From Rhodoplanes serenus (lineage in GTDB: Bacteria; Pseudomonadota; Alphaproteobacteria; Rhizobiales; Xanthobacteraceae): 64,000 nucleotides of DNA. The notes beneath the pieces are model-generated. The model did not search any database. It saw only the letters and a program-made list of their open reading frames with translations, and was not told where the DNA came from. Within the stretch, counting starts at the first letter, position 1; each line of letters begins with the position of its first letter. Where the stretch lies: NCBI GenBank assembly GCA_945897515.1, contig CAMDFO010000001.1, positions 62,001-126,000 on the forward strand. The letters run 5' to 3'. Below, one piece after another: positions 1 to 64,000 of the stretch. Position numbers and translations under genes: made by a program.

Positions 1-18
1 ATAATAAAAGTTGTATTT

Positions 19-750
19 GTGGTCGGGACCATCGGTTCGGCTGCTTATAGACCAAACGACGGAATGATTCAGCGTCGTTTGTCGCACCGGGGATGTGGCG
101 GGGTGATGTACCGAGTGCAGGACGGAGCGGTTATCGACCGCCCCGAGGGGACGAATTGGGCCACGCTAGATGTGGCGCCCTCGATCGTTCCGGCCGGGCC
201 AAGGCCGCATCTGGTTCGACCCCTCATCCCGCGGTGTCCCGAAATCGACTGCGTCAGACACCTGTTGTCCCCGGGCGCGATCGCGCTGGCGGAGTTACGC
301 GCCATCGAGATCGGCGTCGGAGCCGATCGCGTCCTGGTTGCCCAGGGCCATATCAGCGAGGAGACCTATGCGGCAGCGCTCGCCGCACAGCTCGGCATTC
401 CATTCGAGACGCTGAACCGTGCACCGCGAAAACGATGTCCGTTGCCCGATCAACAGTTGATCGAGGCGGCAACCACCGGCCTGCTGCCGCTGCGGATCGG
501 CGATGACATTCAGGTCGCCGTTGTTCCACGCCTGGTCGACAGCCGGCGTCTCGTCCGCCTGGTAACATCTAGTTCCGACCTTGGCCGCCGGATTCGCATT
601 ACCACGCTCACCCGGTTGCAGCGGTTCGTCGGTCGTCATGGCGCCCGCGAAATCGAGCGTCGTGCCGCCGATGCGTTGCGTATGGCACGGCCCGATCTAT
701 CGGCTGCCACCCCCCGGCCTCGATCGTGGGACTACGCGGATTTGTTACTA
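19..750 (+). pseudogene. N-terminal remnant of a GspE-domain glycosyltransferase
   Basis: The frame is open to a stop at 798. Residues about 75-245 resemble the GspE/MshE N-terminal-like domain found in front of family 2 glycosyltransferases of Bradyrhizobium relatives (LRAIEIGVGADRVLVAQGHI; AQLGIPFE; GLLPLRIGDDIQVAV). The glycosyltransferase catalytic part, with its nucleotide-sugar motifs and membrane helices, is absent. Similarity to the family appears to stop near 745-750, exactly where the opposite-strand recombinase loses its own similarity, so a junction lies there. The matching C-terminal part sits at 4610-5059 in the same orientation. The true start is unclear: GTG at 19, ATG at 64 and ATG at 106 are all possible. 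Family assignment is from memory of the family. Confidence 0.6.
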
Positions 751-1882
751 ACTTTGCCTGTGCTGCCTCGTGGGACGGTAGCTGGAGCAGGCGAATGACA
801 TTACGTCGATCATCGAATTGACCAAGGCGCTGTCGATTTTTCTCCGTTAATCGGCGCCTATTGCCCGGATCGAGACGATGGCAGACCTTGTCGAGCACCT
901 CCAAGGTCGCAATTGACAAGTGGCAGTGGTGCTTGCCGACAAGCCGCATCGATCTAGCGAGGTTATGAACGCGCTGCGTCCGTCCAGTCCGGTCTAAGAA
1001 CACGCGCAACGCTGCTTTGAAGCTTTCTGGTTCAACGAGCACTTTGAGGCTAGTGATTTCTTCGAGGGGTACGCGGCCCGAGCGCACCAGCGCTGACGCG
1101 AATAGGCGAAACTCTACAATTCGGTGTTCGACTGTCACTGTGCGAAGGGGCTGCGCAGGAGCTTCCTCATCAAGCGGGTCGGGTCGCAGCGCACGTTCTT
1201 GCCAGCAAGCGATATCCTGCTGAAGCTCCCTCGGAAGCGCGCTCAAAGGCAGCGTGAAAGGATCTGTCCTAAATGGCGACGAGAGTCCGATCTGGGGCCA
1301 GCCAGAGATATTACGCCGAGAGCGATTCCAGTTGCTGACTATATTGCGGAGGAGACTTCGAGGATTTTTGATGACTTCTTCGGCTTCCAGCGCTGCGTGC
1401 AGCCCAAACAACGTTTCGCGGGTGACTTGGTCCGGCGCGATCTGCATCGCCGAACAGTACCTGCCTAGCCGAGAAAGAGCGCATCTTTGGAATTTGACGG
1501 GGATCAGGCCGAGAAGATTTGTCCAAGACGTGTCCAAGGGTACTCGCTTCGTTATCGGCGGCAGCGCCTGCGAGTATCGTCTCAACGCTTTTGCGACAAG
1601 GGAACGAACGTTTGCCAACGTCTTTTCAGACACCCGGAGTTGGTTGGCTGTCGCGCTCGAAAACAGCCGGCGCATTCGATCGGCGGTGGCGTCTAAGGTC
1701 TCCAATCTAACCCGAAACAGATCCTGTATTCGGTTTAATGCGGACAGCAAATCCCTTCGTTGTGTTAGGGTGAGCATCGTATCAGCCGAGACAATTTCCT
1801 TAATGGCAGCCATAGTAACTGGCTTCGAATTGCCGAACGCCTGACGGCTTCGATTGAGAAAATTTGGGCTCACATGTTGCAT
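608..1882 (-). pseudogene. Tyrosine recombinase lacking its catalytic domain
   Basis: The reading frame gives about 424 residues. The N-terminal 370 look like the arm-binding/SAM-like part of the long (about 600 aa) site-specific integrases of mobile elements, ending with LTEKNRQRLGQFDDRRNVIRLLQLP, a stretch that in that family precedes the catalytic R-H-R-Y domain. The last 46 residues (611-748) are read from the antisense strand of the glycosyltransferase remnant and are Arg/His-rich nonsense. The catalytic domain is therefore missing and the protein should be inactive. ATG at 1882 is preceded by AAGAGAG; a GTG at 1891 is also possible. It is the left-hand marker of a degraded mobile element. 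Confidence 0.6.
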
Positions 1883-1930
1883 CGGGATCACTCTCTTGGG
1901 GCAGTCCTGCTCTCGGGAGGACTCGCTGGG

Positions 1931-2125
1931 TCAGGACACCCTTTTCGGGAAATAGCACCTGAGAACTTCGTCCGCAGAGATCCGAATTTGCTTACCAATT
2001 CGGTGGATGAGGATTTCCTTACGCGACACCATTCGACGAATGGTCTTCGGGCTAACTTGCCATCGCTCAGCAAGCGATAAGATCGTAAAGAACGCAGGTA
2101 GTCTGCGAACGCTAACTGAAGTCAT
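1931..2125 (-). CDS. Small excisionase-like helix-turn-helix protein
   Basis: A 64-residue protein containing a MerR/excisionase-type winged helix: LSLAERWQVSPKTIRRMVSR followed by a wing (ILIHRIGKQIRISADEVLRCY), the HTH_17 pattern of phage and integrative-element excisionases. It lies upstream of the truncated recombinase on the same strand (gap about 48 nt) and was probably transcribed with it. It could be a directionality factor or a transcriptional regulator of the element. The ribosome-binding site is weak. Function is inferred from the fold and the neighbourhood only. Confidence 0.6.
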   Translation of the reverse strand: MTSVSVRRLPAFFTILSLAERWQVSPKTIRRMVSRKEILIHRIGKQIRISADEVLRCYFPKRVS

Positions 2126-2164
2126 GAGGGTGCCTATAAGCCTCGGCGGGATGCGGTGGCACCA

Positions 2165-2374
2165 TCACAACGGATCAGTTTGTTCACGGGTAGGCAGCGA
2201 TCGTATCCAGCGCTGCAACTCCTCGGCTTCAATGAGGGTGCGCCGCCCCGCCTTTCGTGCAATCAACCGTCGGCACCTAATTTCTTCAAAGAGGAAGGTT
2301 CGGCCGACTCCGGCAGCTTCCGCTGCCTGCGCAGGGCTGAATGCGAATTTCGTGGAAGACGAGACGCCGTTCAT
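2165..2374 (-). CDS. Second excisionase-like helix-turn-helix protein
   Basis: A 69-residue protein with the pattern SPAQAAEAAGVGRTFLFEEI then RRLIARKAGRRTLIEAEELQ, a winged-helix excisionase/HTH_17 domain filling nearly the whole chain. GGAGG five bases before the ATG at 2374 gives a good start. It is not a close copy of the neighbouring 1931-2125 protein although both share the fold. Together they suggest an element with separate excision and regulation functions, now without an intact recombinase. Confidence 0.65.
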   Translation of the reverse strand: MNGVSSSTKFAFSPAQAAEAAGVGRTFLFEEIRCRRLIARKAGRRTLIEAEELQRWIRSLPTREQTDPL

Positions 2375-2437
2375 GGTGACCTCCGACCGCTACGGACCGC
2401 GTTAGGTCCGTATACGACCGGGACGAACCACCAACGG

Positions 2438-3121
2438 TTAACGGCGGAAACCGGAGTTTCGCGCTTTTTGCTCAGGCGAAATCGAGAACGTCGTGAACTC
2501 TTTGAACAAACCGATGGCGTAGCCAATCGCTTCGTCGATTTGCTTCCAACTGATATCCGGACGGGTCGGAGAAAAATCTGAGAATGCAGCCTTTACAAAC
2601 TCATCGAATAGGCTCGTGCCGGCGCCTGTCTTCTTGTGCGCGGTGTGCGTCGGTCGAAGCGCAAGTATTCTCCAATACTGATCTGCTAACACTATAACGA
2701 GACTGCGGAGGTTGAGATCGACCGTGGGACCGCGTTTCGCTCCACCTGCGAGTTTTTCGTCACGTGCGGTCATCGCCGCACGCTTTGCCCAGCGCGACAT
2801 TTCTAAGATATAGGCGGCGTGCCTTTGTGGTGCGAATTCGTCAAGGTCGGAGTTGGCTCTAGAGGCGGCGTACAGATGAGTCATCCCTTGAGCGCCTATT
2901 GCTTCAATGGCTTTCGCCGCCCGCGCCAATCCCTTCGACATTTGCTCCAACTCTCTCGATAACGCTGTGGGACTTAGTCGCCGCGGGGTTCGAAAGTAGA
3001 ATTGAACTTGTTGTTTTGCGGTCTCACATAATTCGTCGATTGCCGAATTATGGATTAGATTTTTAGCCTCATTTTTAAGTCTCCTCCGCCAATGCGCTAG
3101 TCGCGACTTCGGCTGTGACAT
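2438..3121 (-). CDS. Hypothetical protein of the mobile element
   Basis: A 227-residue soluble protein with no family I recognise. It starts with a basic stretch (MSQPKSRLAHWRRRLKNEAK), is largely helical, and has a middle section rich in Ala, Arg and Met; there is no signal peptide or membrane segment. An upstream in-frame start (3178) exists, but GGAG six bases before ATG 3121 favours the shorter form, which then does not overlap the integrase. The coding sequence is strikingly AT-rich for this genome (3001-3060 has 22 G+C in 60), marking it as acquired DNA. It is cargo of the element; function unknown. Confidence 0.55.
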   Translation of the reverse strand: MSQPKSRLAHWRRRLKNEAKNLIHNSAIDELCETAKQQVQFYFRTPRRLSPTALSRELEQMSKGLARAAKAIEAIGAQGMTHLYAASRANSDLDEFAPQRHAAYILEMSRWAKRAAMTARDEKLAGGAKRGPTVDLNLRSLVIVLADQYWRILALRPTHTAHKKTGAGTSLFDEFVKAAFSDFSPTRPDISWKQIDEAIGYAIGLFKEFTTFSISPEQKARNSGFRR

Positions 3122-3164
3122 AGTTTGCTCCAACAAAAAAAGCTGCCGATCAATCACGGGACCA

Positions 3165-4447
3165 TCATGCCGCATCAACTGAGCGGCGTGAGATCAGCGA
3201 AGTAACGTTCGCCGGCGGCGTTGCGCCACAAAGAATTTGTCGCAGGCGTTTATCCCAAGCCTCTAGCGCCATAACTTTACGCTCAACGAAATCGCTCCGC
3301 ACGTAGTGGCGAACGAGGGTTCGAACCTCCTTGCTTCCAGTTTCGTGGCCCAGGACAGTTGCGGCCACTTCGAATGAAAAGCCCAAGTCGACCAAGCCCG
3401 TCGCAACAGTTCGCCGCAGATCGTGCGATGTAAAATGCGCCACCGGGATTTGCTTGCGACGTTTGACGATCCATGATGCCACGCAGTTTGAAGTCAAAAG
3501 GCCGCCGTGCTCTGCAAGGAATAGTGGACCTTCACTAACGGTTCTCAGGCGGCGTTCAGCAGTCTCCCGGGCAAACCCGACGAGCGGCGTGACGCGGTGC
3601 CGCGCGTTTTTGAGCGCTCGGCTGGCAATGTCCATATCCAAGTTTCCTGATTGATCTCCGCGACGGTAATCCCTCCCACTTCGCCAATACGAGCACCGGT
3701 GGCCAACTGAAACCTCAGCGCATCGGCGTAGCCATCCGGAATTTCCGAACTGGCGATCCAATCCCACAGAGCTTTGATCTCGTCGGCCGACAACACTCGG
3801 TCTCGCCGCGGGCTCGTACCAAACGAGGCAAGACCGGCGGACGGGTCGCTCTCTACGAGGTCCTGGCTCAGGGCCCATCGGAACAGAACCCGCATCATCT
3901 GCCGCTGTTGTTGGGCTTCCCGTGGAGCACCCCGATCTGCAACAGCCTCCAGCACCTGCCGTAGGTCTCGTCGGCGGATTTCGTCGGCGTACTGGTCCTT
4001 CAGCGATACGAAGGTCCGGTTTAGCCGTAGTTCCATTCCCGCCGCCGTCCGAAGCCGGCCTCGGACCTCTCGGCTCAGATAAAGCTCGACGAGTTGGCCA
4101 ACTGTCGTTCTAGCCTCGTTGGCAGCCTTTGCCGCCTTTTCCTCACCTATTAGGTCGCGCCCCGCTTTGGCTGCGTCAGTAAGGGCGGTCGTCCGCTCTC
4201 GTGCGGCGTCTAGTGAGATGGCCGGGAAAGGCCCCAGGGACAGCCTACGAAACGTCCCTGCCCCCCGAATGCGAAATGCTACGTCCCAGGTCTTCAATCC
4301 GCTGTGAGCCACGCGCACAGCCAGTGCGGGGCAGCGCAAGTCGCAGATCCGATATGGTGCGACGTCCGGGCGAAGACCCTCGACGCCACGGTGGGTGAGA
4401 GCAATTCTGCCCCGCGTTCCTCCGGCACCTCCAGCCACTTTTGTCAT
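3165..4447 (-). pseudogene. Frameshifted P4-type tyrosine integrase
   Basis: Read in two frames. The N-terminal part (4447 to about 3610) has the DUF4102-like arm-binding domain (YRICDLRCPALAVRVAHSGL), a core-binding domain and the first catalytic Arg (RFQLATGARIGEVGGI). The rest, in the next frame, contains TSHDLRRTVATGL, VLGHETGS and a Tyr in RTLVRHYVRSD, i.e. the H-x-x-R, H and Tyr motifs. The frames join at a run of five A (minus strand, 3607-3611); a sixth A would restore SKNARHRVTPLVG. Rebuilt length, about 427 residues, fits the family. ATG 4447 follows GGAG and AAAGGG; a 30-residue longer start at 4537 is possible. Integrases of this type normally sit beside the attachment site, here the right-hand junction near 4610. 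Confidence 0.75.
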
Positions 4448-4609
4448 GAACCCTTTTCTCCAGTCGTCGCAACGCCATCGCAATTTTTGCGGCGGCTCGC
4501 CGGGAATTTCGGCGAATGGCTGCGAACGCGAAACCAAAACTAGCCTGCTCGAATTAAAAGATTATTCGGCCTTTGGCGGACGTTCGCGAACGCGTGCGAA
4601 GGAATCTAG

Positions 4610-5059
4610 GAATTTTGGGTACAGACGTGGCTGGTGCACATGCGCTCGCCGCGCAAGCTGTTGCGCGAGCTTGGCCTGCCTGGATTTGCCGCGTTTCACC
4701 TTCTCGTCGGAGGTACCGTGCTCGCCTCGATCGTGCACGCGATATTCGCCGGCGCGCTGGTATGGCAAATCTGGAGCGGTTCGGAAGACGTAACGACGTT
4801 CTTCAATCTGTATGGCGTGGCGCTGGTGGTCGGTTACGGCGTTTCTGCGACCATCGGTTTGCTGGGCCTTGCGCGCCGGCGACTGCTGGCGTCGGCCTGG
4901 ATCCTGGTGCTGATCCCGGTCTATTGGCTCCTGCTCTCGCTGGCGGCATGGCGTGCCTTGTTCCAATTGGTGCATGACCCTTACCGCTGGGAAAAGACCG
5001 AGCATGGCGTGGCCCGCACATCGCGATTGGCGAAACGCAAAGCGAGCGTGGCGCGATAG
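4610..5059 (+). pseudogene. C-terminal remnant of the split glycosyltransferase
   Basis: From codon 4616 the frame reads WVQTWLVHMRSPRKLLREL, three hydrophobic helices, and the tail PYRWEKTEHGVARTSR, the standard C-terminus of the GspE-domain family 2 glycosyltransferases. An in-frame TAG at 4607-4609 closes the frame immediately upstream. This is the other end of the gene whose beginning lies at 19-750; roughly the whole catalytic domain in between is gone. GTG 4634 could start a short membrane peptide of 141 residues, but there is no reason to think it is functional. The right edge of the mobile element is at about 4600-4616. Confidence 0.65.
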
Positions 5060-5197
5060 CGGGTTCCAACCGCACATTTGTCGCCGCCGCATCGCGCAAT
5101 TGCTGCATCATTGAAGTTCCATCGGAACAAGAGTGTGGCCTGGGGGATTTACTTTCTGCACGGGTGGGGCTTCGAGAGTCATCACAGGAGAACCATC

Positions 5198-5608
5198 ATG
5201 AAATTTGGAAAAGCGACGTTGGGTTCCGCGCTGCTTGCGGCAACTCTGGCAACCGGCGTCGTGACAACGACCACGCCGTCGCTTGCGCAGACTTCCACCA
5301 GTTCCGGCACCAAGAGCCCGGATGAGACCGATGTAAACAAGGCCGTCCGTCCGGCGGTTCCGCAGGCTCGGCCGTCAGGCGCCATGGGCGGCACGACCAA
5401 CACCAATAGCGGCACCAAGTCCCCCGACAGGTCGGATGTTGACAAGGCCGTCCGCTCCAACGTGCCGGCGGCCGCCCCGATGGGTGCTGCGCGGACGTCG
5501 GGGTCTGGTGCGACCAACACCAATTCGGGCACCAAGAGCCCGGACGAGGACGACGTGAACAAGAAGGTTATGCCGGGCAACGCGACGACTCCTGCACCGC
5601 GTCGCTAA
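5198..5608 (+). CDS. Secreted protein with three SGTKSPD repeats
   Basis: A 136-residue protein with a clear signal peptide (MKFGKATLGSALLAATLATG to about SLAQ at 31). The mature chain is essentially three copies of a unit about 35 residues long: SSGTKSPDETDVNKAVRP, NSGTKSPDRSDVDKAVRSN, NSGTKSPDEDDVNKKVMPG, separated by Pro/Ala-rich linkers. GGAG seven bases upstream supports ATG 5198. It is probably periplasmic or exported and largely disordered; the acidic Asp/Glu cluster in each unit might bind cations, which is speculation. It is monocistronic, followed by a strong hairpin terminator. Confidence 0.75.
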   Translation: MKFGKATLGSALLAATLATGVVTTTTPSLAQTSTSSGTKSPDETDVNKAVRPAVPQARPSGAMGGTTNTNSGTKSPDRSDVDKAVRSNVPAAAPMGAARTSGSGATNTNSGTKSPDEDDVNKKVMPGNATTPAPRR

Positions 5609-5626
5609 ACCTGGGTGAATAAAACG

Positions 5627-5658
5627 AAAACCGCGCCGCCTTCTGGCGGCGCGGTTTT
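5627..5658. terminator. Bidirectional intrinsic terminator
   Basis: An inverted repeat AAAACCGCGCCGCC / GGCGGCGCGGTTTT with a four-base loop, flanked by A-runs on one side and T-runs on the other. It lies between the convergent repeat-protein gene and the SCO gene and can serve both. Confidence 0.85.
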
Positions 5659-5679
5659 CTATTTGAGCGAAGGCAGCGT

Positions 5680-6276
5680 TCAGAGATACCGGCGCAGATC
5701 GGCGGCGGCAGCTTCCGGCCGCCGTTTGATGTTGAAGGGCGCGACAAAGCGGCCCTCCTTGTCCATCAGATACACGATCGCGGTGTGATCCATGGTGTAG
5801 CCGCCGCCATCGAGCGGGACCTTCTTGGCATAGACCCGGTAGGCCCGCTCCATCGCCCTGATAGCGTCGGCATCGCCGGTCGCGCCGATCAGGCGCGGAT
5901 CGAAGCTGGAAAGATAGTCCTTCAACTTGGCGGGCGTATCGCGTTCGGGATCGACGGTGACGAACATGGCGCCGAGGCGGTCGCCATCGGGTCCGAGGGC
6001 GCGCAGGATTTCCGAAACCTCGAACAAAGCCGTCGGACAGACATCCGGGCAATGGGTGAAGCCGAAGAACACCAATTGCGGCTTGCCCTTGACGTCCTGA
6101 TCGGTGATCGGCCGGTTGTTGTGATCGACCAGACGGAACGGTCCGCCGATAGCCGACTGCATGGCGATTGGCGCCGGGCTGCGGCCGGTGACGATGAAGA
6201 TCACCGCCGAGAACAGCGCCAGCCCGGCGATGAAAGCGCCGAGCACAAGCAGCAGGCGCGCGGTCCGGGGTGTCAT
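5680..6276 (-). CDS. SCO1/SenC family copper chaperone
   Basis: A 198-residue membrane-anchored protein: N-terminal helix (residues 8-30), then a periplasmic thioredoxin-like domain. The copper ligands of the SCO family are present: CPDVCP (Cys76 and Cys80) and His164 in MDHTAIVYL. SCO proteins deliver copper to, or reduce, the CuA site of cytochrome c oxidase. The gene follows a 53-residue membrane-protein gene on the same strand with a gap of about 13 nt, suggesting a two-gene operon. No oxidase subunits are nearby. Confidence 0.92.
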   Translation of the reverse strand: MTPRTARLLLVLGAFIAGLALFSAVIFIVTGRSPAPIAMQSAIGGPFRLVDHNNRPITDQDVKGKPQLVFFGFTHCPDVCPTALFEVSEILRALGPDGDRLGAMFVTVDPERDTPAKLKDYLSSFDPRLIGATGDADAIRAMERAYRVYAKKVPLDGGGYTMDHTAIVYLMDKEGRFVAPFNIKRRPEAAAADLRRYL

Positions 6277-6289
6277 CGGCCCTCCGCGC

Positions 6290-6451
6290 TCAGCCGAAGC
6301 ACGCGACGAAACCGGCGCGGATCATCTCGAAGAACACCGCCGTACCATAATGCGCCCAAAGCGCCACCGTGCCGGCGATCATCAGTCCGGCGACTCCCGC
6401 GACGATCAGCATCGGTATCGGATTTCGGCGTATGTCGACAGTGTCGGACAT
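6290..6451 (-). CDS. Small single-pass membrane protein upstream of SCO
   Basis: A 53-residue protein starting MSDTVDIRRNPIPMLIVAG, with one or two hydrophobic stretches (about 12-31 and 33-50). GAGGAA six bases before ATG 6451 supports this start rather than the upstream one at 6505. It lies 13 nt before the SCO gene and is probably co-transcribed, so a role in respiratory-chain assembly or membrane anchoring is a reasonable guess. I do not recognise a named family. Confidence 0.6.
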   Translation of the reverse strand: MSDTVDIRRNPIPMLIVAGVAGLMIAGTVALWAHYGTAVFFEMIRAGFVACFG

Positions 6452-6550
6452 CTGGATTTCCTCGGCCGATCCGATCGAGTAGATCGGTCGGCAGCGACCC
6501 CTCACATAAGGCCGATCATGACCCGGGGCAACCGGCTGCGAGGCGGCGCC

Positions 6551-7351
6551 CTACCCGATCTTGACCAGCGCCGCGCCATCCACCGGCAACGCCGCGCCGG
6601 ATATGAAATTCGCCTCGTCGGAAGCCAGGAATAGCGCCGCATTCGCCACGTCCCAAGCCGTCCCCATCTTGCCGCGCAAAGGGACTTTGGCGTCGCGCCC
6701 GGCTTCGACCTCGGCGCGGCTCTTGCCGGTGGCGCGCACCCGCGTATCGACCGCCATCGGCGTGTTCATCAGGCCCGGCAGAATGACGTTGGCGCGAATG
6801 CCGTATTCGGCGTTCTGAATTGCCATCTGCTGGGTGAAGGCGATCATCGCGGCTTTGGTCGCCTTGTAGGTTACGTAGGGATACATCTCCCAGGCCGCGA
6901 GTGAGGAGATCGTCAGGATCACGCCGGAGCGCTGTTCGCGCATCACCGGCAGCACATGCTTCACCGTCATGACGCAGCCGCGCAAATTGATGGCGCAGAC
7001 GCGGTCGAACGCCTCCTCGGTGATGTCAAGCACACCGGCATCGCCGCCGGCAATGCTCAGGCCCACGTTGTAATGCAGGATGTCGATCCGGCCGAACGTC
7101 TTCTTCGCGGACGCGACCATCGCTGCAAGCGTCGCCTCCCTGGTGACGTCGGCCTCGAACGCCACGCATTCGGTGCCGTGCTGGCGCGCCATCGCAACGG
7201 TTTCCTCGGCGGAGGCGAGATCACGATCCACCGCCATGATCCTGGCGCCTTCCTGCGCGAAGCGCAGCACGGTGGCGCGGCCGTTGCCGATGCCTTCCCC
7301 GGAGGATTGACCGGCGCCGACGATGATGGCGACTTTGTCTTTCAGGCGCAT
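6551..7351 (-). CDS. SDR family NAD(P)-dependent oxidoreductase
   Basis: A 266-residue classical short-chain dehydrogenase. It shows a variant nucleotide-binding loop VGAGQSSGEGIGNG (residues 11-24), an acidic VDRD after strand 2 (suggesting NAD preference), N95 in the NVG position, Ser150, and Tyr162/Lys166 (YVTYKATK). The end PVDGAALVKIG is typical. Substrate cannot be told. Its start overlaps the end of the preceding gene by 10 nt on the same strand, so translational coupling is likely. Confidence 0.88.
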   Translation of the reverse strand: MRLKDKVAIIVGAGQSSGEGIGNGRATVLRFAQEGARIMAVDRDLASAEETVAMARQHGTECVAFEADVTREATLAAMVASAKKTFGRIDILHYNVGLSIAGGDAGVLDITEEAFDRVCAINLRGCVMTVKHVLPVMREQRSGVILTISSLAAWEMYPYVTYKATKAAMIAFTQQMAIQNAEYGIRANVILPGLMNTPMAVDTRVRATGKSRAEVEAGRDAKVPLRGKMGTAWDVANAALFLASDEANFISGAALPVDGAALVKIG

Positions 7352-8385
7352 GACGGCGCGTGACTGTGGCTGTGATGGTCGGCTGCGACGCCGTCGTCGT
7401 CGTCGCTGACCGGCTGGGCGCGGTCATGGACATGCAGCCAAGCGGCAAGCGCAGGAAGGCTTGCATCCACAGCCTGCATCTGGCGGAGCGCGACGCGGAC
7501 GGCGGCCCGCGCGAAGCGGCCGTTGGCAAAGGTGAGCGCCGACGGGTCCTGTCCCGCCGCGACGGCGGCGGCGACGCGGCGCTTGAGCGCCACAACGTCG
7601 GCATCGCCGAACTGCAACAGCATCTCCTGGAACGCACCGTGCCGGCTGCGGTCGAACGGCCGGCGCAGGCCCGTCGCATCCTTGACCGGGTGCGCGGGAT
7701 ACAGATGTGCGCAGGGCACCCAGCCCTCCGGGATCGGCTCGGTGGCGGCATGGGTGCGGCCGGATCGCAGCAACTTCGGGAGCACGTGGGTGTGCGGGCC
7801 TTCGGGACTCTTGCCGTCGGGCGGCGGGATCGGCTGGAACACTTCGACCCGCCCGACCCGGCTGAGGAACACACGATGCGGGCTCGCTTTGACGATAATG
7901 CCCATCGCCGGATTGCCATGCTCGAACACCGGTCGCCCGGCATGCGCACGCAACGCCGCCGCGACGCTTTCGTCCGCCACCCGGATACAGGCATCCACGT
8001 GCGGCGCATCGAGACCGAGATCGAACAGCACCGCCGCGCGATCCCGTTCGCGCAACGCGTCAGCGTCCGGCCCCAGTTCGGTGAGCACGGAGCGGCGTCC
8101 CATCGCACAAGCGTCCTGCGGCAGGCAAAACGCCACCCGGTGATACCAGCTTTCGCGGGTCGCGCTTTCGGAGGCGAACAGCCGCATCGCCGGACACGGC
8201 ACGATCCGGATGCCGCCGCGCTCGGTCACCGCGGAGAACGAGTGTCCGGCTTGCGACAGCGCGACGGACTCGCCAGCATCGCGGGTGAATTCGGCGAGCG
8301 CGCCGAACGTCCCCAGGCTCCAATGATTCTCGCAATCCGCCAGTTGGGCGGACAGGAACGCGGCAGGTTGCACCCTATCGTTCAC
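7342..8385 (-). CDS. Conserved hypothetical protein (DUF6925-like)
   Basis: About 347 residues, no signal peptide or membrane helix. Notable stretches are PEGPHTHVLPKLLRSGRTHA, EGWVPCAHLYPAHPVKD and a His/Asp-rich tail (SDDDDGVAADHHSHSHAP) that looks metal-binding. I recall similar proteins in Bradyrhizobium annotated as DUF6925, but that name is from memory. GTG 8385 is chosen because longer in-frame extensions run into the flavoprotein gene. It overlaps the SDR start by 10 nt, so the two are probably expressed together. Function unknown. Confidence 0.7.
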   Translation of the reverse strand: MNDRVQPAAFLSAQLADCENHWSLGTFGALAEFTRDAGESVALSQAGHSFSAVTERGGIRIVPCPAMRLFASESATRESWYHRVAFCLPQDACAMGRRSVLTELGPDADALRERDRAAVLFDLGLDAPHVDACIRVADESVAAALRAHAGRPVFEHGNPAMGIIVKASPHRVFLSRVGRVEVFQPIPPPDGKSPEGPHTHVLPKLLRSGRTHAATEPIPEGWVPCAHLYPAHPVKDATGLRRPFDRSRHGAFQEMLLQFGDADVVALKRRVAAAVAAGQDPSALTFANGRFARAAVRVALRQMQAVDASLPALAAWLHVHDRAQPVSDDDDGVAADHHSHSHAPSCA

Positions 8386-8458
8386 GACGCTCGGTCTCGT
8401 TGCACGATCACGATGGATGTTGGCCCGGCCCGGCCGCGCCCGCAAGCCATGGAAAACC

Positions 8459-9697
8459 TCACGCCGGCGGGCGCAGCCATTCCAGAACACCACGCCCCGC
8501 AGCAGCGCCGGTCGCGAACGTCGCCTGCAGCAGATAGCCGCCGGTCGGCGCTTCCCAGTCCAGCATCTCGCCGGCCACGAACACGCCGGGACGGCGGCGC
8601 AGCATGAAGCGTTCGTCGACCGCATCGAATGTCACGCCGCCCGCGGTCGAGATCGCCGTTGCGATCGGCGCCGTGCCGGTGAGCCGCACCGGAACCGCGT
8701 TGATGAGTTCGGCGAGCGCGCCCGGCGGCATGGCGGCAAGCTTCACCGGCAACGCCATCGTCGCCTCATGCAGCAGGCCGATGGCCGGCGGCCACAGGTT
8801 TAGGACCTTGCGCAGGAAGGTCGAGAATGACTGCTTGCCGCGCGGCGCTTCGAGCCGCGCCTTTAATTCGGAAGCGGAGGCGTCGGGCCGCAGCGCAATG
8901 TGCAGCAGCGCTTCGCCTTGGGTGGCGATGGCATCGCGCAACGGCGCCGACAGCGCGTAGATGCCGCCGCCTTCAAGGCCCGCCCGGGTGATGATGGCTT
9001 CGCCGCGCACCGAATGTTCGCCGAACGTGAGCGCAATGCGCTTGAGCGGCTGGCCCTCGAAACGATTGCGAAACACCTCCGACCAATTGGCGGTAAAACC
9101 GCAGTTCGCCGGCTTGAGCGGCGCGACCGCGATACCGGCGTTGGCGAGCACATCGGCCCACGCGCCGTCGGAGCCGAGCCGCGGCCAGCTCGCGCCGCCC
9201 AACGCCAGAATCGTGGCGTCGGGCGCAATCGTCACCGGTCCGTCAGGCGCGGAAAACAGCAAAGCGCCGCCGTCGTCCCATCCGGTCCAATGGTGACGCA
9301 GCTTGAACGTGACGCCCGCCGCCGCGAGCCGCCGCAGCCACGAGCGCAGCAGCGGCGAAGCCTTGAAGCTCTTGGGAAACACGCGTCCGCTGGTGCCGAT
9401 GAACGTCGGCTGGTGCAGGCCTTCGCTCCACGCCCGCGTCGCCGCCGGCGGAAACGCCTCGATCGCCGCGCGCAGATGGGGGGTCGCTGCGCCATAGCGG
9501 GTGAGGAAGCGCTCAAGCTCATCGCTGTGCGTCAGGTTGAGGCCGCCACGGCCCGCGAGCAGGAATTTTCGTCCCGCCGATGGCATCCGGTCGTAGACCG
9601 TGACCGCCGCGCCCTCGCCGGCGAGCACGTCAGCCGCCATCAGCCCGGCGGGGCCAGCTCCGATGATGGCGACGTTGGGGCGGGAAACATCTGACAC
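8459..9697 (-). CDS. FAD-dependent oxidoreductase, HI0933/TIGR03862-like
   Basis: A 412-residue flavoprotein with an N-terminal dinucleotide fold (VAIIGAGPAGLMAADVLAGE), the characteristic AGRKFLLAGRGGLNLTHS, a second ATILALGGASWPRLGSDG motif and the terminal FAD-contact GGYLLQATFATG. This is the BaiN/HI0933-like family, whose physiological substrate is generally unknown. It begins 16 nt from the tRNA-Gly gene and is the first gene of a leftward run continuing with 7342-8385 and the SDR. Confidence 0.88.
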   Translation of the reverse strand: MSDVSRPNVAIIGAGPAGLMAADVLAGEGAAVTVYDRMPSAGRKFLLAGRGGLNLTHSDELERFLTRYGAATPHLRAAIEAFPPAATRAWSEGLHQPTFIGTSGRVFPKSFKASPLLRSWLRRLAAAGVTFKLRHHWTGWDDGGALLFSAPDGPVTIAPDATILALGGASWPRLGSDGAWADVLANAGIAVAPLKPANCGFTANWSEVFRNRFEGQPLKRIALTFGEHSVRGEAIITRAGLEGGGIYALSAPLRDAIATQGEALLHIALRPDASASELKARLEAPRGKQSFSTFLRKVLNLWPPAIGLLHEATMALPVKLAAMPPGALAELINAVPVRLTGTAPIATAISTAGGVTFDAVDERFMLRRRPGVFVAGEMLDWEAPTGGYLLQATFATGAAAGRGVLEWLRPPA

Positions 9698-9712
9698 GAT
9701 TGCCTATGAGGT

Positions 9713-9786
9713 TGGAGCGGGTGGAGGGAATCGAACCCTCGTATGCAGCTTGGGAAGCTGCCGTTCTACCATTGAACTACACCCGC
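9713..9786 (-). tRNA. tRNA-Gly (anticodon CCC)
   Basis: A cloverleaf read on the minus strand: acceptor GCGGGTG pairs with CACCCGC, D arm GTTCAATGGTAGAAC, anticodon stem GCAGC/GCTGC around loop TTCCCAA (anticodon CCC), T arm GAGGG-TTCGATT-CCCTC, discriminator T and encoded CCA. All stems pair. No integrase or attachment duplication is seen at its 3' end. Confidence 0.97.
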
Positions 9787-9870
9787 GTTCGCAATCACTT
9801 AGCACATTCTGGAAAAGAGGCTAGGCACTCCGTAGACGCCAGCCACTCATCGGCGATGGCACGCAACGAG

Positions 9871-9900
9871 AAATGGCCCCGTCGCAGGGGCCATTTTGTT
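9871..9900 (-). terminator. Hairpin AAATGGCCCC / GGGGCCATTT
   Basis: A 10-bp perfect stem with a five-base loop, bordered by T-rich sequence on the plus side and TTTCTCG on the minus side. It lies directly downstream of the leftward secreted basic protein (stop at 9921) and upstream of tRNA-Gly, so it most likely ends that transcript. Confidence 0.7.
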
Positions 9901-9920
9901 TCGGCTCAATCAAGCCAACG

Positions 9921-10187
9921 TCAGTCGCGCTTGATGATGACCTTCTTGGTCGACATCGCGCGGGAGTCGTGGCCCTTTTTCTTGATGATGACCGTCTTGC
10001 GGGCGCCGTGGTCATGGTCGCGCTTGATGATCGTCACCTTGCGGCGTTCCTGGTGGAAGCGGGGGCCGTGATCGCGGTCGCCGGTCTTGATGACGACCTT
10101 CGCATCCTGGGCCCGCGCGGGCGCTGCGGCAGGAACCACGAGACCGAACGCGGCAAATGCCGCCAATGCCAACACGATCTTACGCAT
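9921..10187 (-). CDS. Secreted basic, His/Asp-rich repeat protein
   Basis: An 88-residue protein with a clear signal peptide (MRKIVLALAAFAAFGLVVPA to PARAQ, about residue 26). The mature 60 residues are repeats of a V/T-I-I-K core followed by a charged His/Asp block: KVVIKTGDRDHG, VTIIKRDHDHGARK, TVIIKKKGHDSR, KKVIIKRD. GGAGAGG before ATG 10187 supports the start. The alternating beta-strand-like and charged units suggest a small extracellular or periplasmic cation- or polyanion-binding protein; no family recognised. Confidence 0.65.
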   Translation of the reverse strand: MRKIVLALAAFAAFGLVVPAAAPARAQDAKVVIKTGDRDHGPRFHQERRKVTIIKRDHDHGARKTVIIKKKGHDSRAMSTKKVIIKRD

Positions 10188-10447
10188 GGTCCTCTCCATC
10201 ACAGTTCAAACCCTCCGTAGAATTCAATGCGCAACATTTCTGCTCGTTCCATTTTTCCTCGAAAGCCAAAATGCAATCGTCTGAATGAGCGTTCAGAGTG
10301 CGCCCGACACCGCTCGGCAATTTGCAAAACGCGCAAGTTGCACTCGCAACCGACAATCGATCTGTCGGCGATCCGACACCCTTGCCAACGACAGAATTGA
10401 CGAACGCAGGAAAGAACAGCACTCTCCCGCGCGGAATGGGGAGTGCG

Positions 10448-10732
10448 ATGCGCGTGTTTGTGCGTCTTCTGGAAGAGCAGGCTGAACGGTGCATCCAGCT
10501 TGCCTATCAATGTCAAAACAAGAACGCCGAGCGAATCCTGCGGATGCTGGCGGTGGACCTGATGCTCGCGGCGGAGGAGCAGCGCATCCGCCTGCCGGAG
10601 TTGCTTCGCGACATCATGCCGGCCGGGGAACTCGCGGGGACGCCGAAACAGCGCCGGGCGTCAAACCCGGAAATGCTTCGAGAGCTTGAGGCCCTGAGCC
10701 TGATAGTTCGATCCGATTCCCTGACCGTATAG
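10448..10732 (+). CDS. Small helical hypothetical protein
   Basis: A 94-residue Leu/Arg/Glu-rich helical protein (MRVFVRLLEEQAERCIQLAY; ERILRMLAVDLMLAAEEQRI). GGGAG five bases before ATG 10448 supports this start; an upstream extension is open but lacks a ribosome site. Its last 72 bases run antisense into the 3' end of the dCTP deaminase gene, which makes it less certain. No family is recognised. Confidence 0.45.
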   Translation: MRVFVRLLEEQAERCIQLAYQCQNKNAERILRMLAVDLMLAAEEQRIRLPELLRDIMPAGELAGTPKQRRASNPEMLRELEALSLIVRSDSLTV

Positions 10733-11758
10733 CTGCTCCGGCCGCGCCAGCATTTTTTCATAGACCAGGCTGCCGACGGTCTGGCCGTGCTCCAGGATGA
10801 ACGGCACCTCGCGCGAGCGCACCTCGAGCACGGCGCGCGCGCCGCGCCCGCCCGCGCCCTCGTAGCCGAAGCCTGGGTCGAAAAATCCCGCATAGTGCAC
10901 GCGGAACTCGCCGACCAGCGGATCGAAGGGCACCATCTCGGCGGCATAGTCCGGCGGCACCTGCACCGCCTCCTTCGAGGCGAGAATGTAGAACTCGTCG
11001 GGATCGAGGATCAGGCTGCGGTCCGAGCGCGCCAGCATCGGCTCCCAGAAATCCGCCAGGTCGTAGCCGCCGCGCCGCTCGACGTCGATCACGCCGGTGT
11101 GGCGTTTGGCGCGATAGCCGACCAGCCCGCCCGGGCCGATGCCCGAAAGATCGACGCCGACCGCGATGCCCTCGGCGACATTGGCATCGGCGTCGTCGGT
11201 CAGGCGCTCGCGTGCGTGCAACTCACGTAGCGCCGCCGCGTCGAGCTGGGCATGACCGCGGCGAAACCGGATTTGCGACAGCCGCGAGCCTTCGCGCACC
11301 AGCACCGGAAACGTCTTCGGGCTGATCTCGGCATAGAGCGGCCCGTGATAGCCGGCGCGGATGCGGTCGAAGCCGCGGGTCTCATCGGCGATCACGCGGG
11401 TGAATACGTCGAGCCGGCCGGTCGAGCTTTTCGGATTGGCGGCGGCCGCGATGTCGTCGGGAAGCGCCATGCTTTCAAGCAGCGGAACGATATAGACGCA
11501 GTTGGTTTCCAGCACCGCGCCCTCGGCGAGCGAGAACTCGTGCAGCTTGAGTTCGTCGATCCGCTCGGCCACGGTCGTGTTGGGTCCAGGCAGGAAGCTG
11601 GCGCGCACGCGGTAGGCGATCTCACCGAGCCGCAGGTCGAGGCTCGCCGGCTGGATCTGGCCGGGCACGAAGTCGGTCGCGGGCAGAATCCCACCCGCCT
11701 CCGCGAGCGCCGCGATCATGCGATCCGGCAGGATGCCCTTGTTCGCTTGCGTCGGCAC
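10661..11758 (-). CDS. dcd: 2'-deoxycytidine 5'-triphosphate deaminase
   Basis: A 365-residue enzyme of the long alphaproteobacterial form, about twice the length of E. coli Dcd: two tandem trimeric-dUTPase-like folds. It deaminates dCTP to dUTP in thymidylate synthesis. Recognisable segments are PASLDLRLGEIAYRV, NPKSSTGRLDVFTRVIADE and GHGQTVGSLVYEKML-like HGQTVGSLVYEKMLARPEQLY near the C-terminus. It is transcribed away from metZ. Its 3' end overlaps a small convergent ORF by 72 nt. Confidence 0.9.
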   Translation of the reverse strand: MPTQANKGILPDRMIAALAEAGGILPATDFVPGQIQPASLDLRLGEIAYRVRASFLPGPNTTVAERIDELKLHEFSLAEGAVLETNCVYIVPLLESMALPDDIAAAANPKSSTGRLDVFTRVIADETRGFDRIRAGYHGPLYAEISPKTFPVLVREGSRLSQIRFRRGHAQLDAAALRELHARERLTDDADANVAEGIAVGVDLSGIGPGGLVGYRAKRHTGVIDVERRGGYDLADFWEPMLARSDRSLILDPDEFYILASKEAVQVPPDYAAEMVPFDPLVGEFRVHYAGFFDPGFGYEGAGGRGARAVLEVRSREVPFILEHGQTVGSLVYEKMLARPEQLYGQGIGSNYQAQGLKLSKHFRV

Positions 11759-11850
11759 GATGGCCCAACTCCGTGCGGCAGGAGGCTTTCGATCTACCGG
11801 ACGGGCGACTTGACGGGAAGCCGACCGGGTCGCATGATCGAATTTATCCC

Positions 11851-11910
11851 GTGGTCATTTGAGCCGGCCGGCTTGCTAGCCACGCTAAACAAATAGCTAA
11901 AAGGCCGGGG
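11851..11910 (+). promoter_or_regulatory. SAM-II riboswitch upstream of metZ
   Basis: The sequence matches the SAM-II (metA-motif) consensus of alphaproteobacteria: a first stem starting GUGG that closes with CCAC, the GCUUGC-U-AGCCACG-C-UAAAC core and the pseudoknot strand AAAUAGCUAAAAGGCC. Binding of S-adenosylmethionine is known to shut down downstream methionine genes. It is followed at once by a G+C hairpin and T-run (11922-11949), indicating control by transcription termination. Confidence 0.88.
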
Positions 11911-11921
11911 ACACGTGTGCC

Positions 11922-11949
11922 CGGCCAGGATTTTTCCGGCCGGTTTTTT
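11922..11949 (+). terminator. Terminator of the SAM-II expression platform
   Basis: Stem CGGCC/GGCCG followed by six T, lying between the riboswitch core and the metZ ribosome site (AAGGAG at 11958-11963). A larger GGCCGGGG-ACACGTGT-GCCCGGCC palindrome just before it could compete with it, giving the on/off switch. Confidence 0.7.
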
Positions 11950-11969
11950 GTTGTCCGAAGGAGCCGCAC

Positions 11970-13160
11970 ATGCCCGCGTCCGCCAGTTCGAAATACCGCC
12001 CCGAGACCCGTCTGGTGCAAGCCGGAACGCTGCGCTCGCAGTTCGGCGAGACCTCGGAGGCGCTGTTTCTCACCCAGGGCTATGTCTACGACAACTCCGC
12101 GCAGGCCGAAGCGCGCTTCAAGGGCGAGGACCCGGGTTACCAATATTCGCGCTTCGCCAACCCGACCGTGTCGATGTTCGAGCGGCGCATGGCAGAGTTC
12201 GAGGGCGCCGAAGCCGCCCGCGCCACCGCGACCGGAATGGCCGCCGTCACATTGGCTCTAATGGGACAGGTGCGCGCTGGCGATCACGTCGTCGCATCCA
12301 AGGCGCTGTTCGGCTCGTGCCTGTACGTGGTCGAGGAATACCTGCCGCGCTACGGCGTCACCTCCACCATCGTCGACGGCACCGACCTCGACCAGTGGCG
12401 CGCCGCGATGCGGCCAAACACCAAGACCTGCTTCATGGAAACGCCGACCAATCCGACGCTGGAGGTGGTGGACATCGCAGAGGTTGCCAAGATCGCACAC
12501 GCCGCCGGCGCCACCGTGGTCGTCGACAACGTGTTCTCGACGCCGCTGTGGCAGAGCCCGCTCGAGCTTGGCGCCGACTGCGTGGTCTATTCGACCACCA
12601 AGCACATCGACGGCCAGGGCCGCTGCCTCGGCGGGGTCATTCTCGGCTCCGACAAGTTCATCGCCGATAACGTCCATATGTTCCTGCGGCAGACCGGCCC
12701 GTCGATGTCGCCGTTCAACGCCTGGGTCATGCTCAAGGGCCTGGAGACGCTGGCGGTGCGGGTGCGGCAGCAGACGCAAACCGCCGCAGCGGTGGCCGAG
12801 GCTCTCGCCGGGCATCCCAAGGTGTCGCGGCTGATCTATCCGGGACGCGCCGATCATCCGCAGGCCGCGATCGTGAAGAAGCAGATGCGCGCCGGCTCGA
12901 CCCTGGTCGCCTTCGAGGTCGTGGGCGGGAAGAAGGGCGCGTTCGCGTTTCAGGATGCGCTCAAGCTGGTGCGCATCTCCAACAACCTGGGCGACGCCAA
13001 GAGCCTCATCACCCATCCGGCGACGACGACGCATCAGCGCATCACGCAAGCGCAGCGCAACGAACTCGGCATCAGCGACGGGATGGTGCGGCTGTCATGC
13101 GGGCTCGAGCACGCCGACGACCTGATCGAGGACGCGCTCGCGGCGTTGAAAGCTATCTGA
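11970..13160 (+). CDS. metZ: O-succinylhomoserine sulfhydrylase
   Basis: A 396-residue PLP enzyme of the Cys/Met metabolism family; it makes homocysteine from O-succinylhomoserine and sulfide. Visible features are YQYSRFANPT (the Y-R phosphate contacts), ATATGMAAVTLAL, DNVFSTPLWQSP and the PLP Lys211 in STTKHIDGQGR; the last distinguishes MetZ-like enzymes from cystathionine gamma-synthases. Placement under a SAM-II riboswitch supports the methionine role. AAGGAG lies six bases before the ATG. Confidence 0.93.
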   Translation: MPASASSKYRPETRLVQAGTLRSQFGETSEALFLTQGYVYDNSAQAEARFKGEDPGYQYSRFANPTVSMFERRMAEFEGAEAARATATGMAAVTLALMGQVRAGDHVVASKALFGSCLYVVEEYLPRYGVTSTIVDGTDLDQWRAAMRPNTKTCFMETPTNPTLEVVDIAEVAKIAHAAGATVVVDNVFSTPLWQSPLELGADCVVYSTTKHIDGQGRCLGGVILGSDKFIADNVHMFLRQTGPSMSPFNAWVMLKGLETLAVRVRQQTQTAAAVAEALAGHPKVSRLIYPGRADHPQAAIVKKQMRAGSTLVAFEVVGGKKGAFAFQDALKLVRISNNLGDAKSLITHPATTTHQRITQAQRNELGISDGMVRLSCGLEHADDLIEDALAALKAI

Positions 13161-13167
13161 TACCGCT

Positions 13168-14010
13168 TTAGCGTCCAGCGGTGGCGGTCACTGTCGCGCG
13201 CGTCGCGGCTTCGGCGATGGCGCCGGCCAGAACCTTGGCGACGCAAGCGTAGCTCCAGTCGTTCATGTGGAGCTCATCGGGCGACAGGAACGTCTCGAAC
13301 GGAATGTTCTCGGTCAGGCGCCAGTAGCGCATCAACGCGAAGCGCTGGAACAGGTCGACGCTGGTTTCCTTGGCCATCAGATCGATGAGATCGACCATGC
13401 GGTCGGCGTCTCGCTTGGCGATCACCTTCGGCGCGTATTGCGGATTCATCAGGATGACATCTGCGCCGACGGCCTTCAGCCTGCGCAGGCCCGTGCGGAT
13501 CAGTTCGCCGGCGGGCGCCAGCGGTTGATCGAACAGCACCGAATTGCTGCCGACCTGCCACACCACGACGTCCGGCTTTTCCGCAATCACCTCATTGTCG
13601 AAGCGCGCCAGCATCTCGGTGGCGGTCTCGCCGCCGACCCCGCGGTTGATCACGTTGATCGAGGCCCGCGGGAACAGAATTTTGAGCTCGACCAGAAGCC
13701 GGCTCGGGTAGGAAAACGCCGGCGAGCTCGCGCCCGCGCCCTGGGTCGATGACGAGCCGATCGCAACGATGGTGATCGGTTGGCCGCCGGCGAGGCGGCG
13801 CGCGGTCCGGACCAGTGGAACATCGAGACGGACGAGTTCAGACGGAGCCGCGCAGGGCACGGGCGCCGACACAGCTTTGGCGGCACCCTCGGCCTGCGCC
13901 GGCACCAGCGGGACAAGGGTCACCGTGGCCGCCAGTGCGGCAAAGCCCAGCCATGTCGAAAAACCAAAACCCAAGGACGTCCCCAGCCGAAGTTCCACGC
14001 CAGCCCTCAT
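13168..14010 (-). CDS. Exported SGNH/GDSL-fold hydrolase
   Basis: A 280-residue protein with an N-terminal hydrophobic segment (about 18-40, ending VPAQAEG). The SGNH blocks are intact: IVAIGSSSTQG with the nucleophile Ser near 87, RGVGGE, WQVGSN and the C-terminal SPDELHMND with the Asp and His. It probably acts on an ester in the periplasm. Its ATG overlaps the stop of the neighbouring SGNH gene (ATGA), and that gene overlaps an OpgC-like acyltransferase in the same way, so the three form one operon; removal or addition of glucan substituents is a plausible inference. Confidence 0.82.
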   Translation of the reverse strand: MRAGVELRLGTSLGFGFSTWLGFAALAATVTLVPLVPAQAEGAAKAVSAPVPCAAPSELVRLDVPLVRTARRLAGGQPITIVAIGSSSTQGAGASSPAFSYPSRLLVELKILFPRASINVINRGVGGETATEMLARFDNEVIAEKPDVVVWQVGSNSVLFDQPLAPAGELIRTGLRRLKAVGADVILMNPQYAPKVIAKRDADRMVDLIDLMAKETSVDLFQRFALMRYWRLTENIPFETFLSPDELHMNDWSYACVAKVLAGAIAEAATRATVTATAGR

Positions 14011-14759
14011 TGCGCTTTTCCCTCTAACGCCTCGAGGTTTGCGGCGTCAATTATCAGCGATGCCAGCGCCCGTCCAACGCAATCGTGCACCCGCTTGGCG
14101 ATGCTGACGTCCTTCGTTGCAGCGTACAGATCAATCGATCCCGTGTCATTCCAATGACGCATGATAGCCTGGCGGTCGAACAACGGAACTTCGCGCTCGC
14201 GTGCCACCCAGCGCATGTTGTCGGCGTAACCGCTGACCGCGAGCATCGACTCCGTGCGCGGGCTGTACTGCATGTTCATGAGAATGACGTCCGCCCCTTT
14301 GGCCTGCACCGTCTCAACTCCGTCCGCGATGCTCGATCGAAACTCGTCACCGTCGACCCCACGCATCGCATCGAACGTGCCGGTCTGCCATATCACCAAT
14401 GTGGGCTTTTCGTCGAGCGACAGCTGCTCAAGTCTTTTGGACATTTCCGCGGCGGTCTGGCGGGGTTTTGCGTAGGCCACGACGGTGGCCTTGACCGAGG
14501 GCAAACGCCGCTTCAGCGCCGCTTCCAGGCGAGCCGGATAGGCCATGTTGGTTCCGTCCTGGCCGGGCAGAACCGAGGAACCGGTTCCTACCACCACAAT
14601 TTTGACGGGCTGTTTTTTTTGCACCGCAGCAGAAAACCGCTGCAGTGCGCTATCGCCGAACAGCAAATAGCCGGGCACGGCGCAGCCGTCATGTTGCTGT
14701 GCGAAAGCACTTGGGGCGAAGGCCATGACCGCCAGCAGGATGGCGAACAAGGTTCTCAT
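14007..14759 (-). CDS. Second exported SGNH-like protein, degenerate catalytic end
   Basis: A 250-residue paralogue of the neighbouring 13168-14010 protein, with a signal peptide (MRTLFAILLAVMAFAPSAFA). The blocks IVVVGTGSSVLPGQ, VAYAKPRQTAAEM and IWQTGT align with the first protein, but the C-terminal D-x-x-H block is not there: AATKDVSIAKRVHDC puts Ser where the partner has the catalytic His. It may be a non-catalytic partner or use a different residue. The ATG at 14759 overlaps the stop of the OpgC-like gene; an upstream in-frame extension lies inside that gene and is rejected. Confidence 0.78.
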   Translation of the reverse strand: MRTLFAILLAVMAFAPSAFAQQHDGCAVPGYLLFGDSALQRFSAAVQKKQPVKIVVVGTGSSVLPGQDGTNMAYPARLEAALKRRLPSVKATVVAYAKPRQTAAEMSKRLEQLSLDEKPTLVIWQTGTFDAMRGVDGDEFRSSIADGVETVQAKGADVILMNMQYSPRTESMLAVSGYADNMRWVAREREVPLFDRQAIMRHWNDTGSIDLYAATKDVSIAKRVHDCVGRALASLIIDAANLEALEGKAQ

Positions 14760-15925
14760 GCCTCGCCTCCCGCGAGATCGGATTCCGCAGATCGCTTCGG
14801 CCTCCCACCACCGCGACCTTCGATCTTCTTGTACCACGAAATCAGCGCGGCGGTGGCAACCATTATCGCAACGCCGACCACGCTTAACACCACTTGCATC
14901 AGCAGGCCGCCGTAGATCTCGACCATCACGAAATGGGCGGCAAAGGCGAGGAACACCCCGAGACAAAAGATTTCGAGCGAATGCTGGCCGCACAGGATCG
15001 CCGGCTTGAACCAGGGCGATTTCAGACCCGGCCAGTCCACCCGCACGAAATGGACGGTAATCGCGGCCAGCGCCAGGAAATGCGCGAATCGCAACACGTC
15101 GAGATTAACCTTGTCGATCGGATACATCCGCTCGGTCAGCCAGCGCGGGACGACAAAGGCCCAGCGCGGAAAATGCCAGGTCATCACGATGCCGAACGCG
15201 AACACCAGATATGCGATTGCAATCCACAATGTCACCGGCGAACGCAGAACGTTCGCCAGCCGATCCGCGCCGCCGAGCGCGCACCAAGCGCCGAACACGA
15301 ACAGCAGTTGCCAGGCAAATGGATTGAACCACCAATGACCGCTCGGATAGGACGGCAGGTTCCAGCCGAACTCCCAGGCCATCGCGTAGAGCCCGGCCGA
15401 GATCGCCAGCGCCAGCGTCGCATTGCGGAGCAGGAGCCATAGGATCGGCGGGAACCAAACCAGCAGCACGATGTACAGCGGCAGCACATCCATGTTGGCC
15501 GGTTTGAACTTGAGCAGCAACGCCTGGATGATGGTCACGTCCGGCTGCTTCAGGAAATCCAGCGCGTTCATCTCCTCTGCGAACAGCGGGTTCTCGAAGG
15601 TCGCGGTCACATAGGCGATCTCGGCCACATAGATGACGAACAGAAATATATGCGCGACGTAGATCTGCCACACGCGGCGCAGGATGCGTGCGCCGGCGAT
15701 CGCGAAGCCGCGATCGGTCATGGCCTTGCCGTAGACGAAGGCCGCGGTGTAGCCGGAGATGAAAATGAATATCTCGGTGGCGTCGCTGAATCCGTAGTTC
15801 CGGATGGTGATCCAGCTCACGATGTTGGTCGGGATGTGATCGAGGAAAATCAGCCAGAGCGCGATCCCGCGGAACAGATCAAGCCGCAGGTCGCGTTCGG
15901 TCGGGACCGCCGGGGGTGGGGTCAA
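14756..15925 (-). CDS. opgC: OpgC family membrane acyltransferase
   Basis: A 389-residue integral membrane protein with about ten hydrophobic helices and the OpgC opening motif RDLRLDLFRGIALWLIFLDH, followed by GFSDATEIFIFISGYTA. OpgC proteins succinylate osmoregulated periplasmic glucans; related acyltransferases modify other exopolysaccharides. Here it heads a three-gene operon with two SGNH-fold proteins joined by ATGA overlaps. No glucan synthase (opgGH or ndvB type) is in the window, so the polysaccharide modified is unknown. Confidence 0.85.
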   Translation of the reverse strand: MTPPPAVPTERDLRLDLFRGIALWLIFLDHIPTNIVSWITIRNYGFSDATEIFIFISGYTAAFVYGKAMTDRGFAIAGARILRRVWQIYVAHIFLFVIYVAEIAYVTATFENPLFAEEMNALDFLKQPDVTIIQALLLKFKPANMDVLPLYIVLLVWFPPILWLLLRNATLALAISAGLYAMAWEFGWNLPSYPSGHWWFNPFAWQLLFVFGAWCALGGADRLANVLRSPVTLWIAIAYLVFAFGIVMTWHFPRWAFVVPRWLTERMYPIDKVNLDVLRFAHFLALAAITVHFVRVDWPGLKSPWFKPAILCGQHSLEIFCLGVFLAFAAHFVMVEIYGGLLMQVVLSVVGVAIMVATAALISWYKKIEGRGGGRPKRSAESDLAGGEA

Positions 15926-16140
15926 CGCCTGTTCTCCTGCCGCATTCTGCGTTCGAGATGGGCCGATGCCACCGTAAACTTCCGGCTCGTCGCTGCAGCC
16001 CGACTACGCATAGCATGTTGCCCCGGCATGGGCCTCTGTTGTGTGACGCCTGACCGTAATTTTCAATCGTTGTATTGGGGCCGCGAGACAGGCTATTGAA
16101 CCAGCCGGTTCGGCGCAGCCAATCAAGGCCTTTGAACACA

Positions 16141-16533
16141 ATGTACCGTGCCGTCACCCGCGATATCGAGGTCTCGGTGACCCCGCGCTACCTCACCGAG
16201 CGCTCGTCGCCGGACAACGGCTATTTTTTCTGGGCCTACGAGATCGAGATCACCAATCGCGGACCGGAGACGGTTCAGCTCAAGACCCGCCACTGGCTCA
16301 TCACCGATGCGCAAGGCCGCCGTCAGGAGGTGCGCGGGGCCGGCGTCGTCGGCGAAACTCCGGTGCTGGAGCCCGGAGAGTCCTACGAATATACCAGCGG
16401 CGTGCCGCTCCCGACGCCATCGGGCTTCATGACCGGAACCTACGGCATGGTAACCGCCGCGGGCGAAAGCTTCGACATCGAGATTCCGGCGTTTTCGCTG
16501 GACAGCGTGCAGGCCGCACGGACGCTCAATTAG
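16141..16533 (+). CDS. apaG: ApaG domain protein
   Basis: A 130-residue protein covering the whole ApaG/DUF525 beta-sandwich: VTRDIEVSVTPRYLTERSSP, YEIEITNRGPETVQLKTRHW, GVVGETPVLEPGESYEYTSG and GTYGMV. The molecular role of ApaG is not settled; it is linked to Co2+ resistance and Mg2+ efflux in enterobacteria. An upstream in-frame start (16075) exists but the family begins at MYRAVTRDIEV. It converges on the L,D-transpeptidase gene, overlapping by four bases. Confidence 0.92.
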   Translation: MYRAVTRDIEVSVTPRYLTERSSPDNGYFFWAYEIEITNRGPETVQLKTRHWLITDAQGRRQEVRGAGVVGETPVLEPGESYEYTSGVPLPTPSGFMTGTYGMVTAAGESFDIEIPAFSLDSVQAARTLN

Positions 16534-17294
16534 CTTCGACCGCCGGTCTTGGGCGCCACGATGCCGGGCAGGCAGCCGGACAGCCGATCGAGCGCCGGCC
16601 GCGGCAGGATCGCCAGCACCGCGCCCGGCTCGGTGAAATCCATCAACGCTTCGACGCGCGCCTCCGGCAAGGCGACGCAGCCTGCCGTGCCGATGGTCGG
16701 GCTGCGCCAGACGTGAATGAAGATGCACGACCCAGCCCGCGCCCGCGCATCGGTCGGATAGTCGACCACGATGCCGCGTCGATACATCGGCAGCGCGCGG
16801 CTCATGTTCTCGACCTTCACCTTCGGCCCGACCCGCGCGCGTGACGTAATGGTGTTGTAGTCCGGCGACGATGGGTCATCGACGCAGACCGTATCCGGCG
16901 TGACCTGCAGATGTCCGGAACGCGACGAGGCCAGCGTTCCAAACGTGCGGCCGATCGGATAGACGCCGGCCGGCGCGCGCTTGTCGCCCTCCGCCTTCAC
17001 CGGCTCGCCCGGCCGTGCGAGGCGGCGAAAAAACGGCGACCAACCCATGCCCGCCTTGCCGATCAGCGCCGGCTCGGCCGCGCCCACCGCCCGCCACGGC
17101 GCTTGCGGCGAAGCCCGCTCGAACAATTGCAGCCTCGCCGCCACCGCGTTCATGGTGTCCGCGGTGACCAGAACGAGGCGGCGTGCATCCGCAAGCGGCG
17201 CCGCGCAGGCCGGCGCGGAGGATTGAGCGGAAGCTTTTGCCGGCATGAGCGCCGCGGCAACGGCAAGTCCGATGAGTGCGGCGCGGCTAGCCAT
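16530..17294 (-). CDS. L,D-transpeptidase (YkuD) family protein
   Basis: A 254-residue exported protein (signal MASRAALIGLAVAAALMPAKASAQ). The YkuD catalytic block CIFIHVWRSPTIGTAGCVAL supplies the His and the Cys nucleophile; RAPAGVYPIGRTFG and SPDYNTI are also typical. It probably cross-links peptidoglycan or attaches proteins to it, although the IHVWR...G variant belongs to a subgroup with little experimental data. Its start overlaps the end of hslO by 8 nt. Confidence 0.85.
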   Translation of the reverse strand: MASRAALIGLAVAAALMPAKASAQSSAPACAAPLADARRLVLVTADTMNAVAARLQLFERASPQAPWRAVGAAEPALIGKAGMGWSPFFRRLARPGEPVKAEGDKRAPAGVYPIGRTFGTLASSRSGHLQVTPDTVCVDDPSSPDYNTITSRARVGPKVKVENMSRALPMYRRGIVVDYPTDARARAGSCIFIHVWRSPTIGTAGCVALPEARVEALMDFTEPGAVLAILPRPALDRLSGCLPGIVAPKTGGRS

Positions 17295-18297
17295 TGTCCT
17301 GCGACGGCTCCGGTCGAACAGCCGACGGTTCGAATACGTAATTCGCGCTGCAGAACTCGCAGGTCACGGAGATCACGCCGTTCTCCACCATGTGGTCGCG
17401 GTCGTCCTGCGAGAAGCTCTTGAGCATGGCTTCGACATTCTCGCGCGAGCACGAGCATTCGACGCGAACGTCGATGTTGTTGAACACGCGCACGCCGGGT
17501 TCGTGAAACAGGCGATAGACCAGCCGCTCGCTCGACACGTCCGGATCGACCAGATCGAGGTCCTCGACGGTGGAGATCAGCGAGCGGCCTTGAACCCAGG
17601 CGTCGTCTTCCGGCACCTCGTGAGCCGTAACGCCCTCCGGGGCGTCGCCCGGATCGAGATCGGCAACGCGCACACGCTCCGGCGATTTGGGCAGGAACTG
17701 CAGCATGATCCCGCCAGCGCGCCAGCGATGCTGTCCGCCGGCGGCGAATTCCTCGGCCACCGCCAGCCTGATCGCGGTCGGAATCTGCTCCGAACGGCGG
17801 AAATATTCGTGTGCGGCATCTTCCAGCCCGCCCCCTTCCAGCGCGACCAGGCCCTGATAGCGGCTCATGTCTCCGCCCTGGTCGATGGTCATGGCAAGAT
17901 GACCATGGCCCAGCAGAGCGCCGGCGTCGGCCTTTCCGGCCTCGATGGCGGCGGCGACCCGGCCGGCGTCGAAACGGGCGCAGGCCCTCACCTTGCCGGG
18001 GCTGGTGAAATCCACCACCAGCATGCGCACCGGACCGTCGGTCTGGGTTTGCAGGATGAAACGGCCATCGAATTTCAGCGCCGATCCAAGCAGCACCGTC
18101 AGCGCGACGGCCTCGCCCAGCAGTTTTGCAACCGGCAGCGGATAATCATGGCGCGCCAGCATTTCGTCGAGCGTGGGGCCGAGCCGAACCACGCGGCCGC
18201 GCAGATCGAGAGTCTCGACCGCGAATGGAAGGACGGTGTCGTCGGCCGAAGTGGCGGAGGGCGCGCGGACCGGAATATCGAGTTGGGGACTGTTCAT
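17287..18297 (-). CDS. hslO: Hsp33 redox-regulated chaperone
   Basis: A 336-residue Hsp33. The N-terminal domain (about 20-230) contains LGEAVALTVLLGSALKFDGRF and the C-terminal redox switch has the zinc Cys pairs in VECSCSREN and CEFCSANY (CxC and CxxC). Oxidation releases zinc and activates holdase function. It follows argF on the same strand with a gap of about 70 nt, the order typical of Hyphomicrobiales (argD-argF-hslO). Confidence 0.94.
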   Translation of the reverse strand: MNSPQLDIPVRAPSATSADDTVLPFAVETLDLRGRVVRLGPTLDEMLARHDYPLPVAKLLGEAVALTVLLGSALKFDGRFILQTQTDGPVRMLVVDFTSPGKVRACARFDAGRVAAAIEAGKADAGALLGHGHLAMTIDQGGDMSRYQGLVALEGGGLEDAAHEYFRRSEQIPTAIRLAVAEEFAAGGQHRWRAGGIMLQFLPKSPERVRVADLDPGDAPEGVTAHEVPEDDAWVQGRSLISTVEDLDLVDPDVSSERLVYRLFHEPGVRVFNNIDVRVECSCSRENVEAMLKSFSQDDRDHMVENGVISVTCEFCSANYVFEPSAVRPEPSQDNG

Positions 18298-18367
18298 GGC
18301 AGCCTATATGGGCAATCCCGGCTGGATATCGATACCGCTCAGACCTGCCCTGCAGGCACGCCGGCCG

Positions 18368-19291
18368 TCAGCGGCCACCCACCTGCATGCACCAGACCAG
18401 GATGCCCTTCTGGGCGTGTAGCCGATTCTCCGCCTCGTCGAACACCACCGATTGCGGTCCGTCCATGACCTCGTCGGTGACCTCTTCGCCACGATGGGCA
18501 GGGAGGCAATGCATGAACAGGGCGTCCGGTTTGGCCTTGGACATCAGCCGGGCGTTCACCTGGTAGCGCTTGAGCAGGCTTCGGCGACGGGTGGCGTCCT
18601 TGTCGCCCATCGACACCCAGGTGTCGGTGACGACGCAGTCGGCGCCCGTGACGGCCGCGATCGGATCGCTGCCAACGCTGATGTCGGCACCCGACGACTT
18701 CGCCCAGTCGAGCAACCATTTTTTCGGCTTGAGCGCCGTCGGCGTCGCGATCCGAAGCTGGAACCCGAACCGCTCGGCGGCGTGCATCCACGACGCCAGC
18801 ACGTTGTTGGCGTCGCCGGTCCAGGCCACGGTGCGGCCCTTGATCGAGCCGCGGTGCTCCTCGAACGTCATCACGTCGGCCATCACCTGGCAGGGATGCG
18901 ACAGCTTGGTGAGGCCGTTGATCACCGGCACGGTGGCGTGCGCGGCGAGTTGCAGCAGTTGCCGGTGATCCAGGATCCGGATCACGATGATATCGACGTA
19001 GCGCGACAGCACGCGCGCGGTGTCGGCGATGGTTTCGCCGCGGCCGAGTTGCATCTCCGCGCCGGTCAGCATGATGCTGTCCCCGCCGAGCTGGCGCATC
19101 GCGACATCGAACGACACGCGGGTGCGGGTCGAAGGGCGCTCGAAAATCATGGCGAGAGTCTGCCCCGCGAGCGGACCGTCGCCGGGACGGCCGTGCTGCT
19201 TCTTCAGCGCGCGGCTCGACGCGACGATCTTGCGCAGCTCGTCCGGCGCAATGTCGTTGAGGTCGAGAAAGTGACGCACGTTCGTGCTCAC
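18368..19291 (-). CDS. argF: Ornithine carbamoyltransferase
   Basis: A 307-residue enzyme converting ornithine and carbamoyl phosphate to citrulline. Carbamoyl-phosphate motif [16 protein letters not shown], DxxxSMG loop ([10 protein letters not shown]) and [10 protein letters not shown] with the catalytic Cys are all present. It starts at GTG 19291, which overlaps the argD stop (GTGA), so the two are translationally coupled; the longer open frame upstream is read-through of argD in another frame. Confidence 0.95.
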
Positions 19292-20487
19292 CCGGCCGCT
19301 CCCTGTTTCGGCGGCCGGTTTTCCAGGGCGGTGCAGGCCCGGTCGAGCCGCTCGATCGCATCGGCGATCTCGGCCTCGGTGACGATCAGCGGCGGAAGCA
19401 GCCGGACGACGTTGTCGCCTGCGGCCACGGTGAGCAGCTTCTCGGCGCGCAGAGCGTCCACGAATTCGCCGTACGGGATGGTGACCTTCAATCCGATCAG
19501 CAGCCCCTCGCCCCGCACCTCCTCGATCAGCGAAGCATGCCGGTCCTTGATCTCGGCCAGCCGCTGCTTGAGGAAGATCGAGGTCCTGCGGACGCGGTCG
19601 AGGAAGCCCGGCGCCAGCACCACATCGAGCACGGCGTTGCCCGCCGCCATGGCCAGCGGATTGCCGCCAAAGGTCGAGCCATGGGTGCCCGCGGTCATGC
19701 CTTTGGCCGCTTCCGTTGTGGCCAGGCATGCTCCGATCGGAAACCCGCCGCCGAGCGCCTTGGCGAGCGCCATGACATCCGGCGTGACGCCGGTGCGCTG
19801 ATAGCCGAACAGCTCGCCGGTGCGGCCGATACCGGTCTGCACCTCGTCGAACGCCAGCAGCAGGCCGTGCTTGTCGCACAGCTCGCGGAGCCCCTTGAGG
19901 AAGGCCTGCGATATCGTCCGCACGCCGCCCTCGCCCATGATCGGCTCGATCAGGATGCCGGCTGTCTGCGGACCGATGGCGCGCTTGACCGCCTCGATGT
20001 CGGCGGCCGGCACCTGGTCGAAGCCGTCCATCACCGGGCCGAAGCCTTCGAGGTTTTTTTTCTGGCCGCCGGCGGCCAGCGTCGCGAGCGTGCGGCCGTG
20101 GAACGCGCCTTCGAACGTGATGATGCGGTAGCGGTCCGGGTTTCCGCTCGCGGACTGGTACTTACGCACCATTTTGATGGTGGCTTCCAGCGCTTCGGCG
20201 CCGGAATTGGCGAAGAACACTGTGTCGGCAAAGCTCACCTCGCACAGCCGCTCGGCCAGCCGCTCGCCCTCCGGGATGCGGAACAGGTTGGAGACATGCA
20301 GAAGCTTGGCGACCTGCGCCTGCACCGCCTGGACCACATGCGGATGCGCGTGCCCGAGCGCATTCACCGCCACGCCGGAGGTGAAATCCAGGTAGCGCTC
20401 GCCGTCGGTCGCGACCAGCCATGCGCCTTCGCCCCGCTCGAAGGCCAGGTCCGCCCGCGCATAGGCTGGCAATAAATGCGATGTCAC
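19288..20487 (-). CDS. argD: Acetylornithine aminotransferase
   Basis: A 399-residue class III PLP aminotransferase of arginine (and lysine) synthesis. Features: [52 protein letters not shown] and the PLP Lys in [14 protein letters not shown], then [13 protein letters not shown]. It starts with GTG preceded by GGGG. It is the first gene of argD-argF-hslO. A 10-11-bp inverted repeat lies in its leader (20524-20551). Confidence 0.94.
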
Positions 20488-20879
20488 GGCCGCACACCCC
20501 AGTTCAAGAATATGCCGAAATGCAACGTGCCGCCTCTCCGGGCGGCACGTTCAGGAGTATTTTATTTGGGGGTTCCGGACTGTCAACACGCGGGGCGTGG
20601 TAGCGCCAAACCTCGGCCCGGTATCGGGCATTTCACCGCGCAGCCCATCCTTATGGTGGATTAGTGGCGACACCGCACAGGAAAATGTGGACGTGAGTCG
20701 CGGCGACTCTTGCGCCCGAGTCCAGCCATATTGTAGCTTCTCCCTCGTCAGGTACGACATGTCGTAGCGGACAGTTCCCTAAGTTGATGTGCGTGAGCGT
20801 AACCCAGAACGGCCAGTTGCCGGACTGCGCGGGCGGATTCTGCCGGCTCCACCGGCGGATTTCATAGGGGAGACAGCTC
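20488..20879. other. Intergenic region between argD and gcrA
   Basis: 392 bases between divergent genes. The only clear structure is the inverted repeat AACGTGCCGCC / GGGCGGCACGTT at 20524-20551, within the probable argD leader; it has no T-run on the minus strand. ORFs through the region are antisense or read into gcrA and are not supported. Promoters for both genes must lie here but I cannot place them. Confidence 0.6.
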
Positions 20880-21377
20880 ATGACTTGGACCGACGAGCGG
20901 GTCGAGCTACTCAAGAAGCTCTGGATGGATGGACTGTCCGCAAGCCAGATTGCGGCCGAACTCGGCGGCATCACCCGCAACGCCGTGATCGGAAAGGTCC
21001 ACCGCCTCGGCCTGTCGGGCCGCGCCAAGTCGCCTTCCTCTTCAGCGCCCCGCGTCCGCAAGCCCCGTTCGCACATGATGCGGGTGGCCCGGCCGTCGAT
21101 GCGCGGCAACACCGCGCTCGCGCTGGCCTACGAAATGGAAATGGAGCCCGAGCCGGAGCTGATCGAGAACATCATCCCGATCGGGCAGCGCCGCACCCTC
21201 CTGGAGCTGAACGAAGACACCTGCCGCTGGCCGACCGGCGATCCGGCGACCACGGAATTCTTCTTCTGCGGCGGCAAGCCGATCAGCAGCCTGCCGTACT
21301 GCGCCTACCACTCCCGCGCCGCCTATCAGCCGGCGTCCGAGCGGCGCCGCCCGCGCCCGCCGTTCCGATCAGGCTGA
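20880..21377 (+). CDS. gcrA: GcrA cell-cycle regulator
   Basis: A 165-residue protein with the invariant N-terminus MTWTDERVELLKKLWMDGLS, the HTH ASQIAAELGGITRNAVIGKV, a variable linker, and the C-terminal RNA-polymerase sigma-contact region (CRWPTGDP, FFFCGGKP, PYCAYHSRAAYQP). In Caulobacter GcrA binds sigma70 and activates promoters carrying CcrM-methylated GANTC sites. It stands alone, divergent from argD, with a family A repeat just downstream. Confidence 0.95.
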   Translation: MTWTDERVELLKKLWMDGLSASQIAAELGGITRNAVIGKVHRLGLSGRAKSPSSSAPRVRKPRSHMMRVARPSMRGNTALALAYEMEMEPEPELIENIIPIGQRRTLLELNEDTCRWPTGDPATTEFFFCGGKPISSLPYCAYHSRAAYQPASERRRPRPPFRSG

Positions 21378-21406
21378 GCGACAGATCATTTCCAATTGCT
21401 GTCAAC

Positions 21407-21490
21407 GTCATCATGGCCGGGCTTGTCCCGGCCATTTACGTCTTACGCAACGCCAAGACGTGGATGCCCGGCAAGGCCGGGCACGACGAA
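21407..21490. repeat. Family A palindromic repeat
   Basis: Two nested inverted repeats: TCATGGCCGGGCTTGTCCCGGCCAT and, after a spacer, GACGTGGATGCCCGGCAAGGCCGGGCACGAC in part; the outer arms (ACGTC) also pair. The same unit recurs at 37237-37323 and, as a half, at 56391-56428. It lies between the convergent gcrA and phoB genes. Confidence 0.85.
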
Positions 21491-21523
21491 TGGAAAGGTG
21501 ATGCGCTCGCAAGGGATCGCGCG

Positions 21524-22225
21524 TTAAGCCGTCTTGCCGAATTTATCGTCCAGGGCGTAGCCCGCGCCGCGCACCGTCCGGATCGGATCGGGGTCGCGTC
21601 CGCGGTTGAGCGCCTTGCGCAGCCGGCCGACATGAACATCCACGGTGCGCTCGTCGATATAGACCTCGGAGCCCCACACGCCGTCGAGCAATTGCTCGCG
21701 CGAAAACACCCGGCCCGGCCGCTCCATCAGAAACTCCAGCAGCCGGTACTCGGTCGGGCCCAGCTCGATCTCGCGTTCGCCACGCGAAACGCGCTTTTTC
21801 TCCCGATCGAGCGCGATGTCGCCGAACGCCAGCACATCGGCGACACGCTCCGGTGAGGCCCGGCGCAACAGCGCGCGCACCCGCGCGATCAGCTCCGGAA
21901 CCGAGAACGGCTTGACGATGTAGTCGTCCGCGCCGGTGGCGAGCCCCCGGATCCGCTCGCTCTCCTCGCCGCGCGCCGTCAGCATGATGATGGGAAGCGC
22001 CTTGGTCTCGGGCCTGGCGCGCAACCGGCGGCAAAGCTCGATGCCGGATATCCCCGGCAGCATCCAGTCCAGCACCATCAGGTCGGGGGCGCGCTCCTTC
22101 AGCAGCGTCTCCGCCTCGTCGCCGCGACCGACCGTCTCGACCTCGTAGCCTTCGGCTTCGAGGTTGTAGCGCAGCAGCAGCGTCAGCGGCTCCTCGTCCT
22201 CGACGATCAGGATGCGTGCGCTCAT
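21524..22225 (-). CDS. phoB: Phosphate regulon response regulator PhoB
   Basis: A 233-residue OmpR-type regulator: receiver domain with phosphoacceptor Asp53 (VLDWMLPG), IMLTARGEE and the Lys in DDYIVKPFS, then a winged-helix DNA-binding domain (ELGPTEYRLLEFLMERPGRV; RTVDVHVGRLRKAL; IRTVRGAGYAL). It is the last gene of the phoR-pst locus. ATG 22225 is used; an upstream in-frame start adds 16 unlikely residues. Confidence 0.95.
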   Translation of the reverse strand: MSARILIVEDEEPLTLLLRYNLEAEGYEVETVGRGDEAETLLKERAPDLMVLDWMLPGISGIELCRRLRARPETKALPIIMLTARGEESERIRGLATGADDYIVKPFSVPELIARVRALLRRASPERVADVLAFGDIALDREKKRVSRGEREIELGPTEYRLLEFLMERPGRVFSREQLLDGVWGSEVYIDERTVDVHVGRLRKALNRGRDPDPIRTVRGAGYALDDKFGKTA

Positions 22226-22250
22226 CGGGGCAGCCTTATCCTGGTTTGCC

Positions 22251-22964
22251 TCACGTAACCGGGAGGCTTGCAAATGCGGTGGTGTCCCCCTTCGGCCGCT
22301 GGTCGGCGATGGGACGGCCCTCGATCATGTAGTGCACCGTTTCGGCGATGTTGGTTGCATGGTCGCCGATCCTTTCGATGTTCTTGGCGCAGAACATCAG
22401 ATGGATGAAAAACGTGATATTGCGAGGATCTTCCATCATATAAGTTAGCAACTCGCGAAACAGCGACGTGCACATTGCATCGATCTCTTCGTCGCCCTTC
22501 CAGACCGCCAGTGCGCCCGAAAGATCGCGGCCGGCATAGGCGTCCAGCACCCGCTTGAGCTGACCGAGCACCAGTTCGGCCATATGCTCGACACCGCGTA
22601 TCAGCTTCTGGGGAGAGAAATCACCGTCCAGCACGGCCACCCGCTTGCCGATGTTCTTGGCAAGGTCTCCGATACGCTCCAGGTCGTTGCAGACCCGCAG
22701 CGCGCCGACGATCTCGCGCAGGTCGACCGCCATCGGCTGGCGGCGCGCGATGAGCAGGATGGCTTTTTCCTCGATCTCGCGCTGCAGCGCATCGATGGTC
22801 ACATCGGTAGAGATGACCTTCGTCGCAAGCTCGGTGTCGCGCCGCACCAGCGCCGCCACGGCGTCAGCGACTTCCCGCTCCGCCAGGCCGCCCATTTCGG
22901 CAGCCTTTTGGGTTAGCTCCTGAAGGTCGACGTCGAAAGCCTTGGCGATGTGTTCGTTTGTCAT
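22251..22964 (-). CDS. phoU: Phosphate signalling protein PhoU
   Basis: A 237-residue protein formed of two PhoU three-helix repeats, each with the metal-binding pattern (VCNDLERIGDLAKNIG near 90-105 and CAKNIERIGDHATNIAE near 190-206). PhoU links Pst transporter activity to PhoR signalling. It begins 13 nt after pstB and is followed by phoB at 25 nt. The start MTNEHIAKAF is the standard one; longer in-frame sequence belongs to pstB. Confidence 0.95.
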   Translation of the reverse strand: MTNEHIAKAFDVDLQELTQKAAEMGGLAEREVADAVAALVRRDTELATKVISTDVTIDALQREIEEKAILLIARRQPMAVDLREIVGALRVCNDLERIGDLAKNIGKRVAVLDGDFSPQKLIRGVEHMAELVLGQLKRVLDAYAGRDLSGALAVWKGDEEIDAMCTSLFRELLTYMMEDPRNITFFIHLMFCAKNIERIGDHATNIAETVHYMIEGRPIADQRPKGDTTAFASLPVT

Positions 22965-22977
22965 TCTACGTCCCTCA

Positions 22978-23793
22978 CTAGCCGAAGCGGCCAGTGATAT
23001 AATCCTGCGTGCGCCGGTCGCGCGGCGTGGTGAACATCGTCTCGGTCGCGCCCTCCTCAACTAGAACACCGAGATGAAAGAACGCCGTGCGCTGAGACAC
23101 CCGTGCGGCCTGCTGCATCGAGTGTGTCACGATGATGATCGTGAAGTTGGCCCGCAGCTCGTCAATCAACTCTTCGATCTTGGCGGTCGCGATCGGATCG
23201 AGCGCCGAGCAGGGTTCATCCATGAGGATCACTTCCGGACTGACCGCGATCGCGCGCGCGATGCAAAGCCGTTGCTGCTGGCCGCCCGACAGGCTGGTGC
23301 CCGAGTCCTGCAACCGGTCCTTGACCTCTTCGAACAGGCTGGCTTTCTTCAGGCTGGTCATGACGATCTCGTCGAGATCCTGCTTCGATTTCGCAAATCC
23401 GTGAATTCGCGGGCCGTAGGCGACGTTCTCGTAAATCGACTTCGGAAACGGGTTTGGTTTCTGGAACACCATGCCGACGCGCGCGCGTAGTTGCACCACG
23501 TCGAGGGTCGGATCGTAGATATCCTGGCTGTCGATTTCGATCTTGCCGGTAATCCGCGCAATCGGAATGGTGTCGTTCATCCGGTTGATGCAGCGCAGGA
23601 AGGTCGATTTACCGCAGCCGGAAGGTCCGATTAACGCTGTAACCGCGCGCTCGGGAACATCCAAATTGACATCCTTCAGGGCGTGCTTCTCGCCATAGTA
23701 AACGTTGACCCCGCGCGCGAATACTTTGGTTGCCATGTTGCTGGCATTCGCGGGGGAGCCGGCCGGCCGCTCCAGATGAACCATGGCATGCAT
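22978..23793 (-). CDS. pstB: Phosphate ABC transporter ATPase PstB
   Basis: A 271-residue ABC ATPase: Walker [11 protein letters not shown]-loop [20 protein letters not shown] (the PstB-specific FQKPNPFP), signature LSGGQQQRL, Walker [14 protein letters not shown] and the switch His in VTHSMQQA. It couples ATP hydrolysis to phosphate import through PstC and PstA. The conserved part begins at about residue 20 ([10 protein letters not shown]), which could be the true start. Confidence 0.95.
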
Positions 23794-23849
23794 GTAACTA
23801 CTCCTCGATCTCTTTCCTACCGGCAGGGTTCAAATCGCCAACGCAGGTC

Positions 23850-25679
23850 TTACCAGCGGCGCTCAAATCGCTTGCGCAGGATGATGGCGGCACCGTTCAT
23901 GACGAACAGGAAGACCAGCAGCACCATGATTGCTGCCGCGGTCTTGGCCTGAAACGAGATTTCCGGAAGATCCGACCACAGGTAAATCTGAACCGGCAAT
24001 ACTGTTGCCGCGTCGGTCAGGCCGCCGGGAATTTCAACGATGAAGGCGACCATTCCGATCAACAACAGCGGCGCAGTCTCGCCAAGCGCATGTGCCATCC
24101 CGATGATCGTGCCGGTCATGATGCCGGGCATCGCGAGCGGCAAGACGTGATGGAAGATCGCCTGCTGGTGCGAGGCGCCGACGCCCAGCGCGGCCTCCTT
24201 GATCGACGGTGGAACCGCCTTCAACGCGGCGCGTGAGGCGATGATGATGGTTGGCAGCACGAGCAATGCCAGGACCAGCCCTCCTACCAATGGCGCGGAT
24301 CTGGGCAATCCCATGAAATTCAGGAAGATCGCCAAGCCGAGCAGGCCGAACACGATCGACGGCACCGCCGCCAGGTTGTTGATGTTGACCTCGACGATTT
24401 CCGTCAGCCTATTCTTCGGGGCGAACTCTTCGAGATAGATGGCGGCCGCGACACCGAGCGGCAGACAGATGATGAGCGTCACGAACAAGGTGATGGCCGA
24501 GCCGACCAGGGCACCGCGGATGCCGGCGAGCTCGGGCTCGCGGCTGTCGCCGGTGACGAAGAATGCCCAGTTGAATGCGCTTTCGACCAAGCCTTTCTCG
24601 CGCAGGCGCTCCAGCCAAGCAACCTCTCGGTCGCTGGCCTTGCGGTTCGCCTCGGGCGTGGCGTAGGTGACCACCTCCCATCGGCCGGCGGCAGCGTCAG
24701 CCATCGTTTCAAGCGGCAACAGCACGGTCCCGGCCACGCGGCCATTGCTCAATTCCGTGACCTTCACGACGCCGCCGTTGATCGCGACCAAAAGGCTTGG
24801 CCCGCTGCTGTCGAGCGTCTCGGGCCGATCGGTCGTATCGAACCGGCCCTGCATGGAAGCCGCTTGATCGTCCAGCTCCTTGACCCTGGCCGACAGCGAC
24901 GCGATTTCCTCCTCAAGCTGCTTGATCTGCGTAGCCAACAGGACGGTGTTTGGCGTTGTGGCCCCCGGCGGGGTGACCGTCATCTCAACCCTGCGGACCT
25001 CCAGTCCGCGAACCACCTGGCGCAGGCTGTCTGCATCCCGTCGCACGGCCCGCGCCTTCACCGACAGCGACTGCTTGAGGGTGATGAGGTCCGGCGCAAA
25101 ATCGTTGGCGGTACTGAAGATCGTGATATCGCCTGACGTCGCGCTCGGAGTTGCGGTGCCGCGGCTCGCCCGCCGGCTGATAGCTGTCCCGATGTCCTTG
25201 TAGTAGAGATCGGCCCGCTCCGAGAGCAGCACAGGCGCGCTGATGGTCTGCCCCACAAGCTGTGGATCGGCGACGACGCGCTCGCGCAAGCGGTCCACGG
25301 CGCCACTCGACAGCAGGCCATCCAGCATGCGGCGGCCGGCGCGATCGGTGACCTCGGGGAAGATCGCGCGCAGCGCATCCCGTACCGGAGCCTGGAAATC
25401 GCCCTGGCGGATGACCGTGGGATTCCTGGTGTTCTGCGGATCGATCTCGGCCGGATCGAGCTTCACCGGCAGCACCAGCCGGTGCTGGGTGAAGGCCGGA
25501 AGACCCTTTATGACGATGTCGGTGATCACTACGACCAGGAAAACCGCCGTAAGCGCGATGGCGCACAGGCCGTAGAGCCGGAACCGCGTCTCGGCGCGGT
25601 AGCGCACACGGACGCGCGCACGCGCCTGATCGCTCGCGACATCGGCTGTTCGTACCGTCGGCATTGCGATGTCAGTCAT
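23850..25679 (-). CDS. pstA: Phosphate ABC permease PstA with a long periplasmic insertion
   Basis: 609 residues. One N-terminal helix (about 37-57), a large soluble region (58-390), then the binding-protein-dependent permease domain (391-609) with the EAA-like loop ALGVGASHQQAIFHHVLPLA. Rhizobial PstA proteins carry a DUF3333 extension and, as I recall, are about 430 residues, so this one is roughly 170 longer. The extra part includes a heptad-rich stretch at about 245-280 (ATQIKQLEEEIASLSARVKE). Its start overlaps the pstC stop by 8 nt. Confidence 0.92.
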   Translation of the reverse strand: MTDIAMPTVRTADVASDQARARVRVRYRAETRFRLYGLCAIALTAVFLVVVITDIVIKGLPAFTQHRLVLPVKLDPAEIDPQNTRNPTVIRQGDFQAPVRDALRAIFPEVTDRAGRRMLDGLLSSGAVDRLRERVVADPQLVGQTISAPVLLSERADLYYKDIGTAISRRASRGTATPSATSGDITIFSTANDFAPDLITLKQSLSVKARAVRRDADSLRQVVRGLEVRRVEMTVTPPGATTPNTVLLATQIKQLEEEIASLSARVKELDDQAASMQGRFDTTDRPETLDSSGPSLLVAINGGVVKVTELSNGRVAGTVLLPLETMADAAAGRWEVVTYATPEANRKASDREVAWLERLREKGLVESAFNWAFFVTGDSREPELAGIRGALVGSAITLFVTLIICLPLGVAAAIYLEEFAPKNRLTEIVEVNINNLAAVPSIVFGLLGLAIFLNFMGLPRSAPLVGGLVLALLVLPTIIIASRAALKAVPPSIKEAALGVGASHQQAIFHHVLPLAMPGIMTGTIIGMAHALGETAPLLLIGMVAFIVEIPGGLTDAATVLPVQIYLWSDLPEISFQAKTAAAIMVLLVFLFVMNGAAIILRKRFERRW

Positions 25680-27042
25680 ACTGTTCTCGGTAACGTTTGA
25701 CTATCTGCAACGCGATCACGTTGAGCGTCAGTGTGAAGAAGAAGAGGACAAAGCCGAGCGCGAAGGCAGCCAGCGTCTTGGCGCTGTCGAACTCCTGATC
25801 GCCGACCAGGATGGTCTTGATCTGCACCGTGAAGGTGGTCACGGCTTCAAGCGGATTGAATGTCAAATTGCCCGCAAGTCCAGCGGCCATGACCACGATC
25901 ATGGTCTCGCCGACAGCGCGGCTGATCGCGAGCATGAACGCCGAGACGATCCCGGAGAAGGCGGCCGGCAGGATCACCTTCTTGATGGTCTCGGATTTGG
26001 TCGCGCCCATCGCATAGGAGCCGTCGCGGAGCGACTGGGGCACTGCGTTGATCACGTCGTCCGACAGGGACGATACGAACGGGATGATCATCATGCCCAT
26101 GACGAGGCCGGCCGCGAGAGCGCTCTCGGAAGCCACGTTGAGTCCCGCCAGTTCTCCCAGGTGGCGAATCCAGGGCGCAAGCGTCAGCGCCGCGAAAAAT
26201 CCCAACACCACCGTCGGAATCCCGGCCAGGATTTCGAGGATCGGCTTTGCCACGTTGCGAAAGCGCGGCGATGCGTATTCCGCCATATAGATCGCGGCGA
26301 ACAGCCCGATCGGGCCGGCGATCAGCATCGCGATGGTGGTGATAAGCAGCGTTCCTGCGACCAGCGGCATGATGCCGAAAGCGCCGGAAGAGCCACCTTG
26401 ATCGGCGCGCATCGCGGTCTGCGGGCTCCACTGCGTGCCGAACAGGAACTCCAGCGGCGAGACGCGCTCGAAGAACCGCATCGTCTCGAACAGCACGGAA
26501 AATACGATGCCGATGGTGGTCAACACCGCCACGCTGGCGCAGGCCAGCAGCACGATCTTGACCACGCGCTCGACGTGATTGCGCGCGCGGAACCGGGCCG
26601 ACAACGATCTCAACCCGAAAGCGATCCCGAGCAGCCCCAAAACCAGGCCGGTGCCGAGAATCAGCATCTGGGCATAGCCGCGCACCGATGCGTAGACGTC
26701 GGCCGCGCGTTGGATTTGGGGCGACGCGGCTTTCGAACGGCCGGAGGCGACGTCATAGACCTCCCGGAGTGCGCCGCCGCGCCTCAGGCTGTCCGCTGCG
26801 ACCTCGGGATCGAGAGCCGCTACGGTCTGCGCTTCGACGATGCGGTCGGCGATCGGCACTCCGATGACGAACACGGCCAGCATCGGCAATAGCACGCTCA
26901 GGACGACGAACGCGCCGTGATAGGACGGCCGGGAATGCAGATGCGTGCTTCGCTCGACGCCAGCGGCGCGAGCGCGGCCAAAATAGAATCCGACCGCCAC
27001 GAGCAGCAAAAGACCGATGAAATAAATGAAAGACATCCCCAA
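25672..27042 (-). CDS. pstC: Phosphate ABC permease PstC
   Basis: A 456-residue permease with an extended N-terminal membrane region (helices near 5-20 and 43-65), then a large loop and the six-helix permease core containing MGATKSETIKKVILPAAFSG, the EAA coupling loop, and SRAVGETMIVVMAAG. It forms the phosphate channel with PstA. It follows pstS after 77 nt containing a strong hairpin. Confidence 0.94.
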   Translation of the reverse strand: MGMSFIYFIGLLLLVAVGFYFGRARAAGVERSTHLHSRPSYHGAFVVLSVLLPMLAVFVIGVPIADRIVEAQTVAALDPEVAADSLRRGGALREVYDVASGRSKAASPQIQRAADVYASVRGYAQMLILGTGLVLGLLGIAFGLRSLSARFRARNHVERVVKIVLLACASVAVLTTIGIVFSVLFETMRFFERVSPLEFLFGTQWSPQTAMRADQGGSSGAFGIMPLVAGTLLITTIAMLIAGPIGLFAAIYMAEYASPRFRNVAKPILEILAGIPTVVLGFFAALTLAPWIRHLGELAGLNVASESALAAGLVMGMMIIPFVSSLSDDVINAVPQSLRDGSYAMGATKSETIKKVILPAAFSGIVSAFMLAISRAVGETMIVVMAAGLAGNLTFNPLEAVTTFTVQIKTILVGDQEFDSAKTLAAFALGFVLFFFTLTLNVIALQIVKRYREQYD

Positions 27043-27076
27043 CCCTTGCCGTTAACCCCGCCCACCCAAGCAAGGC

Positions 27077-27102
27077 GTGGCCGCGTCCGGAGACGCGGCC
27101 AC
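27077..27102 (-). promoter_or_regulatory. Hairpin between pstS and pstC
   Basis: A perfect 11-bp stem GTGGCCGCGTC / GACGCGGCCAC with a four-base loop, in the 77-nt gap between pstS and pstC. No T-run follows on the coding strand. In high-expression binding-protein operons such structures usually stabilise the upstream message or weaken read-through; that is the likely purpose here. Confidence 0.65.
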
Positions 27103-27119
27103 GATTTCGACGCTGATTA

Positions 27120-28172
27120 CTACGACAGCGGTTCCGGCGACATCGGCGCCATGCCCTGCACGGCCTTGCGCATGGTATCGGCCTCGGACTTGGGCAACGT
27201 CACGAGACCTTTCTTTGCAAGATACCCGTCCTCGCCGATCGCCTTGGGCGACACGTATTCGGCGGCGAACTTGTCGATACCCGGCACGATACCAACGTGC
27301 TGCTTCTTGACGTAGACATACATGCGGCGTGCGCCGGGATACTTGCCGGATGTGATGTTGTCGAATTCCGGCGCGACGCCATCGAGCGGTACACCGCGCA
27401 GCTTGGCGGAGTTCTCCTCGAGGAACGAGAAGCCGAACACGCCGTATGCGTTCCTGTTGGCTTCGAGCTTGGCGACGATCACGTTGTCGTTCTCGCCGGC
27501 CTCGACATACGCGCCATCTTCACGCAGCGTTTTCCACACCCGGTCGAACGCCTTGGCATCGGACTTCTTGAGCTGAACGAGTGACGGAACCTGTTCGGCG
27601 CCCTTTTCCAGCAGCAGTTCGTGGAACGAATCGCGAGTACCGGAGGTCGGCGGCGGACCGAGCACTTCGATCTTGACGTTCGGCAACGACTTGTCGATGT
27701 CCGACCAGTTCCTGTTCGGGTTGGCGACCAGCTTGCCGTCCGGACCCGGGACTTCCTTCGCCACAGCGAGCAGGAGTTGCGCCAGCGTGAGCTTGATCGG
27801 CGTACCCTGCTTCGATTGCGCGACCGTCAGGCCATCGAAACCGATGTTGATTTCGACGATGTCCTTGACGCCGTTCTTCTGGCAGTCCGCGAACTCGCCC
27901 TTCTTCATCCGGCGCGACGCATTGGACGCATCGGGGTGCTGCACGCCGACTCCGGCGCAGAACAGTTTCATGCCGCCGCCGGTGCCGGTCGACTCCACAA
28001 CCGGCGTCTTGATGCCGGCGGTCTTGCCGAGCTGCTCGGCCACGGCGGTGGTGAACGGATAGACGGTTGAGGATCCGACGATGCGGATCTGGTCGCGTGC
28101 CGAGGCCGAACCGGCAACGAGGGTGCCGGCCGCCACGAGCGCGAACGCGCTTGCGAGCTTGCTGAGGATCAT
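27120..28172 (-). CDS. pstS: Phosphate-binding protein PstS
   Basis: A 350-residue periplasmic binding protein with signal peptide (MILSKLASAFALVAAGTLVA to SASA). The phosphate-site loops are evident: IVGSSTVYPFTTAVAEQ, ESTGTGGGMKLFCAG, NASRRM and PPPTSGTRDSFHEL. It starts the pst genes and is preceded by a Pho box in the phoR-pstS gap. The internal ATG 28172 with its AGGAGAG is chosen over an upstream ATG in the regulatory region. Confidence 0.95.
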   Translation of the reverse strand: MILSKLASAFALVAAGTLVAGSASARDQIRIVGSSTVYPFTTAVAEQLGKTAGIKTPVVESTGTGGGMKLFCAGVGVQHPDASNASRRMKKGEFADCQKNGVKDIVEINIGFDGLTVAQSKQGTPIKLTLAQLLLAVAKEVPGPDGKLVANPNRNWSDIDKSLPNVKIEVLGPPPTSGTRDSFHELLLEKGAEQVPSLVQLKKSDAKAFDRVWKTLREDGAYVEAGENDNVIVAKLEANRNAYGVFGFSFLEENSAKLRGVPLDGVAPEFDNITSGKYPGARRMYVYVKKQHVGIVPGIDKFAAEYVSPKAIGEDGYLAKKGLVTLPKSEADTMRKAVQGMAPMSPEPLS

Positions 28173-28367
28173 GGGTTCTCTCCTGTTACGTGACCAAAGA
28201 TACGGGCCGCACGGATCGCCGATCCGCGGCCTGTCTTCGGGTTCGTTGTTGCTATTGTTGTTGTTACGCGGGACACCGAGGAACTTCGGGAAGACCAACA
28301 AAAATCCTGGCCCTTCCGAAGTCACCCCAATGGCTACACCGCGCATGTCATCGTTCTATGATGGTTC

Positions 28368-28386
28368 GATGACAACCGCATGACAC
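28368..28386 (-). promoter_or_regulatory. Pho box upstream of pstS
   Basis: On the minus strand TGTCATGCGGTTGTCATC, two TGTCAT repeats with an 11-bp period, matching the direct-repeat Pho box bound by PhoB. It is about 196 bases before the pstS start and between phoR and pstS, as expected for a PhoB-activated pst promoter. Confidence 0.75.
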
Positions 28387-28413
28387 GACAAGCCACTGAT
28401 GTAATGGAGTAAT

Positions 28414-29589
28414 CTAGACCGCTGGACGCGGCAGCCGGACCGTAAAAGTCGCGCCTTCGCCCACCTTAGACTCGATGGCGAGCCGGCCCTGGTGGCGGTT
28501 GAGGATGTGCTTGACGAGCGCGAGCCCCAATCCGGTCCCGCCGAGCGCGCGGCTTTCGCCGACGTCGACCCGGTAGAACCGCTCGGTCAGCCGCGGCAGG
28601 TGCTCGGCCGCGATGCCAGGTCCATGATCGCGGACGGCGACCCGCGCCTCTCCCCTGCCATCCTGCGCCTCGCCGCTCGCAATGGTCACCTCGACCTTGC
28701 CGCCACTCGCGCCGTATTTCGTCGCGTTCTCGATCAGATTCTCGAACAGTCGCAACAGCTCGTCGCGATCGCCCAGAACCGTCAGCGGCTCGGCGGGCGC
28801 CGTCACCTCGATCGCCACGCCGCGATCGCGCGCCAGGGTCTGCAAGCCGTCGGCAACCTGGCGGACGATGGACACGATATCCACCGGCGTATCGGGCCGC
28901 ATGTGCGCGCGCAGCTCGATGCGCGACAACGACAGCAGGTCGTCGATCAGCCGCGCCATCCGCCAGGCCTGCCCCTGCATGATGCCGAGGAAGCGCTCGC
29001 GTGCCGCCGTGTCGTCGCGCGCCGGACCCTGCAGCGTCTCGATGAAACCGGCGAGCGTCGCCAGCGGCGTCCGCAGTTCGTGGCTGACGTTGGCGATGAA
29101 ATCGGCGCGCATGTCCTCGACGCGCCGGATCGGACTGAGATCGTGCAGCGTGATGAGAATCATCGCATCATTCGCAAGCGCAATCGGCGACACGAACGCC
29201 TCGAAGGTGCGATCTGCCACGCGCTCGGCGAACTCGACCCGCTGCTGCTTGCCGCCGGCGCGGGCTTCGCGGATGGCTTCGACCAGCTCCGGCATGCGCA
29301 ACGAGATCGACGCCGGGTCGCCGCGCCGCATTGCCGGCGCGAGCGCGATGGCGCCGGCGTTGAATGCCACGACGCGTTCGTACTTGCCGAGCAACACCAC
29401 CGGATCGGGCAGGCCCGATACCAGGGCGTCGAGCAGCGCCTGAACCTCCGCCTGCCGGGCCTCCTCTCTTGCGAGTTGCGAGGCCAGTGGCGTCCTGTTG
29501 TCCGAAATCGTCAGGCCGAGCAAGCGGCCAAGCGAAATGATCAACCTGCGCCACAAAGCAGAATCGCCGCTGTCATGCACCGCGGACAT
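28414..29589 (-). CDS. phoR: Phosphate regulon sensor kinase PhoR
   Basis: A 391-residue histidine kinase: a PAS-like segment (about 48-150), HisKA with the phosphoacceptor His170 in FIANVSHELRTPLATLAGFI, then HATPase motifs LFENLIENATKYG, VRDHGPGI and GGTGLGLALVKHIL. Its N-terminus (ALWRRLIISLGRLLGLTISD) is only weakly hydrophobic and no definite membrane helix is seen, so membrane association may rely on the PstSCAB-PhoU complex. It lies 242 bases upstream of pstS on the same strand. Confidence 0.93.
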   Translation of the reverse strand: MSAVHDSGDSALWRRLIISLGRLLGLTISDNRTPLASQLAREEARQAEVQALLDALVSGLPDPVVLLGKYERVVAFNAGAIALAPAMRRGDPASISLRMPELVEAIREARAGGKQQRVEFAERVADRTFEAFVSPIALANDAMILITLHDLSPIRRVEDMRADFIANVSHELRTPLATLAGFIETLQGPARDDTAARERFLGIMQGQAWRMARLIDDLLSLSRIELRAHMRPDTPVDIVSIVRQVADGLQTLARDRGVAIEVTAPAEPLTVLGDRDELLRLFENLIENATKYGASGGKVEVTIASGEAQDGRGEARVAVRDHGPGIAAEHLPRLTERFYRVDVGESRALGGTGLGLALVKHILNRHQGRLAIESKVGEGATFTVRLPRPAV

Positions 29590-30559
29590 CGCGCCGCCTC
29601 GAAAGGCTCAGCACCAATTCGCGGATGCCCAGAGTCGCGAGCGCCAGCGCGAACGGGATGATATAATAGAGCAGCCGGAAGATCAGCAATCCCGCCAGCA
29701 GCTGTTCCTTGTCGTATTGCCACAACGCAATCAGCATGGCGGCGTCGAAAACGCCGAGCCCGCCCGGCGAATGGCTGGCGAAACCGAGCAGCGTGGCGGA
29801 GACGAAGATCACCGCGACCGTGACGAAATCGAGATAAGGTTCGTTCGGCACCAGCATGTACATCGCCAGCGCGCAGCAGCCGAGATCGACGATGCCGATC
29901 GCGATCTGCAGCAGCGTCAGTTGTCCTCCCGGAAGTTGGACCTGCCAGTTGTCGCGGCCCACCACTCGCGGCGTCCGCCAGACCCAGGCAACGTATCCGA
30001 TAAGCACGATCAGCGCGACGATGCCGAGCGCGCGGTTGAACCATTCCGGCAACTGGTCGATGGCAGCGGCGGCCTCGGGATGGATGATGAAGCCGAGACC
30101 GAGCACGGTGGCGTTGCCGAGCCAGAACGTCAGGCCGGCAACGAAGCAGACCTTGGCGACGTCCACAGCGTCCATCCCCCAGCCGGAATAAATGCGATAG
30201 CGCACCGCGCCGCCGGTGAACACGCTGGCGCCGACGTTGTGCCCCACCGAATACGAGGTGAAGCCCGCGAGCGCGGCGACGCGGTAGGGAATGTCCTTGC
30301 GGCCGATCGTGCGAACGGCGAACAGGTCATAGAATGTCAGCGTGAAATAGCCGGCCGCGACAAAGAGCGCCGCGACGGCGACATCGCGGTATTCGACCGT
30401 CGCCATCGCCATCAGCACTTTGGCGAAGTTGATATCGTGCAGCTTGCGGTAAAGCACCACCCCGGCAACCACGATGATGGTGATGCTGAGCAGGATCCCG
30501 AGCCGATGCCAGCCGATCTTCTTCTCGAAGAATTGTGCCGCCGCGCGCAGCCAGGACAT
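29573..30559 (-). CDS. UPF0104/lysylphosphatidylglycerol synthase-like membrane protein
   Basis: A 328-residue protein with about eight hydrophobic helices and the family motifs GHNVGASVFTGGAVRYRIYS and GFASHSPGGLGVFDAAML. The family (YbhN, MprF flippase-domain-like) lacks the aminoacyl-transferase domain of MprF here; lipid translocation is suspected for such proteins. It overlaps phoR by 17 nt on the same strand and may be co-transcribed with it. Confidence 0.85.
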   Translation of the reverse strand: MSWLRAAAQFFEKKIGWHRLGILLSITIIVVAGVVLYRKLHDINFAKVLMAMATVEYRDVAVAALFVAAGYFTLTFYDLFAVRTIGRKDIPYRVAALAGFTSYSVGHNVGASVFTGGAVRYRIYSGWGMDAVDVAKVCFVAGLTFWLGNATVLGLGFIIHPEAAAAIDQLPEWFNRALGIVALIVLIGYVAWVWRTPRVVGRDNWQVQLPGGQLTLLQIAIGIVDLGCCALAMYMLVPNEPYLDFVTVAVIFVSATLLGFASHSPGGLGVFDAAMLIALWQYDKEQLLAGLLIFRLLYYIIPFALALATLGIRELVLSLSRRRDVRGA

Positions 30560-30834
30560 TTATGACTCCGGATCGGTTTGCAAAATCGCGGCTGGCGGTT
30601 CGTCATCCACGAACGCGGTACTATCAGAACTCCCGCGCAGGCGCGAGGGTTCAGGCGGCCGCGGATGCCGCCGCCCCCAACGACCTTCACGGCTCAAGGA
30701 CCTCACGGCCAAAACCGTCACAGCCGGAGCCGTCGGGACCAAAGGCCAGGTACGGCCTCGATTGACAGACGTCTGACGATTTGAAATCATCGCAACGACC
30801 GCACTTGCGGCCACGAAAAGCGATGGAGGCGACC

Positions 30835-31743
30835 ATGGCCGAGCTGAAAAAAGTCAAAGCCTCGATGATGAACGCGATCCACGACCTGCCGCTGCTGGTC
30901 GCGCGCGACGAGGGCTTTTTCCGCGACGAGGGTCTCGACGTCGACATCCTCGTCACCCCGGGCAGCGGTCAGCACAATTCCGACGACCGGGCGCTGAAGG
31001 ACGACATCTTCAAGCGCGGCCTGGAGGCGACCTACGATCAGGGCCAGTGCGACCAGTTCCGCATGTGCGAGTGGGGCATCATGAAACGCGCGGTGGAGAC
31101 GATCCAGGAGAAGAATCTCCGCCCCGCCAAAATCGTGGCGCTCGGCTCGGCGATGTCGAGCTTCGCCATCGTGGTCGATCCGCGATCCGGTATCTATGAG
31201 CCCGAGCAGCTCAAAAACGTGCCGATCGCGGTGAGCCAGTACAACGGTTCGCACTTCACCATGCTCAAGATGATGGAAGGCTTCATCAAGCGCGACGAGA
31301 TCAAGATCACCAACGCCGGCACCCATCGCCAGCGGATGGAAGCGGTGATGTCTGGCAAAGTGAAGGCCGCGAGCCTGCAGGAGCCGTGGATCAGCGTCGC
31401 CGAGGCAAAAGGCGGCCGCGTCATCATCGAGTCGCATTCGACCCGCAGCGAGGCGGCCGGCGACGAGATGGATGGGCCGACGCTGGCGAAAATGTTCCGC
31501 GCCGAGGCGCGCGCCGCCGAAGCGATCCAGAAGAACCCGGAGAAGTTCGCGCACTATATCGTGGAGGAGGCCGGCGGCCTGATCGGCTTGAAGGATCTCA
31601 AGCTCGCCCGCATCCTGAACGCGCCGCCGGTGCCTTACACGCGCGAGCGCTTCGACGACAATTACAACTGGACGCTCGGCTGGGGCCTGGTGCCGCCCGG
31701 CGCCACCTACGAGAACACCGTCGACAACCGCGCCTGGAAATAG
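30835..31743 (+). CDS. NMT1/THI5-like binding protein without signal peptide
   Basis: A 302-residue type II periplasmic-binding fold protein resembling the substrate-binding part of nitrate/sulfonate/taurine-type ABC systems: MNAIHDLPLLVARDEGFFRDEGLDVDI, VPIAVSQYNGSHFTMLKMMEG, MSGKVKAASLQEPW. No export signal precedes it: the chain begins MAELKKVKASM after GGAGG five bases upstream. It may therefore act in the cytoplasm as a sensor or enzyme (as THI5-type proteins do). A MarR gene follows after 74 nt. Ligand unknown. Confidence 0.8.
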   Translation: MAELKKVKASMMNAIHDLPLLVARDEGFFRDEGLDVDILVTPGSGQHNSDDRALKDDIFKRGLEATYDQGQCDQFRMCEWGIMKRAVETIQEKNLRPAKIVALGSAMSSFAIVVDPRSGIYEPEQLKNVPIAVSQYNGSHFTMLKMMEGFIKRDEIKITNAGTHRQRMEAVMSGKVKAASLQEPWISVAEAKGGRVIIESHSTRSEAAGDEMDGPTLAKMFRAEARAAEAIQKNPEKFAHYIVEEAGGLIGLKDLKLARILNAPPVPYTRERFDDNYNWTLGWGLVPPGATYENTVDNRAWK

Positions 31744-31817
31744 GTGAGACCGGTTCAGCCAGAACGGCGCCGGCGCAGGTCGGCGCCGTTCCCGTTCGAG
31801 GTCAGGGCAGACGGCAC

Positions 31818-32396
31818 ATGATGCGGCAGCGCGACAAACCGGAGGACGGCAGGAAGAGTGCCGATCCACTCTTGGCTCTTTATGGCCGCCCCGGTTTCAT
31901 GATCCGCCGCGCGCACCAGATCGCGGTCTCGCTGTTTCTGGAAGAAACCGGCGCGCTGCGCATCACGACCACGCAATTCGGCATTCTGCATCTGCTGAAG
32001 CATCGGCCGGGGCTCGATCAGATTTCCGTCGCAAAGCTTCTGGGACTCGACCGCTCAACCACCGGAATGGTGCTGACCAAGCTGGAAGGCGCCGGTCTGG
32101 TCGGCCGCAGCGTCGGCGTGGACGACCGGCGCAAGCGATCGCTGGTGCTTACCCTGGCCGGGGAAAAGATGCTGGAGCGGCTGAAAGAGCCCGCCCGCCG
32201 CGTGCAGGCCCGCCAGCTTTCGGCGTTCGAACCGCATGAGCGCAAGCTGTTTCTGGAACTGCTTGGCAAGTTCACACGCGCGTTCAACGAATCGACGCGT
32301 GCGCCGCTGGAGGCGCACCGGGCGAAGAAAAGTGAAACGCCGTCATTCCGGGGAGCGCGAAACGCGCGAACCCGGAATCCAGGACCAGGTACGTAA
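31818..32396 (+). CDS. MarR family transcriptional regulator
   Basis: A 192-residue winged-helix protein: TQFGILHLLKHRPGLDQISV, AKLLGLDRSTTGMVLTKLEG (recognition helix) and the wing VGVDDRRKRSLVLTLAG. The last 19 or so residues (SFRGARNARTRNPGPGT) are translated from a family C palindromic repeat that starts at 32341, so the original stop has been replaced. It probably controls the upstream binding-protein gene or nearby catabolic genes. Confidence 0.88.
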   Translation: MMRQRDKPEDGRKSADPLLALYGRPGFMIRRAHQIAVSLFLEETGALRITTTQFGILHLLKHRPGLDQISVAKLLGLDRSTTGMVLTKLEGAGLVGRSVGVDDRRKRSLVLTLAGEKMLERLKEPARRVQARQLSAFEPHERKLFLELLGKFTRAFNESTRAPLEAHRAKKSETPSFRGARNARTRNPGPGT

Positions 32397-32476
32397 CCCT
32401 GAATTCCGGGCTCGCGTGCGGAGCCTGTCATCGGGCCGGCCGAAGGCCGGACCCGGTGGCCCGCGCCCCGGAATGG
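32341..32476. repeat. Family C palindromic repeat
   Basis: CGTCATTCCGGGGAGCGCGAA and its inverted partner (GAATTCCGGGCTCGCG ... GCGCCCCGGAATG) frame a segment containing internal GGCCGGCCGAAGGCCGG palindromes. The same unit occurs at 38867-38974 and 47266-47307. The left arm is read as the end of the MarR gene. Confidence 0.8.
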
Positions 32477-32484
32477 GAGTCTTA

Positions 32485-33408
32485 TCATCCGATGTGGCTG
32501 GCGTGGTTCTTGAGATACCAGTCCGCGATCTCCCCGCGGGTCGCCCACCACACGCCGTCGAATGTTTTCACGTAGTCGAGGAACTCCCGCAGCGCGCGGG
32601 CGCGGAACGCGCGTCCGATGATATGCGGGTGCAGGCCGACGCTCATGATCCGGCCGCTGCTCTCGCTGGCGCGATAAAGCTCGTCGAATTCGTCCTTCAT
32701 CAGTTGTGTGGCTTCGGTCGCCATCAGATTGCGGCGCAGGAACATGCCAATGTCGTTGACCTCCTGGGTGTAGGGGATCGACACCAGCGGGCCGTGCTCG
32801 GTGCGGATGAGATAGGGCTGCTCGTCGTTCATGTAGTCGCAGTGATAGACCAGTCCCAGTTCCTTGAGGATGTCGGAGGTGTTCACGGTGCAGCGGAGCG
32901 ACGACGACAGCCAGCCGCGCGGCCGGCGGCCCGCGGTCTTATCGATCAGGTTGATGGTGCGCTTGAGAACCTCGCGCTCCTTGGCGCGGTCGTCGCGGTA
33001 GTTGATGAGGAATTCGGTCTGGATGTAGTTGTGCGCGATCAGCTCCCAGCCTCGCTTCGCCGCCGCGGTGACGATCTGCGGATGCCGCTCGCACAGGATG
33101 CCGTTGACGGTGCAGCTCGCCGGCACGCCGGCCTCGTCGAAGATGTCGTAGAGCCGCCAGATGCCGACACGGTGTCCGTACTCGCGCCAGGAATGATTGT
33201 TGAAATCCGGGATACGCGCCGGCAACACCCGCTCGTTGATCGATGGCCCGCCGCCGAAATAGAGCCCATCCTGATCCTGGGTGAGTTCCCAGTATTCGAG
33301 GTTGAGTGTGATCATCAGCGCGAGGCGTTTGCCGTTCGGCCATTTCAGCGGTTTCCGCTCCGGCAACGGAACAAAGTCGTAGAGATTTCGGGTGTCCTGC
33401 CAGCTCAT
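32485..33408 (-). CDS. PuuE-like polysaccharide-deacetylase-fold amidohydrolase
   Basis: A 307-residue NodB-homology protein. It shows KRLALMITLNLEYWE at motif 1 and ELIAHNYIQTE at motif 2: the canonical HxxxH metal pair is reduced to one His and the first motif has N-x-E instead of D-D, as in the metal-independent allantoinase PuuE. VGLHPHIIGR is the later His motif. It probably cleaves a cyclic amide or related C-N bond. Two relatives are in this window (37958-38857 and 62930-63823). Confidence 0.82.
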   Translation of the reverse strand: MSWQDTRNLYDFVPLPERKPLKWPNGKRLALMITLNLEYWELTQDQDGLYFGGGPSINERVLPARIPDFNNHSWREYGHRVGIWRLYDIFDEAGVPASCTVNGILCERHPQIVTAAAKRGWELIAHNYIQTEFLINYRDDRAKEREVLKRTINLIDKTAGRRPRGWLSSSLRCTVNTSDILKELGLVYHCDYMNDEQPYLIRTEHGPLVSIPYTQEVNDIGMFLRRNLMATEATQLMKDEFDELYRASESSGRIMSVGLHPHIIGRAFRARALREFLDYVKTFDGVWWATRGEIADWYLKNHASHIG

Positions 33409-33446
33409 CGCGCGCACCTCTTTTTGATCCTGCAAATCCACCGACT

Positions 33447-33523
33447 GTCATGCCCCGCGAAGGCGGGGCATCCAGCAGCGCCACCAACGAAGTCTGGATC
33501 GCCCGCCTGCGCGGGCGATGACA
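33447..33523. repeat. Family B palindromic repeat
   Basis: TGTCATGCCCCGCGAAGGCGGGGCATCCAG in two arms, then TCTGGATCGCCCGCCTGCGCGGGCGATGACA in part: two hairpins whose outer ends are complementary. Copies are at 49670-49730 and 63904-64000. Confidence 0.85.
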
Positions 33524-33531
33524 ATGGAGAG

Positions 33532-34506
33532 CTACTTCTTCAGTCCCTTCTCCTCGACGAACGCGGTCCAGCGCTTGAGCTCGTCCGCAATGTATTTCGT
33601 CAGCGCCGGGACGTCGGCATCCATCGACAGGAGTGCGGTCTTCTCGAATTGCTGCTTGGTCGCCGGATCGCTGATGAAGCGGCGGACCTCCCGGTTGAGG
33701 CGCTCCACGACCGGCGCGGGCAGGCTCTTGGGACCCGCGAGCCAGAACCATATGGCGCCGTTCGCCTCCGGATAGCCTAGCTCCTGGAAGGTTGGAACAT
33801 CCTTCATCAGCGGGATGCGCTCGGTCGACGTCACGGCCAGCGGCACGATGGCTCCGGTCGCCGCATGCTGAATGATCGGCAGGATCGGCGTCATCGCGGT
33901 CGGAACATGGTTGCCGAAGAAGTCAGTCAGCAGCGGGGCGCCGCCGCGATACGGCACGTGGTTGAAGTTTGCGACCTTCTTCAACAGCATCGCCTCGATC
34001 ACGAGCTGGCCGAGCGAGCCCGCGCCGGGCGTGCCGCAATTGATCGGGTCGGCCCGGCTTTTGGATAGCGCGATCAATTCCTTGAACGATTTCACGCCCA
34101 GGCTTGCCTGCGCCGAAAGCGCGTAGCTCTCGCCGCCAATCATGGCGATATGAGTGAAGTCGCCGACCGGATTGTAGCCGATATTCGGATTCTCGGCCGG
34201 CCCCATGATGTGCGGACCCGATCCCCCGATGAGCAGCGTGTAGCCATCGGCGTCGGCCCGCGCCACAGCGGTTGAGGCCACCGCGCCGCCGGCGCCGACG
34301 CGATTCTCGACGAAGAATTGTTGCTTGAACGCCCGAGACAGGTGATCGGCGGCCATCCGGCCAAGACGGTCCGCGGCTCCGCCTGCGCCAAACGGCACCA
34401 CCACCCTCACCGGTTTGTTTGGCCAGTCCTGCGCGTGCAACGCGGAGCTCGAAAGCGCAAAGGCGAGCAGCGCGGCCGCAAGCGCGAGCCCGTTGACCCG
34501 GTTCAT
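33532..34506 (-). CDS. Bug/TctC family tripartite transporter receptor
   Basis: A 324-residue exported protein (signal ending SSSALHAQ). It has the family opening DWPNKPVRVVVPFGAGGAAD, VENRVGAGG, GYTLLIGG, HVPYRGGAPLLTDFFGNHV and FQELGYPE. Bug proteins bind carboxylates and similar small molecules for TctAB transporters or act as sensors. No TctA/TctB membrane partners are in the window. It diverges from an alpha/beta hydrolase gene and may share its ligand pathway. Confidence 0.92.
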   Translation of the reverse strand: MNRVNGLALAAALLAFALSSSALHAQDWPNKPVRVVVPFGAGGAADRLGRMAADHLSRAFKQQFFVENRVGAGGAVASTAVARADADGYTLLIGGSGPHIMGPAENPNIGYNPVGDFTHIAMIGGESYALSAQASLGVKSFKELIALSKSRADPINCGTPGAGSLGQLVIEAMLLKKVANFNHVPYRGGAPLLTDFFGNHVPTAMTPILPIIQHAATGAIVPLAVTSTERIPLMKDVPTFQELGYPEANGAIWFWLAGPKSLPAPVVERLNREVRRFISDPATKQQFEKTALLSMDADVPALTKYIADELKRWTAFVEEKGLKK

Positions 34507-34614
34507 CCGATCCTCCCCTGCCCTTGAAGGCTTTGTTCTGTTAGCATTCCACTGCAATCGGCCGCCCCCTGCAAGTCAGGCAATCCAGATACAAAATTCG
34601 GAACAGGAGCATCG

Positions 34615-35574
34615 ATGTCCGCACTCGCGTCCGCACAAGCGAAAATCGTCACCGAGGCATCGCCCGGCGAAATCTGGAGCTCGGAATACTGGGCGAACAA
34701 GGGCAGCACGCGGCTCAATCTCTGGCGCAAACGCGTCGGCACGCCGAAGGCCGGCGAGCAACCGCTGCCGATCCTGTTCCTGGTGCACGGCTCGTCGAAC
34801 TCGACCCGCACGTCCTACGATCTCAGCGTGCCGGGCAAGGGCGAGTATTCAATGATGAACACGTTCGCGGGTTACGGCTACGACGTGTGGACGATGGATC
34901 ACGACGGCTATGGCTATTCGGACAGCTCGGGCAACAACTCGGATATAGCGAGCGGCGTCGAGGATCTTCGGGCGGCGTGGCCGGCCGTCGCGAAAGAACC
35001 CGGCCAGCAGAAGATGCACATGTACGGCACGTCGTCGGGCGCAATCCGCGCCGGCGCGTTCGCACAGGAGCATCCCGAGCGGGTGGACCGGCTGGTGATG
35101 AGCGCATTCACCTACAAAGGCACCGGCTCGCCGGAGATCGCCCGGCGGGCGGCGCGTGCCGACGAACTGCGCGCCAATCCGCGCCGAAAGCGCGACGCCG
35201 CCATGATCCGCTCGATCTTCACCCGCGACGGCCACGCCTGGAGCACGGACCCGGCGGTGCCGGAAGCAATCATCGCCGGCGAGATGAAGCACGGCGACAC
35301 GATCCCGACCGGGACCTATCTCGACATGGCGGTCAACCTGCCGAAGGTCGATCCCAAGCGCGTCCTGTGCCCGGTGTTGATGCTGCGCGGCGAGCACGAC
35401 GGCAACTCCACCAACGAGGACCTGATCGATTTCTACACGCAACTGGCCAATGCCGACCGGCAGTTCGTGATCCTGCCGCACACCGCGCACAGCCCGGGCT
35501 ACAGCAAGAACCGGCACCTGATGTATTACGCGGTCCGCAACTTCCTGGCCCAGCCGCCGGCGGTCACGTCGTAG
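34615..35574 (+). CDS. Alpha/beta hydrolase
   Basis: A 319-residue hydrolase: oxyanion region LFLVHGSSNSTRT, nucleophile elbow YGTSSGAIRA (Ser), acid loop LMLRGEHDGN and a C-terminal LPHTAHSPG His. No signal peptide. AGGAG precedes the ATG. It is followed after 20 nt by a DUF3237 gene, so they are likely co-transcribed; together with the divergent Bug protein this looks like a small catabolic module of unknown substrate. Confidence 0.88.
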   Translation: MSALASAQAKIVTEASPGEIWSSEYWANKGSTRLNLWRKRVGTPKAGEQPLPILFLVHGSSNSTRTSYDLSVPGKGEYSMMNTFAGYGYDVWTMDHDGYGYSDSSGNNSDIASGVEDLRAAWPAVAKEPGQQKMHMYGTSSGAIRAGAFAQEHPERVDRLVMSAFTYKGTGSPEIARRAARADELRANPRRKRDAAMIRSIFTRDGHAWSTDPAVPEAIIAGEMKHGDTIPTGTYLDMAVNLPKVDPKRVLCPVLMLRGEHDGNSTNEDLIDFYTQLANADRQFVILPHTAHSPGYSKNRHLMYYAVRNFLAQPPAVTS

Positions 35575-35594
35575 CAAGGAGCGGCGCATACCCG

Positions 35595-36047
35595 ATGCTG
35601 CGATTCGAAGAACTGTGCACGCTTAGCGTCGAGGTCGGCGAGCTCACCACCATGGGCGATGCTCCGCTGGGCGAGCGCCGCGTGGTGCAGATCCTTGGCG
35701 GCACGTTCGAAGGACCGCAGATGCGCGGTACCGTGCTGGCCGGCGGCGCCGACTGGCAGATCGCGCGGCGTGACGGTGCGCTTGAGCTCGATGCCCGCTA
35801 CGCGTTGAAAGAGGAGCGCGGCGGGCTGGTGCAGGTCGTCAGCCAGGGCATGCGCCACGGACCGCCCGAGGTGATGGCCCGGCTCGGCCGCGGTGAGGCC
35901 GTCGATTCCAAGGATTATTTCTTCCGGACGATCATGCGTTTCGAGACCGGGGCGCCGGAGTTGGCGTGGCTGAACAAGACGATCGCGGTCGGAAGCGCCG
36001 AGCGCAAAGCGCGCCGCGTCGAACTGAAAGCATGGCGCCTGCTGTAG
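35595..36047 (+). CDS. DUF3237 family protein
   Basis: A 150-residue small beta-barrel protein: VEVGELTTMGDAPLGERRVVQILGG-type opening, GTVLAGGADWQIARRDG, ALELDARYALK and DYFFRTIMRFETG. This is the DUF3237 pattern, a family common in aromatic-degradation gene neighbourhoods but without an assigned reaction. It is 20 nt after the alpha/beta hydrolase and 113 nt before an exported binding protein. Confidence 0.85.
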   Translation: MLRFEELCTLSVEVGELTTMGDAPLGERRVVQILGGTFEGPQMRGTVLAGGADWQIARRDGALELDARYALKEERGGLVQVVSQGMRHGPPEVMARLGRGEAVDSKDYFFRTIMRFETGAPELAWLNKTIAVGSAERKARRVELKAWRLL

Positions 36048-36160
36048 CAGTGGGCTGACGCCCAACCGAATGGCGCAAGCGCCGTGCGGCCGTTTGCGTT
36101 AGGATGCATGCAACGACGGCCGGTCAATCGGCGCGACGACATCCACGGGAGGGACACATC

Positions 36161-37201
36161 ATGCTCCGAATATCGACCGCGGCCGCCGCACTGCTAGCCG
36201 GTCTCGTTGCATTCGCACAGTCCGGCAGCGCGCAGGCGCAGGCACTCGAAAAACCCAATCTCGATGTCGCCGTCGGCGGCAAGACGCTGATCGCGTATCT
36301 GCCGTACACCATCGCCGAGCGCATGGGGCTGTTCGAGAAGGAAGGCCTCAAGGTTACGACCCATGACTTCCAGGGCGGCTCGCGCTCGCTCCAGGCGCTG
36401 GTCGGCGGCAGCGCGGACATGGTCATCGGCGCCTATGAGCACACCATCCACACCCGCGCCAAGGGCGCCAACATCAAGGCCGTCGGGCTGATGAACCATT
36501 CGTTCGGCCTCGTGGTCGCGCTGGCCAAGGCCAAGGCCGCGAGCTACCGCTCGCCGAAGGATCTGGTCGGCATGAAGATCGGCGTCACCACGCCGGGGTC
36601 GGCCTCCGCGATCGGTCTCGCGGTGCTGCTGGCACGCGACAACATCAAGCTCGACCAGGTTTCGGTGATCGCGGTCGGCACCGGCGCGCAGTCGGTCGCA
36701 GTGATGAAGAACGGCCAGATCGACGCGATCGCGAACTTCGATCCGGCGATCCTCCTGCTGGAGACCGAAGGCGTCATCCAGGCGGTGGTGGATACGCGCA
36801 CGCAGGCGGGCCGAGACTATCTCTACGGCGGGCCCTCCACCGGCTCGGGGTTCTATACCCGCGACGACTTCTGGGCGAAAAACCCGCGCACGGTGCAAGC
36901 GTTCGTCAACGCCATGGTGAAGGCGATGAACTGGATGTACACCGCCAAGACTGAGGACATCGTCGCGCTGGTGCCGCCCGAGTTCTACGCCGGCGGCAGC
37001 AAGGCGCTCTACACCAAGGTGGTCGAGGTCAATCGCGGCGCGTGGTCGAAGGACGGGCTGATCGATATGAAGGCTGCCGAGGCCACGTACAAGATGCTCA
37101 AGACGCACGAGCCGGCGCTTCAGAACGTCACCGTCGATCTCAAGCTGACGTTCGACAATTCGTTCGCCGAGAAGGCAAACGCGGCGATCGCCAAGCGCTG
37201 A
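36161..37201 (+). CDS. Exported NMT1/SsuA-like ABC binding protein
   Basis: A 346-residue protein with a signal peptide (MLRISTAAAALLAGLVAFAQ to AQAQA). Typical features: YTIAERMGLFEKEGLKVTTH, GSADMVIGAYEHTI, DLVGMKIGVTTPGSASAIG and NGQIDAIANFDPAI. The nitrate/sulfonate/bicarbonate class of ABC receptors fits best. Strong GGGAGG before ATG 36161. No permease or ATPase follows; a family A repeat closes the unit. Confidence 0.9.
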   Translation: MLRISTAAAALLAGLVAFAQSGSAQAQALEKPNLDVAVGGKTLIAYLPYTIAERMGLFEKEGLKVTTHDFQGGSRSLQALVGGSADMVIGAYEHTIHTRAKGANIKAVGLMNHSFGLVVALAKAKAASYRSPKDLVGMKIGVTTPGSASAIGLAVLLARDNIKLDQVSVIAVGTGAQSVAVMKNGQIDAIANFDPAILLLETEGVIQAVVDTRTQAGRDYLYGGPSTGSGFYTRDDFWAKNPRTVQAFVNAMVKAMNWMYTAKTEDIVALVPPEFYAGGSKALYTKVVEVNRGAWSKDGLIDMKAAEATYKMLKTHEPALQNVTVDLKLTFDNSFAEKANAAIAKR

Positions 37202-37236
37202 CGCGCTGAGTGCCGACGGACTGGCGCCGCACTCTC

Positions 37237-37323
37237 CACGTCATGGCCGGGCTTGTCCCGGCCATCCACGTCTTTATTCGCTGCTAAGACGTGGATGCCC
37301 GGCACAAGGCCGGGCATGACGAA
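37237..37323. repeat. Family A palindromic repeat
   Basis: ACGTCATGGCCGGGCTTGTC then CCGGCCATCCACGTC, spacer, and GACGTGGATGCCCGG...CCGGGCATGAC: the same two-hairpin arrangement as at 21407-21490. It sits between convergent genes and probably also ends transcription. Confidence 0.85.
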
Positions 37324-37352
37324 CTGTTGGTTCGACACGCGTGGAGAATGCC

Positions 37353-37814
37353 CTAATGCTTCCCCAGCGTCTTCCACACGCCGTTGGCAGTCGCGACGAC
37401 GCGAGTCCCGACCACGAGTTCGGCGCTCATGAAGACCAGCGAGCGGGTGCGGCGCACGACCCTGCACTTGGCTTCGACAAACTCGCCGATCTGAACCGCA
37501 TCCACAAAATGCATGTCGAGCTGGACCGTCGACTGAGGCTGCCGCTCGTTGGCGTACCAGCAGGTCATTCCCATGGAACGGTCCGCGAACGTCATCAGCA
37601 TGCCGCCCTGAACGATGCCGCGCCGGTTGTGATGCTTCGGTTCGGCCATGAAGGCAAAGAGCTGGCTGTCGCCGGAGGGACGCACCCAGAACGGGCCGAC
37701 CAGGCCGATAAAGCCCTCGTCGCCGTATGGCTCCCAGCCCGCAGCCGCAGGATCGAAGGTCGCGGTTTTGCCGGCAACGGTGTGCGGACCGCCCGGCTGT
37801 TCAGTGTTCGACAT
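37353..37814 (-). CDS. PaaI-type hotdog-fold thioesterase
   Basis: A 153-residue hotdog protein: FMAEPKHHNRRGIVQGGMLM, TFADRSMGM, TVQLDMHFVDAVQIGEFVEA, VFMSAELVVG. Such enzymes hydrolyse acyl-CoA thioesters, often aromatic ones. The start MSNTEQPGGP (37814) is chosen over an upstream one. It is divergent from the PuuE-like gene at 37958. Confidence 0.87.
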   Translation of the reverse strand: MSNTEQPGGPHTVAGKTATFDPAAAGWEPYGDEGFIGLVGPFWVRPSGDSQLFAFMAEPKHHNRRGIVQGGMLMTFADRSMGMTCWYANERQPQSTVQLDMHFVDAVQIGEFVEAKCRVVRRTRSLVFMSAELVVGTRVVATANGVWKTLGKH

Positions 37815-37957
37815 CGGAGAAACTCTCGTCCATTCGTGGTGCGGATGCAGCACGCGCGTGCGGCTCTTAGCACCGAGCAGCGGCGTCTTCCAGCCGCGCC
37901 TTGAAACTGCGCGCGCCTGTCGTCATGCTGGCGCGACATTGAAAGAGGACGTCATAG

Positions 37958-38857
37958 ATGCCAACCGAATTCGCCTGGCCGAACGGCAACCGTATCGCCG
38001 TGATGGTGACGCTGCTGTTCGAGAACTGGACCGACGGCCAGGCGCCGAACTACTCCCCGATGACGACCTCGCTGAAGCCCGGCACCTACGACCGCGCAGG
38101 CGTCACTTGGCAGCAGTACGGCGGCAACGCCGGCATCTGGCGGCTGATGCGCATCCTCGAGCAGTCCGGCATCAAAGCGACGATCTGCGCCAACGCGCGC
38201 TCGATTGAGCTTTATCCGGAAGCCGCGAAGACCGCGGTCGCGCACGGCCACGAGCTGGCGGCGCACAACTACACGCAAGATGGCTTGCTCGCCTACATGT
38301 CGCCGAAGGAGCAGCTCGAAACCATCCGGCGTTGCGTCAAGGTTTTCGAGAAGGTCGCCAAGGTGACACCGTCGGGCTGGATCAGCTCGGTGCTGGCGTC
38401 CACCAACGACACGGTGGAGCAGCTCTGCGACGAAGGCTTTCTCTGGTACGGCGACTGCAACGACTGGGACCTGCCGCGCATCCTCAAGTCCAAGAAGGGA
38501 TCGATCGTCAACCTGCCGCACACCGACTTCGCGGACAACCGCACGCTCCGGCAACATCCGCAGCCGTATTTCGACGTGCACAAGGACCTGTTCGACTATC
38601 TCTACCGCAACGAGCCGGGCTCGGTGATCAACCTCACCGCGCACTGCAATTACGGCGGCCGGCCGCTGATGGCGACGAAGTTCGCCGACATCCTGAACTA
38701 CTACCGCAGCTTCCCGGACGTCTGGTTCCCGCGCCACGACGAGATGGCGACGTGGTATCGCGGATTGGGAATTGACCAGATCAGTTACGCGGATCGGTTC
38801 TTCGCCAAACCGGCGAAGGATAAATCCGAAACGAAGAAAGCGCGCAGCTCGCGATAG
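37958..38857 (+). CDS. PuuE-like polysaccharide-deacetylase-fold amidohydrolase
   Basis: A 299-residue NodB-fold protein: RIAVMVTLLFENWTDG at motif 1, GHELAAHNYTQDG at motif 2 (second metal His replaced by Gln), VTPSGWISS and NLTAHCNYGG. Like its paralogues it lacks the metal triad of true deacetylases and resembles the cofactor-independent allantoinase family. Lys-rich tail (AKDKSETKKARSSR). GAGG precedes the ATG. Its family C repeat downstream separates it from the dehalogenase-like gene. Confidence 0.82.
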   Translation: MPTEFAWPNGNRIAVMVTLLFENWTDGQAPNYSPMTTSLKPGTYDRAGVTWQQYGGNAGIWRLMRILEQSGIKATICANARSIELYPEAAKTAVAHGHELAAHNYTQDGLLAYMSPKEQLETIRRCVKVFEKVAKVTPSGWISSVLASTNDTVEQLCDEGFLWYGDCNDWDLPRILKSKKGSIVNLPHTDFADNRTLRQHPQPYFDVHKDLFDYLYRNEPGSVINLTAHCNYGGRPLMATKFADILNYYRSFPDVWFPRHDEMATWYRGLGIDQISYADRFFAKPAKDKSETKKARSSR

Positions 38858-38866
38858 GACGACACG

Positions 38867-38974
38867 GCATCATTCCGGGGCGCGCCGAAGGCGCGAGCCC
38901 GGCAACAGAGCCAAGGAAAAGTGTGTGCGGCCCTGAATACCGGGCTCGCTCGCTCCGCTCGCGCCCCGGAATGA
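38867..38974. repeat. Family C palindromic repeat
   Basis: ATCATTCCGGGGCGCGCCGA, internal AGGCGCGAGCCCGG, then ATACCGGGCTCGC...GCGCCCCGGAATGAC as the inverted outer arm. It lies between convergent genes. Confidence 0.85.
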
Positions 38975-38987
38975 CCGCGGAGCTAAC

Positions 38988-39875
38988 TCACCGGTCCTTA
39001 AAGAATGCGCGCAACTCGGCGTAAGTCTCCTCCGGAGCTTCGTCCGTGAGGTAATGGCCGCTCGGCACCGAGCCGGCCTTGACGATATTGGTCGCGTAGT
39101 TGGCCCAGATTTCCGCCGGCTTGTGGTTGCGGCCGACGCCGCCGGTCGCGCCCCACAGGATCAACGACGGGCAAGTCACCCTTTTGCCCGCCTTGAAGTC
39201 CTCGGTGTCCATTTCGAGGTCGACGCCGAAGGTCGCGCGGTAGTCCTCGCAAATCGCGTGGATGGTTTCGGGATTGCGGAAGCAGCGCATGTACTCGGCG
39301 AGCGCATCCTTGTCGAAGAACGACAGCCCCTGCTTGGTCTTCGCGAGCTTCTTCTGGATGAACCAATCCGGATCGGCGCCCATCATCTTCTCGGGCATCG
39401 GTTCCGGCTGGATGTTGAAGAACCAGTGCCAGGAGAACGTGCCCCACTGCCGCGTGATGTTGTTGAGCAGGTGGTGCTGCGGGATGATGTCCATGATCGC
39501 CGCACGCTCGACCCGCTCCGGATGATCGAGACACATGCGGTGCAGCACGCGCGCGCCTCGGTCATGACCGGCGCAGAGGAAAGTTTTGAAGCCGAGCTTC
39601 TCCATAACTTCGAGATTGTCCTGCGCCATGGCGCGGAACGAATAGTTCACGTGCCGCTCGCCACCCGGCGGCTTCGACGAATCGCCGTAGCCGCGCAGAT
39701 CGGTCGCAACGACGGTGAATTCCTGCGCCAGCCGCGGCGCGAACTTGTGCCAGAACAGGTGGGTGAACGGATTGCCGTGCAGCAAAAGAAGCGGCGGCCC
39801 CTTACCGGCCGTCATCGTGACGATGCGCGCGCCGCTGGTGTCGATCTCGGTGCGGGTGAAGCCTTCCATCAGCAT
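38988..39875 (-). CDS. Fluoroacetate-dehalogenase-like alpha/beta hydrolase
   Basis: A 295-residue hydrolase with an Asp nucleophile instead of Ser: CAGHDRGARV (Asp105, Arg106, Arg109). In Rhodopseudomonas fluoroacetate dehalogenase the corresponding Asp attacks carbon and the two Arg hold the carboxylate; the halide-pocket His-Trp pair also seems present (FSWHWFF, His150-Trp151), as does the Tyr in CEDYRATFG. DIIP and SGHYLTDEAPEE complete the pattern. Substrate may be a haloacid or an unrelated ester. It is last in a UbiD-CMD-hydrolase operon (gap 36 nt). Confidence 0.82.
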   Translation of the reverse strand: MLMEGFTRTEIDTSGARIVTMTAGKGPPLLLLHGNPFTHLFWHKFAPRLAQEFTVVATDLRGYGDSSKPPGGERHVNYSFRAMAQDNLEVMEKLGFKTFLCAGHDRGARVLHRMCLDHPERVERAAIMDIIPQHHLLNNITRQWGTFSWHWFFNIQPEPMPEKMMGADPDWFIQKKLAKTKQGLSFFDKDALAEYMRCFRNPETIHAICEDYRATFGVDLEMDTEDFKAGKRVTCPSLILWGATGGVGRNHKPAEIWANYATNIVKAGSVPSGHYLTDEAPEETYAELRAFFKDR

Positions 39876-39911
39876 GGTCGATATTCCTTGAATCGTTCTA
39901 TGCGTTATCGG

Positions 39912-40466
39912 CTAATTCGCCGGTAGCGGAAACTTGTCGAGATAGGGCTGGTACTCCGGCTCGATGTCGATCTGCAGCGTCGCCAGCAGGCGCACCACGC
40001 CATTGTAGAACGCAATCGTCATCGTCAGGTCGATGGTGTGCTCGCGACCCAGTTCCTTTTCCAGCGCGGCATAGGTCTGGTCCGACGTTGTCATATTCTC
40101 GGTCATCTCGCGCGCCGCGCGAAGCACCAGCCTGGCGAGCGGATCGAGTGCCGTTGCACGTCCCGCGGTCTCGTCGGCGATGGCACGAATATCGCTCTCC
40201 GTCACCCCAAAAGAATCCTGGGCGATCTTGCAATGGTGCGACCACTCGTATGGCGATCGGGTGAGCCAGCCGACTTGCAGGATCGCGAGCTCGCGCAGCC
40301 GACCGTTCAACCCGCTCTGGTGACGGATGAACTTCGCGATGCCGTCCAGCGCCCGCAGCGCCTTCGGGCTGTTCGCCATCGCGCGATAGAGCGTGATCGG
40401 CCGCGAAAGCAGATCGCGGTTCTCCGGCGAAAGATCGGACGGATCGAGATAGGGAACGCGCGCCAT
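39912..40466 (-). CDS. Carboxymuconolactone-decarboxylase family protein
   Basis: A 184-residue helical AhpD-like protein: LNGRLRELAILQVGWLTRSPYEW followed by SHHCKIAQDSFGVTESDI. The CxxC of peroxidase-active AhpD proteins is replaced by EWSHHC, so the E-W-x-H-H type of CMD proteins of unknown activity fits. It lies 17 nt after the UbiD gene and before the dehalogenase-like gene, implying a shared pathway. Confidence 0.87.
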   Translation of the reverse strand: MARVPYLDPSDLSPENRDLLSRPITLYRAMANSPKALRALDGIAKFIRHQSGLNGRLRELAILQVGWLTRSPYEWSHHCKIAQDSFGVTESDIRAIADETAGRATALDPLARLVLRAAREMTENMTTSDQTYAALEKELGREHTIDLTMTIAFYNGVVRLLATLQIDIEPEYQPYLDKFPLPAN

Positions 40467-40483
40467 GTGGTCGGTCTTCCTTG

Positions 40484-42151
40484 TCAGTCTTCCATGTTCG
40501 AACCGGGCCGTACCGGCGTCTCCGGCAGCAAGCCCTTGCGCTGGCGCAGCAGCGTTTCCTTGCCGGTCTGCTCCCAGTCGCCCGCGACGGTGCGCTTGGC
40601 GAAGGTTTCCCAGGTGTCGGTCCAGTCATCGAGCGTATAGCCGTGCCAGGGCGACTGCACGTTCAGCGCCGGCAGACCAAGCTCCTCCCACAGCGTGCGG
40701 GCATGCTCCATGAATTCGCGTGTCGGCAAGGCCAGCGGCGGCATCGGCCGCTTGCGCGTGGCGTCGATCAAGAGCCCGGAGTCGGACTTGTTCGGCGAAT
40801 ATTGCGCACCCTGCACGCCGCCGCGGTGCGGCACCAGATGAATATCGTCGACCGGATTGGTGCGATAGGCCATCGACCACAGCACCGCATCCATGCTCGC
40901 CGGATCGATGTCCTCGCTCACCGCGATGACGATCTTGCCGCAGTTGGATTGCAGCGTGGCTGCGCCATGCAGGCCACGCCAGACCTCGGTGCGCGGCGTG
41001 TCGGCCGCGAACTGCAAAAAGATCACCGGCCGCAGATTGGTCAGCCGCTCGTGCATCACGACGCGGCGGATGCCCTTCACCGAGAGGTTCGTCTTGAGGT
41101 GCGCGAGGAACAGCGGCTCGTAGGCCACCTTCTTGATGACGCTGGATTCGCTCGGCGTCACCTGGCTGATGATCTGGGCAAACACTGGCTTCTTCTTGTG
41201 AGTGATCGCGGTGACCTGCATGGGCATGTTGAAGGCTTCGAGCGCGACATAGCCGTTGCTCTCGCCGAACGGTGCTTCGGGCTCCAGCACGTCCGGATCG
41301 ATCAAGCCTTCGACGACGATCTCGGAGTCCGCCGGCACATCGAGGTCGATGGTCTTGCAGCGGACCATGCGGATCGGCTCGCCGGCCGCGCCGCCGGCCA
41401 CCGCCAGCTCGTCCATGTCGATGGCGAGCTTCTGCGGACCGGTGAACATCACGATCGGGGCGCAGCCGACCACGATCGCGATCGGCATTTTCTCGCCGCG
41501 CGCGCGGTACTTCAGCCAGTGTAGATAACCGCCGGCGCCGGTCGCCTCGCGCGCCACCATCCGCACCACCAGACGATCCGGTGCTTTCAGGGCCGCTCGA
41601 TAGGTGCCCATGTTGCGGACGCCGCTCTCGGGATCCCGGGTGATGCACAGCGTCGCGGTCAGATACGGCGCGGCGTCGAAGCCCGGCGTCGACACCGGCA
41701 CCGGCAGGCGCTTGAGCCCTTCGTTGCGGAGCGTATCGCCGGTGACGACCACGTCCTGGCACGGCGCATCGGTCACCGCGACCGGCGCGATCGGCTTTGC
41801 CATCGCGCGCAGCCAGGCATCGCCGATGTCCTCGACCGGTTGTCCCATCCCCAACGCATAGATCGCCGGCGACGAGGCCAGCGCGCCGACCACCACCGGC
41901 ATGTCGTAACGCTCGCCCTTCGACCCGATCACGTTGGTGAACAGGAACGCGCGGCGCTGGTCCTCCGGCACGCCGCCGATGAATTGCCAGCGCACCAGAG
42001 GATTGAGTTCGGTGTCCTTGTTGATCGGCCGGTCGATGCGGACCAGCAGCCCCGCAGCTTCGAGATCGGCCAGGTGATCCTGGAGGTCGAGGCGTGGCCG
42101 GCCGGTCTTGGGCGGAGTGGCGGAACGAGTCGGGGCGGGTTTGTCGAGCAT
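40484..42151 (-). CDS. UbiD family prenylated-FMN decarboxylase
   Basis: A 555-residue UbiD-type enzyme. Characteristic parts are RNMGTYRAAL, the EAPFGESNGY segment bearing the conserved Glu residues, and VSEDIDPASMDAVLWSMAYR. These enzymes need prenylated FMN made by UbiX and reversibly decarboxylate aromatic or unsaturated acids. No ubiX is in the window. The long form and the operon with CMD and a hydrolase point to degradation rather than ubiquinone synthesis. Its promoter region is shared with the divergent tetR. Confidence 0.88.
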   Translation of the reverse strand: MLDKPAPTRSATPPKTGRPRLDLQDHLADLEAAGLLVRIDRPINKDTELNPLVRWQFIGGVPEDQRRAFLFTNVIGSKGERYDMPVVVGALASSPAIYALGMGQPVEDIGDAWLRAMAKPIAPVAVTDAPCQDVVVTGDTLRNEGLKRLPVPVSTPGFDAAPYLTATLCITRDPESGVRNMGTYRAALKAPDRLVVRMVAREATGAGGYLHWLKYRARGEKMPIAIVVGCAPIVMFTGPQKLAIDMDELAVAGGAAGEPIRMVRCKTIDLDVPADSEIVVEGLIDPDVLEPEAPFGESNGYVALEAFNMPMQVTAITHKKKPVFAQIISQVTPSESSVIKKVAYEPLFLAHLKTNLSVKGIRRVVMHERLTNLRPVIFLQFAADTPRTEVWRGLHGAATLQSNCGKIVIAVSEDIDPASMDAVLWSMAYRTNPVDDIHLVPHRGGVQGAQYSPNKSDSGLLIDATRKRPMPPLALPTREFMEHARTLWEELGLPALNVQSPWHGYTLDDWTDTWETFAKRTVAGDWEQTGKETLLRQRKGLLPETPVRPGSNMED

Positions 42152-42332
42152 GCGGTGCCTTGGGGCAGGAATTCAGGCCGAGCGTATCACGCGACTGATC
42201 GCCCTCCTGCCCCGAAATAGCATCGTAAAAACCGGTGGTTAGGCACCCTCCGCCTTTGCTGCAAAGCAGCAATCTTTCCCGTCGTATGGAACACCTATTG
42301 ACAGAAGCTTTGTCAGAAGCCTATTTCCACGC

Positions 42333-42348
42333 GAATGAACGTTCATTC
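42333..42348. promoter_or_regulatory. Perfect palindrome, probable TetR operator
   Basis: GAATGAACGTTCATTC, a 16-bp perfect inverted repeat 28 bases before the tetR start and in the divergent ubiD-tetR gap. TetR/AcrR repressors of efflux genes commonly bind such TGAACGTTCA-type palindromes. Confidence 0.7.
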
Positions 42349-42375
42349 TCATTTGCTGCATTGCGAGATATAACG

Positions 42376-43020
42376 ATGTCGACCCTCACCACCGAGCGTC
42401 AGGAGCAGCGTCAGACCGACCGGCGCGCCGCCATCCTCGACGCGGCCCAGCGCTGCTTCGCCCGCATGGGCTTTCATCCGGCCTCGATGCAACGGATCTG
42501 CGCCGAAGCCGGGATGAGCGCGGGCAACCTGTATCGCTACTTCCCTTCAAAAGAAGCGATCATCGCCGGCATCGCCGAGCGCGACCGCGCCGAGGTGGCG
42601 GAGAAGCTCGGACAGGTCGACCTCTCGGTCGATTTCTTTTCCATGTTGGGCGAGCTGGCCCGGCACTATTTCGCGGAGCGGACCGACGACCAGGTCGGCA
42701 TGTGCATCGAGATCACGGCGGAGAGCCGGCGCAATCCCGAGATCGGCCGCATCCACCAGGCGTTCGACACCGATGTGCGCACGCGTCTGGTCGCGATGCT
42801 GCGTGATGCCGCCGATCGCGGCGAGATTTCGCGCGATATCGATTTCGAGAGCGTGACTGCGATGCTGATGGTGATCGTCGACGGCGTCTGGAGCCGGCGG
42901 GTCTCCGATCCGACATTCGATCCGAATTCCCTGCTGCCGCTGTTCATGGACATCGTGCGGCACATGCTGCTGCACCCGCCAACGGGTGAGCTTCAGAACA
43001 AGAAGGAGGGCTCCCGATGA
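42376..43020 (+). CDS. TetR family regulator of an RND efflux operon
   Basis: A 214-residue repressor: N-terminal HTH (RRAAILDAAQRCFARMGFHP; ASMQRICAEAGMSAGNLYRYF) with the TetR signature, then a helical ligand domain. Its stop overlaps the adaptor-protein start by four bases (ATGA), so it is the first gene of the tetR-adaptor-permease operon and probably autoregulates through the palindrome just upstream. Confidence 0.92.
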   Translation: MSTLTTERQEQRQTDRRAAILDAAQRCFARMGFHPASMQRICAEAGMSAGNLYRYFPSKEAIIAGIAERDRAEVAEKLGQVDLSVDFFSMLGELARHYFAERTDDQVGMCIEITAESRRNPEIGRIHQAFDTDVRTRLVAMLRDAADRGEISRDIDFESVTAMLMVIVDGVWSRRVSDPTFDPNSLLPLFMDIVRHMLLHPPTGELQNKKEGSR

Positions 43021-44108
43021 AAGGCAGCCGCATCGCCGCCGTCGGCCTAGTCGCAGCCGCCGCGCTCTGGATCGCCTCGGGGCATTTCCTGCCGCACGAG
43101 ACCGCCGAGAGCCGGGCCTCCATCCGTCCGAACGAAACCGCTGAAAAGCTGTTCCGCGTCGCCGTGCTGGAGACCAGCATCGTGCCGCACAGCCGCAAGC
43201 TGCTGCTGTCCGGCCGCACCGAAGCCGACCGCAAGGTCATGGCGGTCGCGCGCACCGGCGGCATCCTCACGCAACTGAATGTCCGCCGCGGCACCCAGGT
43301 CAAGAAGGGCGACGTGATCGCCGTGCTGTCGGATGAAGCCCGTGAGGCGCAGGTCGCGCAGGCGAAGGCATTGTTCGAGCAGCGCAAGCTTGAACTCGAC
43401 GCCAAGCGCCGGTTGATCGATCTCAACGCCATTCCGCGGCTCGAACTGTCCAATCTCGAAGCGCAACACAAGGCAGCCCAGGCCGCGCTCGCGGCCGCGG
43501 AGGCCGAGCGCGACCGTGGCGTCGTGCTCGCACCTTGGGACGGCGTCGTCACCGAGGTCTCGGCCGAAGTCGGCGCGTCGGCGTTTTCCATGGCCGGCAG
43601 GGAAATCGCGCAAATCGTGGCGCTGGATCCGATGCTGGCGGTGGTCGAGGTTTCGGAGCGCAGGCTCGCCGGCGTCAAGCTCGGCGATCGCGCCGAGGTC
43701 CGGCTGGTCACCGGCCAAATGGCCGAAGGCCGGATCCGCTTTGTCTCAAAATCGGCAAGCCAGACCACCCGCACCTATCGCGTCGAGGTCGAGATGAAGA
43801 ACCCCGACGGCGCCATCCCCGACGGCATCACCGCCGAAGTGTCGCTGCCCCAGATCGCGGCGCCGGCGACGCGCGTGCCGCGCTCGGCGCTGACCTTCTC
43901 GTCCAAGGGTGAGCTCGGGGTGCGCGCCGTCCAGGCGGATAGCACGGTGTCGTTCATGCCGATCAGCGTGGTCGAGGACGAGCAGGCCTTCATGTGGGTC
44001 AGCGGCGTACCGTCCGGCACACGCGTCATCGTGAAGGGCCAGGATTTCGTGCGCGAAGGCCAGCGTGTCGATGCCGTCGACGCCGCCACCGCCGTCAGCG
44101 TGAAATAG
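43017..44108 (+). CDS. RND efflux periplasmic adaptor (HlyD/AcrA-like)
   Basis: A 363-residue membrane-fusion protein: N-terminal anchor (about 5-25), split lipoyl domain (GGILTQLNVRRGTQVKKGDV and LAPWDGVVTEVSAEVGA), a short alpha-helical hairpin (about 110-165) and beta-barrel (DRAEVRLVTGQMAEG). It bridges an inner-membrane RND pump and an outer-membrane channel, which is not encoded here. The pump gene follows 12 nt later. Confidence 0.92.
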   Translation: MKGSRIAAVGLVAAAALWIASGHFLPHETAESRASIRPNETAEKLFRVAVLETSIVPHSRKLLLSGRTEADRKVMAVARTGGILTQLNVRRGTQVKKGDVIAVLSDEAREAQVAQAKALFEQRKLELDAKRRLIDLNAIPRLELSNLEAQHKAAQAALAAAEAERDRGVVLAPWDGVVTEVSAEVGASAFSMAGREIAQIVALDPMLAVVEVSERRLAGVKLGDRAEVRLVTGQMAEGRIRFVSKSASQTTRTYRVEVEMKNPDGAIPDGITAEVSLPQIAAPATRVPRSALTFSSKGELGVRAVQADSTVSFMPISVVEDEQAFMWVSGVPSGTRVIVKGQDFVREGQRVDAVDAATAVSVK

Positions 44109-44120
44109 AAGCACACCGCC

Positions 44121-47100
44121 ATGTTCAAATTGATCGACTACGCCATCAGTCATGCGCGCCTTACGATCGCGACACTGATATTCCTGCTGGCGGCGGGCTT
44201 CGTCGCCTATCAGACGATCCCGAAAGAGTCCGAGCCGGACGTCAAGGTTCCGATCATCTACGTGCAGTTGATGCAGCGCGGCATCAGCCCGGAGGATTCC
44301 GAACGGCTGCTGCTGCGGCCGGTCGAGACTCAGCTCAAGTCGGTCGGCAACGTCAAGGAAATGCGCTCGACCGCATTCGAAGGCGGCGGCTACGTGCTGC
44401 TGGAGTTCGATGCCGGCTTCGATTCCAAATCGGCACTCGCAGACGTGCGCGCCAAGGTCGATCAGGCCAAGCGCGATTTGCCGCGCGACGCCGACGAGCC
44501 GACCGTGCAGGAGGTTAACCTCTCGCTCTATCCGGTGATCGTGGTCGGGCTGTTCGGCGACGTCCCGGAGCGCTCGATGCTGCGCATCGCCCGCACCGCC
44601 AAGAATGCCATCGAGCAGGTGCCCGGCGTCCTGACCGCCGAGCTCCGCGGCGCGCGCGACGAAGCCGTCGAGATCATCGTCGAGCCGATGCTGCTCAAGA
44701 GTTATGGCATCTCGCTCGATCAATTCATCGCGTCGTTCAACGCCCAGAACAGCCTGATCGCCGCGGGCGCGCTGGAGGGCGAAACCGGCCGTTTCGCTAT
44801 CAAGGTACCGGGCCTGATCGAGAAGCCGCAGGACGTGCTCAAGGTTCCGGTCGCGGCATCGGCCGGCGCGTCGGTGACGCTCGGCGACGTGGCGCAAGTG
44901 CGGCCGACCTTCAAGGACGCGACCTCGGTGACGCGCGTCAACGGCCGCCCCGCTATGACGATCGAAGTGTCGAAGCGCACCGGCGCGAACCTGATCGAGA
45001 CCGTCGACGGCGTGAAGAAGACTATCGAGACGCTGAAGAAGACATGGCCCGAAGCGGTCAACGTGACCTTCACGCAGGACAAGTCGAAGGTCATCCGCCA
45101 GATGCTGCACGACCTGGAGAACTCGGTCGCCACCGGCGTCCTGCTGGTCACCATCATCATCCTGTTCGCGCTCGGTTTCCGTGCCTCGCTTTTCATCGGC
45201 ATCGCCATTCCGGCGTCATTCCTGGCCGGCGTGCTCGGGCTGCAGCTCGCGGGCCTCACCGTGAATATCGTGGTGCTGTTCTCGCTGATCCTTGCGGTCG
45301 GCATGCTGGTCGACGACGCCATCATCGTCTCCGAGTTCGCCGAGCGGCGGATGGCCGAGGGCATGGCGCCCAAGGAGGCTTATTCGCTCGCCGCCAAGCG
45401 CATGTCCGGACCGGTCATCGCCGCAACCGCGACGCGCGTCGCTGCGTTTTCGCCGCTGCTGTTCTGGCCCGGCATCGTCGGCGAATTCATGAAATATCTG
45501 CCGATCACGTTGATCGCGACGCTCTCGGCATCGCTCGCCGTCGCCTTGTTCTTCACGCCGACGCTCGGCGCGCTGCTGGGCAAGGCTTCGACGGTGCCGC
45601 ACGACGACCGCGCTTCCGATCGCGGGCCGTACATGCGCACGGTGAAGTGGGCGCTGCGCCATCCCGGCTCGACGCTCGCGCTCGCGGCGTTCCTGCTGAT
45701 CGCGGTGCCGGTCGCCTACGGCAAGTTCGGCCGTGGCGTCGAATTCTTCCCCAACGTCGAGCCCAACTTCGGCCAGGTCATCGTTCACGGCCGTGGAAAC
45801 CTGGCGCTCGACGAGAAGAACGCCGCCCTGACCGAGGTCGAGAAGCGCGTGCTGACGATGCCCGGCATCGAGACCGTCTATACCCGCATCGGCGAGCAGC
45901 CGCGCGGCTCGAGCGAGATCACCGAGGACACGATCGGCATCATCCAATACGAGTTCGCCGACTGGAAGACGCGCCCCAAGGCGCACGAGATCATGGACAA
46001 GATTCGAGCCGTCACCGCGGACATCCCCGGTGTGCTGGTCGAGGTCACAGCACCGCGCGGCGGCCCGCCGACCGGCAAAGCGGTCCAGGTCCAGCTCGGC
46101 GCGCTCGACCCCAGCGTGCTGCCGGAGGCCGCGAAGAAAGTGGCCGCTATCCTGGCGCAGCGTTCGGACATTCTCGACCTCGACGATGGCCTGCCGCTGC
46201 CCGGCATCGACTGGAAGATGGAGGTCAACAAGGCGGAGGCCGCGAAATATGGCGCCGGCCCGAGCATCGTCGGCACCGCGGTGCAGCTTGTCACCAACGG
46301 CGTGAAGGTGACCGAGTATCGGCCGGCCGAAAGCGACAAGGCGGTCGATATCCTGGTGCGCTTTCCCGAAGGCAAGCGAAGCCTCGACCAGATCGACGAT
46401 CTGCGGGTGCAGACCGCCGCAGGCTCCGTGCCGATCGGCAATTTTGTCGAACGGCTGCCGACGCCGCGGGTCGGCTACATCAATCGCATCGCCGGCAGCC
46501 GGGTGATCACCGTGTCGGCCAACGTCGCGCAAGGCGTGCAGACGGCGAAGACTCAGGAAGAGGTGGCGGCCGCGCTCAACCAGGCCGATCTCGGCCCAGG
46601 CGTGCTATGGCGTCTCAAGGGCGAGGACGAGGAGCGCGCCAAAGCCGGCGCCTTCTTGATGAAAGCGTTCGGCGTCGCGATCTTTTTGATCTTCGCGATC
46701 CTGCTGGCGCAGTTCAACCGACTCACCTCGGTCGGGCTGGTGCTGACCGCGGTGGTGATGTCGACCATCGGCGTGCTGCTGGGCCTGCTCGTCATGGGCC
46801 AGCCGTTCGGCGTGGTGATGACCGGCATCGGCGTGATCGCCAACGCCGGCGTGATCGTGAACAACAACATCGTGCTGATCGACACCTACGACCGGTTGCG
46901 CCGCGAGGGCGTCGAGGCCTACGCCGCGATCCTGGAAACCTGCCGCGAACGCGCGCGGCCGGTGGTGCTGACCGCAGTGGCCGCGATCCTCGGCGTGCTG
47001 CCGATCGCCTTCGGCGTCAACATCGAGTTTGCCACGCGCGAGATCACGGTCGGCGCGCCGGCGACGCAATGGTGGATCAGCCTTTCGACCGCGATCGTGT

Positions 47101-47255
47101 TCGGACTGGGCTTCGCAACCATTCTGACGCTGATCGTGACGCCCGCCGCGCTGATGATGATCGAGCAGGGCCGCGACAAGCGGCTGCGATGGGGTGTAGC
47201 TATTGCGAGACGGTTTGGCCGGAAGAAATTGGCCGCTGAAGGCGTCCGCGCGTAG
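44121..47255 (+). CDS. RND efflux transporter permease
   Basis: A 1044-residue AcrB/CusA-superfamily pump with twelve helices and two large periplasmic loops. Recognisable: FAYQTIPKESEPDVKVPI-like start, VVLFSLILAVGMLVDDAIIV with the two Asp of the proton relay in helix 4, and GVIVNNNIVLIDTYDRLR in the second half. It exports toxic organic compounds, perhaps intermediates of the adjacent aromatic or haloacid pathways. A family C repeat follows the stop. Confidence 0.92.
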   Translation: MFKLIDYAISHARLTIATLIFLLAAGFVAYQTIPKESEPDVKVPIIYVQLMQRGISPEDSERLLLRPVETQLKSVGNVKEMRSTAFEGGGYVLLEFDAGFDSKSALADVRAKVDQAKRDLPRDADEPTVQEVNLSLYPVIVVGLFGDVPERSMLRIARTAKNAIEQVPGVLTAELRGARDEAVEIIVEPMLLKSYGISLDQFIASFNAQNSLIAAGALEGETGRFAIKVPGLIEKPQDVLKVPVAASAGASVTLGDVAQVRPTFKDATSVTRVNGRPAMTIEVSKRTGANLIETVDGVKKTIETLKKTWPEAVNVTFTQDKSKVIRQMLHDLENSVATGVLLVTIIILFALGFRASLFIGIAIPASFLAGVLGLQLAGLTVNIVVLFSLILAVGMLVDDAIIVSEFAERRMAEGMAPKEAYSLAAKRMSGPVIAATATRVAAFSPLLFWPGIVGEFMKYLPITLIATLSASLAVALFFTPTLGALLGKASTVPHDDRASDRGPYMRTVKWALRHPGSTLALAAFLLIAVPVAYGKFGRGVEFFPNVEPNFGQVIVHGRGNLALDEKNAALTEVEKRVLTMPGIETVYTRIGEQPRGSSEITEDTIGIIQYEFADWKTRPKAHEIMDKIRAVTADIPGVLVEVTAPRGGPPTGKAVQVQLGALDPSVLPEAAKKVAAILAQRSDILDLDDGLPLPGIDWKMEVNKAEAAKYGAGPSIVGTAVQLVTNGVKVTEYRPAESDKAVDILVRFPEGKRSLDQIDDLRVQTAAGSVPIGNFVERLPTPRVGYINRIAGSRVITVSANVAQGVQTAKTQEEVAAALNQADLGPGVLWRLKGEDEERAKAGAFLMKAFGVAIFLIFAILLAQFNRLTSVGLVLTAVVMSTIGVLLGLLVMGQPFGVVMTGIGVIANAGVIVNNNIVLIDTYDRLRREGVEAYAAILETCRERARPVVLTAVAAILGVLPIAFGVNIEFATREITVGAPATQWWISLSTAIVFGLGFATILTLIVTPAALMMIEQGRDKRLRWGVAIARRFGRKKLAAEGVRA

Positions 47256-47265
47256 TTCTTCACGC

Positions 47266-47307
47266 TGTCATTCCGGGGCGCCGCAAAGCGGCGAGCCCCG
47301 GAATGAC
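47266..47307. repeat. Family C palindromic repeat (short copy)
   Basis: TGTCATTCCGGGGCGCCGCA and AAGCGGCGAGCCCCGGAATGACG form a single 18-bp hairpin with a small loop. It lies between the convergent RND pump and a Bug receptor gene. Confidence 0.85.
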
Positions 47308-47341
47308 GGGGAGAGAATTCTGGCGACAGCCAAGCGAAGTC

Positions 47342-48328
47342 TCACTCCATCTTCAACCCGATCGCCTTCACCACCGGACCCCAGCGCGCGGTTTCTTCCG
47401 CGATAAAGCGCCGAGCTCCGTCCGGCGTATCGCTCATCGGCTCCAGGCCGGAGGCGATCAGGATTTTCTGGAATGCTTCATCGGCCATCACCTTCGCATT
47501 GGCCGCGGCGAGTTGCTCGATGATCGGCTTCGGGGTCGCGGATGGCGCGAACACGCCGACAAAAAGCTGGCCTACCATGTTGGGGAAGCCAAGTTCGATC
47601 GCGGTCGGAATCTCCGGCGCGCCCTTCAGCCGCTGCGGCGCGAACACCGCGATGATGCGCAGCCGGCCGGTCTTGTGGAATTCGAGAAGCTGGTTGGTGA
47701 TGTTGGGCGTCATCGCCGGGATGTGCCCGCTGACCAGATCGGCGATGCCGGGACCTGCGCCTTTGTAGGGCACGTACACCAGATCGCTCAGACCGGTGAG
47801 CTGCTTGAACTGCTCGCCAGACAGATGCGTCATGGTGCCGGTGCCGGCTGAGCCGTAGGACAGCTTGCCCGGATTGGCCTTGGCGTAATCGACAAACTCC
47901 TTCACCGTCTTGGCCGGCACCGACTGGTGCACCACCAGTGCTGTGGCGGCGACGCTCAGGATCGAGATCGGCGTGAAATCCCGCACCGGATCGTAGGCCA
48001 GCCGCGACGACGTCATCGGGTTGAGCACGATCACGCTGGTGTTGCCGAGCAGGATGGTGTGGCCGTCAGGCTGGGAGCGCGCGACTTCGGCGGCGCCGAT
48101 CTGGCCCGCACCACCGCCCTGGTTCTCGATATAGAACGTGCCGAGATGCGCCTTCATGCGCTCGGTCCAGTGACGGCCGACGATGTCGGTCACGCCGCCC
48201 GGCGAGAACGGGATCAGCAGCTTGATCGGCCGTTCCGGATATTTCGCCTGCGCGAGCGCGGCGAACGGCGACAGCGCAGTGGCGGATAACGATGCGAGAC
48301 CGGCCCGAACAACGTCACGACGATTCAT
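47342..48328 (-). CDS. Bug/TctC family tripartite transporter receptor
   Basis: A 328-residue exported receptor. The signal starts MNRRDVVRAGLASLSATALS, with a twin-arginine-like RR and a cleavage near ALAQ. Family motifs: YPERPIKLLIPFSPGGVTDI, IENQGGGAGQIGA, GSAGTGTMTHLSGE, VYVPYKGAGPGIADLVSGH and IELGFPN. It diverges from the alpha/beta hydrolase at 48473. No TctAB partner nearby. Confidence 0.92.
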   Translation of the reverse strand: MNRRDVVRAGLASLSATALSPFAALAQAKYPERPIKLLIPFSPGGVTDIVGRHWTERMKAHLGTFYIENQGGGAGQIGAAEVARSQPDGHTILLGNTSVIVLNPMTSSRLAYDPVRDFTPISILSVAATALVVHQSVPAKTVKEFVDYAKANPGKLSYGSAGTGTMTHLSGEQFKQLTGLSDLVYVPYKGAGPGIADLVSGHIPAMTPNITNQLLEFHKTGRLRIIAVFAPQRLKGAPEIPTAIELGFPNMVGQLFVGVFAPSATPKPIIEQLAAANAKVMADEAFQKILIASGLEPMSDTPDGARRFIAEETARWGPVVKAIGLKME

Positions 48329-48472
48329 GATTGCAACTCCCTCAACCCGCTGAAGGCTACGGCAGCGCCGCCGAAACGGCCAGAGCAATCGCGTGGGATG
48401 GCCGTTCAGCGCACCCGTTGGCGGGACCGGACGAAAGCCGCATAGTGGCGACCTTCGCCGGGAGGACATGCC

Positions 48473-49660
48473 GTGACCGATCGTAAAGACGACCCCGCAT
48501 TCATTTATTTTCCGACCAACTATCGCTGGTCGATGGGCCTCCTGCTGTGCCTGTCCGGCGCGCCGTGGGGCGGCGCCGAGATCGACGAGGTCAACCGCGT
48601 CGGCCGCGCACTCAAGGACAAGGTGGGCGACGATCAGGCCTGGTTCGACGAGTGGGCGCGCATGGGCGACAAGGTCGAGGCACGCGGCCGCGAGGCGGAG
48701 AAGATCAGTCACAAGCTCACGGCGGCCGCCTGCCTCATGCGCGCCTCGCAATATTACCAGACCGGCGAGCGCTTCCTGCAACACGGCACGCGCGGACCGG
48801 AGATTTACCGGAAAGCCGTGAGGTCGTTCGCCGATGCCGCCGCGATGGTGAAGCGGCCGCGCATCGAGTCGGTCGAGATTCCCTATGGCGGCAAGACGCT
48901 GCCGGCGTTGTTCGTCCATGCCGCGCCAGAAGTGGCAGGAAGCAAGCCGGCGCCGGCCATCGTGTTCTTCGATGGCTTCGACATCACCAAGGAGATTCAA
49001 TATTTCAAAGGCGTTCCCGATCTGGTGGCGCGCGGCATCGCCTGCCTGATCGTCGACGGGCCGGGCAACGGCGAGAGCATCCGCTTCCGCGGCCTGCCGC
49101 TGATCGCCGAGACCGAAAAGTACGGCACCGCGGCTTACGAATATCTCGCGGGCCGCAAGGAGATCGATCCCAAGCGCATCGGCGTGATGGCGATCAGCCT
49201 CGGCGGCTATTACGCGCCGCGCGCCGCGTCGCTCGAACCGCGCTACGCCGCCTGCATCGCCTGGGGCGCGCAGTGGGATTACTACGACACCTGGAAGCGG
49301 CGCTTCGATCTGCTCGATTCCGGCAAGGTGCCGTCGCTGTCGGTGCCGCCCGAGCACCTGATGTGGGTGTTCGGCGTCGACAGCCGCGACGCCGCGATGA
49401 AGAAGCTGGAAGGCTTCCGGCTCGACGGCATCGTGCAGAAGATGCAGTGCCCATTCCTGCTGGTGCACGGCGCGGGCGACGAACAGATCCCGCTGCCGAT
49501 CGCGGAAAAGCTGTTCAACGCGGTCGGCTCGAAGCAGAAGACGCTGAAGGTGTTTACCCGGGAGGAAGGCGGCTTCCACCATTGCCAGGTCGACAACGTG
49601 ACGATCGGCGTTCATGCGATGTGGGACTGGGCCGCGGATGTGCTGAGGCCGGGGACGTGA
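48473..49660 (+). CDS. Alpha/beta hydrolase of the FrsA/DUF1100-like group
   Basis: A 395-residue protein with an N-terminal helical cap (to about 130) and a C-terminal alpha/beta hydrolase domain: IVFFDGFDITKE, nucleophile elbow GVMAISLGGYYA (Ser), FLLVHGAGDEQIP (Asp) and EEGGFHHCQVDN (His). This architecture resembles 2,6-dihydropseudooxynicotine hydrolase and related C-C hydrolases. It starts at GTG 48473 with GGAGG seven bases upstream. Substrate unknown; the Bug receptor next door may import it. Confidence 0.83.
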   Translation: MTDRKDDPAFIYFPTNYRWSMGLLLCLSGAPWGGAEIDEVNRVGRALKDKVGDDQAWFDEWARMGDKVEARGREAEKISHKLTAAACLMRASQYYQTGERFLQHGTRGPEIYRKAVRSFADAAAMVKRPRIESVEIPYGGKTLPALFVHAAPEVAGSKPAPAIVFFDGFDITKEIQYFKGVPDLVARGIACLIVDGPGNGESIRFRGLPLIAETEKYGTAAYEYLAGRKEIDPKRIGVMAISLGGYYAPRAASLEPRYAACIAWGAQWDYYDTWKRRFDLLDSGKVPSLSVPPEHLMWVFGVDSRDAAMKKLEGFRLDGIVQKMQCPFLLVHGAGDEQIPLPIAEKLFNAVGSKQKTLKVFTREEGGFHHCQVDNVTIGVHAMWDWAADVLRPGT

Positions 49661-49669
49661 GAACATGCC

Positions 49670-49730
49670 TGTCATGCCCCGCGAAAGCGGGACATTCAGC
49701 CTGGATCGTCCGCTTTCGCGGACGATGACA
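49670..49730. repeat. Family B palindromic repeat
   Basis: TGTCATGCCCCGCGAAAGCGGGACATTCAG, then GGATCGTCCGCTTTCGCGGACGATGACA in part: two hairpins with complementary outer ends, as at 33447-33523. It lies between convergent genes and ends eight bases before the dnaE2 stop. Confidence 0.85.
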
Positions 49731-49737
49731 CCGTCGC

Positions 49738-52700
49738 TCAATGAAAATTCCGGCCTTTCGGCATCACCTTGGCGGTGTGGTGCGCCGCTGCCAATTCCTC
49801 GACCGCCGGCTTTTCCTCCTTCAGCATCGTCACCAGCGCGTCGCCAGCGCGCGGGTGGCGCTGGCGTGAGATCACCGGCCGTTTGATCTCGTCGATCGAT
49901 GCAATGCGATCAAGCTCCACATCGTTGTCGGACAGCCGTCCCAGCAGAAACGTCAGATCCTCGAACCGGTCGGCGACGATGTGGATTACGCCCTTCTCGT
50001 TCTGAAGCACACCGGTCACGCTGATCAGCCGCGCGCCCATCACCACCGGCCGATACTCCTCGAACTTGCGCGGCCAGACGATGGTGTTGGCGATCGCGGT
50101 CTCGTCCTCCAGGGTCATGAAGATGGCGTTGCCTTCGCCCGGCCGCTGCCGCACCAGCACCAGACCGGCGATGGTGACGCGGCGGCCCGGCGCGAGCGTC
50201 GGCAAACGGTCGTGTCGGACAATGCCGCGCGCATCGAGATCGGCGCGCAGGAACGACACCGGATGCGCCTTCAGCGAGAGGTGCAGGTGGCGATAGTCCT
50301 CGACCACTTGCTGGCCCGGCAGCATCGACGGCAGACGCGCGTCCGGCTCGATCTCCGGCATCGCGGCGCGGGCGAACAGCGGCAGGTCGTCCTTGTCGCC
50401 GGTCCGCTGCAACGCCTTCACCGCCCACAGCGCATCGCGCCGGCTGAGGCCGAGCGAGCCGAAGGCGTCGGCCTGCGCCAGCTTTTCCAGTGCCGCGGGC
50501 GGCAGCCTGGTGCGCAGCCAGAGATCGCGGATGGAGTCGAAGCCTGCGCCGCGCACGCGTTCGATCTGCAGACCCCAGTCCTCGGAGAAGCCGTCGACCT
50601 GACGAAACCCGAGACGAAGGGCGTGCGTGGTCAGAATATCCTCCTGCATCGATGCATGGCGCGGGTTCAGCGGCCCGAGCGGCGCGGCTTCCAGCGTGCA
50701 GTCCCAGTTCGAGTGGTTGATGTCGACCGGCCGCGCCTCGACGCCATGTTCCTGCGCGTCACGCACGAGCTGCGCGGTTGCGTAGAATCCCATCGGCTGG
50801 CTGTTGAGCAACGCGGCGGCGAACACATCGGGGTAATGGCATTTGATCCAAGCGGAGGCGTAGACCAGCAATGCGAAGCTCGCGGCATGGCTCTCGGGAA
50901 AGCCGTAATCGCCGAAGCCTTCGATCTGCTTCCAGCAATTCTCAACGAAGGTCTTTGGATAGCCCCGATCACACATTCCTTCGATAAATCTCTTCTTGAA
51001 ATGAGGAAGAGTTCCCACGTTCCTGAACGTGGCCATGGATCGGCGCAGTTTACTGGCTTCGACCGGCGTAAATCCTGCGCAATCGATGGCAATTCGCATC
51101 GCCTGCTCTTGAAACAAAGGAACGCCCAGGGTTCGCTCAAGGACATTCTTTAGCTCATCTTTGGGACCATGCTTCGGATCTGGGGCGGGATATTCGACCT
51201 TCTCCAACCCCTCCTTCCGACGCAGATAGGGATGCACCATGTTGCCTTGGATAGGCCCCGGTCGCACGATCGCGACCTCGATCACCAGGTCGTAGAACGT
51301 TTCCGGCTTCAGCCGCGGAAGCATCGACATCTGCGCGCGGCTTTCCACCTGGAACACGCCGATAGAATCCGCGCGCGACAGCATGTTGTAAACCGCAGCC
51401 TCCTCTTCGGGGATGCTCGCCAGTGTGTGCTTTACCCCATAGTGCCGCTCGATCAGATCGAGGCCGCGGCGCAAGCATGACAACATGCCGAGACCCAGAA
51501 CATCGACCTTGAGGATATCCAGAGTATCGAGATCGTCCTTGTCCCATTCGATGACCGTTCGCTCATCCATCGCGGCATTCTCGATCGGAACGATTTCATC
51601 GAGACGCGCCTCCGAAATCACGAAGCCGCCGACGTGCTGGGACAGATGGCGGGGAAAACCGAGCAACTCATTCGCCAGCGCAAAGACCTGATTCAAGCGC
51701 CCTTCAGAGGGATCGAGGCCAGCCCGCAAGACCTGTTCTTTTGTCACGCCATCCATCGACCACCCCCAGATGGATGACGTCAGCGTATCGATAACGTCCT
51801 GGGACAGTCCGAACACTTTGCCGACTTCGCGGAGCGCGCTCCGGCTGCGATAGCAAATGACAGTTGCCGTCATCGCCGCATGCCGGCGTTTGTAATGCTC
51901 GTAGATGTGCTGGATCACTTCCTCGCGGCGTTCATGCTCGAAATCGACATCGATGTCCGGAGGTTCCTTGCGCTCCGGCGACATGAAGCGTTCGAACAGA
52001 AGGCCCGCGCGCTCCGGACTCACCGCCGTGATGCCAAGGCAATAGCAAACAAGAGAGTTGGCGGCCGAGCCGCGCCCCTGACACAGAATGCCTTTTGATT
52101 CTGCAAAGCAGACGATGTCGTAAACCGTCAGGAAATAGGCCGCGCACTTCAGCCCTTCGATGACGGCCAGCTCTTTCCTCAAAGTGTCCCGACGCTCTTG
52201 AGAAAGCCCCCCCGGATATCGGCGCAAGGCTCCCTGTTCCACCAAAGCGACAAGCGCGTCCTGGGCCGTCGCATAGCCGTGGCGGTATTCATTGGGATAG
52301 CTGGGCTCCAACTCGTCCAATGAGAACCGGCAACGTTTGAGGAAACGTGTCGTCTGTCCGAGGGCTTCGGGCACCTCACGAAACAGGCACGCCATTTCTG
52401 CGAATGACTTCAGATGCCGTTCGGCATTTCCCTCCAGAAGAGTCCCTGCCCCCTCTAACGTCCGATGCTCGCGAATGCAGGTCATCACATCCTGGAGCGC
52501 ACGACGTTCTGGAACATGATAGAGGACATCGTTTACGGCGATGAGCGGTACACCCGCATTGAAAGAGACATCCTTCAACTTCGCCAACCGGCGGCGATCA
52601 TCGCCTCGATAAAGCAGGCTGGCTCCAAGCCATACGGATCGGTGAGAAGCTGCCTCCTTCAGGCGACGTAGCTGATGGATCAATGAATTGGAATTGATAA

Positions 52701-53088
52701 GCCGAGGCGGCAAAACGATGAAATTCAGATTCTCGGCATCTTCTAGCAAATCCGGAAGACCGAGGATGCAATCTCCTTTTTCTGCGCGATCTTTCCCGAT
52801 CGTTAGCAGCCGGGTGAGACGGCCCCAGCCAGCCCGATTGGATGGATAAGCGAGGATGTCGGGAGAATAACCATCGCTAAAAACCAGCCGTGCCCCAACG
52901 GCAATCCTAAAGCCGATGACCTTCGCTATTGCATGGGCTCGCACGACACCTGCAACGGAGTTGCGATCCGCGATACCGAGGCCGACAAGGCCAAGCTCCT
53001 TGGCTTGCACCACCAGATCTTCGGCTTTTGAGGCGCTGCGGAGGAACGAATAATTTGTCGTGACGGCCAATTCGACATACGCAGACAT
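49738..53088 (-). CDS. dnaE2: Error-prone DNA polymerase DnaE2
   Basis: A 1116-residue C-family polymerase. N-terminal PHP domain (YVELAVTTNYSFLRSASKAE; GIADRNS), palm Asp triad in PPDIDVDFEHER (Asp378, 380, 382), GGFVISEARL, and a C-terminal OB fold (RVTIAGLVLVRQRPGEGNAI). No PHP exonuclease set typical of replicative DnaE is complete. It performs SOS mutagenic lesion bypass with ImuA and ImuB. Codon use and GC drop sharply from about 50,930 to the start (see findings). Ten nt separate it from imuB. Confidence 0.95.
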   Translation of the reverse strand: MSAYVELAVTTNYSFLRSASKAEDLVVQAKELGLVGLGIADRNSVAGVVRAHAIAKVIGFRIAVGARLVFSDGYSPDILAYPSNRAGWGRLTRLLTIGKDRAEKGDCILGLPDLLEDAENLNFIVLPPRLINSNSLIHQLRRLKEAASHRSVWLGASLLYRGDDRRRLAKLKDVSFNAGVPLIAVNDVLYHVPERRALQDVMTCIREHRTLEGAGTLLEGNAERHLKSFAEMACLFREVPEALGQTTRFLKRCRFSLDELEPSYPNEYRHGYATAQDALVALVEQGALRRYPGGLSQERRDTLRKELAVIEGLKCAAYFLTVYDIVCFAESKGILCQGRGSAANSLVCYCLGITAVSPERAGLLFERFMSPERKEPPDIDVDFEHERREEVIQHIYEHYKRRHAAMTATVICYRSRSALREVGKVFGLSQDVIDTLTSSIWGWSMDGVTKEQVLRAGLDPSEGRLNQVFALANELLGFPRHLSQHVGGFVISEARLDEIVPIENAAMDERTVIEWDKDDLDTLDILKVDVLGLGMLSCLRRGLDLIERHYGVKHTLASIPEEEAAVYNMLSRADSIGVFQVESRAQMSMLPRLKPETFYDLVIEVAIVRPGPIQGNMVHPYLRRKEGLEKVEYPAPDPKHGPKDELKNVLERTLGVPLFQEQAMRIAIDCAGFTPVEASKLRRSMATFRNVGTLPHFKKRFIEGMCDRGYPKTFVENCWKQIEGFGDYGFPESHAASFALLVYASAWIKCHYPDVFAAALLNSQPMGFYATAQLVRDAQEHGVEARPVDINHSNWDCTLEAAPLGPLNPRHASMQEDILTTHALRLGFRQVDGFSEDWGLQIERVRGAGFDSIRDLWLRTRLPPAALEKLAQADAFGSLGLSRRDALWAVKALQRTGDKDDLPLFARAAMPEIEPDARLPSMLPGQQVVEDYRHLHLSLKAHPVSFLRADLDARGIVRHDRLPTLAPGRRVTIAGLVLVRQRPGEGNAIFMTLEDETAIANTIVWPRKFEEYRPVVMGARLISVTGVLQNEKGVIHIVADRFEDLTFLLGRLSDNDVELDRIASIDEIKRPVISRQRHPRAGDALVTMLKEEKPAVEELAAAHHTAKVMPKGRNFH

Positions 53089-53097
53089 GACTCATGC

Positions 53098-54645
53098 TCA
53101 CGCAAACAGACCATGCAGATACCAATTCGGCTGGGGGGTTTCGCGACCATAGAGACCTTCGCGATAAAGCCACGCCCGCATACCAAGGCGATTCTCAACG
53201 CGGAAATAATCGCGGGTGAGCTTATTGCCACGATCATCGCGCCACCATTCTATGGCGATACGCTCCGGTCCTTCAACCACCGCCACATCATGCAGCACAT
53301 GCCGCCAGCGAAAACGTATCGGCGGGCCATCCGGTACTTGGGCCATCACTTCGACCTGTTCCGGCCATTCAAATAAGCGAAGCGGACGCGTCACGCTCAG
53401 CGTGTCTTGATCTACAAGTGACGGTGCTGCCAGGGCCCCGCATATCCCGTGCGCCGGCACCGCAATCACTGCGAACTCCGGAATGTGCGTGTCCTGCGGC
53501 ACCAGCCTACTCACCCGGCGCAGGCCGAACCGCGCGCCGAGCCGGTCGATCAGATGCGCCAGGTCCTCGGCATGATCCGGTCCCGCCAATCCGGTCTGCG
53601 CCGGATCGCTGCGCTCGGTCACCAGCGCGGACAGCCGGATCATGTCGAAACCGAAACCGGGATCGCAGGCGTCGCCCAGCACGGCGAGACGCTCCTCAAA
53701 CAGCTTTCGCACGCGCGCGGCATCGCGCAGCGGCGCGCCGGTGCCGATCTCCAGCCGATGCACCTTGCCGTCGGTGCGGAACAGCGCGAGCCCGATCAGG
53801 CGGGCACCCTCGCCGCGCCGCTCCAGCACGATGGCAAGCTGCCGCGCCAGATGCTCGACGGTGCCAAGCACGTCGTCCTCGCGCGCGATCGGCTCATGAA
53901 AGCGCTGCTCTGCCATCGCATCGGGCACCGGCAGGCGCGGCGTGATCGGCTCGTCGGCGCGGCCCAGCGCCTGATCCAGGCGAAGCACCAGCCCCTTGCC
54001 GAAACGCGCGGCCAGCGGCGCGCGCGGACGGCAGGCGAGATCGGACACGCACTTGAGGCCGGAGGTCGCGAGAGCGGTGACGATATCGGGTTCGACGCGC
54101 AGCGCCGCGATCGGCAAGGGCAACACCGCCGCGGCGGTTTCGTCTTTCGCGATCACGCCGGGCGTGCCGTAGCGCGCCACGCCCCAGGCTGCGCCGACCG
54201 TGTCCGCCACGGCCAGCCTTGCGCGAAACCCCTGGCGCGCGAGCCGCGCGACAAGATCGCGGCAGAGCGCCGCTTCGCCGCCGAACAGATGCGCGCAGCC
54301 GGTGACGTCGAGCACAAGCCCATCCGGCGGATCGAGTCCGACCAGCGGCGTGTAGCGGTCGCACCAGTCGGCGATGTTCTCCAGCATCCGCCGGTCGGCT
54401 TCCGGATCGGCCTCCGCCACCGGCAGCGATGGATAGCGCGCGCGGGCGTCAGCTAGGCCCAGGCCGGTCTTGAGCCCGAGCTGAGCCGCAGCGTCGTTGA
54501 GCGCCGTGACGCGCTGCGCGCCCTTGATCGATGCGACGACGACGCGCGCGGTATCAGCCGGTGCGGACGGATGGCGTTCGATCCGGTCGGTCGAAAGCCG
54601 TCTCAGCCACAGCGAGAGATACCGCCGTCTGAAAGGTTCGCTCAT
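53098..54645 (-). CDS. imuB: ImuB, Y-family polymerase-like mutagenesis protein
   Basis: A 515-residue Y-family homologue that in known systems lacks polymerase activity and acts as a hub for DnaE2 and the beta clamp. Visible: RRYLSLWLRRLSTDRIER start, GLVLDVTGCAHLFGGE palm segment, helix-hairpin region LATSGLKCVSDLACRPR, and the probable clamp-binding RPLRLFEWPE near the C-terminus. It starts at ATG 54645 inside imuA (92-nt overlap). The last 320 bases are AT-richer than the rest. Confidence 0.9.
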   Translation of the reverse strand: MSEPFRRRYLSLWLRRLSTDRIERHPSAPADTARVVVASIKGAQRVTALNDAAAQLGLKTGLGLADARARYPSLPVAEADPEADRRMLENIADWCDRYTPLVGLDPPDGLVLDVTGCAHLFGGEAALCRDLVARLARQGFRARLAVADTVGAAWGVARYGTPGVIAKDETAAAVLPLPIAALRVEPDIVTALATSGLKCVSDLACRPRAPLAARFGKGLVLRLDQALGRADEPITPRLPVPDAMAEQRFHEPIAREDDVLGTVEHLARQLAIVLERRGEGARLIGLALFRTDGKVHRLEIGTGAPLRDAARVRKLFEERLAVLGDACDPGFGFDMIRLSALVTERSDPAQTGLAGPDHAEDLAHLIDRLGARFGLRRVSRLVPQDTHIPEFAVIAVPAHGICGALAAPSLVDQDTLSVTRPLRLFEWPEQVEVMAQVPDGPPIRFRWRHVLHDVAVVEGPERIAIEWWRDDRGNKLTRDYFRVENRLGMRAWLYREGLYGRETPQPNWYLHGLFA

Positions 54646-55336
54646 GTTGATCCCAGGTGATGGTCCATCGGCCGGTAGGGCCGCGCCGGTTCTTGACGAG
54701 AGAAAGATCGAAGGCCGCGCGGCCGATGCCGCCGTAACGGTCGGGCCGGCTCGGGCTTGCGGCGATGGTCCAGCGGGTCGCCGCGGCGCTGGGCACTCCG
54801 CTCGCGCGATGGCGAAGCAGAAATCCCATGCCGCCGCTTTCGCGGGCGGCCAGCACGAGCCGCCGGGTGGCGGTGAGGTCCGCGATCGAATCCTCGGCCA
54901 GTTCGGCGATGACGCCGGCGAGTGCGCGGCAGCGCAGCGCCTCCTCCATCGCCCAGAGCGCATCGATGGAGCGCGGCACGCGCAGCACCAGCAGACGGGC
55001 GGCCGGCAGGCCGAAAAGACCGAGACCCGGGCCATAAGGCCCGCCGCTCTCCATCACCGCGAAATCGGGGGCGATCCAGAGCGTCTCCCCCTGCTCCCGG
55101 CCCGCCAGGGCGGCGAGCGCGATGGCGAAACCGGTGGCCGAGGTCAGATGGATCGGCGCCGCAGGAGCAAATTCATGCACGGCGCCACGGGCCAGCCCGC
55201 CACTCAGCGCCGCGTCGATGCCGGGAACGTTCAGACGCAACGCCCGTTCGGGTTCATGCAGTCCCGGGCCAAGCGTCGGATCGAGCCCCACCAGAGCCTG
55301 CCGGAGATGGTTCAGCCTGGGCGAGAGATGGCCCAT
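54554..55336 (-). CDS. imuA: ImuA, RecA-like mutagenesis protein
   Basis: A 260-residue RecA/SulA-like protein of the imuA-imuB-dnaE2 cassette: LNVPGIDAALSGGLARGAVH, ETLWIAPDFAV and LVLAARESGGMGFLLRH. It helps deliver ImuB and DnaE2 to damaged DNA. The C-terminal 30 residues overlap imuB in another frame. An SOS box lies 15-29 bases upstream of the start. Confidence 0.9.
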   Translation of the reverse strand: MGHLSPRLNHLRQALVGLDPTLGPGLHEPERALRLNVPGIDAALSGGLARGAVHEFAPAAPIHLTSATGFAIALAALAGREQGETLWIAPDFAVMESGGPYGPGLGLFGLPAARLLVLRVPRSIDALWAMEEALRCRALAGVIAELAEDSIADLTATRRLVLAARESGGMGFLLRHRASGVPSAAATRWTIAASPSRPDRYGGIGRAAFDLSLVKNRRGPTGRWTITWDQHERTFQTAVSLAVAETAFDRPDRTPSVRTG

Positions 55337-55350
55337 CGGACTTTCCCAAT

Positions 55351-55365
55351 GTTCATGTTATGTTC
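55351..55365 (-). promoter_or_regulatory. LexA box (GTTC-N7-GTTC)
   Basis: GTTCATGTTATGTTC, an exact match to the alphaproteobacterial LexA motif GTTC-N7-GTTC, immediately upstream of imuA. It indicates LexA repression and DNA-damage induction of the whole cassette. Confidence 0.88.
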
Positions 55366-55545
55366 TTATAGATTCCCGTTCCCTCCACCAATGTCAAGAA
55401 CCAACTTTTTTCCAATCTTTAGAATAGCTTATGGAGTGACCCCAGGCGTTAACCTTTTGGCAAGGCTGTGTGGGAACCTGGGGCAACCATCTGCATTAAG
55501 TTAGACAAACACGGTCCTTGAGCGTCCCCGATCCTTGAGCGTCCT

Positions 55546-55788
55546 ATGCCGATCTCCGACTATCTCCGCCGCCAAGCCGATACCTGCCTTCGCATCGCGC
55601 GGGCCGGCTTCGACCTGGGCACGGCCGAACGGCTGGGGGCGCTGGCGGCCGAACTGCGGGCGAAGGCCGACGAGCTTGAGGACGAGCAGGACCACGACGA
55701 ACGGTCATTTCAGCCTCACATGCAAAAGGGCAACGGCCGCAACGGCTCCAGCGGTTCTTCCCATAACGGGTCCGAGGGCGGCTTCTAG
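55546..55788 (+). CDS. Small hypothetical protein with Gly/Asn/Ser tail
   Basis: An 80-residue protein: helical N-terminus MPISDYLRRQADTCLRIARA with GTAERLGALAAELRAKADEL, then a low-complexity tail (NGRNGSSGSSHNGSEGGF). Similar small proteins are, as I recall, common in Bradyrhizobium relatives but have no function assigned. It is monocistronic, between the divergent imu cassette and the acyl-CoA ligase operon. No clear Shine-Dalgarno. Confidence 0.55.
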   Translation: MPISDYLRRQADTCLRIARAGFDLGTAERLGALAAELRAKADELEDEQDHDERSFQPHMQKGNGRNGSSGSSHNGSEGGF

Positions 55789-55895
55789 CCTTCCTGTCCG
55801 CCGAAACCTCCCGGCATCACGATTGAGAACCAAGCGCGCCGACCGCGCCGGAATAACGTTGAATTTTGGCGGGCAATGCGGTGAATCCTACCCGC

Positions 55896-57587
55896 ATGAA
55901 CGTCATCCTGACGCGGCTCTCCACCGAACTGATCGAGCACTACACGAACGCCGGCTTCTGGCGCGGAGACACGATCTATTCGCTGGTGAAGGGACACGCC
56001 GACCGCGCGCCGAACACCTTTGCGGTCCGGGACCGCTATCGGCGCATCAACTATCGGCAACTCGCCGACGCCGCCGACGCTCTCGCCACCGATCTCGCGC
56101 GGCGCGGACTGAAGCCCGGACAGCGGGTGCTGGTGTGGATGCCAAGCCGGATCGAGGGCGTTGTGGCGCTGCTGGCGTGTTCGCGCAACGGATATGTCTG
56201 CTGTCCATCGCTACATCGCGACCACACCGTCGGCGACATCGTCGAGCTCATGCAGCGCACACGTTGCGCGGCGTTCATCGTGCAGAACGGCTACGGCGCG
56301 GATGCGGACAAGCGCGATGTGCGTTCCACAATCAAAGACATTCCGACCCTGCGGCATACCTATTTTTTGGATGCACTTTCCGAATCCTCCGCGTCATGGC
56401 CGGGCTTATCCCGGCCATCCACGTCTGACTTCCAGAGCAAAGGCGTAAATGAACGCGAGACTGTGCCCAAATCCGACCCCAACCAAGTCGTCTATCTCGC
56501 CTTCACCTCGGGCACGACCGGCAAGCCCAAGGGCGTGATGCATTCCGACAACACGCTGCTCGCCAACGCGCGCCAGCTTGCGGCCGACTGGAGCATCGAC
56601 AAGGATTCCGTCGTCAACACGCTCAGCCCGCTCAACCACAACCTCGGCTTCGGCGCGCAGGTGATGGCGCTGGCGATGGGCGGCGAGCTGGTGCTGCCTG
56701 ACCTGCCGCGCGGTGCGAGCCTCGCCGACCGCATCCTGGAAACCGACACCAGCTTCCTGGTCGGCGTGCCGACCCATGCCGTCGACCTACTCGGAGAAAT
56801 GCGTCAGCGTGGATTGAACGGGCTCGGTCGGCTCACGGGTTTCCGCATCTCGGGCGCGGCGGCGCCGAGCGAGGTCGTGGCCGGGCTCCTCCAGCAGGGC
56901 ATCGTGCCGCAGAGCGGCTACGGCATGACCGAAACTTGCTCGCACCAGTACACGCTGCCCGGCGACGACGCGAAACGCATCATCGAAACCTCGGGCCGCA
57001 CCTGTCCGGGTTACGAGCTGCGCATCTTCCGCACCGACGATGCGAACACCGAAGCGCCGCCCGGCGAGGTCGGCCAGATCGGCGGACGCGGCGCGAGCTT
57101 GATGCTGGGCTATTTCGACGACCAGACCGCCACCGAGGATTCGTTCAACGAAAGCGGCTGGTTCATGACCGGCGATCTCGGCCAAATCGACACCGACGGA
57201 TACTTGCGCATCACCGGCCGCCAGAAAGAGATCATCATCCGCGGCGGCCACAACATCCATCCGGCGCGGATCGAGGAGTTGGCGAGCCGCCATCCCGCGG
57301 TCGCACGCGTCGCCGCGATTCCGATCAAGGATGCGCGGCTCGGCGAGAAGGTCTGCCTCGCTGTGGCGTTCCGCGCCGGCAAGCAGGCCGATGCCGCCGA
57401 GCTTCTGGCACATCTCGACGCTGCGGGCCTGTCGAAGTTCGATATGCCGGAATATTTCCTGGCGCTCGACGAGATTCCGCTGACCCCAAACGGCAAGCTG
57501 AAGAAGCGCGACATCGTTGACTGGATCGCGCAGGGTCGCGTAACGCCAGAGCCCGTGCGGTTCGAAGCCAAACGCGCCAGCGCGTAG
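55896..57587 (+). CDS. AMP-forming acyl-CoA ligase with an in-frame repeat insertion
   Basis: A 563-residue adenylate-forming enzyme: P-loop YLAFTSGTTGKPKGVMHSD, GYGMTETCS, GWFMTGDLGQIDTDGYLRI, GRQKEIIIRGGHNIHP and the catalytic Lys in PLTPNGKLKKRD. It activates a carboxylic acid as its CoA ester; cyclohexanecarboxylate- or aryl-CoA ligases are the nearest in feel. Residues 166-178 (ASWPGLSRPSTSD) are read from a half family A repeat inserted in a linker just before the P-loop. Translation might start earlier at TTG 55866 or GTG 55881. First of three operonic genes. Confidence 0.87.
   Translation: MNVILTRLSTELIEHYTNAGFWRGDTIYSLVKGHADRAPNTFAVRDRYRRINYRQLADAADALATDLARRGLKPGQRVLVWMPSRIEGVVALLACSRNGYVCCPSLHRDHTVGDIVELMQRTRCAAFIVQNGYGADADKRDVRSTIKDIPTLRHTYFLDALSESSASWPGLSRPSTSDFQSKGVNERETVPKSDPNQVVYLAFTSGTTGKPKGVMHSDNTLLANARQLAADWSIDKDSVVNTLSPLNHNLGFGAQVMALAMGGELVLPDLPRGASLADRILETDTSFLVGVPTHAVDLLGEMRQRGLNGLGRLTGFRISGAAAPSEVVAGLLQQGIVPQSGYGMTETCSHQYTLPGDDAKRIIETSGRTCPGYELRIFRTDDANTEAPPGEVGQIGGRGASLMLGYFDDQTATEDSFNESGWFMTGDLGQIDTDGYLRITGRQKEIIIRGGHNIHPARIEELASRHPAVARVAAIPIKDARLGEKVCLAVAFRAGKQADAAELLAHLDAAGLSKFDMPEYFLALDEIPLTPNGKLKKRDIVDWIAQGRVTPEPVRFEAKRASA
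56391..56428 (+). repeat. Half family A repeat inside the ligase gene
   Basis: GCGTCATGGCCGGGCTTATC followed by CCGGCCATCCACGTCTGA: one hairpin of the two-hairpin element found intact at 21407 and 37237. It keeps the ligase frame open and codes for SWPGLSRPST. Confidence 0.85.
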
Positions 57588-57604
57588 AAATAAAGGAGAA
57601 CACC

Positions 57605-58597
57605 ATGCGCGCCGTCGTGGTCCGCGATTTCGGGCCGATCGAGAACGCCACGCTCAACGACATGCCAAAACCCGAGGTGAAGGCGGGCGAGGTGCTGCTC
57701 GAAGTCCGTGCCACCGCGGTGAACTTTGTCGACCTGATCATGATGAGCGGCAACTACCAGTTCAAACCGGAGTTGCCGTTCATTCCCGGCAAGCTGCCGG
57801 CGGGGATCGTCGCCGCGATCGGCCAAGGGGTGACGAAGTTCAAGCCGGGCGACCACGCCATCGCGATGGCCGAGCACGGCGGATTCGCCGAGTTCGTCGC
57901 CATGCCGGAGAACCAGTGCATCCCCTTGCCGGCCGCGCTGCCATTCACCGAAGCCGCCGCCATGTCTTTGGTTTACGACACCGCCTATTTCGCGCTGCGC
58001 GACCGCGCCCGCATCGCGCCAGGCGAAACCGTGCTCGTGCTCGGCGCCACCGGCGGCGTCGGCCTCGCCGCGATCCAGCTCGCCAAGGCGATGGGCGGCA
58101 AGGTGCTGGCGGCCGTTGCCAGCAAGGACAAGGAAGACATCGTGCGCGCCGCCGGCGCCGACGCGATCGTCGATCTGTCGGTGCCGGACCTGAAAGAATC
58201 TCTCCGCGCACAGGTATTCGAGAAGGTCGGCAAGGGCGGCGTCGATATCGTGCTCGACATGCTGGGCGGCGATATGTTCGACGCCGCGATTCGCGCGCTG
58301 GCGTGGCGCGGCCGGCTGGTGGTGATCGGTTTCGCGTCGGGCCGGATCCCGAGCATCAAGGCGAACTATTTCCTGGTGAAGAACATCGAGGTCACCGGGT
58401 TGCAGATCAGCGACTATCGCAAGCGCCGGCCGGACGACATGGCGGCGGCGTTCCGGCAGATCTTCGACTGGCACGCCGCGGGAAAGCTCAAGCCGCTGCC
58501 AACCAAGGTCTATCCGATCGAGCAGTTCGCCACAGCGATGCACGACATCCAGGATCGCAAGGTGCGCGGCCGGGTGGTGCTGAGCCAGGGGAAGTAG
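57605..58597 (+). CDS. NADPH:quinone oxidoreductase-like MDR protein
   Basis: A 330-residue zinc-free medium-chain dehydrogenase: MRAVVVRDFGPIENATLNDM, EVRATAVNFVDLIMMSG, PGKLPAGIVAAIG, GETVLVLGATGGVGLAAIQL (Rossmann loop) and RKVRGRVVLSQGK. Related proteins reduce quinones, or enoyl-CoA/acrylyl-CoA esters. It is 17 nt after the ligase, with AAAGGAG before the ATG, so reduction of an unsaturated acyl-CoA made by the ligase is a reasonable inference. Confidence 0.9.
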   Translation: MRAVVVRDFGPIENATLNDMPKPEVKAGEVLLEVRATAVNFVDLIMMSGNYQFKPELPFIPGKLPAGIVAAIGQGVTKFKPGDHAIAMAEHGGFAEFVAMPENQCIPLPAALPFTEAAAMSLVYDTAYFALRDRARIAPGETVLVLGATGGVGLAAIQLAKAMGGKVLAAVASKDKEDIVRAAGADAIVDLSVPDLKESLRAQVFEKVGKGGVDIVLDMLGGDMFDAAIRALAWRGRLVVIGFASGRIPSIKANYFLVKNIEVTGLQISDYRKRRPDDMAAAFRQIFDWHAAGKLKPLPTKVYPIEQFATAMHDIQDRKVRGRVVLSQGK

Positions 58598-58636
58598 CAG
58601 GATGCCGCGACGGGGCAGCAACAAGCGAGGTTCATC

Positions 58637-59617
58637 GTGACAAGGCTTCTGACCGCATTCGCTCTCATGGCAGGCGCACTCGCCTTCCCCGCCTCCGCGC
58701 AATCGCAGGACTGGCCGAACCGCGCGGTCAGGTTGATCGTGCCGTTCGGCGCCGGCGGCAGCAGTGACACGCTGGCCCGTACCGTCGCCGAACACCTGAG
58801 CACGACATTCAAGCAGCAGTTCGTGGTGGAGAACCGCACCGGCGCGGGCGGCATGATCGGGGTGCAAGCGATCGCCAGTTCAGCGCCCGACGGCTACACC
58901 ATCGGCATCACCAACGTTTCGACGCTGTCGCTGATTCCGATCATCAATCCGGCCAACGTCTATCATCCGCTCAACGACTTCACACACATCTCCTATGTCG
59001 CAGGCGCGCCGGTTGCGCTGACCGCCAATCCGGGCACCGGCATCAAGACGGTGCGGCAGTTTGTCGACACCGCCGACAAGGGCGCGAAGCCGCCAACCTT
59101 CGCGTCGTCGGGCGTCGGCTCCGACGGCCATCTGATGGGCGAGGCGATCGCGCTCTCCACCAAGGTCAAGCTCGAGCACGTACCCTATCGCAGCACCTCG
59201 CAGGCGCTCACCGACGTGGTCGCGGGCCACGTGTCGTTCTCGACCTTCACGCTATCGTCGTCGGCGCAGTTCATCCGCGCCGGCACGCTCAACGGCCTCG
59301 CGCTGACCTCGCCCGAGCGCATGCCCGACTATCCCGATCTGCCGACTTTCAAGGAGCTTGGTTATCCGGAACTGGTCGGCACCACATGGTTCTCGCTGTC
59401 GGGACCGGCGAAAATGCCGGCCGACGTTGCCGAGAAAATCAACCGCGAGGTGACGCGCATCGTGGCGCTGCCCGACGTGGCGGCGCGGCTGCGGCGCGAC
59501 GGCTTCATCGCGCAGCCGATGAACGTCGCGGATTTCACCAAATTCGTGGCGGCGGAAGGCGCGAAGTGGAAGCCGCTGATCGAGCGCGCCGGGCTGGCGG
59601 GCAAGGGAAGTAATTAG
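58637..59617 (+). CDS. Bug/TctC family receptor in the ligase operon
   Basis: A 326-residue exported receptor (signal MTRLLTAFALMAGALAFPAS to AQS). Motifs DWPNRAVRLIVPFGAGGSSD, VENRTGAGG, VPYRSTSQALTDVVAGHV and FKELGYPE. It starts at GTG 58637, 39 nt after the oxidoreductase. Grouping with the ligase suggests it binds the acid that the ligase activates. Confidence 0.92.
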   Translation: MTRLLTAFALMAGALAFPASAQSQDWPNRAVRLIVPFGAGGSSDTLARTVAEHLSTTFKQQFVVENRTGAGGMIGVQAIASSAPDGYTIGITNVSTLSLIPIINPANVYHPLNDFTHISYVAGAPVALTANPGTGIKTVRQFVDTADKGAKPPTFASSGVGSDGHLMGEAIALSTKVKLEHVPYRSTSQALTDVVAGHVSFSTFTLSSSAQFIRAGTLNGLALTSPERMPDYPDLPTFKELGYPELVGTTWFSLSGPAKMPADVAEKINREVTRIVALPDVAARLRRDGFIAQPMNVADFTKFVAAEGAKWKPLIERAGLAGKGSN

Positions 59618-59618
59618 C

Positions 59619-60179
59619 TCACAATCCCGGCAACCTGGGCGCACCGCCGTCGAGGTGCACGCCCTCGAGGGCGAGCAGCTTCTGCTTGGTCGCCGTGCCG
59701 CCGTAGGCAGAGAAGCCGCCGAGCTTCTTTCCCGCCGCCAGCACGCGGTGGCACGGGATCACCAGCGGCATCGGATTGCGCCCCATCGCCACGCCGACGT
59801 CGCGCGCCGCTTCCGGCTCGATCAGGCCGATGCCGCGCGCCAGCTCGCCGTAGGTGGTGGTGTCGCCGAACGCGATCGAACGCATCAGTTCGTAGAGCCT
59901 GCGGCGGAAATCGTCGACGCCGGCCAGGTCGACGGCCACCGACGAGAAGTCGACCGGCTCGCCCGCGAGATAGCGCCGGATATCGGCGATCAGCGCAGCC
60001 ATGACCGGCGGCGGATCGGCGGGACCGACGCTGCCGGATTTCGCCACCAGGCGCTGCTCGGTGCTGGCGCGATCCTTTTCCGGAAGCTGCACGGCGGCGA
60101 GGCCATGCGAACTCCACGCGATGCCACAGACGCCGATCGCGGTCTCGAAAAGCTGGTGATGGTTTTCCAACGCCGTCAT
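59619..60179 (-). CDS. ogt: Methylated-DNA--protein-cysteine methyltransferase
   Basis: A 186-residue O6-alkylguanine transferase: helix-turn-helix FGDTTTYGELARGIG, the acceptor Cys in PLVIPCHRVLAAG and GGFSAYGG. It removes alkyl groups from guanine in a suicide reaction. It converges on the Bug gene, ending two bases away. ATG 60179 is preferred to 60191 by context; either is possible. Confidence 0.93.
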   Translation of the reverse strand: MTALENHHQLFETAIGVCGIAWSSHGLAAVQLPEKDRASTEQRLVAKSGSVGPADPPPVMAALIADIRRYLAGEPVDFSSVAVDLAGVDDFRRRLYELMRSIAFGDTTTYGELARGIGLIEPEAARDVGVAMGRNPMPLVIPCHRVLAAGKKLGGFSAYGGTATKQKLLALEGVHLDGGAPRLPGL

Positions 60180-60406
60180 GTCACGGTCCATGCTCGCCCG
60201 AAGCCGCCACTTCGACTCAATTTCAACAGTTTATCGCAACGCCGCGCCACCCGCTTTGTGCGCTGCGACTTAAATATCCAGGCAGTATTGGAGCACCACC
60301 CATGCATCGGCCGCAGGGCTGCACATGCCTTGATTCCTAATCCCGAGTTTATCAGGAACCAAACCGGCCGATCCCGGATTTCCCCTTCAGGCAAGGAGCA
60401 ATCCAG

Positions 60407-60682
60407 ATGAGCGATTTCAGAGACGATCCCAACTATCCGCAGCGCGACATGGTGCCGGCGAACGATCCGGCGCAGGACGTCAGCTATCTGAAGTGGATCT
60501 TCGGCGGCGTCGTGGGCGCGCTGTTCCTCGGCGTGCTCGCGTTCGCATTCACCAACGACCGCCCGCAACCCGTCGCCACCAACGAGCGGCCGAACATGAG
60601 CAGGCCGGCGGCCTCGACCACCGGCTCGGGCGGCGGCATGGAGCAGCCGGCGATGCCGGAGCGGCGCAGCACGCGGCCATAA
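60407..60682 (+). CDS. Small single-pass membrane protein
   Basis: A 91-residue protein with a cytoplasmic N-terminus (MSDFRDDPNYPQRDMVPAND), one helix (about 29-49, WIFGGVVGALFLGVLAFAFT) and a Pro/Gly/Ser-rich, probably disordered tail. AAGGAG precedes the ATG by eight bases and an intrinsic terminator follows. Function unknown. Confidence 0.7.
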   Translation: MSDFRDDPNYPQRDMVPANDPAQDVSYLKWIFGGVVGALFLGVLAFAFTNDRPQPVATNERPNMSRPAASTTGSGGGMEQPAMPERRSTRP

Positions 60683-60703
60683 CGGCACATCGACGATGGA
60701 AAT

Positions 60704-60734
60704 GAGAAACCCCCGCGAGGGGGTTTCTTCGTTT
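60704..60734 (+). terminator. Intrinsic terminator
   Basis: GAAACCCCC-GCGA-GGGGGTTTC, a nine-base-pair stem followed by TTCGTTT. It ends the small membrane protein transcript and lies before the convergent PRC-barrel gene. Confidence 0.85.
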
Positions 60735-60756
60735 GCGCTGTGCGTGCGATCGGGCT

Positions 60757-61158
60757 TTACATCGGCCAATACGGCGGCACGCCGTAATAGTCATAGATCG
60801 TGCGGCCCTGGGCGCTGTCCCACTTCCATTCCTCGCCGGTGGAATATTTCGGCGCGTTCTTGAGCTGCGCGTCGGTGACGTTCAGCTCGTAGCCGCCGAG
60901 CCGTTCGTTGTAGGTGAGCCGCGACCACGGCACCGGATAGTGGTCCTCGCCGAACCCCATGAAGCCGCCGAAGCTCATCACCGCGTAGGCAGCCTGGCCG
61001 GACAGCTTGTCGATCATCACGCGCTCAATCTCGCCGATCTTGGTGCCGTCGGAGCGATAAACGTTGGTGCCTTCGACGCGGTCGCTGCCGATCAGATCGT
61101 GACGGCCGATGGGTTGTTTCGCCGACGCAGTGCGTCCGGCGTCCATAGACATGCTCAT
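60757..61158 (-). CDS. PRC-barrel domain protein
   Basis: A 133-residue protein with one PRC-barrel: LIGSDRVEGTNVYRSDGTKI, GEIERVMIDKLSGQAAYAVM, SFGGFMGFGEDHYPVPWSRL, then ELNVTDAQLKNAP and a YGVPPYWPM tail. Such stand-alone PRC-barrel proteins are common in Hyphomicrobiales and often stress-associated, with no defined biochemical role. ATG 61158 is used; longer in-frame sequence upstream is antisense to the toxin gene. Confidence 0.85.
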   Translation of the reverse strand: MSMSMDAGRTASAKQPIGRHDLIGSDRVEGTNVYRSDGTKIGEIERVMIDKLSGQAAYAVMSFGGFMGFGEDHYPVPWSRLTYNERLGGYELNVTDAQLKNAPKYSTGEEWKWDSAQGRTIYDYYGVPPYWPM

Positions 61159-61274
61159 GATTGTTGCCCTTCCATTGTCCTCCCGAAGGGAAACGTGGTC
61201 GGGACGGGGAGGTTCCAGGAACGCGGCCGGCGGAGATGCGGCCTTTCTAACTAACCCGGACAGCAAAAAGGACG

Positions 61275-61293
61275 ATTTCCACTTTTTGGAAAT
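61275..61293 (+). promoter_or_regulatory. Palindrome before higB, candidate HigA operator
   Basis: ATTTCCACTTTTTGGAAAT, seven-base arms around a five-base centre, 19 bases before the toxin start. HigA-type antitoxins repress their own promoter at palindromes; position and AT-rich context fit. Confidence 0.5.
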
Positions 61294-61312
61294 TTGTGAT
61301 AAGGCTATTCGA

Positions 61313-61624
61313 ATGATCGTGATGGGCCATGAGTTCGTCGATCGATATTTCACGACTCGGGCCGGTCATGAGGGGGTCAAGGCCGCGCGCGCGCAATACC
61401 AAGCCTGGCTGACGCTTGCGGGCCAGGCGCAATGGCACAGCCCTGAAGACGTAAAGCGGGGGCATCCAAAGGCCAGCGTTCTCAAGGGCGGCCGCGTGGT
61501 GTTCAATATCAAGGGCAACGACTATCGCTTGGTCGCAGCCATCAAATATCCAGCGGGTGTCCTTGTGATCCGCTTTTTCGGCACGCATGCAGAATACGAC
61601 AGTATCGACGCGGAGACGATCTGA
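61313..61624 (+). CDS. higB: HigB-type mRNA interferase toxin
   Basis: A 103-residue basic protein of the HigB_toxin/RelE superfamily: QYQAWLTLAGQAQWHSPEDV, GRVVFNIKGNDYRLVAAIKY and VLVIRFFGTHAEYDSID. The conserved NIKGN-YRL and F-x-GTH-EYD segments are those of ribosome-dependent mRNA-cleaving HigB toxins. Toxin precedes antitoxin, the reversed order typical of hig, and the stop overlaps the antitoxin ATG by one base. Confidence 0.9.
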   Translation: MIVMGHEFVDRYFTTRAGHEGVKAARAQYQAWLTLAGQAQWHSPEDVKRGHPKASVLKGGRVVFNIKGNDYRLVAAIKYPAGVLVIRFFGTHAEYDSIDAETI

Positions 61625-62019
61625 TGAATGCAACCTTGATCGTGATCGACAGCGAAGCGGAACTGGCTCGTGCCCGCACGCTGGTCGACAAGCTGATGGC
61701 GTCGGACGACCCCGCCGACATTGCCCGGCTGGAAGCGCAAGCGCGGCTGATCGCGGCCTATGAGCAGAAGCGATGGCCGCCAGGCCGGCCAAGCCCCGCC
61801 GATATCGTCCGCTACCTGATGGACCAGCACGGTCTTTCACGCACCGACATGGTGCCGATTCTCGGCAGCGCGAGCCGCGTCAGCGAAGTGCTGAGCGGCA
61901 AGAAGGGGCTGAGCATGACCATGGTGCAGCGCCTGCGCGCACGGTTTGGGGTGCCGGCCGATGTGCTACTGCCGCCGGTGAGGAAGGTGAGAGGCGCGGG
62001 GAAGCGGAAGGCCGCGTGA
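61624..62019 (+). CDS. higA: HigA-type antitoxin with HTH
   Basis: A 131-residue antitoxin: helical toxin-binding N-terminus (MNATLIVIDSEAELARARTL) and a Cro/C1-type HTH (ADIVRYLMDQHGLSRTDMVP; GSASRVSEVLSGKKGLSMTM). The basic C-terminus (VRKVRGAGKRKAA) follows. Its last 100 bases are repeated in decayed form at 62157-62271. Confidence 0.9.
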   Translation: MNATLIVIDSEAELARARTLVDKLMASDDPADIARLEAQARLIAAYEQKRWPPGRPSPADIVRYLMDQHGLSRTDMVPILGSASRVSEVLSGKKGLSMTMVQRLRARFGVPADVLLPPVRKVRGAGKRKAA

Positions 62020-62078
62020 TGATGCTACGCCTGCTTGTGGATGCCTACGCGAAGAGAAAATCGCGATGAGCATTTAAG

Positions 62079-62155
62079 GTGGGTTGAGCGAAGTGAAACC
62101 CGCCAGGGTCCATGCTTGAGAGTGATGGGTTTCGCTCCGCTCAACCCATCCTACG
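62079..62155. repeat. Family D palindromic repeat
   Basis: GTGGGTTGAGCGAAGTGAAA and the inverted GTTTCGCTCCGCTCAACCCA flank a spacer of about 30 bases. This long inverted repeat is of a type widespread in Bradyrhizobium-like genomes. It separates the higA end from its duplicated tail. Confidence 0.8.
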
Positions 62156-62156
62156 T

Positions 62157-62271
62157 GCTGAGCATGACCATGGTGCAGCGGCTGCGCGCGGTTCGCGGTG
62201 TCGGCCGATGTGCTGCTGCCACCGGCGAAGCCGATGAAGGCGCGGGGAAAGGCGAAGTGGAAGGCGGCGTA
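62157..62271 (+). pseudogene. Duplicated, decayed tail of higA
   Basis: CTGAGCATGACCATGGTGCA and the following 90 bases closely match the end of higA (from 61911), with scattered differences and a shifted frame in the middle (GGCCGATGTGCTGCTGCC versus GGCCGATGTGCTACTGCC). It has no own start or promoter. It is adjacent to the family D repeat. Confidence 0.75.
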
Positions 62272-62276
62272 GGGCC

Positions 62277-62311
62277 TGTAGCCCGGATGGGAGCGCAGCG
62301 ACATCCGGGAT
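62277..62311. repeat. Family E palindromic repeat
   Basis: GTAGCCCGGATGGGAGCGCA followed by GCGACATCCGGGAT: a hairpin with arms CCCGGATG/CATCCGGG. It lies after the duplicated higA tail and before a convergent AT-rich gene. Confidence 0.75.
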
Positions 62312-62326
62312 GGCCTATAGCAACAG

Positions 62327-62848
62327 CTACAAGTGCGCGGTTGGCGCATCGTCCAGTTGGCTTTTTAGGTTTGGAAAATATTTTTGGAACTCGGTGCAAG
62401 CGCGCTTCCATTTTGTCCCGTCTACTAACGCGGTCGCACCGGGCTGAGAATTCAGCATTTTATAGCCGCCCAGACGCATCCGATACCAAAGACGCTTTTC
62501 GAGCGCGGCTACTCGGCGTCGCAATGACTCATATATAGCCCGATTTTCTAACTGGGAATTTTCTGGCACCGAATAGATTGGTCCATACGCATAGAAATCC
62601 AATGAAAGACAGTCCTCTACGTCCAGACCTCCACGGCGCAAATTTCTGCGCAGTGCGTTGTTGGTTCCATTTTTCCCAACGTGTGTTGACAGGCGTCCAA
62701 ATGCTGACCCGGCAACGCCGGTCACGTCGCCTGTCATTCCGACGTAGTGAGTGAATCTGCCGTCTGGCAGGCCGACTTTCCAGACATAAAGCCAGAAGTC
62801 GCGTTTCAACAGCGGCGGATGCAATGTCATGTGGTACATCACGCTCAT
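62327..62848 (-). CDS. GIY-YIG-like protein, AT-rich
   Basis: A 173-residue protein. FWLYVWKVGLPDG and RFTHYVGMTGDVTG resemble the two strands of a GIY-YIG nuclease (YVW and HYVGMTGD), followed by the possible catalytic Arg in FGRLSTHVGKNGTNNALRRN and a Glu in ENRAIYESLRRR. The match is by eye. The gene is markedly AT-rich (62521-62580 has 24 G+C in 60) and therefore probably acquired. ATG 62848 is used; 62929 is also open. It could be a repair or phage-exclusion nuclease; function unproved. Confidence 0.55.
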   Translation of the reverse strand: MSVMYHMTLHPPLLKRDFWLYVWKVGLPDGRFTHYVGMTGDVTGVAGSAFGRLSTHVGKNGTNNALRRNLRRGGLDVEDCLSLDFYAYGPIYSVPENSQLENRAIYESLRRRVAALEKRLWYRMRLGGYKMLNSQPGATALVDGTKWKRACTEFQKYFPNLKSQLDDAPTAHL

Positions 62849-62929
62849 TGCGAGTGCCCCCTGTCGAAGATGAGCCTGCTTAGCGAAACAGATTTCGTAG
62901 TGACCGCTACCAAAATGCCGGCCAGACAA

Positions 62930-63823
62930 CTACGGCACGCAGCCCTTCGGCAGCGTGGCCGCGTACTTGGCGATTTCGCCGGGCGTCGTCACCCACACCT
63001 TGTCGAATCCCGGATGCTTCATGAGTGTTTGCAAAGCGTTCCGAATCTGCGCGAGCCGGAACGGCTGACCCGTGCAGAACGTGTGCATCGAGATGCCAAG
63101 CACGAGCGAGTGCTTCTCCGAATGCCGCAGCATTTCCTCGAACTGATCGAGGATCATGCGATGGAAGTCCGTCGCGGGCTGGCCACGGTTGAGCATCGTC
63201 GGCGTATCGTTGAGCTCGACCGGATAAGGCACAGCCATGATGCGGCCCGCGCGCGTCTTCATCCAGAACGGCTGATCGTCGGCCGGCCAGTCCATCAGGA
63301 ACGTATAGCCGTTCTCCTGCAGCACGTCGGGCGTGAAGGGCGTCTCTGAAATCCACGGGCCCATCCAGCCATAGGGGCGCTGCCCGCAACTCTCGGCCAG
63401 CGTCTTGGTGGCGTGCGCGATCATCGCAGCCTCGGTCGCTTCATCCATGTCGACCTGGCGCTCGGAGTTCGTATAGCCGTGGCCGATCACTTCGTCGTTA
63501 CGCTTACGAATGCGCGCGGTGATCTGCGGCATCTCCTCGCAGACCGACGCATTGATCAGATGGCACATCGGCCACTTCAATTCGTCCATCATCTCGAATA
63601 TGCGCCAGATGCCGACCCGCAAGCCGTAATCGCGCCAGCCGTAATTGCGGACATCGGGCTGAGGGGCCAGCGCCGTCGGCGTATGGCCGAGGCCTTCGCC
63701 GAAGCTGAAATGCTCGACATTCAGCGCGCAATAGAGGGCAAGGCGCTTGCCGTTCGGCCACGTGAAGTCCTGCCGCTCGGTGATCGGCGAATAGGTGTAG
63801 CGATTGTGTTTCTTCAGTTTCAT
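62930..63823 (-). CDS. PuuE-like polysaccharide-deacetylase-fold amidohydrolase
   Basis: A 297-residue NodB-fold protein, third of its kind here: KRLALYCALNVEHFSFGEG at motif 1, NDEVIGHGYTNSERQ at motif 2 (single His, second replaced by Asn), PYGWMGPWISETPFT, and LGISMHTFCTGQP. It lacks the metal triad like its two paralogues. MKLKKHNRYTY at 63823 is the likely start. A family B repeat lies upstream. Confidence 0.82.
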   Translation of the reverse strand: MKLKKHNRYTYSPITERQDFTWPNGKRLALYCALNVEHFSFGEGLGHTPTALAPQPDVRNYGWRDYGLRVGIWRIFEMMDELKWPMCHLINASVCEEMPQITARIRKRNDEVIGHGYTNSERQVDMDEATEAAMIAHATKTLAESCGQRPYGWMGPWISETPFTPDVLQENGYTFLMDWPADDQPFWMKTRAGRIMAVPYPVELNDTPTMLNRGQPATDFHRMILDQFEEMLRHSEKHSLVLGISMHTFCTGQPFRLAQIRNALQTLMKHPGFDKVWVTTPGEIAKYAATLPKGCVP

Positions 63824-63903
63824 GGCGCGAGCCTTATAACTTCGATGGAGACGACGGCTTGATGGGTCTCGTTTCACGCGATCATGCCGCGGCAAACACA
63901 GGC

Positions 63904-64000
63904 TGTCATGCCCCGCGAAGGCGGGGCACCCAGTACGCCGTGGCAGTGCGGGTGGGCGCCGGCGGCCGTTCCGGCCCGCGGTTACTGGATCGTCCGCCTT
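63904..64000. repeat. Family B palindromic repeat, running off the window
   Basis: TGTCATGCCCCGCGAAGGCG then GGGCACCCAG, a spacer with GGCGCCGGCGGCCG, and GGTTACTGGATCGTCCGCCTT at the edge: the left hairpin is complete, the right one is cut by the window end. Confidence 0.8.

Follow-up and report, generated by a model that had tools for sequence, protein, structure and literature searches.

REPs of the CGTC-3 family are built from a CGTC tag, a 9-bp stem that begins with AT, a 5-nt loop and a CCA tail (Di Nocera, De Gregorio and Rocco 2013, PMC3733652). In the available part of that report, they occur predominantly as HH dimers, mostly heterodimers, and are described as unassociated with tyrosine (RAYT-type) transposase genes. 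The same text places REPs inside open reading frames in several species, possibly in flexible linkers or loops of the encoded proteins, and includes protein-coding palindromes of Rickettsia among these cases. The Rickettsia palindromic elements (RPEs) found in protein genes (Ogata et al. 2000, as cited in PMC2229807, PMC2759123 and PMC3733652) are given as 105-146 bp long, Rickettsia-specific and present in 19 reading frames in the accessible text of PMC2229807.

Here we describe a repeat unit within a protein-coding gene of Rhodoplanes serenus, in a 64,000-nucleotide stretch of a draft assembly (hereafter, the window; all coordinates refer to it). We consider, with a probability of roughly 0.83, that an acyl-CoA ligase gained a single REP unit, in frame, at a linker that tolerates it. 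That figure covers the core reading only. Alternatives that concern the decay of the gene and the extent of the insert bear on inferred steps and overlap with the core.

An in-frame repeat unit in an acyl-CoA ligase gene

The gene (55896-57587, + strand) is open throughout its 563 codons and was identified by Pfam and structure searches as encoding an AMP-forming acyl-CoA ligase of the ANL superfamily. Pfam AMP-binding and AMP-binding_C, which represent both domains of the superfamily, are matched. The features that define ANL membership are all present: the AMP-binding domain, the C-terminal domain and the ATP-binding loop TSGTTGKPKG (residues 204-213; 56505-56534, + strand), which is encoded 3' of the insert. 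In the lists from two structure searches, every match is an acyl-CoA ligase, an aryl-acid ligase, a luciferase-type enzyme or a peptide-synthetase adenylation domain, and we take all four groups to be ANL enzymes. The fold and both Pfam domains are common to the window ligase and to the acyl-CoA and aryl-acid ligases of the superfamily (DhbE, 1md9; MatB, 4fut). None of the 25 NCBIfam models listed, of 106 matched, reaches its cut-off, and these matches give no substrate. The codon-usage signal is similar on the two sides of the insert (0.34 and 0.37), and simple scans of 55300-57700 for promoters and terminators were negative.

At 49738-55336 (- strand) lie a dnaE2-like polymerase gene, which is a conserved neighbor of the ligase across the genus, and, on its ligase side, two more genes; these genes are presumably dnaE2 and imuA/imuB. 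Elsewhere in the window, a SAM_alpha riboswitch aptamer occurs at 11841-11920 (+ strand; RF00521, 71.4 bits).

A reading of the sequence made without database searches (hereafter, the sequence-only reading) had reported a palindromic repeat in frame within the ligase, in a gene that continues to a normal C-terminus. Both statements hold. The repeat is a single CGTC-type REP unit of 36 nt, or 12 codons (56392-56427, + strand), with 98 copies in the genome, and the 563-codon frame is intact, with both Pfam domains in place. The unit extends from position 2 of codon 166 to position 1 of codon 178, so that residues 167-177 read SWPGLSRPSTS and the flanking codons are split. Its layout is a CGTC tag, a 9-bp stem (ATGGCCGGG/CCCGGCCAT), a 5-nt loop (CTTAT) and a CCA tail followed by CGTCTG, with the stem-loop at 56396-56418 (+ strand). 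For the 48 nt at 56385-56432, the RNA folding energy is -20.5 kcal/mol (z -4.05), a value reached by none of 200 shuffled sequences. At the element, no Rfam family reaches its gathering score.

The reading frame survived because the unit is 36 nt long, a whole number of codons, and has no stop codon in the frame used; in the consensus unit, five of the six frames lack stop codons. The ligase-borne unit matches the 98-copy consensus at 34 of 36 positions. One difference is a G to A change in the loop, where no other copy has A. It converts TTG to TTA, which is silent and makes the only TTA among the 55 leucine codons of the gene. The other is the last base, T in the consensus and G in the ligase.

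The repeat family and its genomic positions

We found 98 genome copies at three or fewer mismatches of 32 (48 forward and 50 reverse). Chance resemblance of the unit was ruled out by a reversed-pattern control, which gave 0 and 0 matches, and by shuffling of the window, which contains 3 copies compared to 0 in 100 shuffles. Strong conservation across the 98 copies is confined to a block of 36 nt. Outside it, conservation is weak and falls mainly at -3, -6 and -7, so the left edge of the unit is inexact. The CGTC tag, at positions 0-3, is nearly invariant (C in 89, G in 97, T in 97 and C in 98 of the 98 copies) and is present in the ligase copy.

Most copies (86 of 98) have an inverted partner, defined by 10 or fewer mismatches of 32 within 150 nt, with the tails of the two units facing and a partner consensus stem unlike that of the unit. 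Eight of the other 12 copies retain the partner tail, one of them (L028) just partly. The ligase copy has no partner, and the description of it as half an element in the sequence-only reading was therefore apt. As a reference, a full element of two inverted units lies at 37239-37321 (+ strand), where the region 37230-37330 folds at -59.1 kcal/mol; a further copy of the unit is found at 21409-21440 (+ strand; 3 mismatches of 32).

Other repeats were noted alongside this family. At four loci of the same genome (L109, L123, L128 and L136), the partner is a hybrid that opens like AAGACGTGGATGCCCGGCACA and continues as TAGGCGAGCGAAGCGACGCCGTC or a similar sequence, which suggests a second partner type. 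Palindromes of a second dispersed family (like TGTCATGCCCCGCGAAGGCGGGGCATCCAG) occur in the window at 33439-33475, 49663-49699 and 63897-63933 (78-100% of the reference). A third family, which contains TCATTCCGGGG and an inner hairpin, occurs at 32334-32375, 38861-38902 and 47259-47300 (69-100% of the reference).

No convincing transposase candidate for the unit came to light. The genome, which is 88.9% complete, has one Y1_Tnp match, which is below threshold (21.9 bits compared to a cut-off of 23, at G000:C12:89992-90315). No unit was found in the 2240 bases around it, and one is present ~1.6 kb away on that contig. Across the genus, Y1_Tnp matches do not track repeat number: there are 56 units but no match in one genome (G010), and 6 units but three matches in another (G007).

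How unusual is a copy within a gene? We used a codon-usage test that scores a position as mid-gene if it lies mid-ORF with a same-frame coding signal on both sides, and that misses part of the true coding positions. By this test, one of the 98 copies, that in the ligase, is mid-gene, compared to 365 of 462 off-repeat positions (79%) in the same loci; 906 of 1500 random window positions also score as mid-gene. At the loosest threshold four copies are counted. The three extra copies (L097, L149 and L114) were rejected as further mid-gene cases, given that they require laxer thresholds and that their open reading frames have no Pfam match at E 0.01. The scarcity of mid-gene copies is not due to frame alone, because the unit spans 12 codons and is open in five of six frames. 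Either purging or intergenic targeting may lie behind it, and the codon-usage test does not tell the two apart.

Orthologues, the linker and the predicted structure

Of the ten other genomes of the genus, seven carry an orthologue that covers the linker, and all seven orthologues lack the peptide. Six of these are 72-77% identical to the window ligase and one, from G008, is a fragment at 64% identity that ends at the ATP-binding loop. All seven lie on the same contig as dnaE2 and within 7 kb of it, as does the window ligase. In the three other genomes, which are the nearest by dnaE2, the contig ends before the locus (G006), other genes occupy the position (G010) or no orthologue is seen (G003). 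The peptide is also absent from the further relative palsa_888 and from three distant relatives (57, 48 and 48% identical; L007, L010 and L014) that stand outside the count of seven.

Alignment of orthologues had been proposed, in the sequence-only reading, as the comparison on which the claim of an inserted repeat would turn. The seven genus orthologues are without the peptide, yet their genomes carry the repeat: at one or fewer mismatches of 30, there are 3 copies in G001, 18 in G002, 1 in G004, 2 in G005, 6 in G007, 25 in G008 and 22 in G009. Conservation of the peptide in orthologues was thus ruled out by MAFFT alignments of the genus orthologues and of the relatives. Because these orthologues, like palsa_888, lack the peptide though the repeat occurs elsewhere in the genus genomes, an extragenic repeat has become coding sequence here, as had been suggested. 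The closest ligase sequence found is 77% identical, so the empty site is not directly visible.

The alignment of relatives used 38 of 44 loci; L062, with one stop codon, was dropped, and the partial loci L085, L087, L089, L090 and L092 were excluded. Three of the loci (L049, L050 and L091) are almost certainly G005:C38, G002:C46 and G001:C10, and are not independent of the seven genus orthologues. Between Y156 and D194, the window protein has a linker of 37 residues, the longest of the 39 sequences (17-35 in the 38 relatives). Without the 12 residues of the unit the linker would be 25 residues long, and those of the genus orthologues are 27-31. An aromatic residue is found 12-17 residues before the D194 column in 26 of the 38 relatives, at 14 or 15 residues in 18 of these 26. 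This count omits the first five linker residues, and by it 12 of the 38 relatives have no such aromatic.

The sequence-only reading had also regarded a few unusual residues after the repeat as foreign, which the alignment does not bear out. F179 (56430-56432, + strand) lies 14 residues before D194, at the family spacing, and is likely the original aromatic of the linker. The repeat-coded W168 sits 25 residues before D194, where none of the 38 relatives has a counted aromatic. Because the family spacing is that of F179, not of W168, F179 and the residues that follow it are, judging from the alignment, most likely original, with the unit just upstream. For the same reason we dropped microhomology, which had been considered because MAFFT pairs W168-P-G with the F-P-G of the family. 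The insert had been placed just ahead of the ATP-binding loop; it is indeed upstream, but 26 residues separate it from TSGTTGKPKG.

AlphaFold2 predicts a normal ANL core for the window ligase (mean pLDDT 88.5, pTM 0.84) and a low-confidence linker, where residues 161-190 have block means of 72, 58 and 59. The model of an orthologue without the insert (L049) has nearly identical core elements (mean 88.3, pTM 0.88) and linker blocks of 77 and 75. Two short linker helices are predicted only in the insert-bearing model.

We propose that one unit of a dispersed REP with a CGTC tag was inserted between the codons of S165 and F179, probably without loss of original sequence. The twelve extra residues would lengthen a length-variable and probably exposed linker that runs from the strand at residues 154-158 to the strand leading into the ATP-binding loop, and the linker segment DFQSKGVNERETVPKS would belong to the original sequence. 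The insert is presumably translated with the rest of the gene. The ligase most likely retains its fold and its activity, and the insertion would therefore be tolerated as neutral or slightly costly.

Alternative explanations and comparison with known repeats

So, is the ligase losing its function, with the insertion an early and as yet unpurged step of gene decay? This is possible but unlikely. It remains a reading beside neutral tolerance because the ligase is absent from its locus in a relative: between conserved neighbors on both sides, G010 has genes for a TPR protein and for a protein with a dihydroorotate-dehydrogenase-B-type Fe-S domain (L158 1042-4456, G010:C257), and nothing else ligase-like in it exceeds 31% identity. 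However, that genome is ~80% complete. That just one repeat copy is scored as mid-gene also suggests that such insertions are rarely kept. Of the 99 columns invariant in the 38 relatives, the window ligase departs from two (S247N and D445E), which speaks for decay, and keeps 97, which, together with the intact frame and the codon usage on both sides of the insert, argues against it; when the other 38 were each tested against the rest, there were 0 to 3 departures, with 2 or more in six of the 38. Rates are likewise equal. A relative-rate test against the nearest orthologue gave 36 and 37 unique residue changes, and a second outgroup gave 22 and 28. No accelerated evolution is seen, although these counts cover mostly the time preceding the insertion. 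NG86 estimates are dN 0.134 and dS 0.598 over 526 codons. An assembly artefact, in which two strains were joined at the repeat, is given hardly any weight. The draft assembly is in 119 contigs at 88.9% completeness and the repeat has 98 copies, but both flanks belong to a single gene and share the frame seen in the orthologues. A join with the copy of another gene is unlikely because at the main threshold the ligase copy alone is scored as mid-gene.

The extent of the insert is a separate question, for which we rank second, as improbable, the insertion of a whole two-unit element whose second half was then degraded or lost, making ~60 nt (56392-56451) foreign. The predominance of inverted pairs in the family, and the partner tails kept by most unpaired copies, are in keeping with this, and a partner-tail-like stretch (CAAAGGCGTAAATG; 56438-56451, + strand) is found at the spacing typical of the family (k = 20, median 22). 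For the 14-mer, comparison with 20,000 random positions gives p 0.00125 and shuffling gives 0.00065; none of the positions scanned along the gene does as well, and a 12-nt tail model gives p 0.01. However, the tail test was conceived after seeing the sequence, a plain count of 12-mer identities gives p 0.018 (wide spacing) or 0.006 (narrow), and the full partner model does no better than random (p 0.41). Moreover, the original linker would then be 17 residues long and lack the family aromatic, compared to 27-31 residues in the genus orthologues. We regard the tail-like stretch as probably coincidental and favor the insertion of one unit. Very improbable, in our judgment, is that the peptide has been retained for its effect, the twelve residues delivered by the hairpin tuning substrate affinity or the swing of the C-terminal domain. 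The linker is upstream of the ATP-binding loop, and the available text of PMC2229807 describes a Rickettsia guanylate kinase with such an insert that is active with altered substrate affinity. Against this, nothing in the data points to selection on the insert, and the segment has low confidence in the AlphaFold2 model. Were it true, a REP would have supplied a working protein part.

In-frame insertion of one unit in a tolerated linker makes the ligase a clean example of the way in which a short extragenic repeat may turn into protein. Its site, in a linker already length-variable among relatives, supports the view that inserts survive where the protein is indifferent. It is a clear, isolated new case, and REPs within genes have already been described in other bacteria.

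The unit fits membership of the CGTC-3 REP family. It shares the tag, the AT-first 9-bp stem, the 5-nt loop, the CCA tail and the lack of a transposase association, and its family is similarly multi-copy, dispersed and mostly outside genes (98 copies, one mid-gene). The inverted arrangement of most copies, with facing tails and an unlike partner stem, may be compared with CGTC-3 dimers, although the HH orientation is not defined in the accessible source text. The ligase differs in that it holds a lone unit, whereas pairs of unlike units predominate in the family. By analogy, the case resembles the RPEs in that a palindromic repeat is read in frame inside a conserved gene that likely stays functional. 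Unlike RPEs, the unit is 36 nt long, belongs to a set of 98 copies spread over ~4.5 Mb of genome, and comes from a bacterium other than Rickettsia.
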